A stretch of 64,000 nt of DNA from Skermania sp. ID1734. Lineage in GTDB: Bacteria > Actinomycetota > Actinomycetes > Mycobacteriales > Mycobacteriaceae. The position numbers were made by a program, and so were the translations under genes. The stretch lies in contig NZ_VLIY01000006.1 of the NCBI RefSeq assembly GCF_007489285.1, positions 1 to 64,000 of the forward strand. The letters are read 5' to 3'. The notes under the pieces are model-generated. The model ran no database searches and was not told the origin of the DNA. It worked only from the letters and a program-made list of their open reading frames with translations. How positions within the stretch are numbered: position 1 is the stretch's first letter; every line of letters begins with the position of its first letter. This document shows positions 1-64,000 of the stretch, one piece after another.

Positions 1-2
1 TC

Positions 3-287
3 GCCGCGGCCGCCCGCAACCAGCCCACCCAAGGACCCCCACCCGCCGGCGCCAGCCCGATCGAGACGATGGCCCACCGGCTGCGCACACCCGAAGGCAA
101 AGCCCTCTACAACCAGCGCAGCCACATCGCCGAAACCCCGTTCGGCCACGCCAAACACAACCTCGGATTCAAACGCTTCACATCCCGCCGAACAACCAGA
201 GCCACAGCCGAATTCAGCTTCCACGCGCTCGTGCACAACCTGTTCAAAGCCATCACCACCGGCGCACTGACCCCAGCGACTGCATAA
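3..287 (+). CDS. IS transposase, C-terminal fragment
   Basis: The frame is open from the window edge, so only the C-terminal 94 residues are visible and the N-terminus lies outside. The order of motifs (RLRTPEGKALY, then R..IAETPFGHAKHNLGFKRF, then a run ending in HNLFKA) matches the C-terminal part of DDE transposases of the IS1182/IS5-like type; the glutamate of ETPFG is probably the last DDE acidic residue. The sequence GAATTGCGCAACAGCC at 361-376 resembles an insertion-sequence end and may be the right terminal repeat, but the other end is not visible. I infer a mobile element that ends between the stop codon and about 380. Confidence 0.7.
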   Translation, partial: AAAARNQPTQGPPPAGASPIETMAHRLRTPEGKALYNQRSHIAETPFGHAKHNLGFKRFTSRRTTRATAEFSFHALVHNLFKAITTGALTPATA

Positions 288-443
288 CCCGCCAGCCCCA
301 CCGGGCACGACGACGAACACACACCCGCACCATCGACACCAGCCCATCACACCCCGCCCCGAATTGCGCAACAGCCCGGAATCCGCTTGGCACCCGCGAA
401 GAATGGACATCGAGTGCGGCCCTGCCGGGTACTGTCGACCGCG

Positions 444-1088
444 ATGGATCGCTTCAACGGCCAAGACGTCCCGGAAACGCTCGCTGATGCGCTCGACCCG
501 GCGACGTTGGCGTTCGTTGTCTACGACATGCAACAGGGCGTGCTCAGCCAGATCGGCGACGCCGATAGGGTGCTGACGAATGTGCGCCGACTGCTTGCGG
601 TGGCGCGCGAGCGGCGAGTGCGCACTGTCTTCATGCGGCACTACTTCATGCCGACCGAACTGGCTGGCGTGTTTCAACTCCGCCAGGCCAAGATTTGGCA
701 GCACAAGGACCGTGCCGCCGACACGCATCCGCTCATTGCGCACGGTTCCCCGGGATTCGAGCTCGTGGCAGGGCTCGAGTCTGGCCCCGGCGAGGCCGTC
801 TTCGACAAGATCACCATGTCGGCGTTCGAAGGCACTCCGCTCGACATCGTGCTGCGCGATTGCGGTGTGCGTGCCTATCTGATCGCCGGGGTGGCGATCG
901 AGGTGGGTATCGAGCCGACCGTGCGCCACTCGGCCGATCTCGGCTACATCCCGATCGTGGTCCGCGACGCGTGCGGTGCCGGAGACATCGCCGCCAGCCA
1001 GCGGTCGATTGAGAGCCTGCGCTTCGCCGGCGACGCGATCATCGCGGACACCGACGAGGTGTGTGCGTTGCTGTCCGGCAGGAGCTGA
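444..1088 (+). CDS. Isochorismatase-fold (cysteine hydrolase family) protein without the usual Cys
   Basis: This 214-residue protein has the isochorismatase/nicotinamidase fold. The catalytic Asp is seen as D28 (VYDMQQG) and the Lys as K122 (FDKITMSAFEGTPLD). The third triad position, usually Cys in GVATNVCV-type motifs, is here GVAIEVGIEPT, with Gly155. It therefore should not form the normal thioester intermediate and may be a non-hydrolytic or differently acting subfamily. The ATG at 444 is preferred to an in-frame TTG at 387 because conserved sequence begins shortly after it; no clear ribosome site is visible. It ends one base before the end of the convergent TetR gene. Fold call is confident, function is not. 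Confidence 0.8.
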   Translation: MDRFNGQDVPETLADALDPATLAFVVYDMQQGVLSQIGDADRVLTNVRRLLAVARERRVRTVFMRHYFMPTELAGVFQLRQAKIWQHKDRAADTHPLIAHGSPGFELVAGLESGPGEAVFDKITMSAFEGTPLDIVLRDCGVRAYLIAGVAIEVGIEPTVRHSADLGYIPIVVRDACGAGDIAASQRSIESLRFAGDAIIADTDEVCALLSGRS

Positions 1089-1089
1089 G

Positions 1090-1665
1090 TTACGACTGCG
1101 CCAGCAGTTCGTAGGCGATGGCGAGCGAAATCTTCTTCTGCTGTTCGAGGTCCGGTTCGGCGCCGTTGTCGAGCTGCCGATCGGCGACCGGGCCGAACAC
1201 CACCGCCATCATGGCGGTTCGGACGCGGATTTTGGTGTAAAGGTCGGCGTCCGGCGGGGTGAGCAGGTCGAGGACATCGAGGATCCAGGTCTTGGGAATG
1301 GCCTGGTTGTCCCGGCTCGCCAGCGCGTGAATGACCGGGCGGTTCTCCTGAACCAGGCGCACGATCCGGCTGGTGTCGCCGTAGAAGAGATCGGCAAGCC
1401 GGTTGAGCATCTCTCGCTGGAATTCAGGCGAAAAGTCTTGTGACCGGCCCCAATTCACGAGTTCATCCACGGACCGGGTCATCTCCGCCAGCAGGCTGAG
1501 CAAGATCGCGTCCTTGGATTTGAAGTGGTAGTACAGCGCCGCTTTCGTTACCTCGAGGCGTTCAGCGATTTCGCGCAGGGATGTGCCTTCGTAGCCGCGC
1601 TCGGTGAAAAGTTCGAGCGCGACGTGCAGGATCCGGTCCCGCATGGCGGGCTCGTTCGTGGGCAT
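1090..1665 (-). CDS. TetR/AcrR family transcriptional regulator
   Basis: A 191-residue TetR repressor. The N-terminal helix-turn-helix is clear (residues about 9-55: LFTERGYEGTSLREIAERL followed by TKAALYYHFKSKD). The C-terminal ligand domain is not diagnostic. It is transcribed divergently from a DHA2-type MFS exporter; the 130-bp space between them holds a strong promoter and palindromes, so local repression of the exporter and autoregulation are likely. The ATG is at 1665, with AGGAG just upstream on the minus strand. The inducing compound cannot be read from the sequence. Confidence 0.9.
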   Translation of the reverse strand: MPTNEPAMRDRILHVALELFTERGYEGTSLREIAERLEVTKAALYYHFKSKDAILLSLLAEMTRSVDELVNWGRSQDFSPEFQREMLNRLADLFYGDTSRIVRLVQENRPVIHALASRDNQAIPKTWILDVLDLLTPPDADLYTKIRVRTAMMAVVFGPVADRQLDNGAEPDLEQQKKISLAIAYELLAQS

Positions 1666-1722
1666 CGTTGCACCACTCCTTTTAATTGCCGTCCCGGTAC
1701 TGGTTGCCGTCCCGTTATTGAA

Positions 1723-1785
1723 TTGACAACGCCCCGTCGCGGATTACTATACGGCAGGTAAGTGGCTTACCGGTCGGCAAGTAAT
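1723..1785 (+). promoter_or_regulatory. Promoter and candidate TetR operator of the MFS gene
   Basis: TTGACA at 1723-1728 and TACTAT at 1745-1750, 16 bp apart, form a near-consensus sigma-70-type promoter. Directly downstream lies a perfect inverted repeat, GGTAAG-TGG-CTTACC (1757-1771). A second overlapping symmetric element, TTAC...GTAA, occupies about 1767-1784. The position over the start site suggests repression by the adjacent divergent TetR protein. Confidence 0.65.
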
Positions 1786-1795
1786 CGAGGTAATC

Positions 1796-3388
1796 ATGCC
1801 AGCGCGAACCACACTCGGGCCGGTCGGCGAGGCGATTCCGCGTCGTAGTCCGCGCGAAATCATCACGGTGATGAGCGGTCTCATGATCACGATGCTGCTC
1901 GCCATGCTCGACAACACGATCGTCGGTCCGGCGCTGCCCACCATCGTCGGCGATCTCGGCGGCCTGCGTCACCTCGCCTGGGTGCTGACGGCCTACACGC
2001 TGACCACCGCCATCTCGACGCCGGTGTGGGGCAAGCTCGGCGACCTGCTCGGCCGCAAGGCCACCTTCATGTCTTCGATCGTGCTGTTCCTGATCGGTTC
2101 GGCGCTGACCGGCATGTCGCAGAACATGCTGGAGCTCATCATGTTCCGGGCGTTGCAGGGCCTCGGTGCGGGTGGGTTGATCGTCGGCGTCATGGCCATC
2201 GTCGGCGAGTTGATTCCGCCCGCCGAACGCGGCAAGTACCAGGGCCTGTTCATGGCGGTGATGCCGCTGGCGATGCTCGGCGGCCCGTTGATCGGCGGTT
2301 GGATCACCGACAACGTCTCCTGGCGCTGGGCGTTCTACGTGAATCTGCCGCTCGGCATCGTCGCGCTGCTGACCGTGTGGTTCACCCTGCACGCGCCGCG
2401 GCGGACCACCGGCAAGGTCGGCATCGACTGGTGGGGTGCCGGCACGCTGGCCGTCTGGGCGAGCGCGCTGGTGTTGCTCGGTAGTTGGGCGGGATCGCAA
2501 TACGATTGGGGTTCTTGGCAAATAATCGTGCTGGGGATCGTTGCGGTGATCGGCTTCGTGGCGTTCGTGATGATCGAACTCCGTGTCGCCGAGCCGATTC
2601 TGCCGCTGCACGTCTTCGCCAGCCGGAACTTTTCGCTGGCCGGGATACTGTCGTTCCTCATTGGCCTCGCGCTGATGGGGTCCGCGGCCTACCTGCCGCA
2701 ATTCCAGCAACTGGTCCAGGGCGCATCCGCGACCAACAGCGGGTTGTTGCTGTTGCCGATGATGTTCCCGATGATGCTGACGAGCATGGTCATCGGCTTG
2801 CTCACGAGTCGCACCGGCAAGGTTCGCATCTATCCGGTGATCGGCGGGGCGGTGTTGATAGTCGGGATGCTGCTGATGGCCCACGTCCATCCCGACACCA
2901 CGAAGTTGACCCTGAGCCTGTACATGGTGGTCATCGGCATGGGTGTGGGCTGCCTCATGCAGCCGACGATGCTGATCGCGCAAAACAGTGTGAGCCTGCG
3001 CGACATGGGTGCGGGCATGGGCGCCAACACATTCCTGCGGACCATGGGCATGTCGCTGGGCACCGCGGTCCTCGGCACGGTGTACGTGACCAGACTGACC
3101 AACAGCCTGAGCGAACACGCCGGTCGCGCCGGCGCACAGCTCATTGCCGGTGGCGCCCAACTGCCACCGTCGGTCGTGCACACCTTGCCGCGACCGCTGC
3201 AGGATGCGCTGCATATGGCAGTCACCAGCGGTATCTCCGGAGTGTTCTGGGCGGCGACGGGAGCGGCGGTGATCGGGTTCCTCGTCACCTGGTTCGTCAA
3301 GGACGTCGAGCTCGCCGGGTTCGCCGAGGATGCTCCACCGAACGCGCCAGAGGCGGATGCCGAGCCGAACCTGTTGTCGCGCAACTAG
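1796..3388 (+). CDS. MFS drug exporter, DHA2 (EmrB/QacA) family
   Basis: A 530-residue integral membrane protein with many hydrophobic segments, a size that fits the 14-helix DHA2 family of proton-coupled drug exporters. Family motifs are seen near the N-terminus: LDNTIVGPALPTI, WVLTAYTL and the loop 2-3 motif GKLGDLLGRK. It would export hydrophobic or cationic compounds across the cytoplasmic membrane. The start ATG at 1796 follows GAGG by a suitable distance. The divergent TetR gene and the operator between them suggest substrate-induced expression. The substrate cannot be predicted. Confidence 0.92.
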   Translation: MPARTTLGPVGEAIPRRSPREIITVMSGLMITMLLAMLDNTIVGPALPTIVGDLGGLRHLAWVLTAYTLTTAISTPVWGKLGDLLGRKATFMSSIVLFLIGSALTGMSQNMLELIMFRALQGLGAGGLIVGVMAIVGELIPPAERGKYQGLFMAVMPLAMLGGPLIGGWITDNVSWRWAFYVNLPLGIVALLTVWFTLHAPRRTTGKVGIDWWGAGTLAVWASALVLLGSWAGSQYDWGSWQIIVLGIVAVIGFVAFVMIELRVAEPILPLHVFASRNFSLAGILSFLIGLALMGSAAYLPQFQQLVQGASATNSGLLLLPMMFPMMLTSMVIGLLTSRTGKVRIYPVIGGAVLIVGMLLMAHVHPDTTKLTLSLYMVVIGMGVGCLMQPTMLIAQNSVSLRDMGAGMGANTFLRTMGMSLGTAVLGTVYVTRLTNSLSEHAGRAGAQLIAGGAQLPPSVVHTLPRPLQDALHMAVTSGISGVFWAATGAAVIGFLVTWFVKDVELAGFAEDAPPNAPEADAEPNLLSRN

Positions 3389-3507
3389 CGAACGGTCCGG
3401 CGCGAACAAGGTGGCGTGAACCTAGCCCTCGGGTTGGTTTCGGGTGGACATCGTGGCGGCGAAGCTTGTTGCTACAGCAGCATTCCCGCTTCGTTAGGAG
3501 AACCACC

Positions 3508-3813
3508 ATGACCGACGTCCGAATCTACTTCGGCACAGCCATTTTCGCCGCGTTGACCATTCTCGGCGCGATCGGTGCGGCAAGCATTGCTCGAGCGGAA
3601 CCGGTAGATCCGAACAACGGGCCCGGCAAGGGGTGCCCGATAGTGCAGGACGACGCGAACGGCAACACAACTGTTGTGGGATACGCCCATCCGGGTGACC
3701 GGCAGGGAGTGTTGGTCTGCGGCAAGGACGGCGAATGGTCCTTCGGTAAGGCCGTCACACCTGGTGGTGGCGTGATTCAACGGGCGAATCCACCGAGTGC
3801 TGCCGTGCAGTGA
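3508..3813 (+). CDS. Small secreted protein, unknown function
   Basis: A 101-residue protein. The first 30 or so residues form a signal peptide: a short charged start, a hydrophobic stretch, and a likely cleavage after ASIARA. The mature part is about 71 residues, has two cysteines (GCPIV and LVCGKDG) that could form a disulfide, and resembles no family I recognise. The start ATG at 3508 is supported by AGGAG at 3496-3500. A perfect hairpin follows the gene. It is probably an exported or periplasmic small protein; role unknown. Confidence 0.75.
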   Translation: MTDVRIYFGTAIFAALTILGAIGAASIARAEPVDPNNGPGKGCPIVQDDANGNTTVVGYAHPGDRQGVLVCGKDGEWSFGKAVTPGGGVIQRANPPSAAVQ

Positions 3814-3851
3814 TCTGCCGATAAGCGGGTCGGCCCTTCACATTTTGTCCG

Positions 3852-3873
3852 GCCCGCTCGAGAGCGAGCGGGC
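3852..3873. terminator. Bidirectional hairpin terminator
   Basis: A perfect 9-bp stem, GCCCGCTCG and CGAGCGGGC, with an AGAG loop lies between the convergent secreted-protein gene and cheB-like gene. There is no long T run, which is usual in GC-rich actinobacteria. Confidence 0.65.
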
Positions 3874-3880
3874 TTAAGGT

Positions 3881-4552
3881 TCAGGCGCCCAAGGGAATCC
3901 ACGGTGGCACAGCCACCGCGCGGAGGTCGGGCGAGTTGGCCAAGGCAACTAACGCCGCCGGTATCCGCACCAGCGGAAGGACAAAATCTGCGCAGCCGGA
4001 GGCGGCGGCGTGGGCGGGCATGCTGGTGGCTCGTGCTGTCGCCGGGTCTTGCACCACAACGCACCCGCCGAGTCGCTTCACCTCGCGACAGCCCGCGGTG
4101 CCATCGCACAGCATTCCGGTGAGCACCACCGCGATTGTGGGTACCACCTGTGCGGCGCTGGTCAGCAGGTGGTCTCCCGGGAGGTGGTCGTGATCCGGGC
4201 TTGGCGAAAGCGCCAGCCGATGCAGCCGGTCGATGTGCGCCATCGTCTGACCGGGTATCACCACAATGCCGGGGCCGTCGACGACCATCCCGTTCTCCGC
4301 AAGTCGGACCGCGAGCCGTGTTCTGCGCATCAGGATGTCGGTGAAACCGTCGCACCGATTGCGGCGGCGATGCTGCACGATCAGCACCGGTATTGGGAAC
4401 GTGTCGGGCAGTCCGGCCACGACCGTCGAAATCGCCTCCAGACCGCCGAGCGAGGCGACGACCCCGATTAATCCTAAGCTCGCCGCCACACTATGCCGGG
4501 TGGCAGACACAACTCCAGGGTAGGCCGCGGGCCGAGCCGCCGGCATGGTCAT
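3881..4552 (-). CDS. Orphan CheB-type methylesterase domain protein
   Basis: About 223 residues with a CheB methylesterase domain and no receiver domain. The three catalytic regions are present: the serine loop VASLGGLEA, the histidine in VQHRRRN, and the aspartate in VLTGMLCDGTAG. In classical chemotaxis CheB hydrolyses glutamyl methyl esters on receptors, but no CheA, CheR or receptor gene is near and these actinobacteria are non-motile. A role in a stress or phospho-relay circuit is an inference. I chose the ATG at 4552; the reading frame stays open much further upstream (to 5047), but that part overlaps the DUF3099 gene and has no domain. The PAS-ANTAR gene lies about 570 bp away. Confidence 0.8.
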   Translation of the reverse strand: MTMPAARPAAYPGVVSATRHSVAASLGLIGVVASLGGLEAISTVVAGLPDTFPIPVLIVQHRRRNRCDGFTDILMRRTRLAVRLAENGMVVDGPGIVVIPGQTMAHIDRLHRLALSPSPDHDHLPGDHLLTSAAQVVPTIAVVLTGMLCDGTAGCREVKRLGGCVVVQDPATARATSMPAHAAASGCADFVLPLVRIPAALVALANSPDLRAVAVPPWIPLGA

Positions 4553-4613
4553 ACCGCCGGGAAGTGATATCGCCGCAGAGGTTTGCCGCCAAACACACGG
4601 GTATCCGATTGGC

Positions 4614-5084
4614 GTGATTGGTAATTCGCCCCGGCAAAGCCGCGATAACCCGTGCGGCGCTCCCGTCGACATCGACCGGGGGCCCATACTGATCACCTCC
4701 GCCTCGGCTTCACTCGATGACGAGCGACACCTGCGGGTACGGAAATACACGATCCTGATGGCTCTGCGCTTGCCGGCGCTGGCGGTTGCCGCCGCGGTGT
4801 ACAGCGCGGCCGGTATCGCCTGGTTGGCGGCCGCGATTTTGGCGGCTTCGCTACCGCTTTCCTGGATTGCCGTCCTCATCGCGAACGACCGACCGCCGCT
4901 GGCGCGGACGCGGACCACGATGCCGGATCTCGAAGCAGCAATGTCGGGATTGCCGAACGCGAACCGCGAGTCGAACGGTGCATCGGACTTGCGTTCGCTG
5001 ACCATGCGCGCCGGGGCGTCGCCGGCACTGCATACCGCGCCGGTCATCCCCGCTACCTGGCCGGGACTGCGGCTGAAACGTTAG
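4614..5084 (+). CDS. DUF3099 family membrane protein
   Basis: The core of this ORF matches the actinobacterial DUF3099 family: an ITSAS..LDDER segment, then RVRKYTILMALRLP, then two hydrophobic segments ending in LSWIAVLIANDRPP. The protein probably spans the membrane twice. The start is uncertain: GTG at 4614 keeps the conserved domain and avoids the divergent cheB-like gene, while an ATG at 4545 would overlap it. The C-terminal 70 residues after the membrane part are low-complexity and not conserved. Function of the family is unknown. Confidence 0.65.
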   Translation: MIGNSPRQSRDNPCGAPVDIDRGPILITSASASLDDERHLRVRKYTILMALRLPALAVAAAVYSAAGIAWLAAAILAASLPLSWIAVLIANDRPPLARTRTTMPDLEAAMSGLPNANRESNGASDLRSLTMRAGASPALHTAPVIPATWPGLRLKR

Positions 5085-5124
5085 CGCGGGCCTTCGCCGG
5101 TGCGGGGATAATCGAACTGCCACG

Positions 5125-5808
5125 ATGCCAGTGGCGCTCGATGAAGGGGGCTCGGCGATGCCCGCTGGATCAGCCCAACCCAGCGGTACCGAGTTGCCGG
5201 CGAGGCCGATCGATACCACCATCCGCAGATTCGGCAGCTTCCGCTTCTTCCGGGAAGGCCAGCGCTGGGAATGGTCGGCTGAGGTCGCCAACATGCACGG
5301 TTACGAGGACGGAAAAGTCGTGCCGACCACCGAATTGGTGCTCGAACACAAGCATCCCGACGACAGGTCGCAGGTCGGGCGGCTCATTCGGCGTGTTCTG
5401 GACGAGGGTGTGCCGTTCTGCAGCAGGCACCGCATCACCGATGCCATGGGCCGGATCCACAACGTCATCGTGGTTGCCGACCGCATGCTTGCCGATGACG
5501 GCACGGTCACCGGAACCCAGGGTTTCTACGTCGATGTCACCGAGGCGATGCGGGTCGAAGTCGACGCGGCCGTGCTCGAGGTCGGCGAGCACCGTGCACC
5601 GATCGAGCAGGCCAAAGGCATGTTGATGCTGATCTACGGCATCACCGAACAGCACGCGTTCGACATTCTGGTGTGGCGCTCGCAGGAGACGAACATCAAA
5701 CTGCGGGTTCTGGCGGAACAGCTGGTCAGTCGGGCTCGCGAGCTGCGCTGCGACGACGTCTTACGACGCGATTTCGATCACCTCCTACTCACCGCACACG
5801 AGCTGTAG
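5125..5808 (+). CDS. PAS and ANTAR domain regulatory protein
   Basis: A 227-residue protein. Residues about 35-135 form a PAS fold (RWEWSAEVANMHGYE, then HPDD, then a closing strand GTQGFYVDVTEAM). Residues about 150-215 form an ANTAR domain (IEQAKGMLMLIYGI...AFDILVWRSQETN), which binds paired hairpins in RNA and prevents termination. It is likely a signal-responsive antiterminator in the cytoplasm. Its neighbour is an orphan CheB domain, a combination I associate with actinobacterial stress-signalling clusters. The start ATG at 5125 is preferred; a second in-frame ATG follows at 5158. Confidence 0.88.
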   Translation: MPVALDEGGSAMPAGSAQPSGTELPARPIDTTIRRFGSFRFFREGQRWEWSAEVANMHGYEDGKVVPTTELVLEHKHPDDRSQVGRLIRRVLDEGVPFCSRHRITDAMGRIHNVIVVADRMLADDGTVTGTQGFYVDVTEAMRVEVDAAVLEVGEHRAPIEQAKGMLMLIYGITEQHAFDILVWRSQETNIKLRVLAEQLVSRARELRCDDVLRRDFDHLLLTAHEL

Positions 5809-5893
5809 CGCTCACCGCGCCAGCCGACGCTCACAGCAAACGTCCAGCTCCCTTCCAGCGTCGTGGGACTTCAGCTGTGCAGACTCGGTGCCC

Positions 5894-7846
5894 ATGACGA
5901 TCACCATCGACACGGCCGAAGGCTCCCGGCATGCAATACCAGCCGCGGAGCCGACGCAAAACGCATCCAGCCGGACCCTGTGGGAACGGGTAGGGCTCGT
6001 TGTACTGCTGATCGGCACGGCGGTCGCCTACCTGTGGAACATCACCGTCAACGGGATGGGCAACCAGTTCTATGCCGCTGCGGCGCAGGCCGGTTCCAAG
6101 AACTGGGAAGCGCTGTTGTTCGGGTCGCTGGATACGGGCAACTTCATCACCGTCGACAAGCCGCCGGTATCGCAGTGGGTCATGGGGCTGTCCGGGCAGA
6201 TCTTCGGATTCTCCAGTGCCTCGATGCTGATCCCACAGGCGCTGATGGCGGTCGCATCGGTCGCGCTGGTCTACGGTGCGGTGGCACGGGTCAGTTCCCG
6301 CGGCGCGGGACTGCTCGCCGGCGCGGTGCTCGCTGTGACCCCGGTCGCGGCGCTGATGTTCCGCTTCAACAACCCAGACGCGGTCATGGTTCTGCTCATG
6401 ACGGCAGGTGCCTACTGCACCGTGCGCGCGCTATCGAAGGCCAGCGCGCGCTGGCTTGCATTGGCTGGAGTGGCGCTCGGCTTCGCGTTCCTGGCCAAGA
6501 TGCTCGAGGGGCTGATGGTGCTGCCCGCCCTCGGTCTGGCCTACCTGATCGTGGCGCCGACCGGGCTGGGCAAGCGCATCGCGCACTTGCTCGGTGCCGC
6601 GGCCGCACTCGTGCTGTCGTCGGGGTGGTACGTCGCAGTGACCTTGTTGTGGCCGGCCGGTTCCCGTCCGTACCTGGCCGGCTCCACCGACAACAACTTC
6701 ATGAATCTCGTCATCGGCTACAACGGTCTCGCCCGGGTCCTCGGACGCAACCACGGCGGCGGTTTCCCGTCGGGCGGCGACGCGGCCCAGCACCGTGCTG
6801 GGGCGCCGGACATGACGCAGTGGGCCGACATGGCACACCGCGGCAGTCACGGGGGCTTCGGCGGGATGGGTTCGGGCGCCGGCATTACCCGGCTGTTCAC
6901 CGGTGAGGTCGGATTCGAGATTTCCTGGTTGCTGCCGGCGGCATTGTTGTCGCTGGTGATCGTGCTCGTCAGCCGTGGCCGTCGGCCGCGCACCGATCTG
7001 GTGCGCGGTGCCGCAATCGTTTTCGGCGGCTGGCTGGTGGTCGACGGGCTGGTCCTGAGCTTCATGAACGGCATGATGCACGCGTACTACACGCTGGCCA
7101 TCGCTCCCGCCATCGCTGGCTGCATCGGCCTTGCCGTGCATGAGCTGTGGCGCACCCGGGAACGGACGTGGTCCCGCGTCGGTGCGGCGGGGCTCGTCGC
7201 GGCGGCTGGCGTGTGGGGATTCGTGCTGTTGAACCGTAACGGCGATTGGCTGCCGTGGCTGCGCTGGACGATTCTCGCCGTCACCGTCGTCGCGGCCGCC
7301 GCGGTGCTGTCGACGAGCGTGGTGCGCGGCCGCCGGTTCGGGTCCGTGGCAATGATCGTGGGCCTCTGTGCCGCGCTGGCCGGTACGACCGCGTACACGC
7401 TGGCCACCCTCGGCCAGGCGCACAGCGGCGGAGGCCCCACGGTCGGTCCGGCGCAATCCGATGATCACGGCGGTGGCTGGGGCGACGACCAGCAGGCCAA
7501 TCCGCAGCTGACCGCCATGCTCGAGAAGGCCGGCACCAAGTGGTCGGCGGCGATCAATCGCTCCTCGTCGGCCGCCGGCCTGGAATTGTCGAGCAATACC
7601 GCGGTCATGGCCATCGGCGGATTCGGCGGCAGCGACCCGACGCCGACGTTGCCCGAGTTCATCAATGACGTTGCCAGCCATCAGGTTCGCTACTACATCG
7701 CGCAAACCAACGGAGGCCCGGGCCAGCATGGATTCGGCGGCAACAACGGTCCGAATGCGGCGATCTCGAAGTGGGTCAGCGCGCACTTCACGCCAGTCAA
7801 GGTGGGCTCGGCAACGGTCTATGACCTGTCCGGCTACCGCGGCTGA
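5894..7846 (+). CDS. GT39-like polytopic glycosyltransferase (ArnT/YkcB type)
   Basis: A membrane glycosyltransferase of about 650 residues. After a soluble N-terminus come a first hydrophobic helix, a loop containing a GN.FYAAAAQAGSKNWEALLFGSLD segment and the TVDKPPVSQWVMGL motif, features of the polyprenyl-phosphate-sugar-dependent GT39/ArnT group. Many hydrophobic helices follow, then a Gly/His-rich linker, and a soluble C-terminal domain of about 140 residues. It would transfer a lipid-linked sugar to an acceptor outside the membrane. ATG 5894 and GTG 5888 are both possible starts. The next gene begins 3 bp after the stop and is likely co-transcribed. Confidence 0.82.
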   Translation: MTITIDTAEGSRHAIPAAEPTQNASSRTLWERVGLVVLLIGTAVAYLWNITVNGMGNQFYAAAAQAGSKNWEALLFGSLDTGNFITVDKPPVSQWVMGLSGQIFGFSSASMLIPQALMAVASVALVYGAVARVSSRGAGLLAGAVLAVTPVAALMFRFNNPDAVMVLLMTAGAYCTVRALSKASARWLALAGVALGFAFLAKMLEGLMVLPALGLAYLIVAPTGLGKRIAHLLGAAAALVLSSGWYVAVTLLWPAGSRPYLAGSTDNNFMNLVIGYNGLARVLGRNHGGGFPSGGDAAQHRAGAPDMTQWADMAHRGSHGGFGGMGSGAGITRLFTGEVGFEISWLLPAALLSLVIVLVSRGRRPRTDLVRGAAIVFGGWLVVDGLVLSFMNGMMHAYYTLAIAPAIAGCIGLAVHELWRTRERTWSRVGAAGLVAAAGVWGFVLLNRNGDWLPWLRWTILAVTVVAAAAVLSTSVVRGRRFGSVAMIVGLCAALAGTTAYTLATLGQAHSGGGPTVGPAQSDDHGGGWGDDQQANPQLTAMLEKAGTKWSAAINRSSSAAGLELSSNTAVMAIGGFGGSDPTPTLPEFINDVASHQVRYYIAQTNGGPGQHGFGGNNGPNAAISKWVSAHFTPVKVGSATVYDLSGYRG

Positions 7847-7849
7847 GCC

Positions 7850-8812
7850 GTGAGCAGCCGTCAGCTCTCTTGGAATTCGCCTACCGCCCGGTGGGTGGTG
7901 CGGTACGCCGTGCTGGTGCTCTACGTCGTCGCGCTGGTGGTCACCATCGCGACGAAGGGCATCCCGACGGACCGCACCTATCAGGCCGCATGGCTGGTCG
8001 GGGGAATCGTCGCCTACCGGATAGACCGCCCGTGGCGTGCCCATCTGGCGGTGATCCTCGACTGGGCGCCACTCATCGCGGCGCTCGTCGCATACGACCT
8101 CAGTCGCGGGATTGCTGCCGGACTGGGCATGCCGGTGCGGGTGACCGAGCCCGTCAATGCCGATCGATGGCTGTTCGGCGGCACCATCCCGACGGTGTGG
8201 CTGCAGCAGCATCTACTGCCCGCGGACGGGCACCCGCCGTGGTGGACGATGCTTACCGGAATCGTCTACACCACTCACCTCGTCGTGCCATGGGTGTTGG
8301 GTGCGGTCCTGTACGTGCGCTCGCGTCCAGCGTGGGCGCGCTACATTCGCCGCGTACTTGTCTTGTCCTACTTGGGTTTGGCCACCTACATCCTGTTTCC
8401 CGAGGCACCGCCCTGGTATGCGTCGTCGGCCGGTGTGATCGGCGAACCGGTACGGCGCGTCGCAGGCTTCGGATTCGGCTTCGTTCCCCTCGATACCAGC
8501 ACCGTCTGGCTACAGGCACACGGCAATTCGGTGGCCGCGATGCCGTCATTGCACTTCGCGTTCACGCTGCTGGTTGCCGGCGCCATCTGGCCGTGCGTCC
8601 ACAGACGTTGGTTGCGTGCAATTTTGACGCTGTATCCGCTGGCCATGGCGTTCACGCTGGTATACGGCGGCGAGCACTACGTCGTCGACATCCTGTTCGG
8701 GGTGCTGTACGTGGTAATCACAAATCTCGTGTGCCGGTGGTGGGAGCGGCGGCGCACACCGCCACCTGTTGTCAGTCCCGATGCGGCAGAGGAGCATCCG
8801 GTAGCGGTCTAG
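7850..8812 (+). CDS. PAP2-superfamily phosphatase, Aur1/Ipt1-like
   Basis: A 320-residue membrane protein with the two diagnostic PAP2 signatures of the inositolphosphotransferase-like branch: AAMPSLHFAFTLL and GGEHYVVDILFG, the second carrying the catalytic His-Asp pair. It likely dephosphorylates or transfers a phospho-alcohol from a lipid on the outer face of the membrane. It starts with GTG 3 bp after the glycosyltransferase stop, so the two probably work on the same envelope lipid or its polyprenyl carrier. Its stop codon overlaps the stop codon of the convergent PH-domain gene in a shared CTAG. Confidence 0.82.
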   Translation: MSSRQLSWNSPTARWVVRYAVLVLYVVALVVTIATKGIPTDRTYQAAWLVGGIVAYRIDRPWRAHLAVILDWAPLIAALVAYDLSRGIAAGLGMPVRVTEPVNADRWLFGGTIPTVWLQQHLLPADGHPPWWTMLTGIVYTTHLVVPWVLGAVLYVRSRPAWARYIRRVLVLSYLGLATYILFPEAPPWYASSAGVIGEPVRRVAGFGFGFVPLDTSTVWLQAHGNSVAAMPSLHFAFTLLVAGAIWPCVHRRWLRAILTLYPLAMAFTLVYGGEHYVVDILFGVLYVVITNLVCRWWERRRTPPPVVSPDAAEEHPVAV

Positions 8813-10323
8813 TGACGGGGCACCAGCCAGATATCACCCGCGCCGGGGGTTACCGCGTCGACCAGTTGCCATGCCCGCTCGGCTGGAATGTCGACCACCT
8901 CGTAGCGGCCTTTGCCGGCGGGGGTGGCGGCGATCACGGTCGCCAGTCCCGCGCGGCGCTGAAAATAGGTCTGCCGCACGGTCCAACCGATGATTCCGGA
9001 TGATTGCAGGGTGTGCCGCTTGCGGTCCAATGATCCGGTTTGAGTGATGAGCCACCCGGGCAGCACCGCATGCCCGAGCCCGCGGGCGCGATCCCAGGCG
9101 ACTGCGATTGCCGTCAGCGTCGCGGCGGCCAGTGCCCACCAGGCGTAGCTCGGCATTTGCACATACCGTGACGCGATCGCCAGTCCCGCCGCGGCCATGG
9201 CTACCGGAGAAAGCGCGCGAACGTACCGTCGCCGGGTGGCTGCGGGGCCGTGATGTACCAAGCGAACATCATCTTGCGTGCGGGTGCCGGTTACGGTGCC
9301 CGAGACCCGAATTGCTTCGGCACGCGGGGCCGACGGCAACAGCAGGGACGAGCCGTGTTCGTGCACCCGAACTCCCGTCATGATGGCGTCGAGGCGTGCA
9401 CCACCGGCCAGCCGCAATAGCAGCGGTTGAGCGAGTGTGGTGCCGCGCAACCGGCTCGAGTCCAGCGACGTCTGCCTCGTGGTGAGCAAACCATGGCTGA
9501 CATGCAGCACCGTGCCGTCGTCGATGACGGTCAGTCGGCCATAACTGAGCACATATCGCACGCACGCCAGTGCGCTCGCGAAGACGAGGAGTGCCACCAG
9601 CAGGCAGGCCAGCATCGCGACCAGGCCGAAACTCCTTGCGGCCCCGAATACCCCGGTAAGGAAGGCAGAATCGGCGATTCGCTGGCCGAGCCCATTCTGG
9701 AAAATCACGCCAGCGATCGTGCCGACGGCGACCACCCCGGTCAGCGAGAACGGTGCATAGCGCACCCAGGCCAGCGAAAAGTGCGCGATCTCGGTACCAC
9801 GGCGGTCGGCTGGTGCTCTCGTGGATTCCTGCGGCACAGCGTCTTTGGTCAGTAGGGCGGCGCGCACTTTCGGCACCAGCTTGGCGTCGAGGGCATTCAG
9901 CTCGAACGGGTGCTCGTGATGGGCGTGGCTGCCGGTGCCGATGTGCACGACGGCCAGTCCGAGTACTCGGTGCAGAAAGCTGGCCTTAGCCTCTACCGAG
10001 CGGATTCGGCTGCGCGGCACCGAAAGCCGCTGCTTGCGGAAGACTCCGGTGCGCAGCTCGATGTGTACGGGGCCAAACCGGTAGCTCGTGGTGAACCACC
10101 GCAAGATTGCATGGGAGACAACGATGAGCAGGCCCAACAGCGTCCAGCGGTAGTCGTCGTGCTGACTGCCGATGATCAGGGAGACGACCAATGCCGGCGC
10201 CACCCGCACGACCTCGGTGACGGGGTGCACCAACAGCATTCGCTTGTCCAACCGTTGCCACGGCAATTCCTGCTCATGCGCAAAAGCCTCGTCGGTTGCA
10301 GGTGGCGGAATCAGGTTCCTCAC
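8809..10323 (-). CDS. Bacterial PH (bPH2/DUF304) domain membrane protein, YdbT-like
   Basis: About 504 residues. It has N-terminal hydrophobic segments, then repeated bPH2 domains (TGVFRKQRLSVPRSRIRSVE is the typical entry strand; similar signatures recur at GSLDRKRHTLQSSGI near the C-terminus). This is the YdbT half of the YdbS/YdbT pair, membrane proteins of unclear function. The start is GTG at 10323, overlapping the restored stop of the upstream gene in a GTGA. The longer reading frame to 10416 is not supported. Confidence 0.8.
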   Translation of the reverse strand: MRNLIPPPATDEAFAHEQELPWQRLDKRMLLVHPVTEVVRVAPALVVSLIIGSQHDDYRWTLLGLLIVVSHAILRWFTTSYRFGPVHIELRTGVFRKQRLSVPRSRIRSVEAKASFLHRVLGLAVVHIGTGSHAHHEHPFELNALDAKLVPKVRAALLTKDAVPQESTRAPADRRGTEIAHFSLAWVRYAPFSLTGVVAVGTIAGVIFQNGLGQRIADSAFLTGVFGAARSFGLVAMLACLLVALLVFASALACVRYVLSYGRLTVIDDGTVLHVSHGLLTTRQTSLDSSRLRGTTLAQPLLLRLAGGARLDAIMTGVRVHEHGSSLLLPSAPRAEAIRVSGTVTGTRTQDDVRLVHHGPAATRRRYVRALSPVAMAAAGLAIASRYVQMPSYAWWALAAATLTAIAVAWDRARGLGHAVLPGWLITQTGSLDRKRHTLQSSGIIGWTVRQTYFQRRAGLATVIAATPAGKGRYEVVDIPAERAWQLVDAVTPGAGDIWLVPRH

Positions 10324-10813
10324 GTGGCGTCTCCGCGGTGCTGATCGGCGATCTCGGTGAGACGCGCGGCAGTCTGGTCGCGAGTGCGTTGTCCAGCGCG
10401 GTGATTCGCACTGCACCCGCCGATGAGGCGGTGGTCACGATGACCGTGGCCAGGCCGAGGAGGCGCTCGACGGGTCCGCGTTCGGTGTCGATCGTCTGCG
10501 CTCTCGAGATCGGCGCGATGCGGCGTTCCTGGTCGAACCAGCCTGTGCGGGTGTACACGGCCGTGTCGCTGACCTCCCAGCGGTGCACGGCATAGCGCCA
10601 AAACGGTACGGCACCAATATGTGCGGCCGCCAGCACCGCCGTCACCAGGAAAACACTCACGTGCGGCCAGGTCAGCCAATGCCGGTCGACAATCCCCCAG
10701 ACGAGCTGCGCCACCATCGGCGCTACCCAGATCAGCGCGGCGTTGATCGCCCAGAGTTGCTTCGCCTTCGGGCTCGGTCGCCAGCTCGGCTCGGCCATCG
10801 ACAGGTTCGACAT
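10320..10813 (-). pseudogene. YdbS-like PH-domain protein with a frameshift near its C-terminus
   Basis: The first reading frame (from ATG 10813) gives two membrane segments and a bPH2 domain (VYTRTGWFDQERRIAPISRAQTIDTE). After ALDNALA near 10380 it runs into the neighbouring gene in the wrong frame, ending at 10274 with a non-conserved tail. A -1 shift at about 10378-10383 instead gives DQTAARLTEIADQHRGDAT and a stop at 10320 that overlaps the next start in GTGA, exactly the arrangement expected of a YdbS-YdbT pair. One base thus appears to be missing. It may be a real mutation or a sequencing error; the shift removes only about 20 residues. Confidence 0.75.
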
Positions 10814-10862
10814 GAGCTCATGCTGCCCGACCGCCCGAAGTTTGGCAGCGAGAGCGCGGTGG

Positions 10863-13700
10863 TCAGCCGTCCGTCGCGCCGGTCGCCGCGGGCATGCTCG
10901 CCGAGGGCTCGTCGACGATCTGCCCGGCGATGCTGCGGCTTTCCGCGAGCTTGCGGGTGGCCACGTCGGCTATCTCGAGTGCCTTGTCGGTATAGACGCG
11001 GAAGCCCAGATGCGGTCGGTAGCCGTGAATTTCGCGAGTGTCCAGCTTTCGGATGAAGTTCAGGATCTGCTTGCTGAACAGCTGGCCGGGCACGAGCACC
11101 GGGAAGCCGGGTGGGTACGGCGTCACGAAGGTTGCCGAGACGACATGTCGACCGGCGTCGATCTTGTCCTCGACCTCATCGGGTGTCAGGTATTCACACA
11201 GGTCGTCGCTGTAGGAGAGGTAGAACGCGCGGCGCACGTCGCCGTCCGGGGTCGGCGGGCCACCGTTGCTGCCGGTTTCCAGGAAGCTCGGGTGAAATCC
11301 ACTGAAGTTCGGCAGCGGGGCGGCTGCGGTGGTGAGCCGCTCGACCGCGCGGTCGTGGTGCGCCTTCTCGGTCTGGCTCATGTCGGATAATTCGTTGTCG
11401 AGGTGCCGGACGAACTTGACCAGTACCTCCACCAGGTAGGCGACCGAGCTGCGCGTCGTGCCGATATTGGTCATGAACAGCACGGTGTTACGCGAGGTCT
11501 TGTTGATCTGCACGCCGTAGCGGTCCATCAGGTGCGCGCGTTTGAACGTGTCGCCGTCGATGCCGGTCGGGCCGATATAGAGGGTGATCCGGGACGGGTC
11601 GAGCACGAACTCGTCCTGCTCCCAGACCTTGGTCATGCTGCGCAGTCCGGTCCGCAGTGGCTGCGCGACGCCGGACGGTCGGAATTCCTCGGGAATGAGT
11701 TCGGCGGTGGACAGGCAGTGCATGTATCTGCTCAGCAGCGGGTGGTTGTCGATCGCATCGCGCAGTTGCATTGCGTTCTCGAGTTGCTTCTGCACCAGTT
11801 CGGTGCCCTCGAGCGCGGCCTGCCTGCGCCCGAGATCCAGCGACGCCAGAATCTGATAGTTGGGGGAGGTGGAGGTGTGCGCCATGTAGGCCTCGTGGAA
11901 GGTCTCCTCCACCTTTTGCTCGAAGTCCTGGTCGTGGACGTGAATCATCGAGCCCTGCCGCAGCGAGGTCATCGTCTTGTGCGTGGATTGGGTGGCGTAG
12001 ACCCGTACCCGCGCCCGCGCCGGGTCCGGCAGCAACCGCGTCGACAGCAGGGTCTCATCGTCGTCGGGCAGCTTGCCGCCGTGGCTTTCCAAGTAATCGG
12101 CATAGCGCTTGCGATAGTCGGGATCGCGCAGTCGCTCCCGAACCGACTCTGCCGCATGCATTCCCGTGCGGGTGCGATAGATCGGGTGGAAGCGGGCGAA
12201 CGCGAACCAGGCCTCGTCCCACAGGAATACCAGGTCCGGCTTGATGGCCAGGCATTCCTCCATGACGCGCTCGACGTCGTAGACCTGACCGTCGAAGGTG
12301 CAGTTGGTCAGTGACAGCATGCGGACCCGGTCAAGTTTCCCAGCACGCTTGAGCGCCAACAGTTTCGACTTGATCTCGCGCAGCGGCACCGCGCCGTACA
12401 TGGAGTACTTGTTGAGCGGGTAGGCCTCCAGGTAGCAGACATTGGCCCCGGCCAGCACCATGCCGTAGTGGTGTGACTGATGGCAGTTGCGGTCGACGAG
12501 CACAATGTCGCCGGGCGCGACAAGTGCCTGCACCACAATCTTGTTGGCCGTCGAGGTGCCGTTGGTGACGAAGAAGGTGTGTCGGGCACCGTAGGTCTTG
12601 GCGGCCAATTCCTGGGCTTCGCGCAGCGGGCCCGTCGGCTCCAGCAGCGAATCGAGACCGCCGCAGGTCGCCGACGTCTCGGCGAGGAAGACCTCCAAGC
12701 CGTAGAACCCGACCATGTCTTTGATCCAGTGCGAGTTGACTATCGACTTGCCCTGGGAGATAGGCAGCGCGTGGAAGACACCGGTGGGCCGGCGGCTGTA
12801 TTCACGCAGCGCGCTGAAGAACGGTGTCCGATAGCGGTCGGCGACGCCGTGCAGCAGGCTCAGGTGCAGTTCGAGCGAGCCCTCGCGGGCGTGAAAGACG
12901 CGGCGGAAGTGCTCGCCGACCTGGCCGGCAACATCTTCCACCTCGATCTCGGTCATCAGGTACAGGTCGAGTTCGGGCCGAACGGTCGCCAGGGACATCG
13001 CGAGAATGTCCGCGCGTTCCTCCGGGGTGTGGTCGGCGAGTTCCTCGGACACCGTCGAGTCGACGAACTCCGCGAGCGCGGACAAGTCGCGGCCAGACTT
13101 GTGCGCGAACCGGCGCCGGATCACACACGCCTGGATGTTGACGTTCAACCGCGCTGCGATCACTGCCTCATCGCCGCTGCCGACCACGACGAGTTCGTAG
13201 ATGAAGTCGTCGTCGGGCCGCCGCCAACTGCGTACCTCGTTGCGCAGCGCGCGTTCCTGGGATTCGGTCATGGTCTCGACGACGAGGACCTCGAAATACG
13301 GCCGCTGCGTGCTGTCGGCCACCGATTCTTCGGCTCGATCGACGTCGGTGCCGAGGAGATCGTGTTCGTCGGACAGGGCCGCACCGCCGTCGCCGCGCCG
13401 GTAGGACTCGGTGACCAGGGACCGGTTGATCCGGGCAACGGTCCGCGCGAACCGGTCGTAGTTGCCGCCGGTGAGCAGGCGCTGCGTCTTGGCGAATAGC
13501 TGATTGCCCGGAAAAGCCCAGTAGTGCTCGTAGGGTGCCAGCGCAGCAACCAGACGTCCCGCGTTGTCGACCAGGTTGTCGATTTCGGCACTGTGCGCGG
13601 CGGCTCTGGCCAACCGGTCGGCCGCCTCCTCGAGGCGGCACCAGGTATCTGCGCGGAATTGCCAGACCGTGTTGTACGCGCGAGCGTGGACGTCACCCAT
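10863..13700 (-). CDS. Orn/Lys/Arg decarboxylase, PLP fold-type I (Rv2531c-like)
   Basis: A 945-residue protein. The N-terminal third (to about residue 310) carries a wing/receiver-like part without clear catalytic motifs. The central part is a fold-type I PLP domain: FVTNGTSTANK, the DRNCHQSHHYG stretch, FLWDEAWFAFARFHP with the PLP-binding Asp, and the Schiff-base lysine in ATQSTHKTM. The C-terminal domain completes the family. Length and order fit the mycobacterial Rv2531c type. It should decarboxylate a basic amino acid to a polyamine precursor in the cytoplasm; which one cannot be read. It lies 49 bp upstream of the PH-domain pair on the same strand. Confidence 0.9.
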   Translation of the reverse strand: MGDVHARAYNTVWQFRADTWCRLEEAADRLARAAAHSAEIDNLVDNAGRLVAALAPYEHYWAFPGNQLFAKTQRLLTGGNYDRFARTVARINRSLVTESYRRGDGGAALSDEHDLLGTDVDRAEESVADSTQRPYFEVLVVETMTESQERALRNEVRSWRRPDDDFIYELVVVGSGDEAVIAARLNVNIQACVIRRRFAHKSGRDLSALAEFVDSTVSEELADHTPEERADILAMSLATVRPELDLYLMTEIEVEDVAGQVGEHFRRVFHAREGSLELHLSLLHGVADRYRTPFFSALREYSRRPTGVFHALPISQGKSIVNSHWIKDMVGFYGLEVFLAETSATCGGLDSLLEPTGPLREAQELAAKTYGARHTFFVTNGTSTANKIVVQALVAPGDIVLVDRNCHQSHHYGMVLAGANVCYLEAYPLNKYSMYGAVPLREIKSKLLALKRAGKLDRVRMLSLTNCTFDGQVYDVERVMEECLAIKPDLVFLWDEAWFAFARFHPIYRTRTGMHAAESVRERLRDPDYRKRYADYLESHGGKLPDDDETLLSTRLLPDPARARVRVYATQSTHKTMTSLRQGSMIHVHDQDFEQKVEETFHEAYMAHTSTSPNYQILASLDLGRRQAALEGTELVQKQLENAMQLRDAIDNHPLLSRYMHCLSTAELIPEEFRPSGVAQPLRTGLRSMTKVWEQDEFVLDPSRITLYIGPTGIDGDTFKRAHLMDRYGVQINKTSRNTVLFMTNIGTTRSSVAYLVEVLVKFVRHLDNELSDMSQTEKAHHDRAVERLTTAAAPLPNFSGFHPSFLETGSNGGPPTPDGDVRRAFYLSYSDDLCEYLTPDEVEDKIDAGRHVVSATFVTPYPPGFPVLVPGQLFSKQILNFIRKLDTREIHGYRPHLGFRVYTDKALEIADVATRKLAESRSIAGQIVDEPSASMPAATGATDG

Positions 13701-13951
13701 CGGCGATCACCCCATCCGTCTGATCAGTTGGCCGGAGTATGGATCTGTCTCGATAACCGCGCAATACCTAACGTGTCCATCACCATAGGTTCGGTGGCGG
13801 GCTGGCTCCATATCGCGCTGCGACAGAAGATCAGTACAACGTTGGTGGTATTCGACAGACGATGCGACGCGCTTCGGCCTATTGCGTATTCACTCGAGCT
13901 GTGGTCTGTTACGTGCACGCTCACGAGCCACCGTCGATAGAAGGACGCACG

Positions 13952-15499
13952 ATGTATCTCACCCAGTCGCTGCACCGGGCTCTGCAGCAGAACCCAGGGC
14001 GCATCGCCACGATCAACGGTGCCCGCCGGTACACGGTCGCGGAATCTGTCGAACGGATCTCCCGTCTGGCCGCCGCGTTGCGCGCGCTCGGCGTCCGGGC
14101 CGGTGACCGGGTAGCTTGTCTCGGGCTCAACTCTGATCGCTACCACGAATATCTGTTTGCGGTGCCGTGGATCGGAGCCGTGCTCAATCCGGTCAACATT
14201 CGCTGGAGTCCCGCCGAAATCGTGTACTCGCTTGCCGATTCGGATTCGCGGGTGCTACTGGTCGATGACACGTTTGCGAACGCAATTCCCGCGCTGCGCG
14301 CCGGTTTCGACAGACTCGAGACCGTGATATTCACCGGCGACGGGGAGGCGCCTGCGGGCGCGTTGCGCTACGAGGACCTGATCGCGGGTCACGAGCCAGT
14401 TGCCGATACGCGCACCGGCAGAGACAGTCTGCTTGGAATCTTCTACACCGGTGGTACCACGGGGAATCCCAAGGGTGTGATGCTCAGCCACAACAACCTG
14501 ATCACCTCCGGTTTGGGTTCGTTGGCCACCGGACACGTTGCCTCCCAAGGCGGCCGGATGTTGCACGCCGCTCCGATGTTCCACCTCGCTGACATCGCAA
14601 TGTGGACGATCGGCAATCTCGTCGGCTCGACGCACGTCTTCATCCCGATGTTCACGCCGGCCGCAACGTTGGCAGCCATTGCTGAGCACCAGATCACCGA
14701 CGCGTTGTTGGTGCCGACGATGATTCAGATGCTGGTCGACGACCCGGCGGCCGCCGAGGTCGATCTCAGCAGTGTGAAACACTTTCTCTACGGCGCCTCA
14801 CCGATCTCCGAGTCGCTGCTCGAGCGCGCCCGCAAGGTGTTCCCTGCCGCGAAGTTCACGCAGGCATACGGCATGACGGAGTTGTCACCGGTCACCACCC
14901 TGCTGTCGCCGACCGACCATGACGATCCGACATTGCGGCGTTCGGCCGGTCGCGCAGTGCCGCATGCTGAAGTGCGCATCGTCGACGCCGACGACAACGA
15001 ACTGCCCCGTGGCAGTGTCGGGGAGGTCGTCGCGTTCGGCGATCACGTCATGCTCGGGTACTGGAACAAACCGGAGGCCACGGCCGAAGCCGTCCACGAC
15101 GGCTGGATGCACACCGGCGACGGCGGATACATGGACGACCGCGGCTACGTGTTCATCGTCGACCGACTTAAGGACATGATCATCACCGGCGGTGAGAACG
15201 TGTACTCCGCGGAGGTGGAGAACGCGCTGGCCAAGCACCCGGCGGTGGCGGCATGCGCGGTGATCGGCGTTCCCGACGCCCAGTGGGGTGAGCGGGTCCA
15301 TGCAGTCGTGGTGCTCAAAGAGGGCCAGCAAGCCAGCGAGGACGAATTACGGGAGCACTGCCGAGCCCTGATTGCCAACTACAAGGTGCCACGAAGCGCC
15401 GAATTCGTTGCAGCACTGCCGATGTCGGGCGCAGGCAAGATTCTCAAGCGTGAGCTGCGCAAGCCGTACTGGGAAGGGGCGGGTAGCGGAGTGTCGTGA
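13952..15499 (+). CDS. AMP-dependent acyl-CoA synthetase (FadD family)
   Basis: A 515-residue adenylate-forming enzyme. It shows the P-loop-like motif YTGGTTGNPKGVM, the A5 motif YGMTELSP, the hinge region DRLKDMIITGGENVY, and the C-terminal catalytic lysine in GAGKILKRELR. It activates a carboxylic acid to its acyl-AMP and then the CoA thioester in the cytoplasm. The ATG at 13952 follows GAAGGA; an upstream in-frame start at 13862 adds 30 non-conserved residues. It is convergent with paaK. The substrate is not determined; medium- to long-chain or aryl acids are possible. Confidence 0.9.
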   Translation: MYLTQSLHRALQQNPGRIATINGARRYTVAESVERISRLAAALRALGVRAGDRVACLGLNSDRYHEYLFAVPWIGAVLNPVNIRWSPAEIVYSLADSDSRVLLVDDTFANAIPALRAGFDRLETVIFTGDGEAPAGALRYEDLIAGHEPVADTRTGRDSLLGIFYTGGTTGNPKGVMLSHNNLITSGLGSLATGHVASQGGRMLHAAPMFHLADIAMWTIGNLVGSTHVFIPMFTPAATLAAIAEHQITDALLVPTMIQMLVDDPAAAEVDLSSVKHFLYGASPISESLLERARKVFPAAKFTQAYGMTELSPVTTLLSPTDHDDPTLRRSAGRAVPHAEVRIVDADDNELPRGSVGEVVAFGDHVMLGYWNKPEATAEAVHDGWMHTGDGGYMDDRGYVFIVDRLKDMIITGGENVYSAEVENALAKHPAVAACAVIGVPDAQWGERVHAVVVLKEGQQASEDELREHCRALIANYKVPRSAEFVAALPMSGAGKILKRELRKPYWEGAGSGVS

Positions 15500-15510
15500 G
15501 GACGCCCATC

Positions 15511-16824
15511 TCAGTCCTTCGGCCGCCGGTCGATCACCCGCTTGGCCTTGCCGACCGAGCGTTCCAGCCCGCCCTGTTCGACCACGTCCACAATGACGGT
15601 GACACCGATGCGGTCTTTGATCAGTTTGCCCAGCCGCACCGATGCTTCCGCGTTGACGGAAGCGCTACTGTCCGGGCGTGATTCAACCCGCACGGTGAGC
15701 TGGTCCATGCGCCCGGGCCGTTCCAGGATGCACTGGAACTGTGGGGCGAGCGCGGGAATGGTGAGGATGAGTTCCTCGATCTGGGTGGGGAAGAGGTTGA
15801 CGCCGCGCAGGATGATCATGTCGTCGCAGCGTCCGGTGATCTTCTGCATGCGCCGCATCGAGCGTGCCGTACCCGGCAGCAGCCGAGTCAGGTCGCGGGT
15901 GCGGTAGCGGACAATCGGCATCGCTTCCTTGGTGAGCGAGGTGAACACCAACTCGCCCTCCTCGCCGTCGGGTAGCACCTCGCCGGTCTCGGGGTCGATG
16001 ATCTCCGGATAGAAGTGGTCTTCCCAAATATGCAGGCCGTCTTTCGTATCCACGCATTCCATGGCAACGCCGGGACCGATCACCTCGGACAGCCCGTAAA
16101 TGTCGACGGCGTCGATGCCGAGTTGCGCCTCGAGTTCGGTGCGCATTTTCTCGGTCCACGGTTCGGCGCCGAACACGCCAACCCGCAGCGACGTGCTGGC
16201 CGGATCGATGCCCTTGGCGATCATCGCGTCGACGATGGTCAGCATGTACGAAGGCGTGACCATGATGACGTCGGGGGCAAAGTCGGCTATGAGCTGGATC
16301 TGGCGTTCGGTCATTCCGCCGGACATGGGGATGACCGTGCAGCCCAGGCGTTCTGCGCCGTAGTGCGCGCCGAGACCTCCGGTGAACAACCCGTATCCGT
16401 AGGCGACGTGCACCTTGTCGGACGGCCTGACCCCGCCGGCACGCAGGCTGCGCGCGACCAGGTCCGCCCACGTGTTCAGGTCGTTGGCGGTATAGCCGAC
16501 CACGGTCGGCAGTCCCGTTGTCCCGGACGAAGCGTGGATGCGGGAGATCGAAGTCTGCGGTACCGCGAACATACCGAACGGGTAATTCGCGCGGAGGTCG
16601 GCCTTGGTGGTGAAGGGAAATTTCGCCAGGTCGGTCAGGTCTTTCAGGTCGCTCGGATGCACCCCGGCTCCGTCAAAAGCCCTGCGGTAGTGCGGCACAT
16701 TGTCGTACGCATGCTGCAACGACCAGCGCAACCGATCAAGCTGCAGGGCGGAAATCCGGTCGCGGGAGGCAAATTCGATGTCGTCGGATCCCGATGCGTG
16801 CTGTGGCGTCACAACGCTGGTCAT
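15511..16824 (-). CDS. paaK: Phenylacetate-CoA ligase PaaK
   Basis: A 437-residue ligase of the compact PaaK type, with the ATP-binding motif HASSGTTGLPTVVGYT, YGLSEVIGPG, and a C-terminal domain carrying RGVNLFPTQIEE. It converts phenylacetate, ATP and CoA to phenylacetyl-CoA, the first step of the pathway. It is the last gene of the paaABCDEK run, 14 bp downstream of paaE, and its length is normal for the family. Confidence 0.95.
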   Translation of the reverse strand: MTSVVTPQHASGSDDIEFASRDRISALQLDRLRWSLQHAYDNVPHYRRAFDGAGVHPSDLKDLTDLAKFPFTTKADLRANYPFGMFAVPQTSISRIHASSGTTGLPTVVGYTANDLNTWADLVARSLRAGGVRPSDKVHVAYGYGLFTGGLGAHYGAERLGCTVIPMSGGMTERQIQLIADFAPDVIMVTPSYMLTIVDAMIAKGIDPASTSLRVGVFGAEPWTEKMRTELEAQLGIDAVDIYGLSEVIGPGVAMECVDTKDGLHIWEDHFYPEIIDPETGEVLPDGEEGELVFTSLTKEAMPIVRYRTRDLTRLLPGTARSMRRMQKITGRCDDMIILRGVNLFPTQIEELILTIPALAPQFQCILERPGRMDQLTVRVESRPDSSASVNAEASVRLGKLIKDRIGVTVIVDVVEQGGLERSVGKAKRVIDRRPKD

Positions 16825-16838
16825 TGTTGCTCCAAGGT

Positions 16839-17939
16839 TCAGGCGTCGAAATCGACGGTCACGGTGTCGCTGACGGGATAGCTCTGGCAGGTGAGGACGA
16901 TTCCCGCGGCCACCTCGTCGTCCTCAAGTGCGTAGTTGCGCCGCATATCTACTGCCCCGCACGTGATTTTGGCCCGGCAGGTGCCGCAGACGCCACCCTT
17001 GCAGGCGAAGGGCAGATCGCTGCGGATGCGTTCGGCAGCGTCGAGGACCGTCTCGTCCTGTGGCAGCGTTCCGGTGACGGAGCGCCCGTCCAGCACGATC
17101 GTGACCTCGCTCGTTGCTCCCGCAATGGCTGGCTCGCGATGTGTCTCGAGCGGCGGCGGCACAGCTTCGACAAAGAACAGTTCGTGATGGATGCGCTCAC
17201 GCTCGACGCCCAGTTCGGCCAGCACCGCTTCGGCATCGGTGACCATTCCGTACGGGCCGCACAACCAGAAGTGATCGATCGCCGCGACGGGGACAAGTTC
17301 GGTGAGGATGGTGCGCAGCCGCTGCGCATCGAGGCGACCGCTGAACAACTCGACCTCGCGCGGCTCTCGGGACAGCACATGGATGACGTCGAACCGGGGC
17401 CCGAACTGGTCCTTGAGATCGGCGATCTCTTCGGCGAACATCACCGACCGGGTGCGCCGATTGCCGTAGAGCAGTGTCACTTTCGCCTCGGGATTGGTCA
17501 GCATGGTCGCCGCGATCGAGAGCATCGGGGTGATGCCCGAGCCCGCCGCGATGAGCACGTGGTTGCCGCCCGACGTGGGCTCGGCCACGAAATTTCCAGT
17601 GGGGGCCTGGACCTCGATCCGGTCGCCGACCTTGACCTCGTGCACCAGCCAGCGCGAGAACAGCCCGCCCGAGACTTCGCGCACGCCCACCCGCGGTGCC
17701 GATCCGACGGGGGCGCAAATCGAGTAGGAGCGGCGATGCTCGACACCGTCGATGGTGCGCCGCAGGGCGAGGGATTGGCCTGCGCGGAAGACGTATTCGT
17801 CGGCGAGGTGGTCGGGAACCTCGAACCGCACGGCCACCGCGTCGTCACAGAGTTGCTCCACCTCGGCGACGGCGAGGGTGTGGAACGGGCGGTTGCGCGG
17901 CTGTGCCGGTGGGCTGGTTGATGCTGTCGCCGTTGTCAT
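16839..17939 (-). CDS. paaE: Phenylacetyl-CoA epoxidase reductase subunit PaaE
   Basis: A 366-residue flavin reductase. An N-terminal FAD domain (residues about 10-110, with RRSYSICAPVG) and an NADP domain (GSGITPMLSI) are followed by a C-terminal plant-type 2Fe-2S ferredoxin domain with CKGGVCGTC and a distal Cys (LTCQSYPV). It passes electrons from NADPH to the di-iron oxygenase PaaA. It lies 4 bp after paaD in the operon. Confidence 0.95.
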   Translation of the reverse strand: MTTATASTSPPAQPRNRPFHTLAVAEVEQLCDDAVAVRFEVPDHLADEYVFRAGQSLALRRTIDGVEHRRSYSICAPVGSAPRVGVREVSGGLFSRWLVHEVKVGDRIEVQAPTGNFVAEPTSGGNHVLIAAGSGITPMLSIAATMLTNPEAKVTLLYGNRRTRSVMFAEEIADLKDQFGPRFDVIHVLSREPREVELFSGRLDAQRLRTILTELVPVAAIDHFWLCGPYGMVTDAEAVLAELGVERERIHHELFFVEAVPPPLETHREPAIAGATSEVTIVLDGRSVTGTLPQDETVLDAAERIRSDLPFACKGGVCGTCRAKITCGAVDMRRNYALEDDEVAAGIVLTCQSYPVSDTVTVDFDA

Positions 17940-17943
17940 GAGG

Positions 17944-18432
17944 TCAGATTTCCTTCACGTGATCGAAGGGCTCGAGGCATTTCAGGCAGCGATACTGTGC
18001 CTTGCACAGGGTGGCGCCGAACTCCGAGACGAGTTGGGTCGCGTCGGAACCGCAACGCGGGCAGTGGATTCGACGCGGGGCAGCGATGAGCGTCAGCGGA
18101 ACCGGTCCGAGTCGGCGAACCGGCGCCGGGCCGGGCACGGAGTATCCGTACTCACGCAGTTTGCGGCGCCCGTTCGCGGTGATCCAGTCACTGCTCCACG
18201 CGGGGACGAGTTGGGTGTTGATCTGCACCTGGTAGCCGTGTTCCTGCAGCGACCGGGTGAGGTCATCGCGGATGGTGGCCATGGCGGGGCAGCCTGAATA
18301 GGTCGGGGTGATGGTCACTTCGACTGTGCCCGCACTGCTTTCGCGCACGTCGCGGAGCACGCCCAGATCGTCCAGGGTCAGCATCGGCATTTCGGGGTCG
18401 CGCACGGCGGCGGCGATGTCTTTGGCGCTCAC
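17944..18432 (-). CDS. paaD: Phenylacetyl-CoA epoxidase assembly protein PaaD
   Basis: A 162-residue protein with an N-terminal DUF59/MIP18-type domain (VRDPEMPMLTLDDLGVLRDV, then TPTYSGCPAM) and a C-terminal four-cysteine metal site (CPRCG and CLKC). PaaD is thought to help assemble the iron-sulfur or di-iron centres of the epoxidase. The start is GTG at 18432, overlapping the paaC stop in GTGA. The much longer open frame to 19290 is the shadow of paaC. Confidence 0.93.
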   Translation of the reverse strand: MSAKDIAAAVRDPEMPMLTLDDLGVLRDVRESSAGTVEVTITPTYSGCPAMATIRDDLTRSLQEHGYQVQINTQLVPAWSSDWITANGRRKLREYGYSVPGPAPVRRLGPVPLTLIAAPRRIHCPRCGSDATQLVSEFGATLCKAQYRCLKCLEPFDHVKEI

Positions 18433-19352
18433 CACAGTCCCTCCGGGTGTGCCCGTGCAACGCTTTGCATTTCGGCCAGCACATGGCCCAACGCCTCGGT
18501 GTGCAATCCGTCCCGGCCGGCCCGCCCGCCAACCGTGCCGATCTGTCGCCCGGCGGGTGCATCCAGTTCGGCGGCGTGCAGCACCTGGCGGAGCACGTGG
18601 TCGAACTCCTCGCGCACATCGCGTGGATCGACCGCGACGCCGACCTCCGCCAGCATGAGTTCGTCGGCGCTCGCGCCGAACAGTTCGGCGGTATAGGGCC
18701 AAACGAGTGCCAATGCCTCGGTCATTCGCCGCGTGGATTCCGGTGTGCCGCAACCGAGGGTGACCGCCCAGCGCGCGGCGTAGTCGCGGTGGTAGGTCAG
18801 TTCCTTGACGCCCTTGTCTGCCACCGCGGCCAGCACCGGGTGCCGCGACGTTCGCAATCGGTCGAAAATGGCCAGCCGCCAGGTGCTGAAGATCAGCAAC
18901 CGCACGATCGTGGTGGCGAAGTCGCCGTTGTCGAGTTCGGCGAGCCGGACGTTGCGAAACTGATTGTCGGAGCGGAAGAAAGCCAACGCGTCCTCGGCTG
19001 GCACCGGAGAGGTTTCCGAGATGAACGGAACCACGGCCGGATCGGCGTCGGCGGCCCGGGCCAGCAGCAGCCGCGCCTGACCCAACAGGTCGAGTCCGAT
19101 GTTTGCCAGCGCAACTTCTTCTTCGAGTTCCGGTGCGCGGGTGCACCATTGCGCCAAACGTTGCGCGGTGATGAGGGCGTCGTCGCCCAGCATCAGGCAG
19201 TAACGCGCGAGCGCGGCGCGGTCGACATCGGCTGGAACTGTGGTGTCCACGCCGGCCAACGGGTCGTCGAAGCTGGTGCCGAAGGCCCACTTGTCGTGGC
19301 TGTCCTCGTTGACGAGGCCACCGTAGGCGTTGTCATGGTCCAGGTGATTCAT
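18429..19352 (-). CDS. paaC: Phenylacetyl-CoA epoxidase structural subunit PaaC
   Basis: A 307-residue helical ferritin-like protein. It is a catalytically inactive partner of PaaA that stabilises the complex. Recognisable stretches are YCLMLGDDALITAQRLAQW and ELEEEVALANIGLDLLGQAR. It sits between paaB (10 bp upstream) and paaD (4-bp overlap). The length is somewhat greater than the 250-residue E. coli protein because of an N-terminal extension of about 45 residues. Confidence 0.94.
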   Translation of the reverse strand: MNHLDHDNAYGGLVNEDSHDKWAFGTSFDDPLAGVDTTVPADVDRAALARYCLMLGDDALITAQRLAQWCTRAPELEEEVALANIGLDLLGQARLLLARAADADPAVVPFISETSPVPAEDALAFFRSDNQFRNVRLAELDNGDFATTIVRLLIFSTWRLAIFDRLRTSRHPVLAAVADKGVKELTYHRDYAARWAVTLGCGTPESTRRMTEALALVWPYTAELFGASADELMLAEVGVAVDPRDVREEFDHVLRQVLHAAELDAPAGRQIGTVGGRAGRDGLHTEALGHVLAEMQSVARAHPEGLW

Positions 19353-19361
19353 GCTCGCGCC

Positions 19362-19652
19362 TCACATGTGGGGAACGTTGTCGGGGATTTCGTAGAAGGT
19401 GGGGTGGCGATACACCTTGTCCCCGCTGGGCGCGAAAAACGGGTCCTTCTCCGAAGGGCTGGATGCCACGATGGCGCTCGACCGCACCACCCAGATGCTC
19501 ACTCCCTCGTTTCGACGGGTGTAGAGATCGCGTGCGTGCCGCAGCGCCATCTGGTCATGGGCCGCGTGCAGCGACCCGACGTGTACGTGGTTGAGTCCGC
19601 GCTTGCCGCGCAGGAAGACCTCGTAGAGAGGCCAGTCGGCCTGGATGCTCAT
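19362..19652 (-). CDS. paaB: Phenylacetyl-CoA epoxidase subunit PaaB
   Basis: A 96-residue protein typical of PaaB ([24 protein letters not shown]... [17 protein letters not shown]). It is a small structural component of the PaaABCE complex. The start ATG at 19652 overlaps the paaA stop in ATGA, indicating coupled translation. The larger open frame to 19841 overlaps paaA and is not used. Confidence 0.95.
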
Positions 19653-20599
19653 CGGTTTTGCTCCTCGTGATCGCGGTGCGCGAAGGCGGTGGCCGCTTCG
19701 CGTACCCAGGCCCCGCCCTCGTGTGCAGCCCGACGGTTGGCGATGCGCTCGACGTTGCAGGCGCCGTTGCCCTTGATGACCTGCTTGAATTCGTCCCAGT
19801 CGGGTTCGCCGAAGTCGTAATGACCGCGATCGGCGTTCCACCTCAGGTCCGGATCGGGGAAGGTGACACCGAGCGCTTCGGCCTGCGGCACGCTCATGTC
19901 GACAAACCGCTGCCGAAGCTCGTCATTGGTGTGCCGCTTGATGCGCCAGTGCATGGACTGTTCGGTGTTTGGTGAATCCGCATCGGGCGGACCGAACATC
20001 ATCAGCGCCGGCCACCACCATCGATTCACCGACTCCTGCACCATGTCACGCTGAGCCTGAGTGCCGCGCATCATCGTGTACAGCAGCTCGTAGCCCTGGC
20101 GCTGATGGAAGGACTCCTCCTTGCAAATCCGGATCATCGCCCGGGCATAGGGGCCGAAGGAGCTACGGCACAGCGGAACCTGGTTGCAGATTGCCGCACC
20201 GTCCACGAGCCAGCCGATGGTGCCGACATCGGCATAGGTGAGGGTGGGGTAGTTGAAGATGGAGGAGTACTTCTGTGTGCCCTCGATGAGCATTTTGGTC
20301 AGATCGCCACGGTCGGTCCCCAGCGTTTCCGTTGCCGAGTACAGGTACATGCCGTGACCGGCCTCGTCCTGCACCTTGGCCATCAGGATGGCCTTGCGGC
20401 GCAGCGACGGCGCGCGGGTGAGCCAGTTTCCTTCAGGTTGCATGCCGATGATCTCGGAGTGTGCGTGCTGGGCAATCTGGCGAATCAGTGTCTTGCGGTA
20501 GCCCTCGGGCATCCAGTCGCGTGGTTCGATGCGCTGGTCTGCGGCAATGATCGCTTCGAAGTCCGCTGCCAACTCGCGTTGCTGCTCTGATGTGGTCAT
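19649..20599 (-). CDS. paaA: Phenylacetyl-CoA epoxidase catalytic subunit PaaA
   Basis: A 316-residue di-iron monooxygenase subunit. Ferritin-like iron-binding helices are seen with EAGHGMYLY and [13 protein letters not shown]. It epoxidises the aromatic ring of phenylacetyl-CoA. It is the first gene of the paaABCDEK operon; the start ATG at 20599 is preceded by GGAGG, and a promoter with a PaaR-type operator lies immediately upstream. Confidence 0.96.
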
Positions 20600-20611
20600 T
20601 CCTCCACCTTC

Positions 20612-20666
20612 ATTACCGAATATTCGGTCGGTAATTAGTATGCGCCGAAACGGTGAGATATGGCAA
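20612..20666 (-). promoter_or_regulatory. paaA promoter and PaaR operator (site 1)
   Basis: On the minus strand, TTGCCA (20661-20666) and CATACT (20637-20642) are spaced by 18 bp. Directly downstream is a 24-bp operator at 20612-20635 with perfect 8-bp arms, ATTACCGA and TCGGTAAT. Inside it CCGAATATTCGG is itself a perfect 12-bp palindrome. Closely similar sites lie before paaF/paaR and before paaZ. Confidence 0.8.
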
Positions 20667-20670
20667 GTGT

Positions 20671-21450
20671 TTAGGATCCGGAGAAAACCGGCTTCTCCTT
20701 GGCCAGGAACGCATCTACGGCGGCGCGGTGATCGTGGGTCTGGCCGAGGTGCTGCTGGGACGCTCGCTCGCGCTCCAGCGCCTCGGCCAAGCCGGTGTTC
20801 GAGGCGGCGATGAGCTTCTTCACTTCCCGATAGGCCTCCGTCGGACCGGCAGCGAGCTGCCTGGCCAGCGTGTGTGCGGTGTCAACGACCTCGGCATCGG
20901 CGACGACCTTGTGCACCAGCCCCCACTCCAACGCCTGCGCGGCGGTGATGCGCTCGCCCAACAGCATCAGTCCGGCCGCGCGACTGGGCCCCAACGCAGC
21001 CACCAGTGCGTGGCTGAGCCCCGAGTCGCTGCCCAGGCCGATCCCGGTGAAGGCGGTGGCAAAGGTGGTCTTCTCGCCGGCCACCCGGATGTCGCCCGCA
21101 AGGGCAATGCCGAACCCGGCACCGACACAGGCGCCGGGAATGGCGACGACGACGGGCACTTCGATGCCCGCGAGCGCGGCGATAAGCGGGTTGTAATGTT
21201 CGGCAACGGTGTTCATCGCTGTCGAGGGGTCGCGTCGCAATGCGTCGACGTGCTCGGCGAGATCTTGGCCGACACAAAAATTCTTGCCCTCGGCAGTGAG
21301 CAAAACGGCTCGCACGGCGTCGTCCTTGGCGACAGACTGCACCGCCTGCAAGAAGGCTTCTTTCAGTTCTCGGTTGAGCGCGTTGTGGGCGCCGGGCCGG
21401 GCCAGCGTGATGATGGCCAGGTTGTCGTTGATCTCGAGGCGTGCGGTCAT
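20671..21450 (-). CDS. paaG: Enoyl-CoA hydratase/isomerase, PaaG-like
   Basis: A 259-residue crotonase. The PaaG-type signature FCVGQDL, YNPL, and a C-terminal [10 protein letters not shown] are present, fitting the isomerase that converts the ring epoxide to the oxepin. The oxyanion-hole loops are seen at [11 protein letters not shown] and [15 protein letters not shown]. The start ATG at 21450 lies 7 bp after the paaH stop; a longer frame to 21600 overlaps paaH. It ends just beside the paaA promoter. Assignment as PaaG over PaaF rests on these motifs. Confidence 0.85.
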
Positions 21451-21457
21451 AGTCGGG

Positions 21458-22312
21458 CTATCCTTCCCATTCATAGAAGCCTCGACCGGACTTACGGCCG
21501 AGTTCGCCACGAGCCACCTTGTCCCGCAGGAGCTGCGGTGGCGTAAAGCGCTCGCCGAGGGTGGCGGCCAGGTGGTCGGAGATGGCCAGCCGGACGTCAA
21601 GGCCCACTAGATCGGTCGAGCGCAGTGGCCCCATCGGGTGTCGGTATCCGAGCTCCATCGCCCGGTCGATCGATTCGGCGTCGGCAACGCCTTCCTCGAG
21701 CATGCGAATGGCCTCCAAACCGAGCATCACGCCGAGTCGGCTGGTGGCAAATCCTGGTGAATCATTCACCAGCACTTCGGTTTTACCCAGCGCCTTGACC
21801 CAGTCGCGGACCCTGGAGAGGGTCTGCGCCGAGGTGGCAGGCGCCGAAACGATCTCCACCAGGGTCGAAGCGGGCACCGGGTTGAAAAAGTGCATGCCGA
21901 GGAAGCGGCTCGGGTCGGACAATGCGGTACCGAGTTCGGTTATCGAAATCGAACTGGTATTGCTGGCCAGCACAGTCGCGGGGGAGAGGACCTTCTCCAC
22001 CACGGCGAGAACTTCCTTTTTGAGGTCGGGCAGTTCGGGTACCGCCTCGATGACCAGAGTTGCCTCGCCCGGTAGGCGGTCCGGGGCGGTGACCAGGGTG
22101 ATCCGTTCCAGAATCACTTCCGGCTCTTGGCCGTTGAGCTTGTCGCGTTCATGCGCGCGGGCGAGGCCGTCGGCCACGCGTTGCCGGGCGGCGTCACGAT
22201 CACCGCTTTCGGCGATGGTCACCTGGCAGCCAAGTGTGGCGAAGGATTGTGCGATGCCGGCTCCCATCCGGCCGCCGCCGATCACGCCGATGGATGCGGG
22301 AAGGTTGGTCAT
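21458..22312 (-). CDS. paaH: 3-hydroxyadipyl-CoA dehydrogenase PaaH
   Basis: A 284-residue NAD-dependent dehydrogenase. The Rossmann motif IGVIGGGRMGAGIAQ opens the protein and the HxFNPVP motif (MHFFNPVPASTLVEI) carries the catalytic His. It oxidises 3-hydroxyadipyl-CoA to 3-oxoadipyl-CoA. It overlaps the upstream paaF-like gene by 4 bp (ATGA), so the three genes paaF-H-G form one transcript. Confidence 0.93.
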   Translation of the reverse strand: MTNLPASIGVIGGGRMGAGIAQSFATLGCQVTIAESGDRDAARQRVADGLARAHERDKLNGQEPEVILERITLVTAPDRLPGEATLVIEAVPELPDLKKEVLAVVEKVLSPATVLASNTSSISITELGTALSDPSRFLGMHFFNPVPASTLVEIVSAPATSAQTLSRVRDWVKALGKTEVLVNDSPGFATSRLGVMLGLEAIRMLEEGVADAESIDRAMELGYRHPMGPLRSTDLVGLDVRLAISDHLAATLGERFTPPQLLRDKVARGELGRKSGRGFYEWEG

Positions 22313-23040
22313 TTCTTCTCCAGGAAAGCTGTCATGCGGTCGTGTTTGTCTTGCGTCTCGAACAGCACCGCCTGGGCGAGGTCGTCGGCGAAGGCGTGCG
22401 AACCGGGCGCGTTCAGGATCGTTTTCGTCAGTCGCAACGCCAGCGGTGCGGACCGGTTGATGCGATCGATGAGCTTGTGGGCAGCCGCTAGATGTCCGCC
22501 CGGTTCGGTGACTTGCATGACCAGGCCGGTTTGTAACGCCGTCTGCGCATCGAGAGTTCGGCCGCCGAGCAAGACCTGCTTGGCCACCGACATGCCGACG
22601 AATTCCGGCAAGCGGTAGCTCGCTCCGGCAGCAGCCATAATGCCGAGGCCGGGTTCGGGGTTTCCGAAAACCACCGTGCTGGTGGCAATCCGAATGTCAC
22701 AGGCGTAGGCGAGTTCGGCGCCGCCGCCGAGGGCGTACCCGCTCACGGCGGCCACCGTGGGCAGGGGCAGTCGCGCGACGCGGTCAAAGAGGTTGCGATT
22801 GATCCCGGCTAAGGCGTCATCACGGTGTCGGTCCCGCAGTGCTGCGATGTCCGCACCCCCGGCGAAGTGATCGCCTGCTCCAGTGAGCAAGACCGGCTTG
22901 GGGTTGTCCTCCACCCGCCCGCAGACGGCATGCAGTTCGCCGATCATGTCCGTGTCGATGGCGTTTCGACGCTCTGGGCGGTTCAGTGTGACCACATAGC
23001 GGTCGGGAAGCTCCTCAACGTCGACCACGGGCGTCTGCAT
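22309..23040 (-). CDS. paaF: Enoyl-CoA hydratase, PaaF-like
   Basis: A 243-residue crotonase with the PaaF-type features GAGDHFAGGADI and PEPGLGIMAAAGASYRLPEFVG. It should hydrate 2,3-dehydroadipyl-CoA in the late part of phenylacetate degradation. It is the first gene of the paaFHG unit; the start ATG at 23040 lies just downstream of a promoter that overlaps a PaaR operator shared with the divergent regulator gene. Confidence 0.85.
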   Translation of the reverse strand: MQTPVVDVEELPDRYVVTLNRPERRNAIDTDMIGELHAVCGRVEDNPKPVLLTGAGDHFAGGADIAALRDRHRDDALAGINRNLFDRVARLPLPTVAAVSGYALGGGAELAYACDIRIATSTVVFGNPEPGLGIMAAAGASYRLPEFVGMSVAKQVLLGGRTLDAQTALQTGLVMQVTEPGGHLAAAHKLIDRINRSAPLALRLTKTILNAPGSHAFADDLAQAVLFETQDKHDRMTAFLEKK

Positions 23041-23048
23041 GCCTTCTA

Positions 23049-23078
23049 TTATTAACCGAATCTTCGGTCGGTAATCAA
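23049..23078 (-). promoter_or_regulatory. paaF promoter with PaaR operator (site 2)
   Basis: On the minus strand, TTGATT (23073-23078) and TAATAA (23049-23054) are 18 bp apart. The operator (23052-23075; TTAACCGA, ATCTTCGG, TCGGTAAT) fills the spacer. Bound repressor would block paaF directly and could also act on the divergent paaR gene. Confidence 0.72.
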
Positions 23079-23133
23079 GACTTTGAACGCCAATGCTTCA
23101 TGTTTTCTCTGCACGCCTGCGAAGATGGCGGGT

Positions 23134-23745
23134 ATGACGACGGCGCGACCTACTCGCAGGACCGGGCTACCCGGACGCCCCGGGTATGACCTGGACTCGC
23201 TTTTGGCTGTTGCGGTGAAGGTGTTCAACGAGAAGGGCTACGACGGCACCAGCATGGAGGTGCTTGCAAGCCGACTCGGTATCACCAAGTCGTCGATCTA
23301 CCACCATGTGTCGGGCAAATCCGAACTGCTCGAGTTGGCGTTGTCGCGGGCGCTGAATGCGCTGTTCGCGGTCACTACCGAGGAAGGCGCCACCACCGGG
23401 CGCTACGTTGACCGGCTCGAATACCTGGTGCGTCGCAGCGTCGAAGTGCTGGTGGCCGAGTTGCCCTACGTGACTCTGCTGTTGCGGGTGCGAGGCAACA
23501 CAAAGGTGGAACGCCAGGCGCTTGCCCGCCGCCGCGAGTTCGACGCGGTTGTCTCCGATCTGGTCGTAGCGGCCGTCGACGAGGGCGACCTGCGGGCTGA
23601 TATCGACCCGGCGCTGATCAGCCGACTGGTGTTCGGCACGGTCAACTCGCTCATCGAGTGGTACCGGCCACGGTCGAGCGGTTCGGTCGACGACATCGCC
23701 GATGCCGTCGTGGCGATCACGTTCGAGGGCCTGCGCCGGAGCTGA
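23134..23745 (+). CDS. paaR: TetR-type repressor of the phenylacetate genes, PaaR
   Basis: A TetR regulator of about 203 residues. The HTH lies at about residues 20-65 (NEKGYDGTSMEVLASRLGITKSSIYHHVSGKSE). It sits between the divergent paaFHG unit and paaZ, and near-identical operators lie at all three paa promoters, which supports the assignment as PaaR. In related actinobacteria PaaR is released by phenylacetyl-CoA. I chose the ATG at 23134; ATG 23125 and a TTG at 23083 are alternatives, but the TTG would put coding sequence next to the operator. Confidence 0.88.
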   Translation: MTTARPTRRTGLPGRPGYDLDSLLAVAVKVFNEKGYDGTSMEVLASRLGITKSSIYHHVSGKSELLELALSRALNALFAVTTEEGATTGRYVDRLEYLVRRSVEVLVAELPYVTLLLRVRGNTKVERQALARRREFDAVVSDLVVAAVDEGDLRADIDPALISRLVFGTVNSLIEWYRPRSSGSVDDIADAVVAITFEGLRRS

Positions 23746-23783
23746 ACCTCCCTTGACAACCTGGCGGGTCCTGCGGGATGGTA

Positions 23784-23807
23784 ATTACCGACCGAATGGA
23801 CGGTAGG
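23784..23807 (+). promoter_or_regulatory. PaaR operator upstream of paaZ (site 3)
   Basis: ATTACCGACCGAATGGACGGTAGG matches the reverse orientation of sites 1 and 2, with one weaker arm. It lies 12 bp before the paaZ start and downstream of TTGACA at 23753-23758, consistent with repression of paaZ. Confidence 0.7.
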
Positions 23808-23818
23808 ATGGAGAGATC

Positions 23819-25840
23819 GTGAGCAGACTTCTGCAAAGCTATGCGGGCGGGCATTGGTTCACCGCTACCGACGCGGGCACAGCATTGCTGAATGCGGTGG
23901 ACAGCAGCGAGGTCGCCCGGATCTCCTCGACCGGGCTCGACATCGCGGGCATGGTCGACTACGCGCGGACGGTGGGCGGTCCGGCGCTGGCCACACTGAC
24001 GTTTCATGAGCGTGCCGCGGCGTTGAAGGCGCTCGGCCTTGCTCTGATGAGCGGTAAGGACGAGTTCTACGAGTTGTCCGTCAAAACCGGCGCCACCAAG
24101 CGTGACTCGGCCATCGACATCGACGGCGGCATCGGCACGGTGCTCAGCTACGCCAGCAAGGCCAAGCGGGAACTACCCAACGACACAATCATTCTGGACG
24201 GCGACGTCGAGCGCCTGGGCAAGCAGGGCACGTTCCTCGGTCAGCACATCTACACCTCGCGCCGTGGTGTTGCCGTGCAGATCAACGCGTTCAACTTCCC
24301 GGTCTGGGGCTTCTTGGAGAAGCTCGCACCCGCTTTCCTCGCCGGCGTACCGTCCATCGTCAAGCCGGCGAGTCAAACCGCCTATCTGACCGAGTTGGTG
24401 TTTCGCAGGATCATCGAATCCGGCCTGTTGCCAGAAGGTTCCGTACAGCTGCTGGCCGGTAGCGCCCAGGATCTGCTCGATCACCTCGGCGGCCAGGACT
24501 CCGTGGCGTTCACCGGCTCGGCGGCCACCGCGGCGCTGTTGCGGGCTCATCCGAGTGTGCTCAATGAGGGTGTGCACTTCACGGCCGAGGCCGATTCCCT
24601 GAATGCCTCGATTCTGGGCGCCGACGCCGCACCTGGTACGCCCGAATTCGACCTGTACGTCAAGCAATTGGTCACCGAGATGACCGCCAAGGCCGGGCAG
24701 AAGTGCACTGCCATCCGACGCGCGCTCGTGCCGGTGGACCGGGTGGACGACGTGATTTCCGCTGTGAGCGAGCGGCTGTCTCGAGTCGTCGTCGGTAACC
24801 CCGAGATGGAGGGCGTGACCATGGGTGCGCTCGCCAGCACCGATCAGCGTGACGAGGTGCTCGAGTCGGTGCGCAAGCTGTGCAAATCCGCGGATATCGT
24901 CTACGGCAGCCTGGACATCTCGTCCGAGGCCGGGGCCTTCATGTCCCCGGTTCTGCTGCGCGCCAAAGATTCCCGCGCTCCGGAAGTGCACGAGGTGGAA
25001 GCTTTCGGTCCGGTCAGCACCGTCATCGGCTACTCGGGCACCGCCGAGGCGATCGAATTGGCGGCACTGGGCAAGGGCAGCCTGGTGGCGTCGGTGGTGA
25101 CCAAGGACTCCGCGCTCGCCCGAGACATCGTGCTCGGCATCGCGCCCTACCACGGCCGAATCCTCGTACTCAACAGTGACGACGCAAAGGAATCCACCGG
25201 GCACGGTTCACCCCTGCCGGTGTTGGTGCACGGCGGCCCGGGCCGCGCCGGCGGGGGCGAAGAACTGGGCGGCATCCGCGGGGTGTTGCACCACATGCAG
25301 CGCACCGCCGTGCAGGCCACGCCGGAAATACTTACGGCAGTGGGCAATCGGTGGTACCCGGGTACTGCGCGCACGGTCACCGACGTGCATCCGTTCCGCA
25401 AGAACCTGGCCGAACTGCGCATCGGTGACACCATCGTCGGGGGCCCCCGAAAGGTCACCCGCGCCGACATCCAACACTTCGCGGAATTCACTGGCGACAC
25501 CTTCTATGCACACACCGATCCGGAGGCGGCGGCGGCCAACCCGCTGTTCGGCGGCATTGTCGCCCACGGCTACCTGGTGGTGTCGCTGGCGGCCGGACTC
25601 TTCGTGGATCCGGCGCCGGGCCCGGTCTTGGCCAACTTCGGCGTCGACAATCTGCGGTTCCTCACCCCCGTCAAGGCCGACGACTCGCTCACCGTGACGT
25701 TGACGGCCAAGTCGATCACCCCACGCACCTCCGCGAATTACGGTGAAGTCCGTTGGGACGCGGTGGTAACCAATCAGAACGACGAGGTCGCGGCCAGCTA
25801 CGACGTGCTCACCCTCGTTGCCAAACCGGAAAGCGAGTAG
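23819..25840 (+). CDS. paaZ: Bifunctional oxepin-CoA hydrolase / semialdehyde dehydrogenase PaaZ
   Basis: A 673-residue fusion. The N-terminal aldehyde dehydrogenase domain (to about 510) has its catalytic Cys at residue 296 (GQKCTAIRRA) and an upstream FTAEAD segment. The C-terminal MaoC hydratase domain (about 535-665) has FTGDTFYAHTD and VAHGY, the Asp and His of the hydratase active site. It opens the oxepin-CoA ring and oxidises the aldehyde formed. GTG at 23819 is the start; the next gene begins directly at the stop. Confidence 0.95.
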   Translation: MSRLLQSYAGGHWFTATDAGTALLNAVDSSEVARISSTGLDIAGMVDYARTVGGPALATLTFHERAAALKALGLALMSGKDEFYELSVKTGATKRDSAIDIDGGIGTVLSYASKAKRELPNDTIILDGDVERLGKQGTFLGQHIYTSRRGVAVQINAFNFPVWGFLEKLAPAFLAGVPSIVKPASQTAYLTELVFRRIIESGLLPEGSVQLLAGSAQDLLDHLGGQDSVAFTGSAATAALLRAHPSVLNEGVHFTAEADSLNASILGADAAPGTPEFDLYVKQLVTEMTAKAGQKCTAIRRALVPVDRVDDVISAVSERLSRVVVGNPEMEGVTMGALASTDQRDEVLESVRKLCKSADIVYGSLDISSEAGAFMSPVLLRAKDSRAPEVHEVEAFGPVSTVIGYSGTAEAIELAALGKGSLVASVVTKDSALARDIVLGIAPYHGRILVLNSDDAKESTGHGSPLPVLVHGGPGRAGGGEELGGIRGVLHHMQRTAVQATPEILTAVGNRWYPGTARTVTDVHPFRKNLAELRIGDTIVGGPRKVTRADIQHFAEFTGDTFYAHTDPEAAAANPLFGGIVAHGYLVVSLAAGLFVDPAPGPVLANFGVDNLRFLTPVKADDSLTVTLTAKSITPRTSANYGEVRWDAVVTNQNDEVAASYDVLTLVAKPESE

Positions 25841-26146
25841 ATGATGGGCCATCGAGTTGTGGTTTGCTACGGAGAGCCGACGGACCCGGCCGCGTTCGAC
25901 GAGTACTACCAACAGACACACATTCCCATCGCCAAACAAATTCCGGGGCTCAGTGAGATCGTTTGGGGCAAGTGCAGTTCGCTCGACGGCTCACAACCGC
26001 CGTACTACGCAGTGGCGCACATGCGTTTTCCAACAGCCGAGGCGCTGCAAACCGCGCTGGCATCCGAGGAAATGCGTCGCGCCGGCAAGGATGTGGCCAA
26101 CTTTGCCACCGGTGGCGTCACGATGTTCACCCAGGACGAGCGGTGA
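25841..26146 (+). CDS. EthD-like small protein in the paa cluster
   Basis: A 101-residue dimeric alpha/beta-barrel protein of the EthD type (YGEPTDPAAFDEYYQQTHIPIAKQIPGL). It begins immediately after the paaZ stop and overlaps the thioesterase gene by 4 bp, so it belongs to the same transcript. EthD-family proteins have been linked to accessory or cofactor-free roles in oxidative catabolism, but its job in phenylacetate degradation is not known to me. A protective role for reactive ring intermediates is possible. Confidence 0.8.
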   Translation: MMGHRVVVCYGEPTDPAAFDEYYQQTHIPIAKQIPGLSEIVWGKCSSLDGSQPPYYAVAHMRFPTAEALQTALASEEMRRAGKDVANFATGGVTMFTQDER

Positions 26147-26532
26147 TTGCCCCGGAGATGCTCGCCAGTGACGTTGCGTCGCGGGAGTTGGGCATCGAAC
26201 TACTCGACCTGTCGCCGGGCCGCGCGCGCGTATCCATGCGGGTCACCGCGTCCATGGTCAACGGTCACGCGATCACCCACGGCGGCTTCGTTTTCGCTTT
26301 GGCCGACACTGCATTTGCGTTGGCGTGCAACAGCTATGACGAGCCAGCTGTTGCCGCCCGGGCAGATATCCGATTCCTGCGGCCGACGCACGAGGGCGAC
26401 GTACTGATCGCGGATGCCGTAGAGCGGGCCCGGTTCGGGCGCAACGGGATCTACGACGTTGCGGTCAGCCGCGACGGCGAGGTGGTCGCGGAGTTCCGCG
26501 GTGACAGTCGCACCATCGCACCGCGGCAATAA
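26143..26532 (+). CDS. paaI: Hot-dog acyl-CoA thioesterase PaaI
   Basis: A 129-residue hot-dog thioesterase with the family motif HGGFVFALADTAFALACNS, the Asp being the catalytic residue. PaaI rescues CoA trapped in dead-end pathway intermediates such as the tropone-related thioester. The start is GTG at 26143, overlapping the upstream stop in GTGA. It is the last gene of the paaZ unit. Confidence 0.92.
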   Translation: MIAPEMLASDVASRELGIELLDLSPGRARVSMRVTASMVNGHAITHGGFVFALADTAFALACNSYDEPAVAARADIRFLRPTHEGDVLIADAVERARFGRNGIYDVAVSRDGEVVAEFRGDSRTIAPRQ

Positions 26533-26693
26533 GCCGGCTTGGCCGGCTGGAATTCTCAACCGGCAAAGCCTTGGCGCGAAAGACCTCCGGAAGCCGCTCG
26601 CACCCACACCCCGGCATAACCACGGACGGGGATATGAAACCTTCGGCGGCGGTGTCGCGATTGCGTAGATGCCTGGGTGGGTACTCGGTGGCG

Positions 26694-26849
26694 ATGCTGA
26701 CGATATTGGGAATCTTGCTGCTCATCTGGGTCGCCTGCGCCGTCGCCGGGTTTGTAATCAAAGGCCTGGTGTGGCTGGCGATCATCGGGATCGTATTGTT
26801 CGTCGCGACCGCCGCATGGGGCATGGTGCAACGAACTGCTCACCGCTGA
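26694..26849 (+). CDS. Small hydrophobic membrane protein
   Basis: A 51-residue protein almost wholly made of two hydrophobic helices (MLTILGILLLIWVACAVAGF, then LVWLAIIGIVLFVATAAWG). Short proteins of this kind are frequent in actinobacteria and are annotated only as hydrophobic proteins. The ATG at 26694 is chosen because conserved-looking sequence starts there; in-frame starts at 26634 and 26571 are possible. It is convergent with the phosphatase gene. Function unknown. Confidence 0.6.
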   Translation: MLTILGILLLIWVACAVAGFVIKGLVWLAIIGIVLFVATAAWGMVQRTAHR

Positions 26850-26874
26850 CGGCGGGCTCAGCTGAAATGCAGCG

Positions 26875-27621
26875 TCAGTCGAGGAGTCGTGCGCGCAGTC
26901 GCACGAGATCGTCCTCGTCGACACCGATCGCGGCAAGGTAATTGTCGAATCCGCCATATGCGTCATCGACTACGCGCCAGGCCGCCTGGATGAAATCCTC
27001 GTGCACGCCCAGGACCTTGTCCGAAACCTGGGTCAGATCGCCATTTCGCGCAATGACGATCTCGCGCAGTGGTCCGATCGCGTCGTTGCTGCGCAGGTAG
27101 TCGTCGAGGACGTCGGCCTCGCTGACCCCTGCGGCGCGCAGGAGCGCAGCCAAAATCCAGCCGGCGCGATCCTTGCCGGCCGCGCAGTGAACAAGGACGC
27201 CGCCGTCTGTGTCGGCGACGAGCCGGATCGCGTACGCCAACGCCTGCTGTCCGCCCTCGAGGACGGGAAACCGCGTGTAGGCGTGTTCGAGCGCGGCCTC
27301 GGCCACCTCCGGAGTGAGTTTGCGGGGTTGTTCGTGCGGCGCGGCCTCCTGATGGTCGCGGTCATGCACAGGGGTGGAGTGCAGCGTCACCCCGTCCGGC
27401 AACGCATCGGGGCGGTTGTAGGCGATTTCGTCGCTGCTGCGCAGGTCGACTACGTCGGTGACAGCGAGTTCGAGCAGTCTGCGCTGCCCGTCCGCGTCGA
27501 GGCCGGACAGTTCCGATGACCGAAACAAAATCCCCGGCTTGACCGTGCGCCCGTCGTCGGTGCGCAGGCCACCGAGATCACGGAAATTCCAGGCGCCGGA
27601 GAGGCTGAACTGATCGACCAT
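26875..27621 (-). CDS. Tyrosine/lipid phosphatase, PtpB-like
   Basis: A 248-residue phosphatase of the mycobacterial PtpB type. N-terminal NFRDLGGLRTDDGR is the family entry motif, VVDLRS follows, and the P-loop HCAAGKDRAGW carries the nucleophile Cys and the Arg. Related enzymes act on phosphotyrosine, phosphoserine and phosphoinositides, and some are secreted. No signal peptide is visible. ATG 27621 is used; a GTG directly before it is equivalent. Confidence 0.88.
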   Translation of the reverse strand: MVDQFSLSGAWNFRDLGGLRTDDGRTVKPGILFRSSELSGLDADGQRRLLELAVTDVVDLRSSDEIAYNRPDALPDGVTLHSTPVHDRDHQEAAPHEQPRKLTPEVAEAALEHAYTRFPVLEGGQQALAYAIRLVADTDGGVLVHCAAGKDRAGWILAALLRAAGVSEADVLDDYLRSNDAIGPLREIVIARNGDLTQVSDKVLGVHEDFIQAAWRVVDDAYGGFDNYLAAIGVDEDDLVRLRARLLD

Positions 27622-27775
27622 CACAAGTTAACGACGGTAATGGAGTTACGACTCCGATGGCTCACCGCTTGCCACATCTAGTAACTTTCCTGCCTTTTCG
27701 AACCTCCTGCCGACGGTGCTCACTCCATAGCGTTAAAGGCAGGAACAAACACACGACTCCGGCGGAGAGAGCATT

Positions 27776-28633
27776 ATGGTTGCCACACAGTCCCGATTGG
27801 ACCTGCACTCAGCGAAACTGGCGCAGCGGCGACCCAAAGATGCGACCTCTGCCCGCCGGGGACAGCGAGTCGAGTGCCTGCACGGCGGTTGGGGTGGCGC
27901 GGTCTACCGGCATGGCGGCACCGTTCGCCGCAAGACCGGACCGTGGACTCCCGCGGTACACGAACTGCTGCGTCACCTCGAATCGGTCGGATTCGACGGC
28001 GCGCCCCGGGTTCTCGGCCTCGACAGTGACGGCCGCGAGGTGCTGACGTTCATCGACGGGGAGACATGTGCGAGCGCGAACGGCTGGCCGGAATGGTGCC
28101 GCAGTGACGCGAACGTCGTGCGTGCAGCGCGTTTGATTCGGCGATTCCATGACGCCGTAGAAAGCTTCCGTCCCAGCACCGAACTGACCTGGCGCGGCGG
28201 CCGCCGTGGGTTGCGGCCCGGGGAGATCATCGGCCACAACGACGTCAGCCTGGCCAACCTTGTTGCAGATTCCGCCGGGCGGTTCCATTCGATCATCGAC
28301 TGGGACAACGCCGGACCGACCACGCGTCGCAAGGATCTCGCTTACGCGGCGTGGCACGTCGTCGGCATGCATGCGCCGGAGCACGCGCGGTACCGCGGAT
28401 GGACACACCAGCCGGACATTGCCCGCCGCCTGCGACTGTTCCTCGACGCCTATGGGTTGACCCATCGGGCCGGATTCGCCGACGAGATCTGCGATCGGAT
28501 CGAGGAGGCCGCCGAGCAGATGATCGCCGCGTCGCCCGACGATGCGGCATCGGTAGCCCCGTTCGCGGAGTTGCTGCGCTCCGACATCGAGTTCATTCGG
28601 TCCAACCGAGAAGCCATCGAACTCGCGCTCTGA
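27776..28633 (+). CDS. APH-family phosphotransferase
   Basis: A 285-residue protein kinase-like phosphotransferase. The catalytic loop is GHNDVSLANLV and the metal-binding motif is IIDWDNAG, as in aminoglycoside and choline/homoserine kinases. The N-terminal nucleotide-binding lobe is short (GGWGGAVYRHGGTVRRKTG). Family members phosphorylate small molecules; the substrate here is unknown. ATG at 27776. It is convergent with the next gene; a small CGCGA/TCGCG hairpin lies between them. Confidence 0.82.
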   Translation: MVATQSRLDLHSAKLAQRRPKDATSARRGQRVECLHGGWGGAVYRHGGTVRRKTGPWTPAVHELLRHLESVGFDGAPRVLGLDSDGREVLTFIDGETCASANGWPEWCRSDANVVRAARLIRRFHDAVESFRPSTELTWRGGRRGLRPGEIIGHNDVSLANLVADSAGRFHSIIDWDNAGPTTRRKDLAYAAWHVVGMHAPEHARYRGWTHQPDIARRLRLFLDAYGLTHRAGFADEICDRIEEAAEQMIAASPDDAASVAPFAELLRSDIEFIRSNREAIELAL

Positions 28634-28654
28634 AGCCCCGACCGCGAGTTCGCG

Positions 28655-29266
28655 TCAGCTGAACTTTTCTTTGATCTTGTCGATGATGTGATGCCCGGCG
28701 TGGTCCTCGTGCTTTACGGCCTTGTCGACGTCGGCCTCCGCCGCTCGCAGTTCGTGAGAATGCTTGGCGGCGCGGATCTCCCGAAGCGCGTCGTGCTCAT
28801 GGATCCGCATGATGCTCGAGTAGGTGTCCGAGACTATCTTGTCGATGGGGTGACGGTCGGTGATCTGCACTTGAGCGATCACCCCCGGCCGGCCAGGATG
28901 CAGTCGCTTGGTGATCTCCGTGAGCGAGCTCCAATGGGCCGGACTGTGCACGTCATCAGCACTGGCATTGGCACCGTCGGCGCTCGTCGTATCGGCGGAC
29001 GCGGCGATTACCGGGCCGAGTGGTCCGTCCAGGGTTTTCAGCACGTCCTTGAGCGCGGTGTCACCGAACTCGTCGAGAGGCACTGATTTGCCGGCATCGT
29101 CGCGGAACGCGAACTGGCCGTCGCTGACGTGTTCGATCACCGCAACTCCGAGCACGTCGATCGCGCCAGTGCTGCCCAGGTCGCTGAGCAAACGGTATGC
29201 CTCAGGAGCTTTGCACGGCTGAGGGACCTGCCACGTCAGCAAAATGACGTTGTTCTCGGTTGCCAT
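28655..29266 (-). CDS. Conserved hypothetical protein, DUF1269-like
   Basis: A 203-residue soluble protein. The N-terminal half has strands typical of a ferredoxin-like domain (VILLTWQVP, then IDVLGVAVIEHVSDGQFAFRDD) and resembles the DUF1269 family, an assignment I hold loosely. The C-terminal 70 residues are charged and helical (HDALREIRAAKHSHELRAAEADVDKAV), with many His, Lys and Glu. The ATG at 29266 is chosen; the frame is open upstream to 29503 without conserved sequence. Role unknown. Confidence 0.6.
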   Translation of the reverse strand: MATENNVILLTWQVPQPCKAPEAYRLLSDLGSTGAIDVLGVAVIEHVSDGQFAFRDDAGKSVPLDEFGDTALKDVLKTLDGPLGPVIAASADTTSADGANASADDVHSPAHWSSLTEITKRLHPGRPGVIAQVQITDRHPIDKIVSDTYSSIMRIHEHDALREIRAAKHSHELRAAEADVDKAVKHEDHAGHHIIDKIKEKFS

Positions 29267-29431
29267 GCCAGCGATGCTACGTCGATACCGCACCGCGGCC
29301 AGGAGATTCGAGATTCTTGTTGGTGGCACCAAAGGTTGCTGTCCGTAGTTGGGTGTGGCATCCAAATGCACAGGCAGGCGCGCGATCTGCTGGGGCGAGA
29401 AGGCGCCCGTCCACGTCGCTACCTTGAAGAA

Positions 29432-29944
29432 GTGAGCGTCGAACAATCGGGTGTCGTAACCGTACGAACCGCGCGATCGGAGGATGGTGCGGCGATCGGC
29501 CAACTCATCACGGACGTCTACGTCGGCGGAGGGTTCATTCCAGCGAACCAGCCCTACGCCGCGACGCTGGCCGATACCGCCGCGCGCGCAGCGGCCGCCG
29601 AGATCTTGGTTGCCGAACTCGATGGCGCAATCGTGGGCACTGTGACCATTGCGCGGCCCGGTTCGGCCTACGCGCCACTGGCACGTCCGGATGAGCTCGA
29701 GTTCCGCATGCTGGCGGTTGACACATCGGTGCGCGGTGGTGGCATCGGCACCATGCTGGTGCGGCGTGTGCTGGAGGTCGCCCGTTCCGAAAGCTATGCG
29801 GCAGTGGTCATCTCCACCATGGAAACCATGGTCGATGCCCAGCGCCTGTATCGAAAGCTCGGCTTCGCCCGGGTGCCGGAACGGGACTGGGATGTCGTTC
29901 CGGGTGTTCGGCTGCCCGTGCTAGCGATCGCTGTAAATGCTTGA
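29432..29944 (+). CDS. GNAT-family N-acetyltransferase
   Basis: A 170-residue GNAT acetyltransferase. The acetyl-CoA binding motif A is clear (LEFRMLAVDTSVRGGGIGTMLVRRVLE), followed by the QRLYRKLGF motif B. It transfers an acetyl group to an amine whose identity is unknown. The GTG at 29432 is chosen as start, with GAAGAAG upstream; the open frame to 29129 overlaps the divergent gene. The EncFtn-like gene follows 60 bp downstream on the same strand. Confidence 0.85.
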   Translation: MSVEQSGVVTVRTARSEDGAAIGQLITDVYVGGGFIPANQPYAATLADTAARAAAAEILVAELDGAIVGTVTIARPGSAYAPLARPDELEFRMLAVDTSVRGGGIGTMLVRRVLEVARSESYAAVVISTMETMVDAQRLYRKLGFARVPERDWDVVPGVRLPVLAIAVNA

Positions 29945-30004
29945 ACTCCGCCCGTGCTGGGAAACCCTCGCGCACACCTGTCAGCCAGCGGCGGAAGGGA
30001 CCTT

Positions 30005-30391
30005 ATGGGCTTCGAGCAGTACCACGAGCCGGCTTCGGAGTTGCCTGCGCGGACGCGCACCTTCGCGCGGATGTGCGCAAACCTCACCGAGGAAGCCGAG
30101 GCGATCAGTTGGTATTCGCAACGCATGGCGGTCGAGCCGGATGAGACCTCGCGCGCGATCATGGCCAACGCGTTGACCGAGGAGTTCAAGCATTTCAGCA
30201 TGGATCTGGAGTTCCTGCTGCGCGCGACGCCCAAGTGGCGACAAATAGCCCGTGGGATTCTCTTCCGTGACGGCGACATCGTCGCGAATGGGGAGAACGC
30301 CGAGGAAGCCGCCGACGATTCGGACGGCTCGGGCCAACAGGCGCCACCGCCGTCGCTCGATATCGGTGGCCTGAAAGGTCAGCGGCAATAG
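30005..30391 (+). CDS. Encapsulated-ferritin-like protein with encapsulin cargo-loading tail
   Basis: A 128-residue protein that aligns with encapsulated ferritins (EncFtn, such as that of Rhodospirillum rubrum). Shared features are HEP near the N-terminus, then E30 and W36-Y37 (EEAEAISWYSQR), E60 and H63 (TEEFKH), the M.LE stretch and KW at 77-78. These include the expected ferroxidase ligands. A disordered linker (about 95-116) leads to a C-terminal SLDIGGLKG at 117-125, close to known encapsulin cargo-loading peptides. It should be an annular ferroxidase loaded into an encapsulin shell. No shell gene is in the window. ATG 30005 follows GGAAGGGA. Confidence 0.85.
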   Translation: MGFEQYHEPASELPARTRTFARMCANLTEEAEAISWYSQRMAVEPDETSRAIMANALTEEFKHFSMDLEFLLRATPKWRQIARGILFRDGDIVANGENAEEAADDSDGSGQQAPPPSLDIGGLKGQRQ

Positions 30392-30419
30392 CGCCGATCG
30401 GATTCGAGCTTCGCGAATT

Positions 30420-31682
30420 TCAGTGGTGCTGGACCTCCCCGCTGTCGGACTCTGCTGCGATCACTTCCGGTTTGACGGCCGCCAGACCGGAGACGACAAA
30501 ACCGAACAACGCAACCACGCCCACGGCATGCGCCCAGGCGGCATCGGCAACGTTGAGCAGGCCGACCCCAAGGAGCAGGCACGCGATCGCTACGCGGGTC
30601 GACAGCGAGAACCAACTGCCGGATGGCGTCTCCGGCCGGGCGGGCGGCTGCTGCACGGACGACCGGTCCGGGTGCTGTGGTGTCACGTCGAATCGGCCGC
30701 GCAGGTCCAGCCGAAACAGCAGTGCCAGAGACGGGAGAAGCAGGACGGCACCGGCCAACACCGATATCGTCACCGCGATCAGTGTGCTGTCGGGAGCGGC
30801 GGCATCCTCGACGGTGAGTCCGGGCAACAGAACCGGGTATTGGGCCACGGCCCAGCCGACGATGATGGCCGCGGCTGCGACCGCGGCGGTGTAGCGGGCC
30901 GGCGCGAACCGATGAACCCAGACCAGCACCAGACTGGCAAGCCCACACACGCAGGAGACGATCAAAGCGACCAGCCCGCCGCCGCGCAGCAGGCCGTCCA
31001 GCAGACTGGGGGCGTCGGCGTGCAGAATCGGCAGTCCGGCCACCGCTGCAATCCCGGCAACTACTCCGGAAGCCAGTGCGCGCCAACGGAAGCGGTGCAC
31101 CAGATCCGATTCCTCGATGCGCTGTGCGTCCGCGCCGAGGTAGACCGCGGCGAGAAACGCCGACAGCACCACGGCGAGGATGCCGACCAACACGGAGGTC
31201 GGGTTGAGCCAACTCGTGAAAAGGTCACCGGCTGCGTTGCCGACGGGTACTCGACCGGAGGCAATGCCGCCCACCGCAGTGCCCATCGCGAATGGGGTCA
31301 AGGCACACGACGCCGAAAACACTGCGTCGATCGCGCGGCGCTCTCTGTCGTTGGCCGCGCCGGCGTCCAGTGCGTAGGTCGCGCCGCGGCAGATGATGCC
31401 AACCGCGGCAATGAACAATGGGATGGTCAAGGTGGACGCGATCGACCCGAACGCCACCGGGTACGTCGTCCACAAGACGGTAAGCACGAACACCAGCCAG
31501 ACGTGGTTCGCTTCCCAGACGGGGGCGATGGCATGGTGGGCGTGCTCCTGGAGCGCGGCGGCCTTGGGGCCCTTGCCCGCGGTCAGTTGCCATAGCCCGG
31601 CACCGAAGTCGGCGCCCGACAACACCGTGTAGGCGATCAGTCCGATCAGCACGAAAACCATCGGCACGTCGTAGAGCGCCAT
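30420..31682 (-). CDS. cydB: Cytochrome bd ubiquinol oxidase subunit II, CydB
   Basis: A 420-residue polytopic membrane protein. CydB motifs are seen at the N-terminus (GADFGAGLWQLTAG) and at WEANHVWLVFVLTVLWTTYPVAFG. With CydA it forms the high-affinity terminal oxidase that reduces oxygen to water with quinol. It starts inside the cydA stop (TAATG), so translation is coupled. The C-terminal 80 residues, with a Pro-rich stretch in a loop, are longer than in many homologues. Confidence 0.9.
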   Translation of the reverse strand: MALYDVPMVFVLIGLIAYTVLSGADFGAGLWQLTAGKGPKAAALQEHAHHAIAPVWEANHVWLVFVLTVLWTTYPVAFGSIASTLTIPLFIAAVGIICRGATYALDAGAANDRERRAIDAVFSASCALTPFAMGTAVGGIASGRVPVGNAAGDLFTSWLNPTSVLVGILAVVLSAFLAAVYLGADAQRIEESDLVHRFRWRALASGVVAGIAAVAGLPILHADAPSLLDGLLRGGGLVALIVSCVCGLASLVLVWVHRFAPARYTAAVAAAAIIVGWAVAQYPVLLPGLTVEDAAAPDSTLIAVTISVLAGAVLLLPSLALLFRLDLRGRFDVTPQHPDRSSVQQPPARPETPSGSWFSLSTRVAIACLLLGVGLLNVADAAWAHAVGVVALFGFVVSGLAAVKPEVIAAESDSGEVQHH

Positions 31683-33112
31683 TACGCACCGCCCTGACTC
31701 GGTACGACGACCGCTGCCCGGTGTCTGCCGGTGACCGGGGGAGCGGACTCGTCGCCATCGTCGATTGGATTCGATGCGAGCCGACGCAGAATCCAGGCGG
31801 TCGCTACGGCAACACCGGCATAGACCACCACGAGCACGCCGAAGGCGACCGGGATGCCGCCGGCTCCCGTCACAGCGTCAGCGGTGCGCATCACGCCGTA
31901 GACCACCCAGGGTTGGCGGCCGACCTCGGTGGTGACCCAGCCAGCGATCAACGCCACGCACGATGCCGGCCCGGCAAGAACCACCGCTCGAAAGAACCAG
32001 GGTGAGTTGGGCAGACGCCGACGCCGCGCCCAGACGATCAAATAGATCACCCCCAGCAGAGCGAGTGCGGAGCCGATGCCAACCATCGACTGAAACGCGA
32101 TGCGCACGACGTTCACCGGCGGTGCATCGATGGTGGGTATCTTGTCGAGACCGGCGACGGTGGCGTTGAATTTGTGAAACGCTAGAAAAGACAGCATTTT
32201 TGGGATTCCGATGCCGTAGCGCACCTCGCCGTCGGTGTAGAAGCCGAGCACGTGAATGGGTGCGCCGCTGGTCGTGTGGCCCAACCCCTCCAACGCAGCC
32301 AACTTGATCGGCTGCGAATCCGCCACATCTCTTGCGGCCCAGTCCCCGATCAGAACCTGCACCGGCGAAGCAAGCGCTGCCACCGTGAACGGGATGGCAA
32401 AAGCGGTGCGGTGGTAGCGATCCCAGCGCCCACGCAACCGCGACACGGCATAGGCCGACGCCAGGATGAACCCCGTCACGATGAAGCCGGCCAGATACAT
32501 GTGCACCAACTCGTGCCACAGAAAGCTATTGGCAAACAACGCCCGCCACGGCTGCACGTCCTCGACGCTGCCGTTCCGCATCGTGAACCCGGAGGGGTGA
32601 TTCATCCACGCATTGACCGAGATGACGGTGAACGATCCGGTGAATCCCGCGATTGCCACCGGAATGCCGGAAAGAAAATGCGCCCGCGGGCTGAAGTTGT
32701 CCCAGCCGTATATGTAGATGCCGATGAAGATGGCCTCGGCGAAGAACGAGAATCCCTCGATCGCGAAACCGAGGCCGAACACGCCTCCGAACGTGCCGGT
32801 GAAGTTGGGCCACAACAAGCCCATCTGGAACGACAAAATCGTTCCGGTGACGGCACCAATGGCAAACAGCGCTGCCATTATGCGCGTCCAGCGCCTGGCG
32901 AGGGTGCGGTAGAGACGATCACCTGTGCGCAGATATCGCCATTCGGTGAACAGGATCATTGCGGGAAATGCGATCCCGAAGCACACCAGCGGGATGTGCA
33001 CCGCGAACGCCAGTGCCTGCATTTGGCGCGCTTGCAGCAGATACTCCTGCAGCCCCGGAGGCAAGTCCGTCCGGAACCCACCGAACGCCATATGGATGTT
33101 CGAGCCTCCCAT
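31682..33112 (-). CDS. cydA: Cytochrome bd ubiquinol oxidase subunit I, CydA
   Basis: A 476-residue membrane protein. The N-terminal heme-ligand helix has H39 (FAVHIPLVCFG), and GRQPWVVYGVMRTADA near the C-terminus is the conserved CydA signature. The quinol loop is short, as in most actinobacterial enzymes. It carries the hemes b558, b595 and d. No cydDC genes follow here. The start ATG at 33112 is used; ATG 33091 is an alternative. Confidence 0.92.
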   Translation of the reverse strand: MGGSNIHMAFGGFRTDLPPGLQEYLLQARQMQALAFAVHIPLVCFGIAFPAMILFTEWRYLRTGDRLYRTLARRWTRIMAALFAIGAVTGTILSFQMGLLWPNFTGTFGGVFGLGFAIEGFSFFAEAIFIGIYIYGWDNFSPRAHFLSGIPVAIAGFTGSFTVISVNAWMNHPSGFTMRNGSVEDVQPWRALFANSFLWHELVHMYLAGFIVTGFILASAYAVSRLRGRWDRYHRTAFAIPFTVAALASPVQVLIGDWAARDVADSQPIKLAALEGLGHTTSGAPIHVLGFYTDGEVRYGIGIPKMLSFLAFHKFNATVAGLDKIPTIDAPPVNVVRIAFQSMVGIGSALALLGVIYLIVWARRRRLPNSPWFFRAVVLAGPASCVALIAGWVTTEVGRQPWVVYGVMRTADAVTGAGGIPVAFGVLVVVYAGVAVATAWILRRLASNPIDDGDESAPPVTGRHRAAVVVPSQGGA

Positions 33113-33375
33113 GTCAACACCTTCTCGGATGGCAGGTACCGTGTCGCGGACCGAATTTTCGCCGTTTTGAACTCGTTTAACTGACCTTTCGCCCAGACGT
33201 TGCCGGTCGCGGCGTTATTTGCGGGTCGGCAGCAACAGGCTGCACCGCGGAAAATTGCAGGTCAAGAACGAAACTCCGATTAGGTGATCGGCAGCGCCTT
33301 TCAAAGCAGAGTTGCGGCGCGGCCGAGCCCTGGTTTCGGGAGAATCCGGCAGGGCGAGAACTGTAGAGTGCGCTC

Positions 33376-33816
33376 ATGCCACACGTACGACGCCTCGACC
33401 ACGTCGGTATCACTGTCGCGGACCTCGACAGGGCCACAGCATTTTTCGTCGGATTAGGTCTCGAAATCGAGGGCCGAATGGCGATCGAGGGTGAGTTCGT
33501 AGACACCGTCATCGGGATACCCGACTCGCGCAGCGAGATCGTCATGCTTCGCCCGCCCGACGGAGGCGCTGCTGTGGAGCTGTCGAGCTTCATCCGCCCA
33601 GATCATCAGCCAGGCTCACCCGCTGCGATGTCCACCGAGCTCGGACTGCGCAACGTGGCGTTCGAGGTGGACGATCTCCAAGCGATTGTCGACCGGTTGG
33701 CAGCGGACGGCTACGGGCTCGTTGGCGGCGTGGGGGAGTACGAGAATGTTTGGCGCATGGCCTACGTGCGGGGACCGGAGGGAATCATTGTGTCCCTGGC
33801 CGAGCGGATCGGTTGA
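33376..33816 (+). CDS. VOC-family (glyoxalase fold) protein
   Basis: A 146-residue protein with the two-module vicinal oxygen chelate fold: RRLDHVGITVADLDRATAFF opens the first module and LGLRNVAFEVDDLQAIVDRL the second. Putative metal ligands are the His of LDHVGI and acidic residues of later strands. Its reaction cannot be assigned; such proteins include isomerases, dioxygenases and resistance proteins. ATG at 33376. It is divergent from cydAB, with 263 bp between holding no motif I can name. Confidence 0.85.
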   Translation: MPHVRRLDHVGITVADLDRATAFFVGLGLEIEGRMAIEGEFVDTVIGIPDSRSEIVMLRPPDGGAAVELSSFIRPDHQPGSPAAMSTELGLRNVAFEVDDLQAIVDRLAADGYGLVGGVGEYENVWRMAYVRGPEGIIVSLAERIG

Positions 33817-33879
33817 CTAGGGAAGACGCGATAGCAGCGAGTGCTGCGAAGCCCAGAGCGGCGTGGCTACGCTGAAAAC

Positions 33880-34062
33880 GTGGGTCTATGGGTGGTGCCG
33901 CTTGTCTTTGCCGAAGGAGCCGACGCCCGCACCATTGGGTCGGTGATCGGGCTCGGTGACCATAGCGGGTACTTCGTCATCGCCTATGTCGTGTCTCGGA
34001 TTGTGTATCTGCTCGTCGTCATCGGGCTTCTGGTCGCGCTGTACCGATTCCTTCACCGGTAA
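33880..34062 (+). CDS. Possible small membrane protein
   Basis: A 60-residue frame opening with GTG at 33880 (a longer start at 33841 exists). Two hydrophobic stretches are seen, the second strong (FVIAYVVSRIVYLLVVIGLLVALY). It lies between the VOC gene and the methyltransferase gene, same strand. No family recognised; coding status is uncertain. Confidence 0.35.
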   Translation: MGLWVVPLVFAEGADARTIGSVIGLGDHSGYFVIAYVVSRIVYLLVVIGLLVALYRFLHR

Positions 34063-34197
34063 TCATCCGGAGATCGTTCAGCGTTGTGCGGCCAGGCGAG
34101 CTGAACTATCTCGGCGGGCACCTCGTGTCTTCCTCAGCACCAAGCACGCCTAGCAGGTGATGGCACCGGAACGCGTGTGCCGGAAAGGGATCCGCTG

Positions 34198-35100
34198 ATG
34201 GCTGGACTTGTGCCGTTTTACAAGAACGTGCAATCCCACTACGACCTGTCCGATGATTTCTTCGCGCTGTTTCTGGATCGGACGCGCACCTACAGCTGCG
34301 CCTATTTCGCACGCGAAGACATGACCCTAGAGGAGGCCGAACTCGCCAAAATCGATCTAGCCCTGGGAAAGTGTGACCTGAAACCCGGCATGACGCTGCT
34401 CGATGTCGGTTGCGGCTGGGGGTCGACCCTCCTGCGCGCGGTCGAGAACTACGACGTGAACGTGATCGGGTTGACGCTGAGCCACAACCAGCAGGGCTAC
34501 GCCAGTGACTTGCTCGATGAACGCACCAACACGGCCCGCAGCGCCGAGGTGCGCTTGGCAGGCTGGGAAGAGTTCAATGAACCGGTGGACCGCATCGTGT
34601 CCATCGGTGCCTTCGAACATTTCCGTCGTGAACGCTACGCGGCCTTCTTCGACACCTGCCGCAACATCCTGCCCGCCGACGGGCGCATGCTGCTGCACTC
34701 GATCGTCGGATTCAGTCGCCACGAGTTGCGGGCGCGGGGCCTGCCGATCAACCGATCGTTCCTCGAGTTCGGCAGGTTCATTCTCGACGAAATCTTCCCC
34801 GGTGGGCAACTCCCCGAACCGAAATGGGTCATCGACTACGCCACTGACGCCGGCTTCCGCGTTGAGCGAATCCAATCCCTGCAGCCGCACTACGCTCGTA
34901 CCCTGGACTGCTGGTCGAAGGCCTTGCAGTCCAACCACACTCGCGCCGCCAAGATCACCTCAGAGCAGACTTACCAGACATATCTGAAGTACCTAACCGG
35001 TTGCGCAGAGCTGTTTCGGAAGGGTTACGTCGATGTCATGCAGTTCAGCATCGCCAAACCGGAGGGGCCGGCCGCTCTCCGCCGTCCGCTTCGGCCCTGA
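34198..35100 (+). CDS. Cyclopropane/mycolic-acid methyltransferase family protein
   Basis: A 300-residue SAM-dependent methyltransferase of the cyclopropane-fatty-acid/mycolic acid synthase family. The entry motif VQSHYDLSDDFFALFLD with TYSCAYF, the SAM motif LLDVGCGWGST, and the later FEHFRRERY segment are all present. It would modify double bonds of fatty acids or meromycolates. This supports a mycolate-making host. The ATG at 34198 follows GGAAAGGGA at a good distance, better than the GTG at 34177. Confidence 0.9.
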   Translation: MAGLVPFYKNVQSHYDLSDDFFALFLDRTRTYSCAYFAREDMTLEEAELAKIDLALGKCDLKPGMTLLDVGCGWGSTLLRAVENYDVNVIGLTLSHNQQGYASDLLDERTNTARSAEVRLAGWEEFNEPVDRIVSIGAFEHFRRERYAAFFDTCRNILPADGRMLLHSIVGFSRHELRARGLPINRSFLEFGRFILDEIFPGGQLPEPKWVIDYATDAGFRVERIQSLQPHYARTLDCWSKALQSNHTRAAKITSEQTYQTYLKYLTGCAELFRKGYVDVMQFSIAKPEGPAALRRPLRP

Positions 35101-35176
35101 CGCGGGGTTGCCGACGGACATACGGAAGGGTTCACCAACAAGATCACCCTTGTCGATCTACGGACACCGGTGTTAG

Positions 35177-35389
35177 GTGAATTCGGGAGAACCGGTGTCG
35201 CTCATGGCCCCCCGACGTGCGAAATCGGACTCTCCCGTGCGGCACGGTGAGCTCGCGGCGGAGGAGAGGGTTCCACGCGGGACGCCGTCACCCGAGCTCA
35301 CCGTGTTCGCCGCCGCCTCATTGGACATCGAGGCCGTGAAGACTATGACGCTGCGTGGCAAGCACTTTGAGTTCGTGGCGGGTGCCTGA
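35177..35389 (+). CDS. Doubtful short ORF before the methyltransferase gene
   Basis: A 70-residue frame from GTG 35177, with a second start at ATG 35204. Its stop overlaps the next start in TGATG, which would allow coupled translation. The protein is charged and has no recognisable family. Codon use looks plausible but the case is weak. Confidence 0.3.
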   Translation: MNSGEPVSLMAPRRAKSDSPVRHGELAAEERVPRGTPSPELTVFAAASLDIEAVKTMTLRGKHFEFVAGA

Positions 35390-36162
35390 TGGCGTTGTAC
35401 GACAACACGGGGGACGGCTACGCCCGCGCCCGCCGCCCCGATCCACGGATCGGACAGCTCATCGCTCAGGCACTCGACGGTATGGGGTCGGTTGCCAATA
35501 TCGGTGCGGGAACGGGATCGTATGAGCCGCCCGGCACAGTCGTGGCGGTCGAGCCGAGCCGAGTGATGATTGATCAGCGACCACCGGGTACGGCACCGGC
35601 GGTGCGGGCGGTCGCGGAAAACCTTCCTCTTGCAACACGATCGGTTGACGCTGCGCTGGCCGTGCTGACGATCCATCATTGGACAGATCTCGAACGGGGG
35701 CTCGCGGAACTGCGCCGTATCGCCCGGCGTCGAATCGTGATCCTCACGTGGGATCACACGGTCACCCGCGAGTTCTGGCTCCTGCGTGACTACCTTCCGG
35801 CCGCGGCCGACACGGATGCGCGACTGGCGGTGGCGATAGATCGGCTCGAAGGGTTGCTTCCTGGCGCCACCGTGAGCGCGGTGCCGGTGCCGCACGACTG
35901 CGTGGATGGGTTCGGCGCAGCCTATTGGCGCCGGCCCGAGGCGTATCTCGATCCCAATGTGCGGGCCGGAATGTCGATGCTCGCGCTCACCTCGAAACAG
36001 GATGTTGCTGCCGGGCTGGACCGGCTTAGGGAAGACCTGAACTCAGGCCGTTGGGCAAAGACGTACGCCGACTTGTTGGCCCTGCCCAGTATCGACATTG
36101 GATACCGGCTGGTCACCCTTGAGGCGCGTTCACCCGGTCGCGCCGACGATGACGATGGCTAG
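35389..36162 (+). CDS. Class I SAM-dependent methyltransferase
   Basis: A 257-residue methyltransferase. The SAM-binding glycine motif is ANIGAGTGSYEP, the acidic residue that binds the ribose is in VVAVEPSRVM, and AVLTIHHWTDLERGLAEL is typical of the family's motif IV/V region. It probably methylates a small molecule. The substrate is unknown. ATG 35389. Its last 33 bp overlap the 3' end of an antisense small membrane gene. Confidence 0.85.
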   Translation: MALYDNTGDGYARARRPDPRIGQLIAQALDGMGSVANIGAGTGSYEPPGTVVAVEPSRVMIDQRPPGTAPAVRAVAENLPLATRSVDAALAVLTIHHWTDLERGLAELRRIARRRIVILTWDHTVTREFWLLRDYLPAAADTDARLAVAIDRLEGLLPGATVSAVPVPHDCVDGFGAAYWRRPEAYLDPNVRAGMSMLALTSKQDVAAGLDRLREDLNSGRWAKTYADLLALPSIDIGYRLVTLEARSPGRADDDDG

Positions 36163-36297
36163 GGCCGCTGACGCTCCGATTGCGGCGACGATAGCGGCGG
36201 CGACGTAGTACCCGCGAGTCTTCGTAGTGGCGGACAGTAGAGCAAGGCTCGCCGCAAGTACTTCGAGACCGACGAAGATGCGTACCAGCGTGCTCAT
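36130..36297 (-). CDS. Small two-helix membrane protein
   Basis: A 55-residue protein with two hydrophobic helices (VRIFVGLEVLAASLALLSATT and YYVAAAIVAAIGASAALAIVIV). Its ATG at 36297 overlaps the stop of the monooxygenase-like gene in ATGA, so the pair is translated together. No family is recognised. It may be a membrane partner or simply an accessory protein. Confidence 0.6.
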   Translation of the reverse strand: MSTLVRIFVGLEVLAASLALLSATTKTRGYYVAAAIVAAIGASAALAIVIVGATG

Positions 36298-36677
36298 CGC
36301 CGGTCCATGCCATAGGCCCGGGTCACGACGGCGATGCGGACGCTGTAGTCGCGGTACCACGTGTCGCGGCCGCGGTCCTGGGCGATGCGATGCTCGCTGA
36401 CGAGTTTCCAGTTCTGTGCGTCGGCTTCGGTTGCCCAGTAGGACACGGTGATTCCGAGTCCGTCCGACCGCGCCGATTCATGGCCGAGATAACCAGGCTG
36501 GCGCGCTGCCAACTGGCTCATCCGCTGCGCCGTCCTGTCGTAACCGTCGTCAGTGTCGGTGCGGGTCGATGTGAAGATCACCGCGACATAGGGCGGTTCG
36601 ACGGTGTGCAAAACGGTAATGGCTTGCTCCCTCTGAAACGCTGTCGACGTATTGTCACTCCGGGGGAAGTCCCACAC
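36294..36677 (-). CDS. Antibiotic biosynthesis monooxygenase (ABM) fold protein
   Basis: A 127-residue protein of the ABM/dimeric alpha-beta barrel group. Typical stretches are YVAVIFTSTRT, ARQPGYLGHESARS and GITVSYWATEADAQNWK. Members act as cofactor-free monooxygenases or heme-degrading proteins; the activity here is unknown. It is divergent from the frameshifted hydrolase and overlaps the small membrane gene by 4 bp. The first 25 residues are not conserved, so a later start is possible. Confidence 0.8.
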   Translation of the reverse strand: MWDFPRSDNTSTAFQREQAITVLHTVEPPYVAVIFTSTRTDTDDGYDRTAQRMSQLAARQPGYLGHESARSDGLGITVSYWATEADAQNWKLVSEHRIAQDRGRDTWYRDYSVRIAVVTRAYGMDRR

Positions 36678-36745
36678 GACGGATTCGGCCGATCCTGCGC
36701 CTCGCCGCCATGGCTGGCGGTTCGTGCCTCAATTAGGGAGGGCTC

Positions 36746-38033
36746 TTGGCACAGACAGCGCCCGTCACGATAGCCGTGAATGTCGTCGACATGTTGCGGT
36801 CGGGACGCTACGCGCAGGTCCGCGGGATGCTGACACCGGAGTTGCAGACCTTGTTGCCAGTTGACGCGCTGGAGTCCGGGTGGTCGAGTGCGGTCGAGAG
36901 CCTCGGACCGGTCAACAGCATCGGCGATCCAATCACTGATTCCGCGGGCGCGCCCGGGGTGCGCACTGTTCGAATCCCCGTGACGTGCGAGCGCGGCGCG
37001 TTGACTGTTGTCGTGTCGGTCAACGCTGACGGAGCCCTGGTAGGTCTAGTCTTGACCCCACCTAGCGCGGCCGGCCCAGCGCAGGAATGGCAACCGCCGG
37101 ACTACGCCGATCCCGAGGCGTTCGACGAAAACGAGGTGCTCGTCGGATCTGGTGCTCTTGCGGTTCCCGGAACCCTGACCGTGCCTCGCGGTAACGGTCA
37201 GCATCCGGGCGTCATTTTGCTCGCTGGGTCGGGACCCCAGGACCGCGACGAGACCATCGGGCCGAACAAACCGTTCAAAGACCTGGCATGGGGCTTAGCG
37301 ACCGCCGGTGTAGTGGTGTTGCGTTTCGACAAAGTCACTTACGCCCATCGCGACAAGTTGACCGAACGCGAACATTTCACTATCACCGACGAATACGTTC
37401 ACCATGCGGTCGCCGGGTGTTCACTTACTTCGCGCGCATCTGCGGGTAGCCGGGCAGCGGGTCTTCGTTCTCGGGCACAGCCTCGGTGGCACGGTCGCCC
37501 CGCGCGTGGCCGAGGCCGAGAAATCCATTGCCGGGCTGCTGATCATGGCCGGCGGAACCTACCCGCTGCACCGCAGCGCTGTGCGTCAAGTCCGATATCT
37601 GGCCTCGCTCAACTCCGCCAATGCCGGCTCTGCGCAGGCCACCATCGAGAAGCTGACCAAACAGGCCGACACGGTTGACAGTGCTGATCTGTCGCCCGAG
37701 ACCCCGGAGACGGACTTGCCGTTCGGTGTTCCCGCCGCGTATTGGCTCGACCTGCGCAGTTACGACGCGCCGACGGTGGCAGCGACTCTGGACAAACCCG
37801 TGCTCGTCATCCAAGGCGGCCGCGACTATCAGGCGACTGTCGCCGACGACCTCGCTGGGTGGCGAAAAACTCTTTCCCACAAGCAAAATGTCGAAATTCG
37901 TGTCTATGACGACGACAATCATGTGTTCTTCGCCGGCACCGGAGCTTCAACGCCGGCGGAATATCAACGGCCCGGTCAGCATGTCGATGCTGCGGTCGTA
38001 GCCGACATCGCCGCGTTCGTCCTTTCGTCGTGA
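36746..38033 (+). pseudogene. Alpha/beta hydrolase interrupted by a +1 frameshift
   Basis: Two overlapping frames together make one protein of about 428 residues. The first frame (TTG 36746, preceded by AGGGAGGG) has a DUF3887-like N-terminal domain, then the hydrolase start (PGVILLAGSGPQDRDE). It runs off after DEYVHHAVAG at about 37415. The second frame resumes as GVHLLRAHL and carries the nucleophile motif LGHSLGG and the later DDDNHVFF with the Asp-His pair. One extra base in the GGG run at 37417-37420 explains the break. It may be a true mutation or a sequence error; if fixed, this is a serine hydrolase of the dienelactone/peptidase type. Confidence 0.75.
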
Positions 38034-38185
38034 TGACGCGGGTGGTGCGTTCAAAGTTGCAAACCCGGCGCGGTAGCTATGGATTGCGTGCGATCGATGA
38101 GTGTGTACGCGAATTCGCTTCCCGTCTGGTCGGTTCGGTGCGGTTACAACAGGCCCGAAGTGCGTAATCGGCGCGCGAATTGACT

Positions 38186-38208
38186 GCTGACGTCCTTGTC
38201 AGGTCAGC
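38186..38208. promoter_or_regulatory. Inverted repeat before the Clp N-domain gene
   Basis: GCTGAC (38186-38191) and GTCAGC (38203-38208) form perfect 6-bp arms 11 bp apart, 22 bp before the start codon. A binding site for a regulator is possible; the factor is unknown. Confidence 0.3.
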
Positions 38209-38230
38209 GACCATCAGGGACAGTTGAGCG

Positions 38231-38869
38231 GTGTTCGAACGTTTCACCAACGCCGCTCGTCGAACTGTGGTGCTGGCTCAGGAGGAGGCCAGGGTGCTCC
38301 AAGACGACGCAATCGGTTCCGAGCATTTCTTACTTGCACTGCTGCATGACGACACCGATTGCGCAGAAGTGCTGGAATCGTTCGGTTTGCGACTCGAACC
38401 GCTTCGGCGCGAGGTCGAGACATCTCACCCGCGCGGCGACCACCGCGTGCAAGCCGGACACATTCCGTTCACGCCGCAAGCCAAGGCGATCCTCGAAGCC
38501 AGTCTGCGCGAGTCGTTGCACCTCGGTCATGACTACATCGGCAACGGGCACCTGCTGCTCGGGTTGATCCGCCAGGTCGACGAACTTCCCGAACCCGTCG
38601 GCGGCGCTGCTAGCCTTCTGCGCGAACACGACGTGGCGATGTCCAAGCTACGGCAGGCAATAACCGCTCGGCTGCCGGCACACGATCCTCGAATCCCTTC
38701 GCCGGGCATCGGCCACGTCATCCGTCTGGCCCTCGATGACGAGGAATACGAGCAATGCCGCTCCGCCGCCATTGCAGCAGGTAAGCCCCTGCTCGACTGG
38801 GCCCGAGAACGACTGCTCGCCACTCCGCGGTCAGGCGACACCGGCCAGAACGTGACCGAAGATCGCTAG
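38231..38869 (+). CDS. Clp N-terminal domain protein without ATPase
   Basis: A 212-residue protein with two Clp-N repeats: FTNAARRTVVLAQEEAR with SEHFLLALLHD, and FTPQAKAILEASLRES with NGHLLLGLI. These are the substrate/adaptor-binding repeats of ClpC/ClpA, but the AAA+ modules are absent. The C-terminal 60 residues are unrelated (VIRLALDDEEYEQCRSAA). It could act as a decoy or adaptor on the ClpC system. GTG at 38231 is the start. The lipoprotein-like gene follows 9 bp downstream. Confidence 0.85.
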   Translation: MFERFTNAARRTVVLAQEEARVLQDDAIGSEHFLLALLHDDTDCAEVLESFGLRLEPLRREVETSHPRGDHRVQAGHIPFTPQAKAILEASLRESLHLGHDYIGNGHLLLGLIRQVDELPEPVGGAASLLREHDVAMSKLRQAITARLPAHDPRIPSPGIGHVIRLALDDEEYEQCRSAAIAAGKPLLDWARERLLATPRSGDTGQNVTEDR

Positions 38870-38878
38870 GGTTGCGAT

Positions 38879-39367
38879 GTGCCGAGAGGGGAGCGAGCAT
38901 CAACCGCGACATTCGCGATTGTCGTCGCGACCGTCGTTGTCTCCAGCGCTGCGTCCGCGTGTAGTTCCGGTGAGGCCCAATCCGACTCTGCCGCACCTCT
39001 CATCGCGGAGACACAGTTCGCGCCGCCGCCGGCGCCAATACCGGCTTCGCGGCTGCCAACCGCTGACGAGCTGACCGTTTTGTTCAACGCTGCTCGCAAT
39101 TACCGAGTACGGGTGGAGGACCGAGCCGAACTATTCGAGGGGCCGAGTTCGAAAAACATTGCGTTGGCCCAGCAGTTCATCAGCATCTCACCCGCGCGCT
39201 TCACATCGGTCGAGGCGCTGGGTAGGGATGCGATCGCGGCGACCGGTTATGTGCAGTACGGCAACGGCGTCACCATGGGCCCGGCGGGTCCTTTGCGTTT
39301 CGTCGCCGAGGATGGACGTTGGAAAATCGCGCGAGAATGGGCCTGTCGACTAACACAGACCTGCTAG
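38879..39367 (+). CDS. MTB12-like secreted or lipoprotein
   Basis: A 162-residue exported protein. A signal peptide (ATFAIVVATVVVSSAASAC) ends at a cysteine that could be lipidated, though the lipobox is not canonical. After a Pro/Ala-rich linker the domain LPTADELTVLFNAARN...DRAELFEG and the final strands GPLRFVAEDGRWKIAREW resemble the low-molecular-weight antigen MTB12 family. It would be surface-exposed. GTG start at 38879, 9 bp after the Clp-N gene. Confidence 0.65.
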   Translation: MPRGERASTATFAIVVATVVVSSAASACSSGEAQSDSAAPLIAETQFAPPPAPIPASRLPTADELTVLFNAARNYRVRVEDRAELFEGPSSKNIALAQQFISISPARFTSVEALGRDAIAATGYVQYGNGVTMGPAGPLRFVAEDGRWKIAREWACRLTQTC

Positions 39368-39524
39368 CCGCTCTCCGAACGCGGTTGACGGCGTCGTTGA
39401 ACTCGAGATCGAAAGTTGTTGTCAGTACCAACGTGCATCAGCGTGACATCCAGTTCCTTTGGGCGTCGAGTAATCCCGGAACTAGTGCGGGTCGATCTCC
39501 GGTTGAATGTGCCAGACTTACCCG

Positions 39525-39899
39525 ATGCCTGCGGAATCTTCTGCGCCGCCTGGATATCATTCCGTCACCCCGCGGATGGTGGTGAGCGACGCGGCTGGTG
39601 CGGTCGAATTCTTGCGGAGCGCCTTCAGGGCGACCGGTGATGCCGAAACGAACCGGCCTGCCGAAATTCGCATCGGCGACTCGCTGGTGATGGTGTCGCA
39701 GGCAGGCGAGCGGGAGGTCTTCCCAGCGTTTTTGTATATCTACGTGGATGACGTGGAGGCAGTGTACCGTCGGGCGCTGGCGGCCGGCGCGGTGAAAGTC
39801 GAAGCGCCGTGGGATACGCCGTACGGCGACCGCCGGGCGATGGTGCGCGACGTATTCGGAAACGTCTACCAAATCGCTACCCGAAACGCGCCGACCTGA
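39525..39899 (+). CDS. VOC-family protein, PhnB-like
   Basis: A 124-residue one-module glyoxalase-fold protein. GYHSVTPRMVVSDAAGAVEFLRSAF is the typical entry, and RRAMVRDVFGNVYQIAT the end of PhnB-like members. The reaction is unknown. ATG 39525 is preferred over the in-frame start at 39507. It is convergent with fadE5. Confidence 0.82.
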   Translation: MPAESSAPPGYHSVTPRMVVSDAAGAVEFLRSAFRATGDAETNRPAEIRIGDSLVMVSQAGEREVFPAFLYIYVDDVEAVYRRALAAGAVKVEAPWDTPYGDRRAMVRDVFGNVYQIATRNAPT

Positions 39900-39958
39900 C
39901 GATAACCGGCGCGTACCTTGCCACGGCTGTGCCGATCACTCCTGGTTACCGGCGAGGA

Positions 39959-41794
39959 TCAGAAGGCTGCCTCGGTGAGTTCCATGACGTCGCCGTCGAG
40001 GTTGGCCAGAACCTCGCGGGTGGCGCTCAGTTGCGGCAGCACGTTGCGCGCGAAGAATCCGGCGACGGCGAGTTTGCCTTCGTAGAACGACTTTTCGGGA
40101 TGTGTCGGCTGTGCATCGAGCGCGCGTATAGCGATTTCGGCGTGCCGGATCAGTAGCCAGCCGATCATCAAGTCCCCCACCGCAAGCAGGAAGCGAACGG
40201 AGCCGAGGCCGACCCGGTAGAGCTCGCGCGGCTGGTTGGCGGCGCCCATCAGGTACCCGGTCAGTGTGCCGGCCATGGTTTGCACGTCATCGAGCGCGGT
40301 GGCGAGCAGTTCCCGTTCTTTCTTGAGTCTGCCGTTGCCGATGTCGCCGTCGGTGGTCTTGCGGATTTCACCGGCGAGGTGGGCAAGCGCCACCCCACGG
40401 TCGCGGGCGATTTTGCGGAAGAAGAAGTCCTGGGCCTGAATGGCCGTGGTGCCTTCGTAGAGCGAGTCGATTTTGGCGTCGCGGATGTACTGCTCGATCG
40501 GATAGTCCTGTAGGAAACCGGAGCCGCCGAGGGTCTGCAGTGACTCGCTGAGCAGTTGATACGCGCGCTCGGACCCGGCGCCCTTGACGACTGGCAGCAA
40601 CAGGTCGTTGACCCGGCTGGCCAACTCGGCATCTGCGCCGGAAACATGTTGCGCTGCTTCGGTGTTCTGGTGTGCGGCGGTGTAGAGGTAGATCGCGCGC
40701 AGACCTTCGGTGTAGGCCTTTTGCAGCATGAGCGAGCGCCGCACGTCGGGGTGGCCGATGATCGGGATGCGGGGTGCGTCCTTGTCGGTCATCTTCGTCA
40801 GATCAGCGCCTTGGACTCGTTGCTTGGCGTAGTCGAGGGCGTTCAGGTAGCCGGTCGACAGGGTGGCGATTGCCTTGGTGCCCACCATCATCCGGGCTTC
40901 TTCGATGACCTTGAACATCTGCGCGATGCCATTGTGTGCGTCCCCGACCAGCCAGCCCTTGGCCGGTATGCCGTGCCCGCCGAAGGTGACTTCACAGGTG
41001 GCGGAGGCCTTCAGCCCCATCTTGTGTTCGACGTTGGTGACGAAGACCCCGTTTCGCTCGCCGGGTGCGCCGGTATGAGTATCGAAGAGGAACTTCGGCA
41101 CCAGGAACAGGCTCAGCCCTTTGGTGCCGGGACCGGCGCCCTCCGGCCGGGCGAGCACCTGGTGAATGATGTTGTCGAACAAGTCATCCGAATCGGCGGA
41201 CGTGATGAACCGCTTGACACCCTCGATGTGCCAGGATCCGTCCGGTTGTGCGATGGCCTTGGTGCGTCCCGCCCCGACATCCGAACCCGCGTCGGGTTCG
41301 GTGAGCACCATGGTGGCACCCCAGTTGCGGTCGACAGCCATTCTCGCCCAACGCTTCTGTTCTTCGTTTCCGATGCTGTGCACGATGTGCGCCATAGTGG
41401 GCCCGGTCAGATACATATATGCCGCGGGCTGGGCGCCGAGGATGAACTCGCTGATTGCCCACTTGACCATGGCCGGTGCCGGCACCCCACCAACGGCCTC
41501 GTCGAGCCCGACGCGGAACCAGCCGGCGTCGCGCCATGCCGCAAAGGATCGCTTGAACGGCTCCGGCAACCGCACCTCGTGAGTGGCCGGGTCGAAGGTC
41601 GGGGGATTGCGGTCGGCCGCCGAGAACGATTCGGCCAGTGGTCCTTCGGCAAGGCGGGCGGCTTCGGCCAGCATGGTTCGCACGGTCTCGGCATCGAGGT
41701 CACCGAACGATCCGGAGTTCAGAATCTCATCGAGGCCGAACACCTCGAAAAGGTTGAACTCCAGATCCCGCACATTGCTTTTGTAGTGACCCAC
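39959..41794 (-). CDS. fadE5: Acyl-CoA dehydrogenase FadE5
   Basis: A 611-residue acyl-CoA dehydrogenase, the same length as M. tuberculosis FadE5, with the same opening ([19 protein letters not shown]) and closing ([10 protein letters not shown]) sequences. The flavin/substrate motif [13 protein letters not shown] and the region with the catalytic Glu ([18 protein letters not shown]) are present, as is the extra C-terminal domain. It carries out the first step of beta-oxidation of a broad range of acyl chains. GTG 41794 is chosen because GAAGGGA lies upstream; the frame extends to 41878 without homology. A tandem-TetR gene lies upstream on the same strand. Confidence 0.92.
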
Positions 41795-41870
41795 CGACAC
41801 GTCCCTTCGCGAACCGATGCGCCGGCCCCGCGGCGGCGCGTGAGCCATACCTTCGCGCATGCTCGTGTCG

Positions 41871-41884
41871 TTACGCAACCGTAA
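41871..41884. promoter_or_regulatory. Palindrome upstream of fadE5
   Basis: TTACG-CAAC-CGTAA is a perfect inverted repeat 77 bp before the fadE5 start, in the gap after the tandem-TetR gene. It is a candidate operator for that regulator. Confidence 0.4.
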
Positions 41885-41950
41885 GTTATCAGCGACTAAG
41901 CAGACTGGGTGACATAAAGGTGGTCCGACTGAGGAAAAGGTTGTCGCTCA

Positions 41951-43171
41951 TTAACCAGGTTCCCGCAAGCCCACCGCTGCGGCATCGGTGCCGAGAATCT
42001 GGTCGCAGACCTCGATCAGGCTCGTCCGCAGATCCGGGCGTGCAGCGAGGCGCGGGTTTCGGACGGCGTCGATGACGACGCTGGTCAACGCCTGGACCTG
42101 CGCGCGGCCCAGATCCAGTGACAGCTCAGGCCGGACGGCGACCAGCATCCGCGCCCACCGTTTGATGCCTTCGCGGTGCGCTTGCTGGTAGCGAGCGGCC
42201 TGCTCGGCGGGGAGATGTCCGGCCTCACTGAGCGAGGTGCCGACCACGTCCGGCTCATCGGCGGCGAAGTTCACGAAGTAGCGCGTCAGCTGGCGCAATG
42301 CGTCGCTCGCGGTGTCGGATTCGGTGAGTGCCCGCGAGATGTACAGCTTGATCCACTGATCGTTGCGCTCAATGATCTCGTTGAGCATGTCCGCTTTGCT
42401 CGCGAAGTGGTGGTACAAGGCCGGCCCGGACACGCCTACCGCCGCGCCGATGTCTTCGATGCCCACCGCCGCGTATCCATAGCTGTTGAACAACCGCGCC
42501 GCGGCGCTCACCATGCGCTCCGGGCGCAGAACCGAGTCCATGACCATGCCAGCGTCTGCGGTTCGGCGCCGAGAACTGACCCCATCAGGTTCACCCGACA
42601 TTGCCGCGTCGACGACCGAGGCGATTATCCCGTCGAGCAATTCCACAAAGGTCCGCTGCGCCAACTGAACTCGATGGTACGAGGGGCTGACCGCCACCGA
42701 AAGCACACACCAGGCCAGCAACTCGACATCCGCCGCGTCGAGGTCTGGTCGTTGCGCTGCAATTGATTCCCGCAAGAGGCGGCACAACCGCACCACCCGA
42801 GTGAGCACCGAGACCCGATCTGCGGGGGAGAGGTTTCGCACTTCCAATTGCCACAGCCGGGGCAGACCCCGCAGCTCTAGGCACGTGACGGTCAATTCGT
42901 GCAGCACCGAGTCCCCCGCGCTGCGTGCGGCCGACAGCCGTGACAGGGCGGTGTCCAAACCCGTCAGCAGACATTGGCCGAGCAGGTCTTGTTTGTTGCG
43001 AAAATGCCGGTACAACGCTGTCGAGGAGATGCCGACCTCGGTGGCGATGCCCGCCATCGAGGCGGCGTGATAGCCATGTTCGGCGAATGCCGCAGTCGCG
43101 ACGCGAACGATTGTCTCCCGACGATCCCGCGGTCGTCGCCGCGTCGTGGTGACATCTGCGCTGGCGTGCAC
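41951..43171 (-). CDS. Tandem TetR regulator (two fused TetR units)
   Basis: About 406 residues made of two consecutive TetR-like units. The first HTH is at about residues 15-55 (FAEHGYHAASMAGIATEVGISSTALYRHF), followed by its ligand domain. The second HTH starts near residue 220 (FNSYGYAAVGIEDIGAAVGVSGPALYHHF), followed by a second ligand domain. One chain thus holds what two subunits normally provide. The gene lies upstream of fadE5, with a palindrome between, so control of fatty-acid oxidation is likely. The start is GTG at 43171 or 43189; the open frame to 43396 is not supported. Confidence 0.85.
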   Translation of the reverse strand: MHASADVTTTRRRPRDRRETIVRVATAAFAEHGYHAASMAGIATEVGISSTALYRHFRNKQDLLGQCLLTGLDTALSRLSAARSAGDSVLHELTVTCLELRGLPRLWQLEVRNLSPADRVSVLTRVVRLCRLLRESIAAQRPDLDAADVELLAWCVLSVAVSPSYHRVQLAQRTFVELLDGIIASVVDAAMSGEPDGVSSRRRTADAGMVMDSVLRPERMVSAAARLFNSYGYAAVGIEDIGAAVGVSGPALYHHFASKADMLNEIIERNDQWIKLYISRALTESDTASDALRQLTRYFVNFAADEPDVVGTSLSEAGHLPAEQAARYQQAHREGIKRWARMLVAVRPELSLDLGRAQVQALTSVVIDAVRNPRLAARPDLRTSLIEVCDQILGTDAAAVGLREPG

Positions 43172-43335
43172 GCGTCCAGTCTCGCGCACCTGCTTGGGCT
43201 GGTGTCGGCGGGTCAGTCGCAGCCGTCGCTGTGGAAACCACCGTTGGCAATGCAGATCGGTTGGGATCGTCGAGCTCGACGTCCTGGGCGGATGCCACCA
43301 GCGATAAGCACGGTCGCGATCTCGCCCTCCGGACC

Positions 43336-44406
43336 TCAGCCCAGGCCGGTGGTGAGTGCCTGGATGCCGAGGCTGGTGGCCGAAACGACGATCCACAGGG
43401 AGGCGCCGAAGAGCAGCGGGGTCCAGCCGGTGCGACGCAGCGCACGCAGGTCGGTGGAAAGGCCGATCGCGGCCAGTGCCCAGGTGATCAGGAACAGCGA
43501 TGCGGTGGAAAGCACGTTGTGCACGCCGAGCGGTAACGGTGCCACGGAGTTGAGAGTTGCCATGGCAACAAAGCCGACGAGGAACCAGGGAACCAGGCGA
43601 AGGATGCCGGGCCGAGTTTGGGTCGTGCCGCCTTCGGCCCGCTGGCGGCGGGCTGCGAGCGCCGCCACGACCAGCACCACTGGGATGATCATCAAGGCGC
43701 GGGTCAGCTTAACGACCACTGCGGTCTGGGTGGCGTCGGTGCCGTAGGCGGCGGCCGCGGCGACCACGGAGGATGTGTCATTCACCGCCGTGCCGGCGAA
43801 AACGCCGAAGGCGTGCTGCCCCATGCCAATCATGTGCCCGAGGACGGGGAAAACGAGTACGGCGGCAATGTTGAAGAAGAAGATGGTGGACAGGGCATAG
43901 GCGATGGTGGCGGGTTTTGGCTTGAGCACCGGCGTGACCGCGGCGATCGCCGACGCGCCGCAGATTGCGGTGCCGACTCCGATCAGGGTCCGCAGGTCGC
44001 CGTCGACACCGATCCGCCGGCCGAGCAGCTTGACCGCGAGAAAGCACGCAATGAGTGTCCCCGCCATCACCGGCAGCGCCGATTGACCCACCTCCCACGC
44101 CTTGGCCAGTGACAATTGCGTGCCGAGCAACACCACGGCCACCTGCAGCGCGAGGCCTCCGGTGAGACTGAAGCCGACTGTAAGCGCGGGGCGCCGGTGG
44201 GCCGGACGAGCTACCGCGGCCACGATGACGCCCAGCAGCACGCCAGCCACCGGCGCACCGAGAACGGGAACGAGACGCCCGACAACCGTGGCCACGGCCG
44301 CGACCGCGAGCGCGAGGAGGGCTCCGGGAAGGGCGCGGCGCAACCGGATGCTGCGTTGGCGTGATGCGGCTGGGCGGGTGGCGATTGTGCTTGCAGTCGT
44401 GCTCAT
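43336..44406 (-). CDS. YeiH-family putative sulfate exporter
   Basis: A 356-residue membrane protein of the YeiH/PSE family (about 10 helices). Conserved stretches are GVGTAICGASAIAAVTPV and GTAVNDTSSVVAAAAAYG. The family is named for a proposed sulfate export role, which is poorly tested. It is divergent from a LysR gene, the usual YeiH-YeiE arrangement, and a palindrome lies between the two. ATG at 44406. Confidence 0.87.
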   Translation of the reverse strand: MSTTASTIATRPAASRQRSIRLRRALPGALLALAVAAVATVVGRLVPVLGAPVAGVLLGVIVAAVARPAHRRPALTVGFSLTGGLALQVAVVLLGTQLSLAKAWEVGQSALPVMAGTLIACFLAVKLLGRRIGVDGDLRTLIGVGTAICGASAIAAVTPVLKPKPATIAYALSTIFFFNIAAVLVFPVLGHMIGMGQHAFGVFAGTAVNDTSSVVAAAAAYGTDATQTAVVVKLTRALMIIPVVLVVAALAARRQRAEGGTTQTRPGILRLVPWFLVGFVAMATLNSVAPLPLGVHNVLSTASLFLITWALAAIGLSTDLRALRRTGWTPLLFGASLWIVVSATSLGIQALTTGLG

Positions 44407-44462
44407 ATGGCAACGATCCCGCGCAACGATGCTCGACGGTACCCAAAGAACCGCTATCTATC

Positions 44463-44479
44463 CATAGAATTGTTCTATG
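44463..44479. promoter_or_regulatory. Palindrome overlapping the LysR start codon
   Basis: CATAGAA-TTG-TTCTATG is a perfect inverted repeat with 7-bp arms. Its last three bases are the ATG of the lysR-type gene (44477-44479). It lies 57 bp from the divergent yeiH-like start, so the LysR protein could control both genes from it. Confidence 0.6.
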
Positions 44480-45406
44480 CCTGAATCGCCGTCGGTCGAC
44501 TCGCTTCGTCTCTTGATCGCGGTCGCGGACATGGGCTCGATCTCAGCGGCCGCCCGTGAGCTCGATCTATCGCAACCAAGTGCAAGTTCGCGGCTTCGGA
44601 ACTTGGAGCGGCAGTTGCGACTTGATCTGCTCGACCGGCGGACCCGCGGCGCGGACTTGACCTCCGCGGGTGCGGCCGTCACCGAGTGGGCCCGCGGCGT
44701 GGTGGGCGCGATGGATGCCCTGCAGACGGGTGCGGAGGCCCTGCGAGCCGGGCATACCGTGCGCATCTCGTGTAGCCAGACCATCGCCGAATACCTCATG
44801 CCCGCCTGGCTGGCACGGCTGCGTGATCACACCACCGAGCCGGTGCATCTCAGTGTGGGCAACTCGGCCGCCGTCATCGCCGCCGTGCGCAGCCATGCAG
44901 CCGATCTCGGTTTCGTGGAGGGCACCACTGTGCCCGGCGACCTGGTCAGCCGCACGCTGCGAACCGATCGGCTGACGCTTGTGGTGGCGCCCGGGCACCG
45001 ACTGACTCGGCGACGCCGACCGGTAACTGCCGACGAACTGGCGCAATTGGACCTCGTGACGCGGGAACCGGGAGCGGGAACGCGCGACGCTTTGGAGGCG
45101 GCACTCGCGGCAATCGGCTTGCGGCCCAACCGCGAAGCGGTGTCGCTGGGTACCAACGCTGCGGTCAAAGTGATGGTCGCGGCCGGAGAGCACGCCGCGG
45201 TGTTGTCCGAACTGGCGGTCGCAGCGGAACTCCGTGACGGTCGGTTGGTGGAGGTCCCGGTCTCAGGAATCGACCTGCGCCGACGCCTGCGCGCGGTTCG
45301 ACGACGGGACGCCGCTCCTCGCGAGGTGATCTCCTCGCTGCTCGCTGTTGCCAGCGGTCGCGCGGCCGGGTCACCGCGCGCACTGCCTGCACAACGCACT
45401 AGGTAA
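44477..45406 (+). CDS. LysR-family transcriptional regulator
   Basis: A 309-residue LysR regulator. The N-terminal winged HTH (LLIAVADMGSISAAARELDLSQPSASSRLRNLERQL) and the effector domain with the typical ISCSQTIAEYLMPAWLARL strand are clear. It is paired with the divergent YeiH-family transporter. The effector may be a sulfur compound by analogy, but this is inference. It ends 164 bp before a strong hairpin. Confidence 0.92.
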   Translation: MPESPSVDSLRLLIAVADMGSISAAARELDLSQPSASSRLRNLERQLRLDLLDRRTRGADLTSAGAAVTEWARGVVGAMDALQTGAEALRAGHTVRISCSQTIAEYLMPAWLARLRDHTTEPVHLSVGNSAAVIAAVRSHAADLGFVEGTTVPGDLVSRTLRTDRLTLVVAPGHRLTRRRRPVTADELAQLDLVTREPGAGTRDALEAALAAIGLRPNREAVSLGTNAAVKVMVAAGEHAAVLSELAVAAELRDGRLVEVPVSGIDLRRRLRAVRRRDAAPREVISSLLAVASGRAAGSPRALPAQRTR

Positions 45407-45569
45407 GCGATGCAGGAGCAGTCTCAAAGTTCATCGGACGTGTCATAACGCCACTTCGCCGGACGCCTTTTGGACGCCGGCGCTGGTTGGCCGGTTCGTG
45501 CCGCGAACTCTGCGATATCGATGCGGCACGCGACCAGTTCGGCAACCGCTGCGTAGCCCCGAATAACGG

Positions 45570-45610
45570 AACGCGCCTTGACGATTCGGGTCGAATCGCC
45601 AAGGCGCGTT
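45570..45610. terminator. Long bidirectional hairpin terminator
   Basis: An 11-bp perfect stem (AACGCGCCTTG and CAAGGCGCGTT) continues, after one A/C mismatch, into a 7-bp stem (CGATTCG and CGAATCG) with a GGT loop. It lies between the convergent LysR and secreted-protein genes, 17 bases from the stop of the latter. The rest of the 221-bp gap (45407-45627) shows no gene. Confidence 0.8.
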
Positions 45611-45627
45611 GCCGCAGCGCCAAAGGG

Positions 45628-46350
45628 CTACTTCGGCGGGGCAGGGGCGGGCTTGAAGGGGGCGTTGATCGTGTCTTGGTATTGGATTAGTGCGGCGATG
45701 GCGACGGGGCCGCCGACGACGAGCGCGCCGCCGATTGCGCCGATTGGTGCCAGTGCGGTTGCGCCGACCAGGCAGCCGGCGAGGGGTCCGGCGCCGAACA
45801 TTGTTGCCAGCGGCGCGGTCGCCACGGCACCGGTGACGCCGCCGAGCAAGCAGCCGATGACGCCCCCGCCGACTGCACCCGCGACCGTACCGCCCGCGGC
45901 GCCAGCGGTAATGGTTTGCGCCATCCGGGTGAAGGCGGCCTGCTCTCGGTCATACGGCGTCTTCCACGGCGCACTGTCCTGGAACGGCAGTGCGACCGGG
46001 TGGTAGGCGGCGCGGGCCGGGTCCAGCGACGGCGTCAGGCGCGCCGTGTTGCCGGAGATGACCGCGTCGATGGGCAGCGCGACGTCGCCGATATTGAATT
46101 GGAGCGGGATGCCGGCCAGGACATCGCCTTTGGCGGAACGGATTTGGAACTGGCCGTGATCGACGACCAGCTGGCCATGATCGATGCTGATCACGTCCGT
46201 GGCGCCGTCCTGGTGGGCGGTGTAGTTCACCACCGACGCGACGTCGGGATTTGCTGGGGTGGAAGCATTTTCGGCTTGGGCGGTGCCGGCGGTGGCTGCG
46301 ACAGTGGCCGCGGCGATTGCTGTCGCCGCGACGAAAGTGGTGATTTTCAT
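45628..46350 (-). CDS. Secreted protein of Nocardia-type DUF8020 group
   Basis: A 240-residue exported protein. The signal peptide (MKITTFVAATAIAAATVAATAGTAQA) is followed by a soluble domain of about 95 residues, then a Gly/Ala-rich hydrophobic C-terminal half (about 130-225) that may insert in membranes. I associate this layout with proteins annotated as DUF8020 in Nocardia; the function is unknown. The ATG at 46350 is chosen because the signal peptide begins there. It follows the catabolic operon on the same strand. Confidence 0.75.
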   Translation of the reverse strand: MKITTFVAATAIAAATVAATAGTAQAENASTPANPDVASVVNYTAHQDGATDVISIDHGQLVVDHGQFQIRSAKGDVLAGIPLQFNIGDVALPIDAVISGNTARLTPSLDPARAAYHPVALPFQDSAPWKTPYDREQAAFTRMAQTITAGAAGGTVAGAVGGGVIGCLLGGVTGAVATAPLATMFGAGPLAGCLVGATALAPIGAIGGALVVGGPVAIAALIQYQDTINAPFKPAPAPPK

Positions 46351-46455
46351 TGTGTGCTCGCTTCGAGTGGGTTTCGGACGGGGAGTAGGGAAGGTTCGCG
46401 GGAGTTGCGACGACGACATGGTGATTTCACGGTGCGACAGACGTTTGCGGAGAGC

Positions 46456-46884
46456 TCATTTCCTTTCGGTAGCTGTGCCGGTCAGCTGAGGACCGTTCGT
46501 CGTTGGATGGTTGTGCGCGCGGTCGGCTCGGGCGGTTTCCTTGAGGAGGAGGGGTATGCCGATGTTGAGGGAGTGAATTCCGACGGTCGTGGCCAGCTTG
46601 AGCACTTCGAGGATTTCTCGATCGCTGATGCCGAGGGCGAGTGCAGCGCGGATGTGCCGGCGCAGTCCGGGCGCGTACAGATGAGTACAGGCGGCATCGA
46701 CGGCGATGCAGAGCAGCTGGACTACCTCTGGGGAGAGCACGCCGCTCTCGTAGGGCTCCATCGTCGCCGTCAGGTATTGCTCGGTCCATTCGGGGTCGAG
46801 CTCTTCCAGGCCGTCCCAGAGCGGGTTCCAGGTTCCTGTCGCTTTCATCCGGTTCACGACGCCGCCGGCACTGTCCGGGTTCAT
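46456..46884 (-). CDS. Carboxymuconolactone decarboxylase (AhpD-like) family protein
   Basis: A 142-residue helical protein of the CMD/AhpD superfamily. The core is [42 protein letters not shown]. It has one Cys followed by H, not the CxxC of AhpD, so a peroxidase role is less likely. It is the last gene of the probable BKACE operon; the start ATG at 46884 overlaps the CoA-transferase B stop in ATGA. The reaction is unknown. Confidence 0.82.
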
Positions 46885-47552
46885 TGCTGGCACCCACCGG
46901 TGTGTAGGGCTGCGTCGGTGGCGGCGCGGACCTGATCGACCGTCACACCGGGCGCGGTCTCGACCAAGTGAAGTCCCCGGTCGGTGACGTCGATGACGGC
47001 CAGGTTGGTGATGATGCGGTGCACCACGGCCTGCCCGGTCAGCGGCAGCGTGCAGTCCTGCACGATTTTGGGTTTGCCGCTCTTATCGGTGTGCTCCATG
47101 AGCACAATGACCCTGCGGGCACCGTGGACCAGGTCCATCGCCCCGCCCATGCCCTTGACCATCGCGCCGGGCACCATCCAGTTCGCCAGGTCGCCGGCTG
47201 CCGAAACCTGCATCCCGCCCAGGACGGCGGTGTCGATGTGGCCGCCGCGAATCATGGCGAAGGAGAGCGCGGAGTCGAAAAACGAAGCCCCCGGGTTGAC
47301 GGTGACGGTTTCCTTGCCGGCGTTGATCAGGTCGGCGTCGACCTCGTCCGACGTCGGGTAGCGACCGGTACCCAATATCCCGTTCTCCGAATGCAACCTG
47401 ATGTGCACGCCGGGGGGAAGGTGGTTGGGGATTAGCGTCGGTAACCCGATTCCGAGGTTGACGTACTGGCCGGGGGTAAGTTCTTCGGCGGCGCGGGCGG
47501 CCATCTGCGCGCGCGTCCACCCGAGCGTCGCGGTGTCGACTGCGGTGGTCAT
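46881..47552 (-). CDS. 3-oxoacid CoA-transferase subunit B
   Basis: A 223-residue family I CoA-transferase B subunit. The glutamate that carries the CoA ester is in HSENGILG, and [17 protein letters not shown] is the family's N-terminal motif. With subunit A it moves CoA from succinyl-CoA to acetoacetate or a 3-oxo acid. The ATG at 47552 overlaps the subunit A stop in ATGA; ATG 47558 is the alternative. Confidence 0.92.
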
Positions 47553-48313
47553 GACCATGCCTCTTTCGCCGCGGTGAGGGTGAGCTTTTCGATGTGCTTG
47601 TGCTGCACTCCGGTGGGCACGAGCCGGTCGACGAAGATCCCAGGTAGGTGGACATCGGCGGGGTTTATCTGGCCTGGCTCGAGCAGTTCTTCGACCTCGG
47701 CGATGCAGACCTTCCCGGCCATGGCAGCCAGGGGGTTGAAGTTCATCGCGGACTTGTTGAACACCAGGTTGCCCTCGGTGTCGCCGCGCAGTGCATGCAC
47801 GAGAGCAAAGTCGGCCGTGATCGATTCTTCGAGCACATACCGTTTACCGGCGAATTCGCGAACTTCCTTGGCCGGGGAGGCCAGCGCGACCGAGCCGTCG
47901 GCGGCGTAGCGCCAGGGCAGTCCGCCTTCGGAGACCAGGGTGCCGACCCCGGCGGGGGTGAAGAACGCGGGGATGCCCGCACCTCCGGCGTGCAGCTTTT
48001 GTGCCAGCGTGCCCTGCGGGGTCAGTTCGACCTCGAGTTCACCGGACAGGTACTGCCGAGCGAACTCGGCGTTCTCCCCGACGTAGGAGGCGACGACGCG
48101 ACGGATCTGCTTGCTGCGCAGCAGGATCCCCAAGCCGTGATCGTCGATGCCGCAGTTGTTGGAGAACACCTCGAGGTCGGTGGCGTCCCCGGCGGCGATG
48201 GCAGCGATCAACTGGTCGGGGATACCGCAAACCCCGAACCCGCCGACCGCGAGGGACGCCCCCGATGCGATGTCGGCGACGGCCTCGGCGGCGGTTGCAT
48301 AGATGGTGGGCAT
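47549..48313 (-). CDS. 3-oxoacid CoA-transferase subunit A
   Basis: A 254-residue CoA-transferase A subunit with the N-terminal motif [18 protein letters not shown] and the [28 protein letters not shown] stretch typical of succinyl-CoA:acetoacetate transferases. The start ATG at 48313 follows GGAGACAACC. In this operon it would take up acetoacetate released by the DUF849 enzyme; this link is inference. Confidence 0.92.
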
Positions 48314-48324
48314 TGGTTGTCTCC

Positions 48325-48918
48325 TCAGCGGCGTCCGGCGTGCTGGGCCGCGGTGTTGTCGATGAGGTCCTGCAGCAGTTCCTGGGCCATGGGCCAGGGG
48401 CCGTAGCCGGAGGCGGGGTTGAGGTGTCCGACGTTGCCCAGGTCGACCAGGCGGCTGCCCCATACTTCGGCCATGCCGGCGATCCGGCGATAGCTGCCGA
48501 GTGGGTCGTTTCGGCTGGCCGCGACGATGCTGGGGAACGGCAGCCTCCCGCGCGGAATGGGGTTCCATCCGGCGTTGTCGAGTTGTTCGGGGGTGGGATA
48601 GCCCGGGGGCATCGGCATTTCTAGGTCGGCTGGTGTGGCCAGCAGTGCGCCGGCGATCGGCCGGGTGGAGTGCTGGGCCCAGTGCACGGTGATCATGACG
48701 CCGGCGCTGTGGGCGACGAGCACGACAGGCCCGTCGATGTCGCGGAGCACGTCGTCGAGGGCGGCGACGCGGGCCGCTCGGCTGAGTTTGTCGTGTTCAA
48801 GTGGCGCCACGGTGCGTGCGTTGTCGAGCTGGTCGGCTAGCAGTGTCTGCCAGTGGTCGGCGACGTGGTCGCGCAGTCCGGGCACGATCACCACGGTCGG
48901 GGTCGAGTCGATGCTCAC
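48325..48918 (-). CDS. RBBP9/YdeN-type serine hydrolase
   Basis: A 197-residue alpha/beta hydrolase of the RBBP9 group, opening with VVIVPGLRDHVADHWQT and with the nucleophile motif VAHSAGV. The catalytic Asp and His are probably in ASRNDPLG and NVGHLN. It may cleave an ester or amide during entry of the operon's substrate. GTG 48918 overlaps the transporter stop in GTGA, with GGAGAG upstream. Confidence 0.85.
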   Translation of the reverse strand: MSIDSTPTVVIVPGLRDHVADHWQTLLADQLDNARTVAPLEHDKLSRAARVAALDDVLRDIDGPVVLVAHSAGVMITVHWAQHSTRPIAGALLATPADLEMPMPPGYPTPEQLDNAGWNPIPRGRLPFPSIVAASRNDPLGSYRRIAGMAEVWGSRLVDLGNVGHLNPASGYGPWPMAQELLQDLIDNTAAQHAGRR

Positions 48919-50255
48919 AAGAACTCTCCTTGTGTGGTCAGCCGGTGGTTGAGGGCGTGTAGGCGGCGTAGACCTGCCGGGTGCAGGCGTTTGCCGGCGA
49001 GCAGTGCTGCGATGGCTGCCAGGTACATCAGTGGGGATAGTTGCAGCGCTTCACGGAGTCCGAGGTGGTCGGCGAGAATGCCGATCACAAACGGGCCGAG
49101 AGCCAGGCCGAGCAGATTGTTGGCGACGGTGAGGGTGCCCATCGCCGAGGCTCGGATGGAGGTGTGGGTGAGGTTGGCGACCATGGCTGCGGTGGGTCCG
49201 GAGGAGCCCGCCGCACAGCAGGCGCCGATGCCGATCAGCACCAGTTGCCCGGCGCCGGCGTCGAGGTGGAAACCGACCCCGAGGCAGATCAGGGAGATGA
49301 GGCAGAACCCGACCGCGGCGCTCCATTTGCGGGTGATGTCACTGCGGCCGATGCGGTCGGTGATGATGCCGCAGACCACCATGCCGCTACCGACGAGGAG
49401 CACGACAGCGGAGGCGACCACGCCTGCTTTGTCGGGGGCGAAGTGGTAGTAGCGGTTGAAGAAGCTCGGCATCCACGCCAGAAGTACTGCGGCCGTGAAC
49501 ATTTGCAGACCGCCGCCGACGTAGGCGCACAGTACGGCCGGGTTGGTGAACAGGCTCGATACCGGGGCACGGAACCGTGGCAGCGCGGGGTTGCCGGTTT
49601 CCGGTTCGTCGACGGCGTGACGGGCAAGTTTTGTTTCGGTGATCAGGGCGCGGAAGAAGGCGACCAGGATCAGTCCGAGCACGGCCATGGCGGCGAACGA
49701 CCAGCGCCAGCCCAGATGTACAGCGATGACACCGCCGAGTGCGACGCCGACGACCGAGCCGAAGGAGCCGCCGGCCATGAACGCGCCGCTGAGCGTGGCG
49801 TGGACGCGGGGGGCGAAAACGCTGAGCACCAACGCGATTCCGACACTGCCGTAGGCGGCTTCACCGACTCCGACGAGGAAGCGGGCGCCGAGCATCTGCT
49901 CGTAGTTGCTCGCGATAGCGCACAGCAATGTCGCCACCGACCACAGCACGGCCATCAGCGTCAGGCTTTTGACCCGGCCCCACCGGTCGGCCAGCAGCGA
50001 CAGCGGCAGCGTGAGCAGTCCGACCATGAGCGCGACGATGCTAGTCAGCGACGCCAGCCGCGAATCTGACAGAGCCCATTCGGATTTGAGGAAGGGAAAC
50101 ACGGCGCTGAGCACCTGCCGGGACATGTAGTCCGACAGCAGCAGCGCGAAGGTGAGGGCGAAAACCAGCCACGGGAAGATCCGCGACCGGGTCCGCGGCG
50201 CGGTGGAGGTCACGGCGTAGGGCGGGGTCTCCGCGGCCGGGGCGTGCAGGCCCAT
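48915..50255 (-). CDS. MFS transporter of the catabolic operon
   Basis: A 446-residue 12-helix MFS transporter with the loop 2-3 motif LLADRWGRVKSLT and the repeat in the second half, ITDRIGRSDITRK. Size and context fit an importer of organic acids (anion:cation or aromatic acid symporters). Its position among catabolic genes suggests uptake of the pathway substrate. ATG 50255 follows AGGAG. Confidence 0.85.
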   Translation of the reverse strand: MGLHAPAAETPPYAVTSTAPRTRSRIFPWLVFALTFALLLSDYMSRQVLSAVFPFLKSEWALSDSRLASLTSIVALMVGLLTLPLSLLADRWGRVKSLTLMAVLWSVATLLCAIASNYEQMLGARFLVGVGEAAYGSVGIALVLSVFAPRVHATLSGAFMAGGSFGSVVGVALGGVIAVHLGWRWSFAAMAVLGLILVAFFRALITETKLARHAVDEPETGNPALPRFRAPVSSLFTNPAVLCAYVGGGLQMFTAAVLLAWMPSFFNRYYHFAPDKAGVVASAVVLLVGSGMVVCGIITDRIGRSDITRKWSAAVGFCLISLICLGVGFHLDAGAGQLVLIGIGACCAAGSSGPTAAMVANLTHTSIRASAMGTLTVANNLLGLALGPFVIGILADHLGLREALQLSPLMYLAAIAALLAGKRLHPAGLRRLHALNHRLTTQGEFL

Positions 50256-50353
50256 GAATACTCCTGGTACGAGGGGGTGATGACGATCAGGGTTGTGGTT
50301 GCGGGCGCGAGAGTGCGCGTCTCGCGCCCGCTGTCGGTGAATGCTGTTGGCGC

Positions 50354-51406
50354 TCAGGCGTGCTGGGTGAACCCAACCTGGCCGGGCCTGCGGTTGGGGG
50401 CGTAGCCGAGTTTGGCCAACGTCTCGTCGACGCTCGAATACTGTTCGCCGATGCGGTAGATGTCGCGTGCTTCCTTGCCGTCGGCGACGTCGCGGTCGAG
50501 TTCCTCGGCGATGCGCACCAACTGCTTGACCTGATCGACCGACTTGATCTTTTCGCCCTTACGGCCCCACAGGGTGTCTTCGTTGCCGCAACGGGTGTGC
50601 AATCCGAATGCGATCGCCATCGCGTTGACCGGAAGGACGCTGCGCATCAACGTTTCCAGGGTCAGGCAGGCACCGTCGGGTACGCGTTGGATGAAGTTCA
50701 TGATGTTGTAGGGGTTGGGGCCATCGAACCCGCCGCCGATACCGACCCAGGTCAGATTCAACGGACCCATGTACTTTCCGCGCCGGATCAGCCGCTCGAC
50801 CGTCTCGAGCTGCGGGATACTGGACAGCTGGAAGTGGGGCTGAATACCGTTGGCCGTCAGCCGTCGCAGGTGCTCCTCTACCCAGGCCGGGCCCGCTGGC
50901 ACCGTCATCTCCCGATACGTCTCATACAGCTCCGGGCGCGACATCGACGTGCCGGCAATGTCGTCGTCGGTCATCAGCTCGATGATGTTCATCTGGCTGG
51001 TGTTGATCGCAATGGTCACCTGATCCGGCTTGGGATCCAGCTCGGCCAGCATGTGCCGGGTGTCATCGGAAAGCCACTTCGCATCCGCGCCTTCACCTTC
51101 GGGCGCGAACGAGATAGAGCCACCGACTTGCAGGATCATGTCCGGCACGGCCTCGCGCAGCCCGGTGAGCAGTTCGTTGAACTTCGACAGCCGCTTGGAA
51201 CCCTTGCCGTCGAGTTCGCGGACGTGGATATGCAGCACGGTCGCGCCGGCCTCGTAGCAGTCCACCGCCTGCTGCACATGCTGCTCGATGGTCAGGGGCA
51301 GATCCTCGCGGAAGTCGTCGAGCTCCCACTCCGGCCCGTACGGGGCCGCCGTGATCACCAGCTTGTCCTGGTTCTCCGGGAATAGTGCGTCGTCGTGGAA
51401 ATGCAT
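50354..51406 (-). CDS. Beta-keto acid cleavage enzyme (BKACE, DUF849)
   Basis: A 350-residue TIM-barrel protein of the BKACE family. Typical stretches are KLVITAAPYGPEW, ATVLHIHVRELDGKGS (with the metal-binding His-x-His), LQVGGSISF, and the C-terminal FGLHTRCGNEDTLWG. The family condenses a beta-keto acid with acetyl-CoA and splits it to acetoacetate and a new CoA ester; 3-keto-5-aminohexanoate and dehydrocarnitine are known substrates. The ATG at 51406 follows GGAG and is preferred over a TTG at 51421. The substrate here is unknown. Confidence 0.9.
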   Translation of the reverse strand: MHFHDDALFPENQDKLVITAAPYGPEWELDDFREDLPLTIEQHVQQAVDCYEAGATVLHIHVRELDGKGSKRLSKFNELLTGLREAVPDMILQVGGSISFAPEGEGADAKWLSDDTRHMLAELDPKPDQVTIAINTSQMNIIELMTDDDIAGTSMSRPELYETYREMTVPAGPAWVEEHLRRLTANGIQPHFQLSSIPQLETVERLIRRGKYMGPLNLTWVGIGGGFDGPNPYNIMNFIQRVPDGACLTLETLMRSVLPVNAMAIAFGLHTRCGNEDTLWGRKGEKIKSVDQVKQLVRIAEELDRDVADGKEARDIYRIGEQYSSVDETLAKLGYAPNRRPGQVGFTQHA

Positions 51407-51465
51407 TTCGGGTTGCTCCAATCGATTGATTTACGAGATACGTTGTGGCAGAGAGCGGTTTGATT

Positions 51466-52368
51466 TCAGAACGGACGATCGCCGACGATTCCGGCGCGTT
51501 CCATCTTGCGGATGCCGGGCCAATAGTCTTGTACCGCATAGTGTTGGGTGCAGCGGTTGTCCCAGATGGCGAAGCTGTTGTTCGTCCAGCGCCAGCGCAC
51601 CTGGTATTCCGGGATGGCCGCCCGGCTGAGCAGGTAGTTGAGCAGGTTGGCCGCGCCGGGCGCGTAATCGATTCCGTGGCGGACGTTTTCGGGAGTGTGG
51701 TAATTCACGAAGTGGGTGGTGAAGGAGTTGACGAACAGGATCTTTTCGCCCGTCTCCGGATGCGTTCGCACCACGGGATGTTCGGCGTCGGGGAAGCGGT
51801 CCTTGAGCTGGTGCCGCTCCTCGATAGGTAGGCGCGCGCCGAAGGTGGCCTCGATGCTGTGCCGCGCCCGCAGCCCGGCGATCTTTTCCTTGAGGTCCTC
51901 GGGCAGGTCCGCGTAGACGGCGGCCATGTTCACCCAGATGGTGTCGCCACCGACCGTCGGGCCCTCCACGCACCGCAATACCGAACCCATCGGCGGGTTC
52001 TCCCTCCACGTCGCGTCGCAGTGGTAGGCGTTCTCGAAGTGCTCGGCCGGGCTGTCGAGATCCTTGTAGATCCGAACCAACCCGGGGTAGTGGGGATCGC
52101 TGCCGAGCCTCGGGTGGTCCTCGAGTGTGCCGAAGCGTTCGGCCAGCGCCACATGCTCGGCGCGGGTGATGTCCTGGTTGCGGAAAAACAGCACCTTGTG
52201 CTCGAGCAGCATGGCCCGCAGCCTCGCGAAAAGCAGGTCGTCGCGGGAAACCTCGCCGAGGTCTACGTCGAAGACCTCCGCGCCGATGGTGCAGGTGAGC
52301 CTGTCGTGCGCGAACGGCTCTAATTCCGTCGCGGCGCGCCGAGCCAGCACACTCTTGGTCATGGTCAT
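51466..52368 (-). CDS. TauD/TfdA-family 2-oxoglutarate-dependent dioxygenase
   Basis: A 300-residue non-heme iron dioxygenase. The facial triad is seen as H116-x-D118 (YHCDATW) and H276 (CTQHYAV); R287, eleven residues later, should bind 2-oxoglutarate. It uses oxygen and 2-oxoglutarate to hydroxylate its substrate, often with loss of a sulfonate, ether or amine group. It is the second enzyme gene of the operon, 59 bp upstream of the BKACE gene. ATG 52368 is preceded by AAAGGAA. The substrate is unknown. Confidence 0.9.
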   Translation of the reverse strand: MTMTKSVLARRAATELEPFAHDRLTCTIGAEVFDVDLGEVSRDDLLFARLRAMLLEHKVLFFRNQDITRAEHVALAERFGTLEDHPRLGSDPHYPGLVRIYKDLDSPAEHFENAYHCDATWRENPPMGSVLRCVEGPTVGGDTIWVNMAAVYADLPEDLKEKIAGLRARHSIEATFGARLPIEERHQLKDRFPDAEHPVVRTHPETGEKILFVNSFTTHFVNYHTPENVRHGIDYAPGAANLLNYLLSRAAIPEYQVRWRWTNNSFAIWDNRCTQHYAVQDYWPGIRKMERAGIVGDRPF

Positions 52369-52394
52369 TTCCTTTCCGGTGATCGAAGGAGGGC

Positions 52395-53369
52395 TCAGAG
52401 CCGGAAAACCGAGGACCCGACACTGCGACCGGATTCCAGGTCGTGGTGTGCCTGGACGGCATCGGCCAGGTCGTAGCGCTGATTGATTTCGATGGAGATG
52501 CGTCCAGCAGCCACATGTCCGAACAGCTCGTCGGCGAGTTCGGCCCGCTCGGCCGGATCGGCGATGTAGTCGGCAAGCGCCGGCCGCGTGACGTACACAG
52601 ATCCCTGAACGGCCAATTGCATGGCGTCGATGGGTGGGATAGGACCCGACGCGGTGCCGAAGCACACCAGCAACCCGCGGCGGGTCACGCATTTCAGCGA
52701 GGTGTGATAGGTCGTGGCGCCGATGCTGTCGTACACCACTGGCACACCTTTGCCGTCGGTCAGTTCCAGAACCCGCTGCGCGACATCTTCTTTGCGGTAG
52801 ACGATGACCTCGTCGCAGCCGTGGGCGCGCGCCACCGCCGCCTTCTCCTCGGTCGAGACGGTGCCGATAACCCGGAGGCCCAGCAGCTTGGCCCACTGAC
52901 TGAAGATCAACCCGACACCGCCGGCCGCGGCCTGCAACAGCACAGTGTCGCCGGAGTTTAGCGGCCAAATACGACGCAACAGGTAGGCAGTGGTCAGTCC
53001 CCGCATGGTCATGGCGGCGGCCGTGTCGAACGCAATGGCGTCAGGCAGTTTGATCAAATGTTGCGCTGGCATAAGCCTTTCGGTGCTGTAGGCGCCGAGC
53101 GGGCTACCGGTGTACGTAACGCGATCACCAGGCGCGAACTCCGCAACCCCGGCACCCACGGCCTCGATGACCCCGGCAGCCTCGACCCCCATCCCCGCGG
53201 GGAGCGGTGCCGGGTACAAGCCGGTGCGGAAATAGGTGTCGGCGAAGTTCAATCCCACCGCTTCATGCCGGATCCGAACCTCGCCGGTGCCGGGCTCGCC
53301 GACCTCGACGGACTCCCAACGCATGACCTCGGGAGCTCCGGTTTCATAGAAGCGAACAGCTTTCGCCAC
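52395..53369 (-). CDS. Quinone oxidoreductase (zinc-independent MDR family)
   Basis: A 324-residue NADPH:quinone reductase-like protein. It has the N-terminal GroES-like part (GLNFADTYFRTGLYP) and the nucleotide-binding motif LLQAAAGGVGLIF, and lacks the structural zinc cysteines. It may reduce a quinone or an enone formed in the pathway. GTG 53369 is preceded by GGAGACAACACC. First enzyme gene after the AraC regulator. Confidence 0.88.
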   Translation of the reverse strand: MAKAVRFYETGAPEVMRWESVEVGEPGTGEVRIRHEAVGLNFADTYFRTGLYPAPLPAGMGVEAAGVIEAVGAGVAEFAPGDRVTYTGSPLGAYSTERLMPAQHLIKLPDAIAFDTAAAMTMRGLTTAYLLRRIWPLNSGDTVLLQAAAGGVGLIFSQWAKLLGLRVIGTVSTEEKAAVARAHGCDEVIVYRKEDVAQRVLELTDGKGVPVVYDSIGATTYHTSLKCVTRRGLLVCFGTASGPIPPIDAMQLAVQGSVYVTRPALADYIADPAERAELADELFGHVAAGRISIEINQRYDLADAVQAHHDLESGRSVGSSVFRL

Positions 53370-53533
53370 GGTGTTGTCTCCTTTTCGAGTCCCTCGATGT
53401 GATCCAGAGCGGATCGGGGAGCTGATGTGATGACAACAACACTAAGAAGAGCCCGAGTACGTTTCTTATCCCTGCGGGACAGAGTTCTATTCACTTCGAG
53501 ACATGGAATGCGGCGTGTATCCGGCCGGCCGCG

Positions 53534-54532
53534 TCAACGCGCGTTTTGCAGGCGCCATTCTTTCGGGCTGGTGCCGAACTGTTTCTTGAACCAACGCGAG
53601 AAGTTGCTCGGCGATGAAAACGCCAGCATGTCAGAGACTTCGATCAACGAGTGCGCGCGGTTGGCCACCAGGTGGGCAGCTAATTCTGCTCGGGTGGAGT
53701 CCAGCAGAGAGGAGAACGTCAGCCCCTCGGCAGCGAGTTTGCGGTGCACCGTCCGTCGGTCGACACCGAGGCTCAGCGCCACCTGATCAACCGAACAGCG
53801 TCCGGTAGGCAGCAGCAACTCGATCAATTCGCGCACACGATGCTGCGTTGTCGAATCCGGTGCCGCCATCGATTCCAGAAACTGCTGGGCATACGAACGC
53901 AACAGTGGATCCGACATCGCATTCGGAGCATCGAGATCGCTTGTGGGGAAGGAGATTCCGTCAAATCCCCGATCAAACCGCGCAACGGCACCAAACAGCC
54001 GGCGGTATGTATCGCTGTGGTTCGGGGCGGCGTGCGAAAAGGAGACGGCAATGGGTCGCCAGTCCGGTCCCAGAAAGTCCTTCAGGAGCCGGTACAGAAC
54101 TCCTACCGCTAAATCCACCGACTGGCGCAATTGGGCGGGCTGACCCACGTCGATCGAAAGCATCAGCGAGCAAATGCCATCTCGATCGATCATGCGGGCG
54201 TGCACCGCCTCGTTGTACATGCGGTGGTAGCGCATGAGGATCCGCAGCGCGCTACGTACGTCCGGCTCCTCACGTATCACCAGGCTCAACGGCCCCAGGT
54301 TGGACAGGCGCCGACGCTCGACGAGGGCCAGGCCGAAATCGTCCCGTTCTGTTGCCGCTGCCGAACGCTCGAGGACTTCGGCGATCGCTGCGGCCGGCAC
54401 CCACCGGTCCTGCAAGTCGATGCTTGCCGGATCCAACCCGCAGTCACGGATCAATTGGGTCGGATCCAGCCCGAGTTTGCTCGCGACGTCGACGTAGTTG
54501 GCCAGTGAGGCATACCGCGCGAGCGGTTTCAT
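53534..54532 (-). CDS. AraC-family transcriptional regulator (OruR/ArgR-like)
   Basis: A 332-residue regulator with an N-terminal arabinose-binding-like ligand domain of the Arabinose_bd type (LARYASLANYVDVASKLGL...) and a C-terminal pair of AraC HTHs (LGVDRRTVHRKLAAEG, then MLAFSSPSNFSRWFKKQFGTSPKEWR). It is placed at the head of the nine-gene catabolic run on the same strand, so it is the likely activator. ATG 54532. Confidence 0.9.
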   Translation of the reverse strand: MKPLARYASLANYVDVASKLGLDPTQLIRDCGLDPASIDLQDRWVPAAAIAEVLERSAAATERDDFGLALVERRRLSNLGPLSLVIREEPDVRSALRILMRYHRMYNEAVHARMIDRDGICSLMLSIDVGQPAQLRQSVDLAVGVLYRLLKDFLGPDWRPIAVSFSHAAPNHSDTYRRLFGAVARFDRGFDGISFPTSDLDAPNAMSDPLLRSYAQQFLESMAAPDSTTQHRVRELIELLLPTGRCSVDQVALSLGVDRRTVHRKLAAEGLTFSSLLDSTRAELAAHLVANRAHSLIEVSDMLAFSSPSNFSRWFKKQFGTSPKEWRLQNAR

Positions 54533-54637
54533 GACGACACAGTATGTCTTGAATGGAAGAAAACGTGCCCTTAAGGGGATGTGACCCGTGACGGTTTTTC
54601 TCGACCATCACCGTTTCGGAGCGGATCAACATGCGGG

Positions 54638-54745
54638 TCAGGGTAGGAGGGGCTTGGGGGCGGCTGTCCGGCCGGCCTCGAGATCGTCGAGCGCCTTCTG
54701 GAAGTCAGCGAGCGGGTAGTGCACGCTCGCCACTGTCAGCTTCTC
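54638..54745 (-). pseudogene. Remnant of an alcohol dehydrogenase C-terminus
   Basis: The last 35 residues (EKLTVASVHYPLADFQKALDDLEAGR...) match the C-terminal end of zinc-type alcohol dehydrogenases. The sequence before it in all frames is broken, so only a remnant is left. The gap 54746-55048 holds no gene I can support. Confidence 0.55.
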
Positions 54746-55048
54746 CAGACAAGCGAATTTTCGGTGTGCGCCCGATGCCCGCGGAGACTCCAGCGCTGCG
54801 CGAAGCTGCGGCGGAGTTATCCGTGCGATATCGGATCGTTTTGTCGCAGCGTTGATTCCGTTCTCTTTGTGGGTGAGGCTGGCAGCCCCACTGCAGGAGT
54901 TGCGGATTCCACCATGCACGGTGCGCGGTGCACCTCGAGTGTGGGATTGACCAACCTGACCGCAAGTGCGCGGGCTTGCTCGATTCGCGTGAAGCCTTGT
55001 CCATGGGGCACTTTCGTGGCCATCGTGGTGAGGGCTAGTCCCCGCCGC

Positions 55049-56002
55049 TTAGAGGATGATGACGACCTTGCCGTGCACGTGCCGACCGGCCTGTAGCTCG
55101 ACCGCAGCGCGGATCTGCTCGACGGGAAAGGTTGCCGCGATCGGTACCCGAAGGCGACCCGATGCAACCAGCCCGGCGATTTCCTCGATGGCCCCGGGTG
55201 CTGCGTTGGCGCCGTTTGCCGGGGTGATTCCGTCGACCCGGGCGGCGATCGTGGTGATGCGTTCGTCCGGTACCCCGAGTTCGCGCGCAGCCTGCGCCGT
55301 GTCTGTCCCGTGCAGATCCATCGCCGCAGTGACGCCGGCGGGAGCCAGCGCACGCACTCGATCGACAAGACCGTCGCCGTAGGTGACCGGCTCGGCCCCG
55401 AGGGCTCGCAGGGCATCGGCCGAGGTTGCCGACCCCGTCCCGAGGACGCGCGCACCCGCGAGGCGCGCGAGCTGGACAGCGAACACACCTACCCCGCCGC
55501 CCGCGCCACCGATGAGCACGGTGTCGTTCGGGCCCGCGTTGACCACGGCCAGAGCTGCGGCCGCCGTGGAGCCGGCGATAGCAAGGGTGGCGGCAGTGCG
55601 GTCGTCGACACCGTCAGGGGTGCGGTGCGCTTCGCCGCCCACGGCGATGGGCCCTGCCTCGTCGATGACGACGTAATCGGCGACCGCGCGCGACAGCGCG
55701 CCGCCGAACACCCGGTCACCGACCGCGAATTTGCTCACGCCGTCCCCGACCTCGTCCACGATGCCGGCATAGTCGGTGCCGAATCCGCACGGCAGGGCTA
55801 AGCCGAATCGTGCGGCGGTCTCTGCGTCAGAGGTCATGAACCAGTCCATCGGGTTCAGGCCAGCCGCAGTAACGCGCACGCGGATCTGCCCCGGGCCGGC
55901 GTGCGGCACCGGTACCTCCCGGATGCGCAAGGCCTCAGGTCCGCCGAACGACTCGAACTGGACCGCCCGGCTCGCGATTGGGTTGATGCTCGGTTCTGTC
56001 AT
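55049..56002 (-). CDS. NADP-dependent medium-chain oxidoreductase
   Basis: A 317-residue MDR-family reductase. GLNPMDWFM in the catalytic part and VLIGGAGGGVGVFAVQLAR as the nucleotide site are clear. Zinc cysteines are absent, as in quinone/enone reductases. It is divergent from a TetR gene, so it is probably induced by that regulator's ligand. ATG 56002. Confidence 0.87.
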   Translation of the reverse strand: MTEPSINPIASRAVQFESFGGPEALRIREVPVPHAGPGQIRVRVTAAGLNPMDWFMTSDAETAARFGLALPCGFGTDYAGIVDEVGDGVSKFAVGDRVFGGALSRAVADYVVIDEAGPIAVGGEAHRTPDGVDDRTAATLAIAGSTAAAALAVVNAGPNDTVLIGGAGGGVGVFAVQLARLAGARVLGTGSATSADALRALGAEPVTYGDGLVDRVRALAPAGVTAAMDLHGTDTAQAARELGVPDERITTIAARVDGITPANGANAAPGAIEEIAGLVASGRLRVPIAATFPVEQIRAAVELQAGRHVHGKVVIIL

Positions 56003-56052
56003 GTCTCACCTGTCTCGTGCCGCGGCTCATGAAGCACCGTAAACGAACTATG

Positions 56053-56088
56053 CTCCGGTTAAGTGACACAAATCTAACACAACTGGAG
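56053..56088. promoter_or_regulatory. Candidate operator between oxidoreductase and TetR
   Basis: CTCCGGTT (56053-56060) and AACTGGAG (56081-56088) are inverted copies with one mismatch in the 97-bp divergent gap. GTTA and TAAC also lie in opposite orientation inside. A TetR binding role is possible. Confidence 0.35.
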
Positions 56089-56099
56089 CGTGATCCGTT

Positions 56100-56666
56100 T
56101 TGTCCGGCGTAGAGATCCGAAGACCACGCGCGGACGCGACCCGCAATCGCCAGCAGCTACTGGACGCGGCGACCCGATTGTTCGCTTCTGGCCAGGCCGA
56201 ACCGTCTATGCGCGCGATCGCCACCGAAGCCGGAGTCGGCATCGCCACTCTCTACCGGCACTTTCCCACCCGCGAGGCGCTGGTCGAGGCGGTCTACCGC
56301 GACCACGTGTCGCGGCTCACCGCTGGTGCCCGTGAACTAATCTGCCAACTCGACCCGCCGGCGGCGCTGCGGCGCTGGATGGACCTGTTCGGCGAGTGGA
56401 TCGCGACCAAGAACGGGATGCTCGACACGCTGCTGGCGATGGTCGAATCGGGCGAGATCGCCCATGCCCGCACCCGCACCGAGTTGCTCGCGGCCATCGA
56501 CGACATCCTCGAGGCTGGTCGGGCGAGCGCGCAAATCCGCGCCGACGTTCCCGCCGAAGACATCGCTGCCGCTCTCATCGGTATCTTCACCGTCGCTAGC
56601 CTGCCCGAGCACGAGGCGCTGGCGGCTCGCCTGTTGGACCTGCTGATGGACGGACTGCGGCCTTAG
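56100..56666 (+). CDS. TetR-family transcriptional regulator
   Basis: A 188-residue TetR regulator with its HTH at about residues 22-65 (FASGQAEPSMRAIATEAGVGIATLYRHFPTREA). The C-terminal part resembles the SbtR-like group. TTG at 56100 is the only well-placed start, with GGAG about 10 bases upstream. It likely represses the divergent oxidoreductase. Confidence 0.85.
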   Translation: MSGVEIRRPRADATRNRQQLLDAATRLFASGQAEPSMRAIATEAGVGIATLYRHFPTREALVEAVYRDHVSRLTAGARELICQLDPPAALRRWMDLFGEWIATKNGMLDTLLAMVESGEIAHARTRTELLAAIDDILEAGRASAQIRADVPAEDIAAALIGIFTVASLPEHEALAARLLDLLMDGLRP

Positions 56667-57173
56667 CCGCGCAGCCGAGAAACCGTGGCTGAGTGAGGGT
56701 CCCGGTGATCGACGCGCCAGTCCGAAGCCACTCCAACTCGCGTCTTTGTGACTGTTGCCGTGTTGGGCTTTTTTGCCGAGGATCTACGTGTCCAATAGGG
56801 CTGTCCGTCACGTCGTCGGTCGCTGATGTCGACGGGACGTTGAAACGATTCACGTCGCCACCGGTGTCAGCGGCCGTATGCCGGTATAGGCGGGGAATGT
56901 GTTGAGTAAGTGTTGACCTGACGAAATCGCGCTGGTCAGGGTGGTTCGGATTCGCGCGCCGGTGGTCGTCTGCTGTTCGCGCATGTCCGTCCCAAATGCT
57001 CTTGCGTCGGTGATGAGTCGGTGGGGCATTCGCTGGTTCCTTCGGAAGCCTTGATGGGTGTCCTCGCGTTCGCGTCTCGATTGTTGCGGCGTTCGCGAAG
57101 TCGTTGCGCGTCGTCCGTCGGGGGAATCGGTGACAGCTCCGGGGGTGTCGGGGCCGGTTGATAGTTTCGCGGC
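56667..57173. other. 507-bp gap without a supported gene
   Basis: No frame here looks like a real gene. The stretch holds the first copy of an 18-bp direct repeat (56899-56916). Its base composition is less GC-biased than the flanking genes. It may be scar sequence from earlier insertions. Confidence 0.5.
56899..56916 (+). repeat. Direct repeat, left copy
   Basis: GTGTTGAGTAAGTGTTGA, itself two GTGTTGA units around GTAA. An identical copy lies at 57924-57941, and the similarity continues downstream in both (cGAAATC.CGC). The two copies flank the DUF6883-DUF4926 pair. Confidence 0.8.
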
Positions 57174-57500
57174 GTGGCTCGAGGGGACGTCATACGCGTG
57201 GAGGAGGCCAAGGTTCTTGGCTATCTGCTTGCCGTTGATCATCCGGTGGGCGGTGGTAAGGCGGCGAACTTTCTGGCTGCCGGGTACGTCAGGGAAGACT
57301 GGCAGCGGTTGCAGGCAGATTTGGTTCAGATCGGGCGAAACGGTGAGATTGCGGCGAGGGTGGAAACGCAATTCGGTGTCAAGGTCGTTATCGATGGAGC
57401 GGTGAATTCACCTAGCGGAGCATCGATCGCATTACGTACCGTATGGATCAGCGATAATTCGGACGCGGTGCTGCGCCTGGTGACGGCGTACCCGCGGTGA
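57174..57500 (+). CDS. DUF6883 family protein, possible toxin
   Basis: A 108-residue protein with the DUF6883 pattern: VLGYLLAVDHPVGGGKAANFLAAGY, then a central FGVKVVIDGAVNSP, then RTVWISDN and LVTAYP at the end. I recall this domain at the C-terminus of polymorphic toxins and as a free-standing gene next to DUF4926. The conserved His, Lys and Asp could form a nuclease-like site; this is inference. The start GTG at 57174 has no strong ribosome site. Its stop overlaps the AAGGAGG that serves the next gene. Confidence 0.65.
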   Translation: MARGDVIRVEEAKVLGYLLAVDHPVGGGKAANFLAAGYVREDWQRLQADLVQIGRNGEIAARVETQFGVKVVIDGAVNSPSGASIALRTVWISDNSDAVLRLVTAYPR

Positions 57501-57514
57501 AGGAGGCAGGCGAG

Positions 57515-57739
57515 GTGACGCACCGAGAGCATGACGTTGTGGTCCTGACGCGCGACCTGCCGGGTGAAGGTTTGGTCGCTGGTGATGTCGGCGCGATCGT
57601 CGGTTGCTACGCATCCGGTGGGTATGAAGTCGAATTCGCAGCCGCCGACGGCAGCACATTCGCTGTGGTCACGTTGTCCGGTGATGATCTGCGTTCCAGG
57701 ACGCGTCGCGAAATCCTGCATGTGCGCGAAGTGGCCTGA
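57515..57739 (+). CDS. DUF4926 family protein, possible antitoxin/immunity partner
   Basis: A 74-residue protein matching DUF4926 (HDVVVLTRDLPGEGLVAGDVGAIVGCY, then GYEVEFAAADGSTFAVVTL), a small SH3-like barrel. The GTG at 57515 is chosen because a perfect AAGGAGG lies 8 bases upstream, directly over the stop of the DUF6883 gene; a GTG at 57497 is less likely. The tight pairing suggests a two-part toxin-neutraliser unit. Confidence 0.68.
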   Translation: MTHREHDVVVLTRDLPGEGLVAGDVGAIVGCYASGGYEVEFAAADGSTFAVVTLSGDDLRSRTRREILHVREVA

Positions 57740-57923
57740 ACTCAGCCACGTTTCCGCGATCCGCTTGGCGCGTTCGCGATCTCCTGTTCGGCAACGCACC
57801 GGAATAATCGTCGCGCTGTGACCATCAACCATCGCTTTGAGCGAACCGGACATGGTATCGCCGACAGATGCGGACGAATGAATCCCGATTTCAGTGGTTG
57901 AAGTTCGCGTACCCGCGGCGAAA

Positions 57924-57941
57924 GTGTTGAGTAAGTGTTGA
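57924..57941 (+). repeat. Direct repeat, right copy
   Basis: Identical 18-bp copy of the repeat at 56899-56916, 62 bp before the tRNA-Lys fragment. The two copies are 1,025 bp apart. Confidence 0.8.
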
Positions 57942-58003
57942 GGGCGAAATCACGCCCCACGAGCGCGCCTTCTGAACCGGAAACCGCTGGTAGACCATGG
58001 TTT

Positions 58004-58040
58004 TGGTGCGCCATCAGGGACTCGAACCCCGAACCCGCTG
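58004..58040 (-). other. Attachment site: 3' fragment of tRNA-Lys
   Basis: On the minus strand the 37 nt read as the 3' part of a tRNA-Lys: anticodon-stem end CAGCG, T-arm with TTCGAGT loop, acceptor strand ATGGCGC, discriminator A and CCA. The 5' half is missing, so this is not a working gene. Because the tRNA 3' end points left, the chromosome is on the left and the inserted element on the right. The region 58041-58196 holds no gene. Confidence 0.85.
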
Positions 58041-58196
58041 TTAACAAAGGATTGCTGCGACAGGATGCAAGCCGGTGCTGAACGATGTTGCTGCACTTAC
58101 ACTCTAGTGGTTGGGTTATGCCGATATCTGCGCGTTGATGCACGCTGCTGCGGATAAATGTGCGTCATAAACGCGTCACGGAATCAAGGGGAAGTG

Positions 58197-58358
58197 ATGG
58201 CAGTGGACGAGCATGACGTAAGGGTGTTCGGCAATGGCCGATCTTGGTCTGTGCGGATGCGGATCGGGCAGACGGCATGGGAGTCGATGGGCCGCTACCC
58301 GACGAAGGCGGAGGCGATCGCGGCACGTAAACGACTCCTGGCCGACTACGGTAACTAG
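58197..58358 (+). CDS. Small element protein, integrase-N-terminal-like
   Basis: A 53-residue protein with the pattern RVFGNGRSWSVRMRIGQTAWESMGRYPTKAEAIAARKRL. This resembles the AP2-like/arm-binding N-terminal region of phage integrases, standing alone. ATG 58197 has AAGGGGAAG upstream. It lies just inside the left boundary of the element, so it could bind near the attachment site. That role is inference. Confidence 0.6.
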   Translation: MAVDEHDVRVFGNGRSWSVRMRIGQTAWESMGRYPTKAEAIAARKRLLADYGN

Positions 58359-58491
58359 GATCGGGAGTTGCGGGCCTTGACGGTCCCGTCGTTGTCCAGT
58401 CGCAGCGAAACCCGCACGCAACGTGGTGTCCAGCGTGCGGGTTTCGTCGTGTCTGGGGCGCTAGTCGGCCGGGTCGGCGATGCTCTGCACC

Positions 58492-58722
58492 CTACTTTTC
58501 TGCGACTACCGCCATCGCCGCGGTGACCATATCGCCTAACGTAGCCAGACCGAATTCCTCGAGGCTGGCGGCAACGTCTCGCAAGATGGCCGCACCCTCA
58601 GGGGCAGGGTGCTGGTCACCGTGTGCCCGCATGTCGGCCGCGGTCCACGCACGGAGTGGGCGAACAGTCCTGCCGGCGACCACGCGCAGACGGTCCAGGT
58701 CAAGGTTGTCGATTTCGGTCAT
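58492..58722 (-). CDS. Small element protein, unknown function
   Basis: A 76-residue, mostly helical protein. It shows no family I recognise. The ATG at 58722 follows GGAG at a good distance, and codon use is like that of its neighbours. It lies at the far end of the minus-strand run of element genes. Confidence 0.55.
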   Translation of the reverse strand: MTEIDNLDLDRLRVVAGRTVRPLRAWTAADMRAHGDQHPAPEGAAILRDVAASLEEFGLATLGDMVTAAMAVVAEK

Positions 58723-58846
58723 TCGATTGCTCCAGCGCGTCGGGTGAAAGGGGTTTGGGTCACCGCGAACTGTAGCGTACGAAAGCCACGAGCACTGACT
58801 TAATTTATTGTGCGCGTGGCGATTTCGTAGTTACTACGGTCTCGTG

Positions 58847-59203
58847 TCAGGCTGCTTTGACGCCGACCGGGCGCGGCATGTGCAAGCGACGCCAACCGTG
58901 GGCCTTTTCGGGACCGTCCGATGCTTGGATTAGCGGTAGGCAGTCGGCGCATGGCGGGTGGACGGTGCCGAATCCGAGCGAGCATCCCCACGCATACTGC
59001 GCCGCGCAGCGATCGCAAACGCCGTGCCGCGATGCCGCGAGCTTCCGCCGATCCCACTCGCGGACTTGGTTGGGTGTTTCGGGCAAGGACCAGCGAGCGG
59101 CGGCGCGTACAGCAGCGTTTCCCGGTTTGTGGCCGCGATTTTCAGGTGTAGGCCACGCAGCCCGGGTATCCGCGTATGGCCGGGAACTCGTGCGGGCGCT
59201 CAT
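58847..59203 (-). CDS. Zinc-ribbon-like element protein
   Basis: A 118-residue basic protein with two cysteine pairs, CDRC and CADC, 26 residues apart between first cysteines, a likely zinc site. It overlaps the upstream gene by 4 bp (ATGA). Proteins of this kind are common in actinophage-type elements and may bind DNA or protein. Function unknown. Confidence 0.65.
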   Translation of the reverse strand: MSARTSSRPYADTRAAWPTPENRGHKPGNAAVRAAARWSLPETPNQVREWDRRKLAASRHGVCDRCAAQYAWGCSLGFGTVHPPCADCLPLIQASDGPEKAHGWRRLHMPRPVGVKAA

Positions 59204-59706
59204 TTCTCGGCCTCAGTGTCGGTGTTGGCGATCTCGAACGGCACCCTGCCGGTCAATAGAGCCTGCTTGGCGCGGTGGGCTTCGCGGCGTGCCTCGGCGG
59301 CGGCCTGTCCCTCTGCGGCGATCCGCGCCCAGGCCGGACCGATTCCGGCCGCGACTTGTTCGGCCAGCTCGGCCGCGGCGGCGTTGCGGCGCGCGTGGTG
59401 GTCTGCGACTGCCTGCTGACGTGCAGCGCGCAGGCTCGCCGCGTGGTTGGCGTCGTGCGCTTGGTCGCGCAGATCGTGGACCGTTGTCCCCTGCGCGGCG
59501 TCGGTGTCGAGGGCTTCGAGCTCCTGGCGCTGCTGCCTAGCGCGCTCCCCCAAGACGGTGCCGGCGGTGCGATTCTCGCGTAAGGCCTCGATTTCCGCGC
59601 GCACGGTCTGGCGGCGATGGTCCCGCTCGGCACGCGCCGCGGCGATCCGGTAAAGGCGAGCCTGCTCAGCGTCGACCGCGAAGCCGGATATCTGATGGTC
59701 GGTCAT
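59200..59706 (-). CDS. Ala/Glu/Arg-rich coiled-coil element protein
   Basis: A 168-residue protein almost wholly helical and rich in Ala, Arg, Glu and Gln (IEALRENRTAGTVLGERARQQRQELEALD). It probably forms a coiled coil. No family is recognised. ATG 59706. It is part of the minus-strand element operon. Confidence 0.6.
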   Translation of the reverse strand: MTDHQISGFAVDAEQARLYRIAAARAERDHRRQTVRAEIEALRENRTAGTVLGERARQQRQELEALDTDAAQGTTVHDLRDQAHDANHAASLRAARQQAVADHHARRNAAAAELAEQVAAGIGPAWARIAAEGQAAAEARREAHRAKQALLTGRVPFEIANTDTEAEK

Positions 59707-59769
59707 TCTTGCTTCTCCATGTTCTGTTGATCCAGTTGTTGTTGTTCGCCCGACCCTCGGCCGGGACAG

Positions 59770-60237
59770 TTACGGCCAGAGTTGCTGTCCGGCAGCATCT
59801 TCCGCGGCTACCGAGGCTTCGAGTCCCGCCACGAGCCGATCCAACATCGACTCGGCCGCTTGCTGGCTCGTGTTGGGCCGTTCGAGCGGTGCAACCACGG
59901 CCGTGGCCTTGTCCACAAAGATCGCTGCGACGGTGGCGAGGTTGCGGGCAGCGGACGGGTTTGTGAAGTCGAGGTGGTCGAGCGCGTCCGATGCGAGAGC
60001 GAGGAACCGGGTCTCGAGGTGTGCTCGCTTCTCGTCGTTTGTGAGCTTGCGGACCTCGGTCGCGGCAGCCGTCATTGAGCCATCAAAGGAGACACCGGCC
60101 GTCGCGGCGGCGCGGGACACCGTGCCCGGCGAAACCTCGAGTCGCCGGGCGATCGAGTTCCGGGAGTGCCCTTCGGCGGCGAGCCGCGCCACTTCCGGTG
60201 CGATGGCATCCGATTTTTTGATCGTTGTCCGGTTCAC
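59770..60237 (-). CDS. Helix-turn-helix phage-type protein
   Basis: A 155-residue protein with an N-terminal HTH (VARLAAEGHSRNSIARRLEVSPGTVSRAAA) of the kind found in resolvases and small terminase-like proteins. The C-terminal part is helical. GTG 60237 overlaps the stop of the small gene before it (GTGA). It may be a DNA-binding partner of the replication protein. Confidence 0.68.
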   Translation of the reverse strand: MNRTTIKKSDAIAPEVARLAAEGHSRNSIARRLEVSPGTVSRAAATAGVSFDGSMTAAATEVRKLTNDEKRAHLETRFLALASDALDHLDFTNPSAARNLATVAAIFVDKATAVVAPLERPNTSQQAAESMLDRLVAGLEASVAAEDAAGQQLWP

Positions 60238-60422
60238 GCGACCGCCTCGATCTGCGCCTCGGGTTGGGTTCGCGAGTGGTTTTCTGCTCGGGACCGGTCC
60301 CGAGAAGTCCCGAGTACGATCGGGCCGCGTTTATGCACGTCAGAGGCGCTTTTTGTCGGCTGCTCGGTTGCCTCCGCGGTCCCGAGATGATCGCCGATTT
60401 TTTGGTTGTTTTCGCAGGTCAT
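60234..60422 (-). CDS. Small coupled element protein
   Basis: A 62-residue hydrophilic protein. The ATG at 60422 overlaps the replication-gene stop (ATGA) and its own stop overlaps the next start (GTGA), so three genes are translationally linked. No family is recognised. Confidence 0.6.
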   Translation of the reverse strand: MTCENNQKIGDHLGTAEATEQPTKSASDVHKRGPIVLGTSRDRSRAENHSRTQPEAQIEAVA

Positions 60423-62437
60423 GATGCCTTTTTCAAGTCGGGACCAAATCGGGACCAGTCCCGACTGAGACGACATTCGAAGGACTTTCCGGCGTCCCGT
60501 TTTTCGATCGCGCCGTCATCAACCAGAGCATCAGCGACCGAGTCGAACAGCGACCGCAGATCGCCCTTGAGGGTTTGCCGCAACTCGGTGCGTGATACCC
60601 AACCATCGCTGCGATTCAGCTTCCGCATGATCGCGTCAGCGACGCGTCGCCGGTCGGCTTGATCGCGGCGCTCGGCGACAATTTCCTCACGCTCGGCGGC
60701 CTCATGACCGCGCGCCCGGTTGGCCTTGCGGCGCTTGTCGGCGAGCACCGACTGAAGGTGTTCGCGGACGCGACTTGACCGATCCAACAACACGCCAGCG
60801 AGACGCCAGTCCTCATCGGAGACGACGGTGCGGCCTTCGAGCAGCATCATCCCGACCGCGATTTTGAGGCGGGTCAGGTTCGCGTGCCCGTCGAGGGGAT
60901 CGACGTCAGCGTCGCCGATGCGGATGCGGTGACGACACGCGCGAATCTCGGCAGCGGCGTCGTCTGGAATACGGAGCACGTAGAACGCATCAGCGGGGGC
61001 GAACTTGGGCAGCCGAACCGTCATTGGCGCGGGTGCGTCGGTGCAGTCCTCTGGTGCGGTGGGGTCGATCGTGGACGCCCAAAAAAGGCGCTGAGGCAAG
61101 CCGTCTTTCCCGCGGGATAGAAAGAAGCCGGCATTTTCCGGTTGCACGCCAACGGTCAAGCAGAGCCGGTAGCTGTGCGCTTCGACTGACGTCGTGGTCG
61201 ATGCTTTCGCGTTGTCGAACCCGATGGATTGGCCCATATAGGCCTTCAGAAGTTCACCTACCAAGGTCGAGCCTTGCCGACCCGCAATCGCTTCCAAGGT
61301 GCCGACCTCAGGCACCACTAAATGCGCACGGGTGGTGCGAATGACCTCGCCCTCGGGTTCATCATCGGCGCTCGCCGACGATGCGTGCCGGGCCTTGAAT
61401 GTCGCCGCGAGACCCTCACCGCTCCCTGGTTGCCGGGTCAGAATCTCGACCATTTTCCCGCGGTAGTCGCGAATCTCAAGGCAGTCGGCAGCGACAGCGG
61501 CGGCAGCATCCTTTCCCTGGCCCGAGCGGCCGACCAGGGCAGCGAAGAAATTCAAGCTGGCTTTGCTCCCCACGGTCGGCGGCAGCACGACGGTTGGCTC
61601 GACGGCCGCGATCACGCGGCACAGCGCGGCGGCGAGAACAGCATCAGGTGAGACGTAGCGTGCACGTGCAAAGCTGCGGATATGGCGGAGCACGTCCCGT
61701 GACTGCCAAAAATCGGCATCGGCGTCGGGTTCGTCGCTGCTTGGGTTGACTGTCGTGACGTGGTCGATGTGGCCGTCGCGAGCCACGGCGTCGGCCGCAT
61801 CGTGGCAGCCGTCCGGCGCTTCCACCACGGTCACCGACTCGGCGATCCCTTTCAGGATCGGCTCGATTCGTGCGACGCGCGCGCGACCGGCGTTGTCCTT
61901 GTCCTGCCAGACGATGACGTGCTTGCCGGCTAGTGCGGCGTAGTTGGCGAGGTGCGCGGAGCTGGCGCCGCTACGCGCGGACACCGCGGGCACACCGATT
62001 GTGGCGAGTGCATCGGCGTCCTGCTCGCCTTCGACGAGGTGCACCGTTACCGCGTCGGTGATCCGATCCTGGCGGTACAGCAGCCCTCCGCGTGGGGACG
62101 CGGATTGCTCGAAAGACTTTTTGCTGTTGCGCTGCTGCGGCGCTTTGCGTTTCGCCCACGCCGCGTCCGGGTAGCGATAGGTGAGGTCGCGCCGGTTGTC
62201 GAACATGTCGGCCATCGTGAGGCCGATCGCGGCGAGTACGTCAGCAGTGTTTTCGCCTGCGTGGCAATGCATCACGACTTTGCCGCCGACGTCCAAGATT
62301 GACACCGACCGGTCGGCGCTGGAGTGGCCGGGAGCCTGCGCGCTGGCGCGGGTGGCGCTGTGTTCGATCACCGCCAGGCCATTGCAGCGGAACGCGTCAA
62401 GCAGACGCTCGAAGGCTGTCCGCCGTAGAATGTTCAA
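60419..62437 (-). CDS. Primase-helicase-like replication protein (TOPRIM plus P-loop)
   Basis: A 672-residue protein. Residues about 25-75 resemble the zinc-ribbon of phage primases but with most cysteines lost (VVMHCHAGENTADVLAAIGLT). A TOPRIM domain follows at about 130-210 (VHLVEGEQDADALA and VIVWQDKDNAGR). From about 290 an ATPase of the DUF3987 type has the P-loop VGRSGQGKD. It likely primes and unwinds the element's DNA. TTG 62437 is preceded by AGAAGGG. Degenerate zinc ligands suggest altered primase activity. Confidence 0.78.
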   Translation of the reverse strand: MNILRRTAFERLLDAFRCNGLAVIEHSATRASAQAPGHSSADRSVSILDVGGKVVMHCHAGENTADVLAAIGLTMADMFDNRRDLTYRYPDAAWAKRKAPQQRNSKKSFEQSASPRGGLLYRQDRITDAVTVHLVEGEQDADALATIGVPAVSARSGASSAHLANYAALAGKHVIVWQDKDNAGRARVARIEPILKGIAESVTVVEAPDGCHDAADAVARDGHIDHVTTVNPSSDEPDADADFWQSRDVLRHIRSFARARYVSPDAVLAAALCRVIAAVEPTVVLPPTVGSKASLNFFAALVGRSGQGKDAAAAVAADCLEIRDYRGKMVEILTRQPGSGEGLAATFKARHASSASADDEPEGEVIRTTRAHLVVPEVGTLEAIAGRQGSTLVGELLKAYMGQSIGFDNAKASTTTSVEAHSYRLCLTVGVQPENAGFFLSRGKDGLPQRLFWASTIDPTAPEDCTDAPAPMTVRLPKFAPADAFYVLRIPDDAAAEIRACRHRIRIGDADVDPLDGHANLTRLKIAVGMMLLEGRTVVSDEDWRLAGVLLDRSSRVREHLQSVLADKRRKANRARGHEAAEREEIVAERRDQADRRRVADAIMRKLNRSDGWVSRTELRQTLKGDLRSLFDSVADALVDDGAIEKRDAGKSFECRLSRDWSRFGPDLKKAS

Positions 62438-62501
62438 AGTTGGCCCTTCTTTCGAGGTGTTTGTGACTGGCCTCCGTTGTGAGCGGAGGCCGTCCGTTTC
62501 G

Positions 62502-62918
62502 TCAACCGAGTGGATCGTCTACGTCGCCGCCGCGCAGTGCCGCGAAATCCCCGCGCAGCACCTCCGCCAGGCTGACAAGATCGTTGAGCCGCATGGTGAG
62601 TACGCCATCGCAACTCACCGTCAACGTCACTGCACCGGTACGGTCGGCGAGTGCGACCAGAGTCCCGTCCGACGTGACCACCTGTCGCGGTGGCCCAACC
62701 AAGCCGACGTTGGCCCGCTGATCATCGAGGTCGCCGAACCGGCGCACGTTCCGACGCATCAGGATTCCCGCCATGCTCGCGTGAACGCTTGCCATGACGG
62801 AATTCCCTTGCGCCGTCTCATATTCGGAGGCCTCCAGCAGGTCGAAAACCGTGAGGTCATTCACCGGCTTCGAGTTGCCGGGGGAGATTTCGAACATGTC
62901 GCTTTGGCCGTCCGTCAT
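62502..62918 (-). CDS. Element protein, unknown function
   Basis: A 138-residue protein with a helical middle (SVMASVHASMAGILMRR) and a C-terminal beta-rich part. No family is recognised. ATG 62918. It lies between the excisionase-like and replication genes, as accessory early genes often do. Confidence 0.55.
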   Translation of the reverse strand: MTDGQSDMFEISPGNSKPVNDLTVFDLLEASEYETAQGNSVMASVHASMAGILMRRNVRRFGDLDDQRANVGLVGPPRQVVTSDGTLVALADRTGAVTLTVSCDGVLTMRLNDLVSLAEVLRGDFAALRGGDVDDPLG

Positions 62919-62949
62919 GCGGCACCACCCGATGCCAATAGTGCATTGA

Positions 62950-63165
62950 TCATGCCGCGGCCTCCTCGAAGTAGGCGAGGACAGCCGTTTTCCGGTAGCG
63001 GACCGCGCCGCCGAGCTTGAGAAACGGAATCCCGCGGCCGAGTGCCCGGTCGGATGCGAGCTTCCTGAGGGACTGGCGGGTGGCCGCAGCGGTTTCGGGT
63101 GGGGTCATGAGTTCTGGCCAGCTAGCCGCATCCGCGATGTCGAGTTCGATTGGTAATCGCGCCAT
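62950..63165 (-). CDS. Excisionase-like helix-turn-helix protein
   Basis: A 71-residue MerR/AlpA-type winged HTH (TRQSLRKLASDRALGRGIPFLKLGGAVRYRKTAVLAYFEE). Such proteins direct excision or switch on the element's genes. It is divergent from the integrase, with 255 bp between that likely hold both promoters; ATGCAGG (63228) and CCTGCAT (63283) face each other in this gap. Confidence 0.8.
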   Translation of the reverse strand: MARLPIELDIADAASWPELMTPPETAAATRQSLRKLASDRALGRGIPFLKLGGAVRYRKTAVLAYFEEAAA

Positions 63166-63420
63166 TTCATGTCTCCTGTCGTTTTATGCGCTGACAGGTG
63201 CAACCTACGGCCAGAAAATGTGGCGAAATGCAGGCAGGACCAACAGGGGTATAGCCGAGTCTCGGTTGGCGAAATCCGCTGACCTGCATCGATTAACTAG
63301 AACAGTCGGTGTCCCTAGTGATGCGGATCACACTCGCGCCGTAGTCGGCATCACCCCAAAATGATGCGCGCATCCAATATCCTTTGACTCGAACCAAAAA
63401 TAGGTATCGGAGGGTGTGGG

Positions 63421-64000
63421 ATGGCGAGAGCGGCACTGGCGCAAGGGCAAATGGGCAAAATCGGCACCAAGCAGCGGCCGAACGGGTCATGGCGGGCATG
63501 GGCGCAGTACGGCGACGTCGATGGTGTCACTCGCCCGATCAGCGGCTACGGCGCGACGCAGGAAAAGGCGATCGCCGATCTGAAGGCGAAGGCGCAGCAG
63601 CGGAAGGCAATTGCCGGTGAGGACACCACGCTCACGCCGTCGAGCAAGCTCGCCGACTTACTCGACCTTTGGTTTGAGGAAATCGAGGCAGAGGGTGGTA
63701 GGCGTGCGCAGTCGATCGAACGGTATCGTCACGCCGCCAAGGTGATCCGCGCACCGCGCACCGGTATCGGCAGCGTGCGCATTCAAGCGTGCACCACCGG
63801 CAAAGTCGACAAATTTCTGAAATCGATCGGTCGGGACCGCCCTGCGCTGGCGCGACTGTGCAAAGTCGTCCTCCAGGGTGCATTCGGGATGGCTGTGCGG
63901 CACGGCATCGTCGCCGTCAATCCAGTCCGGGAGGTGTCTCGTATCCGGTCCTCGAGCAAGCCGATCGAAGTGCTCGACCGCGACCAGCGGATCGCGCTGC
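63421..64000 (+). CDS. Tyrosine integrase, N-terminal part (cut by window end)
   Basis: The frame is open from ATG 63421 to the window end (193 residues seen). It starts with an arm-binding domain (GKIGTKQRPNGSWRAWAQYGD), then a core-binding domain (LADLLDLWFEEIE...RRAQSIERYR, and NPVREVSRI). The catalytic domain with R-H-R-Y lies beyond the window. GGAGGG lies about 8 bases upstream. It would recombine the element at the tRNA-Lys 3' end. Confidence 0.9.
   Translation, partial: MARAALAQGQMGKIGTKQRPNGSWRAWAQYGDVDGVTRPISGYGATQEKAIADLKAKAQQRKAIAGEDTTLTPSSKLADLLDLWFEEIEAEGGRRAQSIERYRHAAKVIRAPRTGIGSVRIQACTTGKVDKFLKSIGRDRPALARLCKVVLQGAFGMAVRHGIVAVNPVREVSRIRSSSKPIEVLDRDQRIAL

What the first reader, a model, noticed from the sequence alone, without database searches (positions are those of the whole stretch)
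30005..30391. Encapsulated ferritin with a cargo tail but no shell gene beside it
The protein has the EncFtn ferroxidase pattern (E30, W36-Y37, E60, H63) and ends in SLDIGGLKG, close to encapsulin cargo-loading peptides. Encapsulated ferritins usually sit next to their encapsulin gene; here the neighbours are a GNAT gene and convergent cydB, and no shell gene is in 64 kb. It may be a second cargo for a distant shell, or work unencapsulated.
Basis: partly seen in the sequence, partly recalled or inferred. Interest (0 to 1): 0.75.

Follow-up and report, generated by a model that had tools for sequence, protein, structure and literature searches.

The report
Encapsulin-tagged ferritin with a distant shell
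This bacterium carries an iron-oxidising ferritin bearing the tag that sends proteins into an encapsulin nanocompartment, and its only shell gene lies elsewhere in the genome next to a peroxidase, so the two enzymes probably share one compartment.

Summary
The gene at 30005-30391 (+) encodes a 128-residue encapsulated ferritin (EncFtn) with an intact ferroxidase site and a C-terminal SLDIGGLKG tail. No shell gene lies beside it. The genome does hold one encapsulin, on another contig, directly downstream of a DyP peroxidase that ends in SLNIGSLRR. The shell is of the mycobacterial Cfp29 type and keeps the tag-binding residues mapped in Klebsiella. In 78 informative related loci, 49 tailed EncFtn genes have a shell directly downstream and 27 tailless ones have none. 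The only two tailed genes without an adjacent shell are in Mycolicibacillus trivialis and Mycobacterium sp. 1274756.6. They are the window protein's sister clade, and both genomes also carry an unlinked DyP-encapsulin pair. The best reading is a secondary cargo for the resident DyP-type shell. The EncFtn gene probably came from an EncFtn-shell operon of the Micrococcales kind, without its own shell. Co-packaging is inferred, not shown. Secondary cargos encoded away from the shell are already known (M. xanthus EncC/EncD; proposed M. tuberculosis BfrB/FolB). What is new is an EncFtn with a core-type tag serving a peroxidase shell. It is a new variant of a known kind.

The parts
30005..30391 (+). 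EncFtn gene, 128 aa plus stop; preceded by a GGAAGGG ribosome-site-like stretch
   Evidence: PF22277 67 bits; PDB EncFtn matches; AlphaFold model matches EncFtn structures
30005..30283 (+). Ferroxidase core, residues 1-93: E30, Y37, E60, H63 correspond to R. rubrum E32, Y39, E62, H65; entry-site residues E29 and E32 correspond to E31 and E34; two of three putative exit-site residues differ (N55 for H57, K62 for E64)
   Evidence: alignment; residue roles from PMC5012862; residues checked
30284..30352 (+). Flexible linker, residues 94-116, disordered in its second half in the model
   Evidence: low pLDDT from residue 109; differs in length and sequence from M. trivialis
30353..30379 (+). C-terminal cargo-loading peptide SLDIGGLKG, residues 117-125 (followed by QRQ)
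   Evidence: L, I, G, L, K match the five residues essential for loading in the Klebsiella DyP tag (PMC10960027)
29447..29944 (+). Upstream GNAT acetyltransferase (start approximate; lies in the ORF 29129-29944); neighbour, not part of the system
   Evidence: PF00583 57.8 bits
30420..33112 (-). Convergent cydB (30420-31682) and cydA (31682-33112); neighbours, not part of the system
   Evidence: PF02322 and PF01654

Best explanation
The gene encodes an EncFtn that is a secondary cargo of the cell's only encapsulin, a mycobacterial-type DyP shell encoded on another contig. The protein forms the EncFtn decamer ring with ferroxidase centres at subunit interfaces (inferred from homology). Its C-terminal SLDIGGLKG peptide binds the luminal pocket of the shell that also takes the DyP tag SLNIGSLRR. 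The ring would oxidise Fe(II) inside the shell and deposit iron there, while co-packaged or separately packaged DyP consumes peroxide. Shown by computation: family, tail, a single unlinked shell, conserved key shell residues, and a unique mycobacterial clade that keeps the tail without an adjacent shell. Inferred: expression, decamer, loading, shared shell with DyP, iron storage.
For: One encapsulin in the genome (PF04454, 345.7 bits), alignable over 1-263 to Cfp29 7boj at 421 bits, immediately downstream of a DyP ending DGSLNIGSLRRSNHR. The shell has R34, D38, D229 and T217, positions that contact or may contact the tag in Klebsiella (roles from PMC10960027). The tail has the L-I-G-L-K positions whose loss abolished loading there; a DyP tag with SLDIGSLK occurs in a relative (L014). 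Tail and adjacent shell are tightly linked: 49 tailed with shell, 2 tailed without, 0 tailless with shell, 27 tailless without (Fisher p 6e-19, not corrected for shared ancestry). The two exceptions, M. trivialis and Mycobacterium sp. 1274756.6, form a 97%-supported clade with the window protein, and both have DyP plus encapsulin elsewhere. In the trio the tail differs only conservatively (S/T, I/V, G/S, R/Q) while the linker has 8-9 replacements in 20 codons and 4 gap columns. 16 of 18 tailless-orphan genomes lack any encapsulin.
Against: No expression, binding or purification data. The trio is effectively two independent lineages, so the retention test is weak. Position 6 of the tag is G instead of S, and the shell's position 230 is L where Klebsiella has I. 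In M. tuberculosis the proposed secondary cargos BfrB and FolB load in E. coli but were not found in shells purified from the cell (PMC8635971). The genome may have gaps (56 contigs, though estimated 100% complete).
Confidence: 0.77

Rival explanations
1. The protein works unencapsulated in the cytosol as a soluble ferroxidase ring, and the tail is a leftover from an ancestor that had its own shell.
For: Close relatives without tail and without adjacent shell are common (27 of 78 informative loci), and most of the tested genomes have no shell at all, so the family can evidently act without encapsulation. The upstream genes differ between the window and M. trivialis, so there is no sign of regulation with the shell.
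Against: In lineages that have left the shell the tail is gone, whereas the three mycobacterial-type genes keep it, and all three genomes have a shell. EncFtn oxidises iron but cannot store it without a shell (PMC5012862).
Confidence: 0.14
2. The protein does enter the DyP-type shell, but as a rare or condition-specific cargo that mainly competes with DyP for binding sites, with little role in iron storage.
For: Both tags use the same kind of site; secondary cargos in M. tuberculosis were not found in shells from log-phase cells (PMC8635971); the genome has other ferritins, including a BfrB whose end SGAPPAAGGAV matches the BfrB secondary-cargo consensus.
Against: No data on abundance either way; a DyP hexamer occupies few of 60 sites per shell (PMC10960027), so competition need not be strong.
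Confidence: 0.07
3. An adjacent or second shell gene dedicated to this EncFtn exists but is missing from the assembly.
For: The assembly is in 56 contigs.
Against: The gene lies inside a contig with other genes on both sides, and in every other tailed case the shell is directly downstream; here cydB is. Completeness is estimated at 100%, and both sister genomes show the same arrangement with one shell each.
Confidence: 0.02

Closest known systems
Core-cargo EncFtn (FLP-TP) of R. rubrum Rru_A0973 and H. ochraceum Hoch_3836
   Same: Same fold (TM 0.91-0.93 by target length), same ferroxidase residues, C-terminal SLGIGSLK-type tag
   Different: 31-38% identity in the structural alignment; gene not beside a shell; two putative exit-site residues replaced; belongs to a separate, mostly actinobacterial subfamily that scores 76-85 bits on NCBIfam TIGR04535 against a cut-off of 125
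Secondary cargos EncC and EncD of Myxococcus xanthus
   Same: Ferritin-like (EncC) cargo with a tag, encoded away from the shell gene, entering a shell that has another core cargo (PMC8229669)
   Different: There the core cargo is also ferritin-like (EncB) and loading is demonstrated; [quoted passage not shown]
BfrB and FolB, proposed secondary cargos of the M. tuberculosis DyP encapsulin Cfp29
   Same: Ferritin-family secondary cargo of the same shell type (PMC8229669)
   Different: BfrB is a 24-mer ferritin cage with a different signal (consensus DGAPPAAGGAL, PMC6934571); the present protein is an EncFtn with the core-cargo type of tag
s-FLP, tailless short EncFtn (Nitrosomonas europaea NE0167, 3k6c)
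   Same: Same fold (TM 0.91-0.94 by target length) and no shell gene beside the present one
   Different: s-FLP lacks a tag (PMC11202242); this protein has one and its genome has a shell

Membership tests
Encapsulated ferritin (EncFtn / FLP-TP) | Match to the EncFtn-like domain family above its cut-off | tested here: met
   PF22277 67.1 bits against 27
Encapsulated ferritin (EncFtn / FLP-TP) | Score above the NCBIfam encapsulin-associated ferritin cut-off (TIGR04535); a database threshold, not a biological definition | tested here: not met
   77 bits against 125; shell-linked members of the same subfamily also fail (82-85 bits), so the model does not cover this subfamily
Encapsulated ferritin (EncFtn / FLP-TP) | Ferroxidase residues E, Y, E, H (R. 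rubrum E32, Y39, E62, H65) | tested here: met
   E30, Y37, E60, H63; invariant in 44 aligned relatives
Encapsulated ferritin (EncFtn / FLP-TP) | Two long helices with EncFtn topology | tested here: met
   Model mean pLDDT 85.8; best PDB matches are all EncFtn
Encapsulated ferritin (EncFtn / FLP-TP) | Decamer that oxidises Fe(II) | not testable with these tools
   Needs purified protein
Encapsulated ferritin (EncFtn / FLP-TP) | C-terminal targeting peptide | tested here: met
   SLDIGGLKG, residues 117-125
Core cargo of a Family 1 encapsulin operon | Gene in the operon of the shell gene | tested here: not met
   Shell on another contig; neighbours are GNAT and cydB
Secondary cargo of a Family 1 encapsulin | Targeting peptide in a protein encoded outside the core operon of a genome that has a shell | tested here: met
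   Tail here, shell and DyP on C54; definition in PMC8229669
Secondary cargo of a Family 1 encapsulin | Shown to enter the shell | not testable with these tools
   Needs co-purification
s-FLP (tailless EncFtn) | No C-terminal targeting peptide | tested here: not met
   Tail present

The most novel reading that the evidence does not exclude
A natural case of a cargo enzyme changing shells: an EncFtn from an EncFtn-shell operon lost its own shell and was taken over by a peroxidase (DyP) shell, so that one compartment holds both an iron oxidase and a peroxidase, with the peroxidase removing or using the peroxide chemistry of iron oxidation.
Probability: 0.5. Interest if true: 0.68.

Novelty: new variant of a known kind. 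Interest (0 to 1): 0.52.

Why it matters
Mycobacterial-type encapsulins are studied for defence against oxidative stress, and whether they carry an iron-oxidising cargo is disputed, because the proposed ferritin cargo BfrB was not found in shells from M. tuberculosis. A small group of mycobacteria and relatives that carry an EncFtn with a core-type tag gives a clean place to test whether a DyP shell can also be an iron compartment. It also suggests that cargo and shell can be inherited separately, with the short tag as the only link, and the near-perfect pairing of tail and shell across the family (49/2/0/27) is a useful yardstick for finding orphan cargos.

Tried and rejected
Chance tail: rejected. 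Missing dedicated shell: judged unlikely. FolB as a further secondary cargo in this genome: its end RDRDGSSR lacks the published FolB signal. An apparent EncFtn-shell fusion in L084 is an artefact of a run of N. L042, L060 and L149 were first sorted as exceptions: L060 has a shell and a divergent tail (GLNIGKMK), L149 lies at a contig end, and in L042 the shell scores low; none is in the window's subfamily, and none is a clear exception. A sigma-70 promoter and terminator scan near the gene found nothing above chance and is uninformative in this kind of genome. One-contact comparison with Klebsiella: position 230 is L here and I there, so contacts are conserved but not identical. Replacement of the resident shell by an EncFtn-type shell was rejected: the window's shell groups with DyP-type shells.

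Full report
WHAT IS THERE. The window gene at 30005-30391 (+) encodes 128 residues. It matches Pfam EncFtn-like at 67 bits against a cut-off of 27. The nearest solved structures are the encapsulated ferritins of R. rubrum, H. ochraceum and others, and the best sequence match extends through its own tag SLGIGSLKG. E30, Y37, E60 and H63 stand at the R. rubrum ferroxidase positions E32, Y39, E62 and H65, and entry-site residues E29 and E32 are also kept (roles from PMC5012862; checked). Two of three putative exit-site residues differ. An AlphaFold model (mean pLDDT 85.8) superposes on EncFtn structures at 0.9-1.2 A, with a disordered tail.

THE TAIL IS REAL. SLDIGGLKG occupies residues 117-125. 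In 8,646 six-frame ORFs of at least 90 residues from the loci then held, [ST]L.[IV]G.L[KR] near the C-terminus hit 105, all of them EncFtn or DyP. In the window only this ORF hits, out of 526. A published alanine scan of the Klebsiella DyP tag SGSLNIGSLK found the two leucines, the isoleucine, the second glycine and the lysine essential (PMC10960027). All five are present here.

THE SHELL IS ELSEWHERE. The assembly (5.12 Mb, 56 contigs, completeness estimated at 100%) has one encapsulin, at C54:24565-25317. The window starts at base 1 of contig C53. If C53 and C54 abut in the closest way, the gene and the shell are still about 54 kb apart. The shell aligns over residues 1-263 with M. smegmatis Cfp29 (7boj, 421 bits). 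Directly upstream of it is a DyP peroxidase ending DGSLNIGSLRRSNHR. The shell keeps R34, D38, T217 and D229, Klebsiella tag-contact positions, and T217 separates all 32 DyP-type shells from the 77 EncFtn-type shells compared. The window's shell groups with the DyP-type shells.

COMPARATIVE TEST. A scan of 84,980 species genomes returned the 80 best relatives out of 400. Two loci are uninformative, one with an N gap and one cut by the contig end. Of the other 78, 49 have a tail and a shell directly downstream, 27 have neither, none is tailless with a shell, and 2 are tailed with no shell nearby (Fisher p 6e-19, which treats related loci as independent). A few tailless loci have under 1 kb of downstream sequence. 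The two exceptions are Mycolicibacillus trivialis and Mycobacterium sp. 1274756.6, and they form a clade with the window protein at 97% SH-aLRT. Both genomes have a DyP-encapsulin pair elsewhere, with DyP tag TLTIGSLKG and EncFtn tag TLDVGSLKG. Of 18 genomes with a tailless orphan EncFtn, 16 have no encapsulin, and the other two also carry a tailed EncFtn beside their shell. So the tail tracks a shell in the genome, and in this clade the shell it tracks is the peroxidase shell.

ORIGIN. EncFtn is rare here: 3 of 401 genomes of the family and 2 of 396 of the genus of M. trivialis. The trio nests among Micrococcales EncFtn genes that mostly have their own shell; 100 columns cannot resolve deeper forks. 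Identity between the window and M. trivialis is 78% for EncFtn, 72% for the shell and 62% for DyP, which fits either common descent with many losses or transfer. A weak hint of shared position: the acyl-CoA dehydrogenase gene that converges on EncFtn in M. trivialis lies about 9.6 kb downstream in the window. The gene's GC3, 0.80, equals that of its neighbours, so a transfer, if any, was probably not recent, or came from a donor of similar composition.

SELECTION ON THE TAIL. Between the window and M. trivialis, the 12 tail codons show 6 synonymous differences and 4 conservative replacements. The linker shows 3 synonymous differences, 8 replacements and 4 gap columns in 20 codons. This is consistent with constraint on the tail, but there are few codons and effectively two lineages.

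OTHER CARGO IN THIS GENOME. BfrB (L159) ends SGAPPAAGGAV, close to the published BfrB secondary-cargo consensus DGAPPAAGGAL. FolB lacks its published signal. The genome thus has DyP as core cargo, a BfrB-type candidate, and this EncFtn with a core-type tag.

MECHANISM. Most likely the EncFtn decamer is held by its tails on the inner face of the DyP-type shell, oxidises Fe(II), and the shell retains the iron, as in known EncFtn systems (PMC5012862). Whether DyP and EncFtn share a shell, and whether DyP disposes of peroxide from iron chemistry, is inference.

VERDICT. Secondary cargos encoded away from the shell are known (PMC8229669). New here is an EncFtn with a core-type tag attached to a peroxidase shell, found in three genomes. 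I searched a library of open papers and found no report of it. That is not proof of novelty, since subscription journals are largely missing.

Noticed in passing
L056, L057, L059 (plasmid records), L055: Tailless 102-104 aa EncFtn-like genes, mostly annotated 'hypothetical protein', sit on conjugative plasmids of Bradyrhizobium and Rhodopseudomonas next to an MbfA iron exporter or heavy-metal P-type ATPase and RND efflux genes; a metal-resistance role without any shell is suggested.
   Followed up: partly
L072, L080, L089, L090, L094, L098, L109, L117, L118, L130 and others: A broad clade of tailless, shell-less EncFtn-like proteins in Arthrobacter, Bacteroidota, Verrucomicrobiota and Gemmatimonadota; most of the tested genomes have no encapsulin, so 'encapsulated ferritin' is a misnomer for them.
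   Followed up: partly
L071 and L122; L143 and L101: Paenarthrobacter sp. Z7-10 and a Solirubrobacterales MAG each carry two EncFtn genes, one tailed beside a shell and one tailless alone, a natural pair for comparing encapsulated and free forms.
   Followed up: partly
window 30005-30391 and L053, L061, L066: NCBIfam TIGR04535 (cut-off 125 bits) misses this actinobacterial subfamily, including members beside a shell (76-85 bits), so they are likely annotated as hypothetical.
   Followed up: yes
L159 (G000:C34:281297-281695): The genome's BfrB ends SGAPPAAGGAV, matching the published BfrB secondary-cargo signal; the same kind of ending occurs in relatives.
   Followed up: partly
L172 (G000:C25:9847-10275): A third ferritin-family match in the genome is listed with one in-frame TAA inside its open frame.
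   Followed up: no
L150 (G609, same family as the window's genome): Another genome of the family has an EncFtn of this subfamily directly upstream of its own EncFtn-type shell, so the complete operon has also entered this family.
   Followed up: partly
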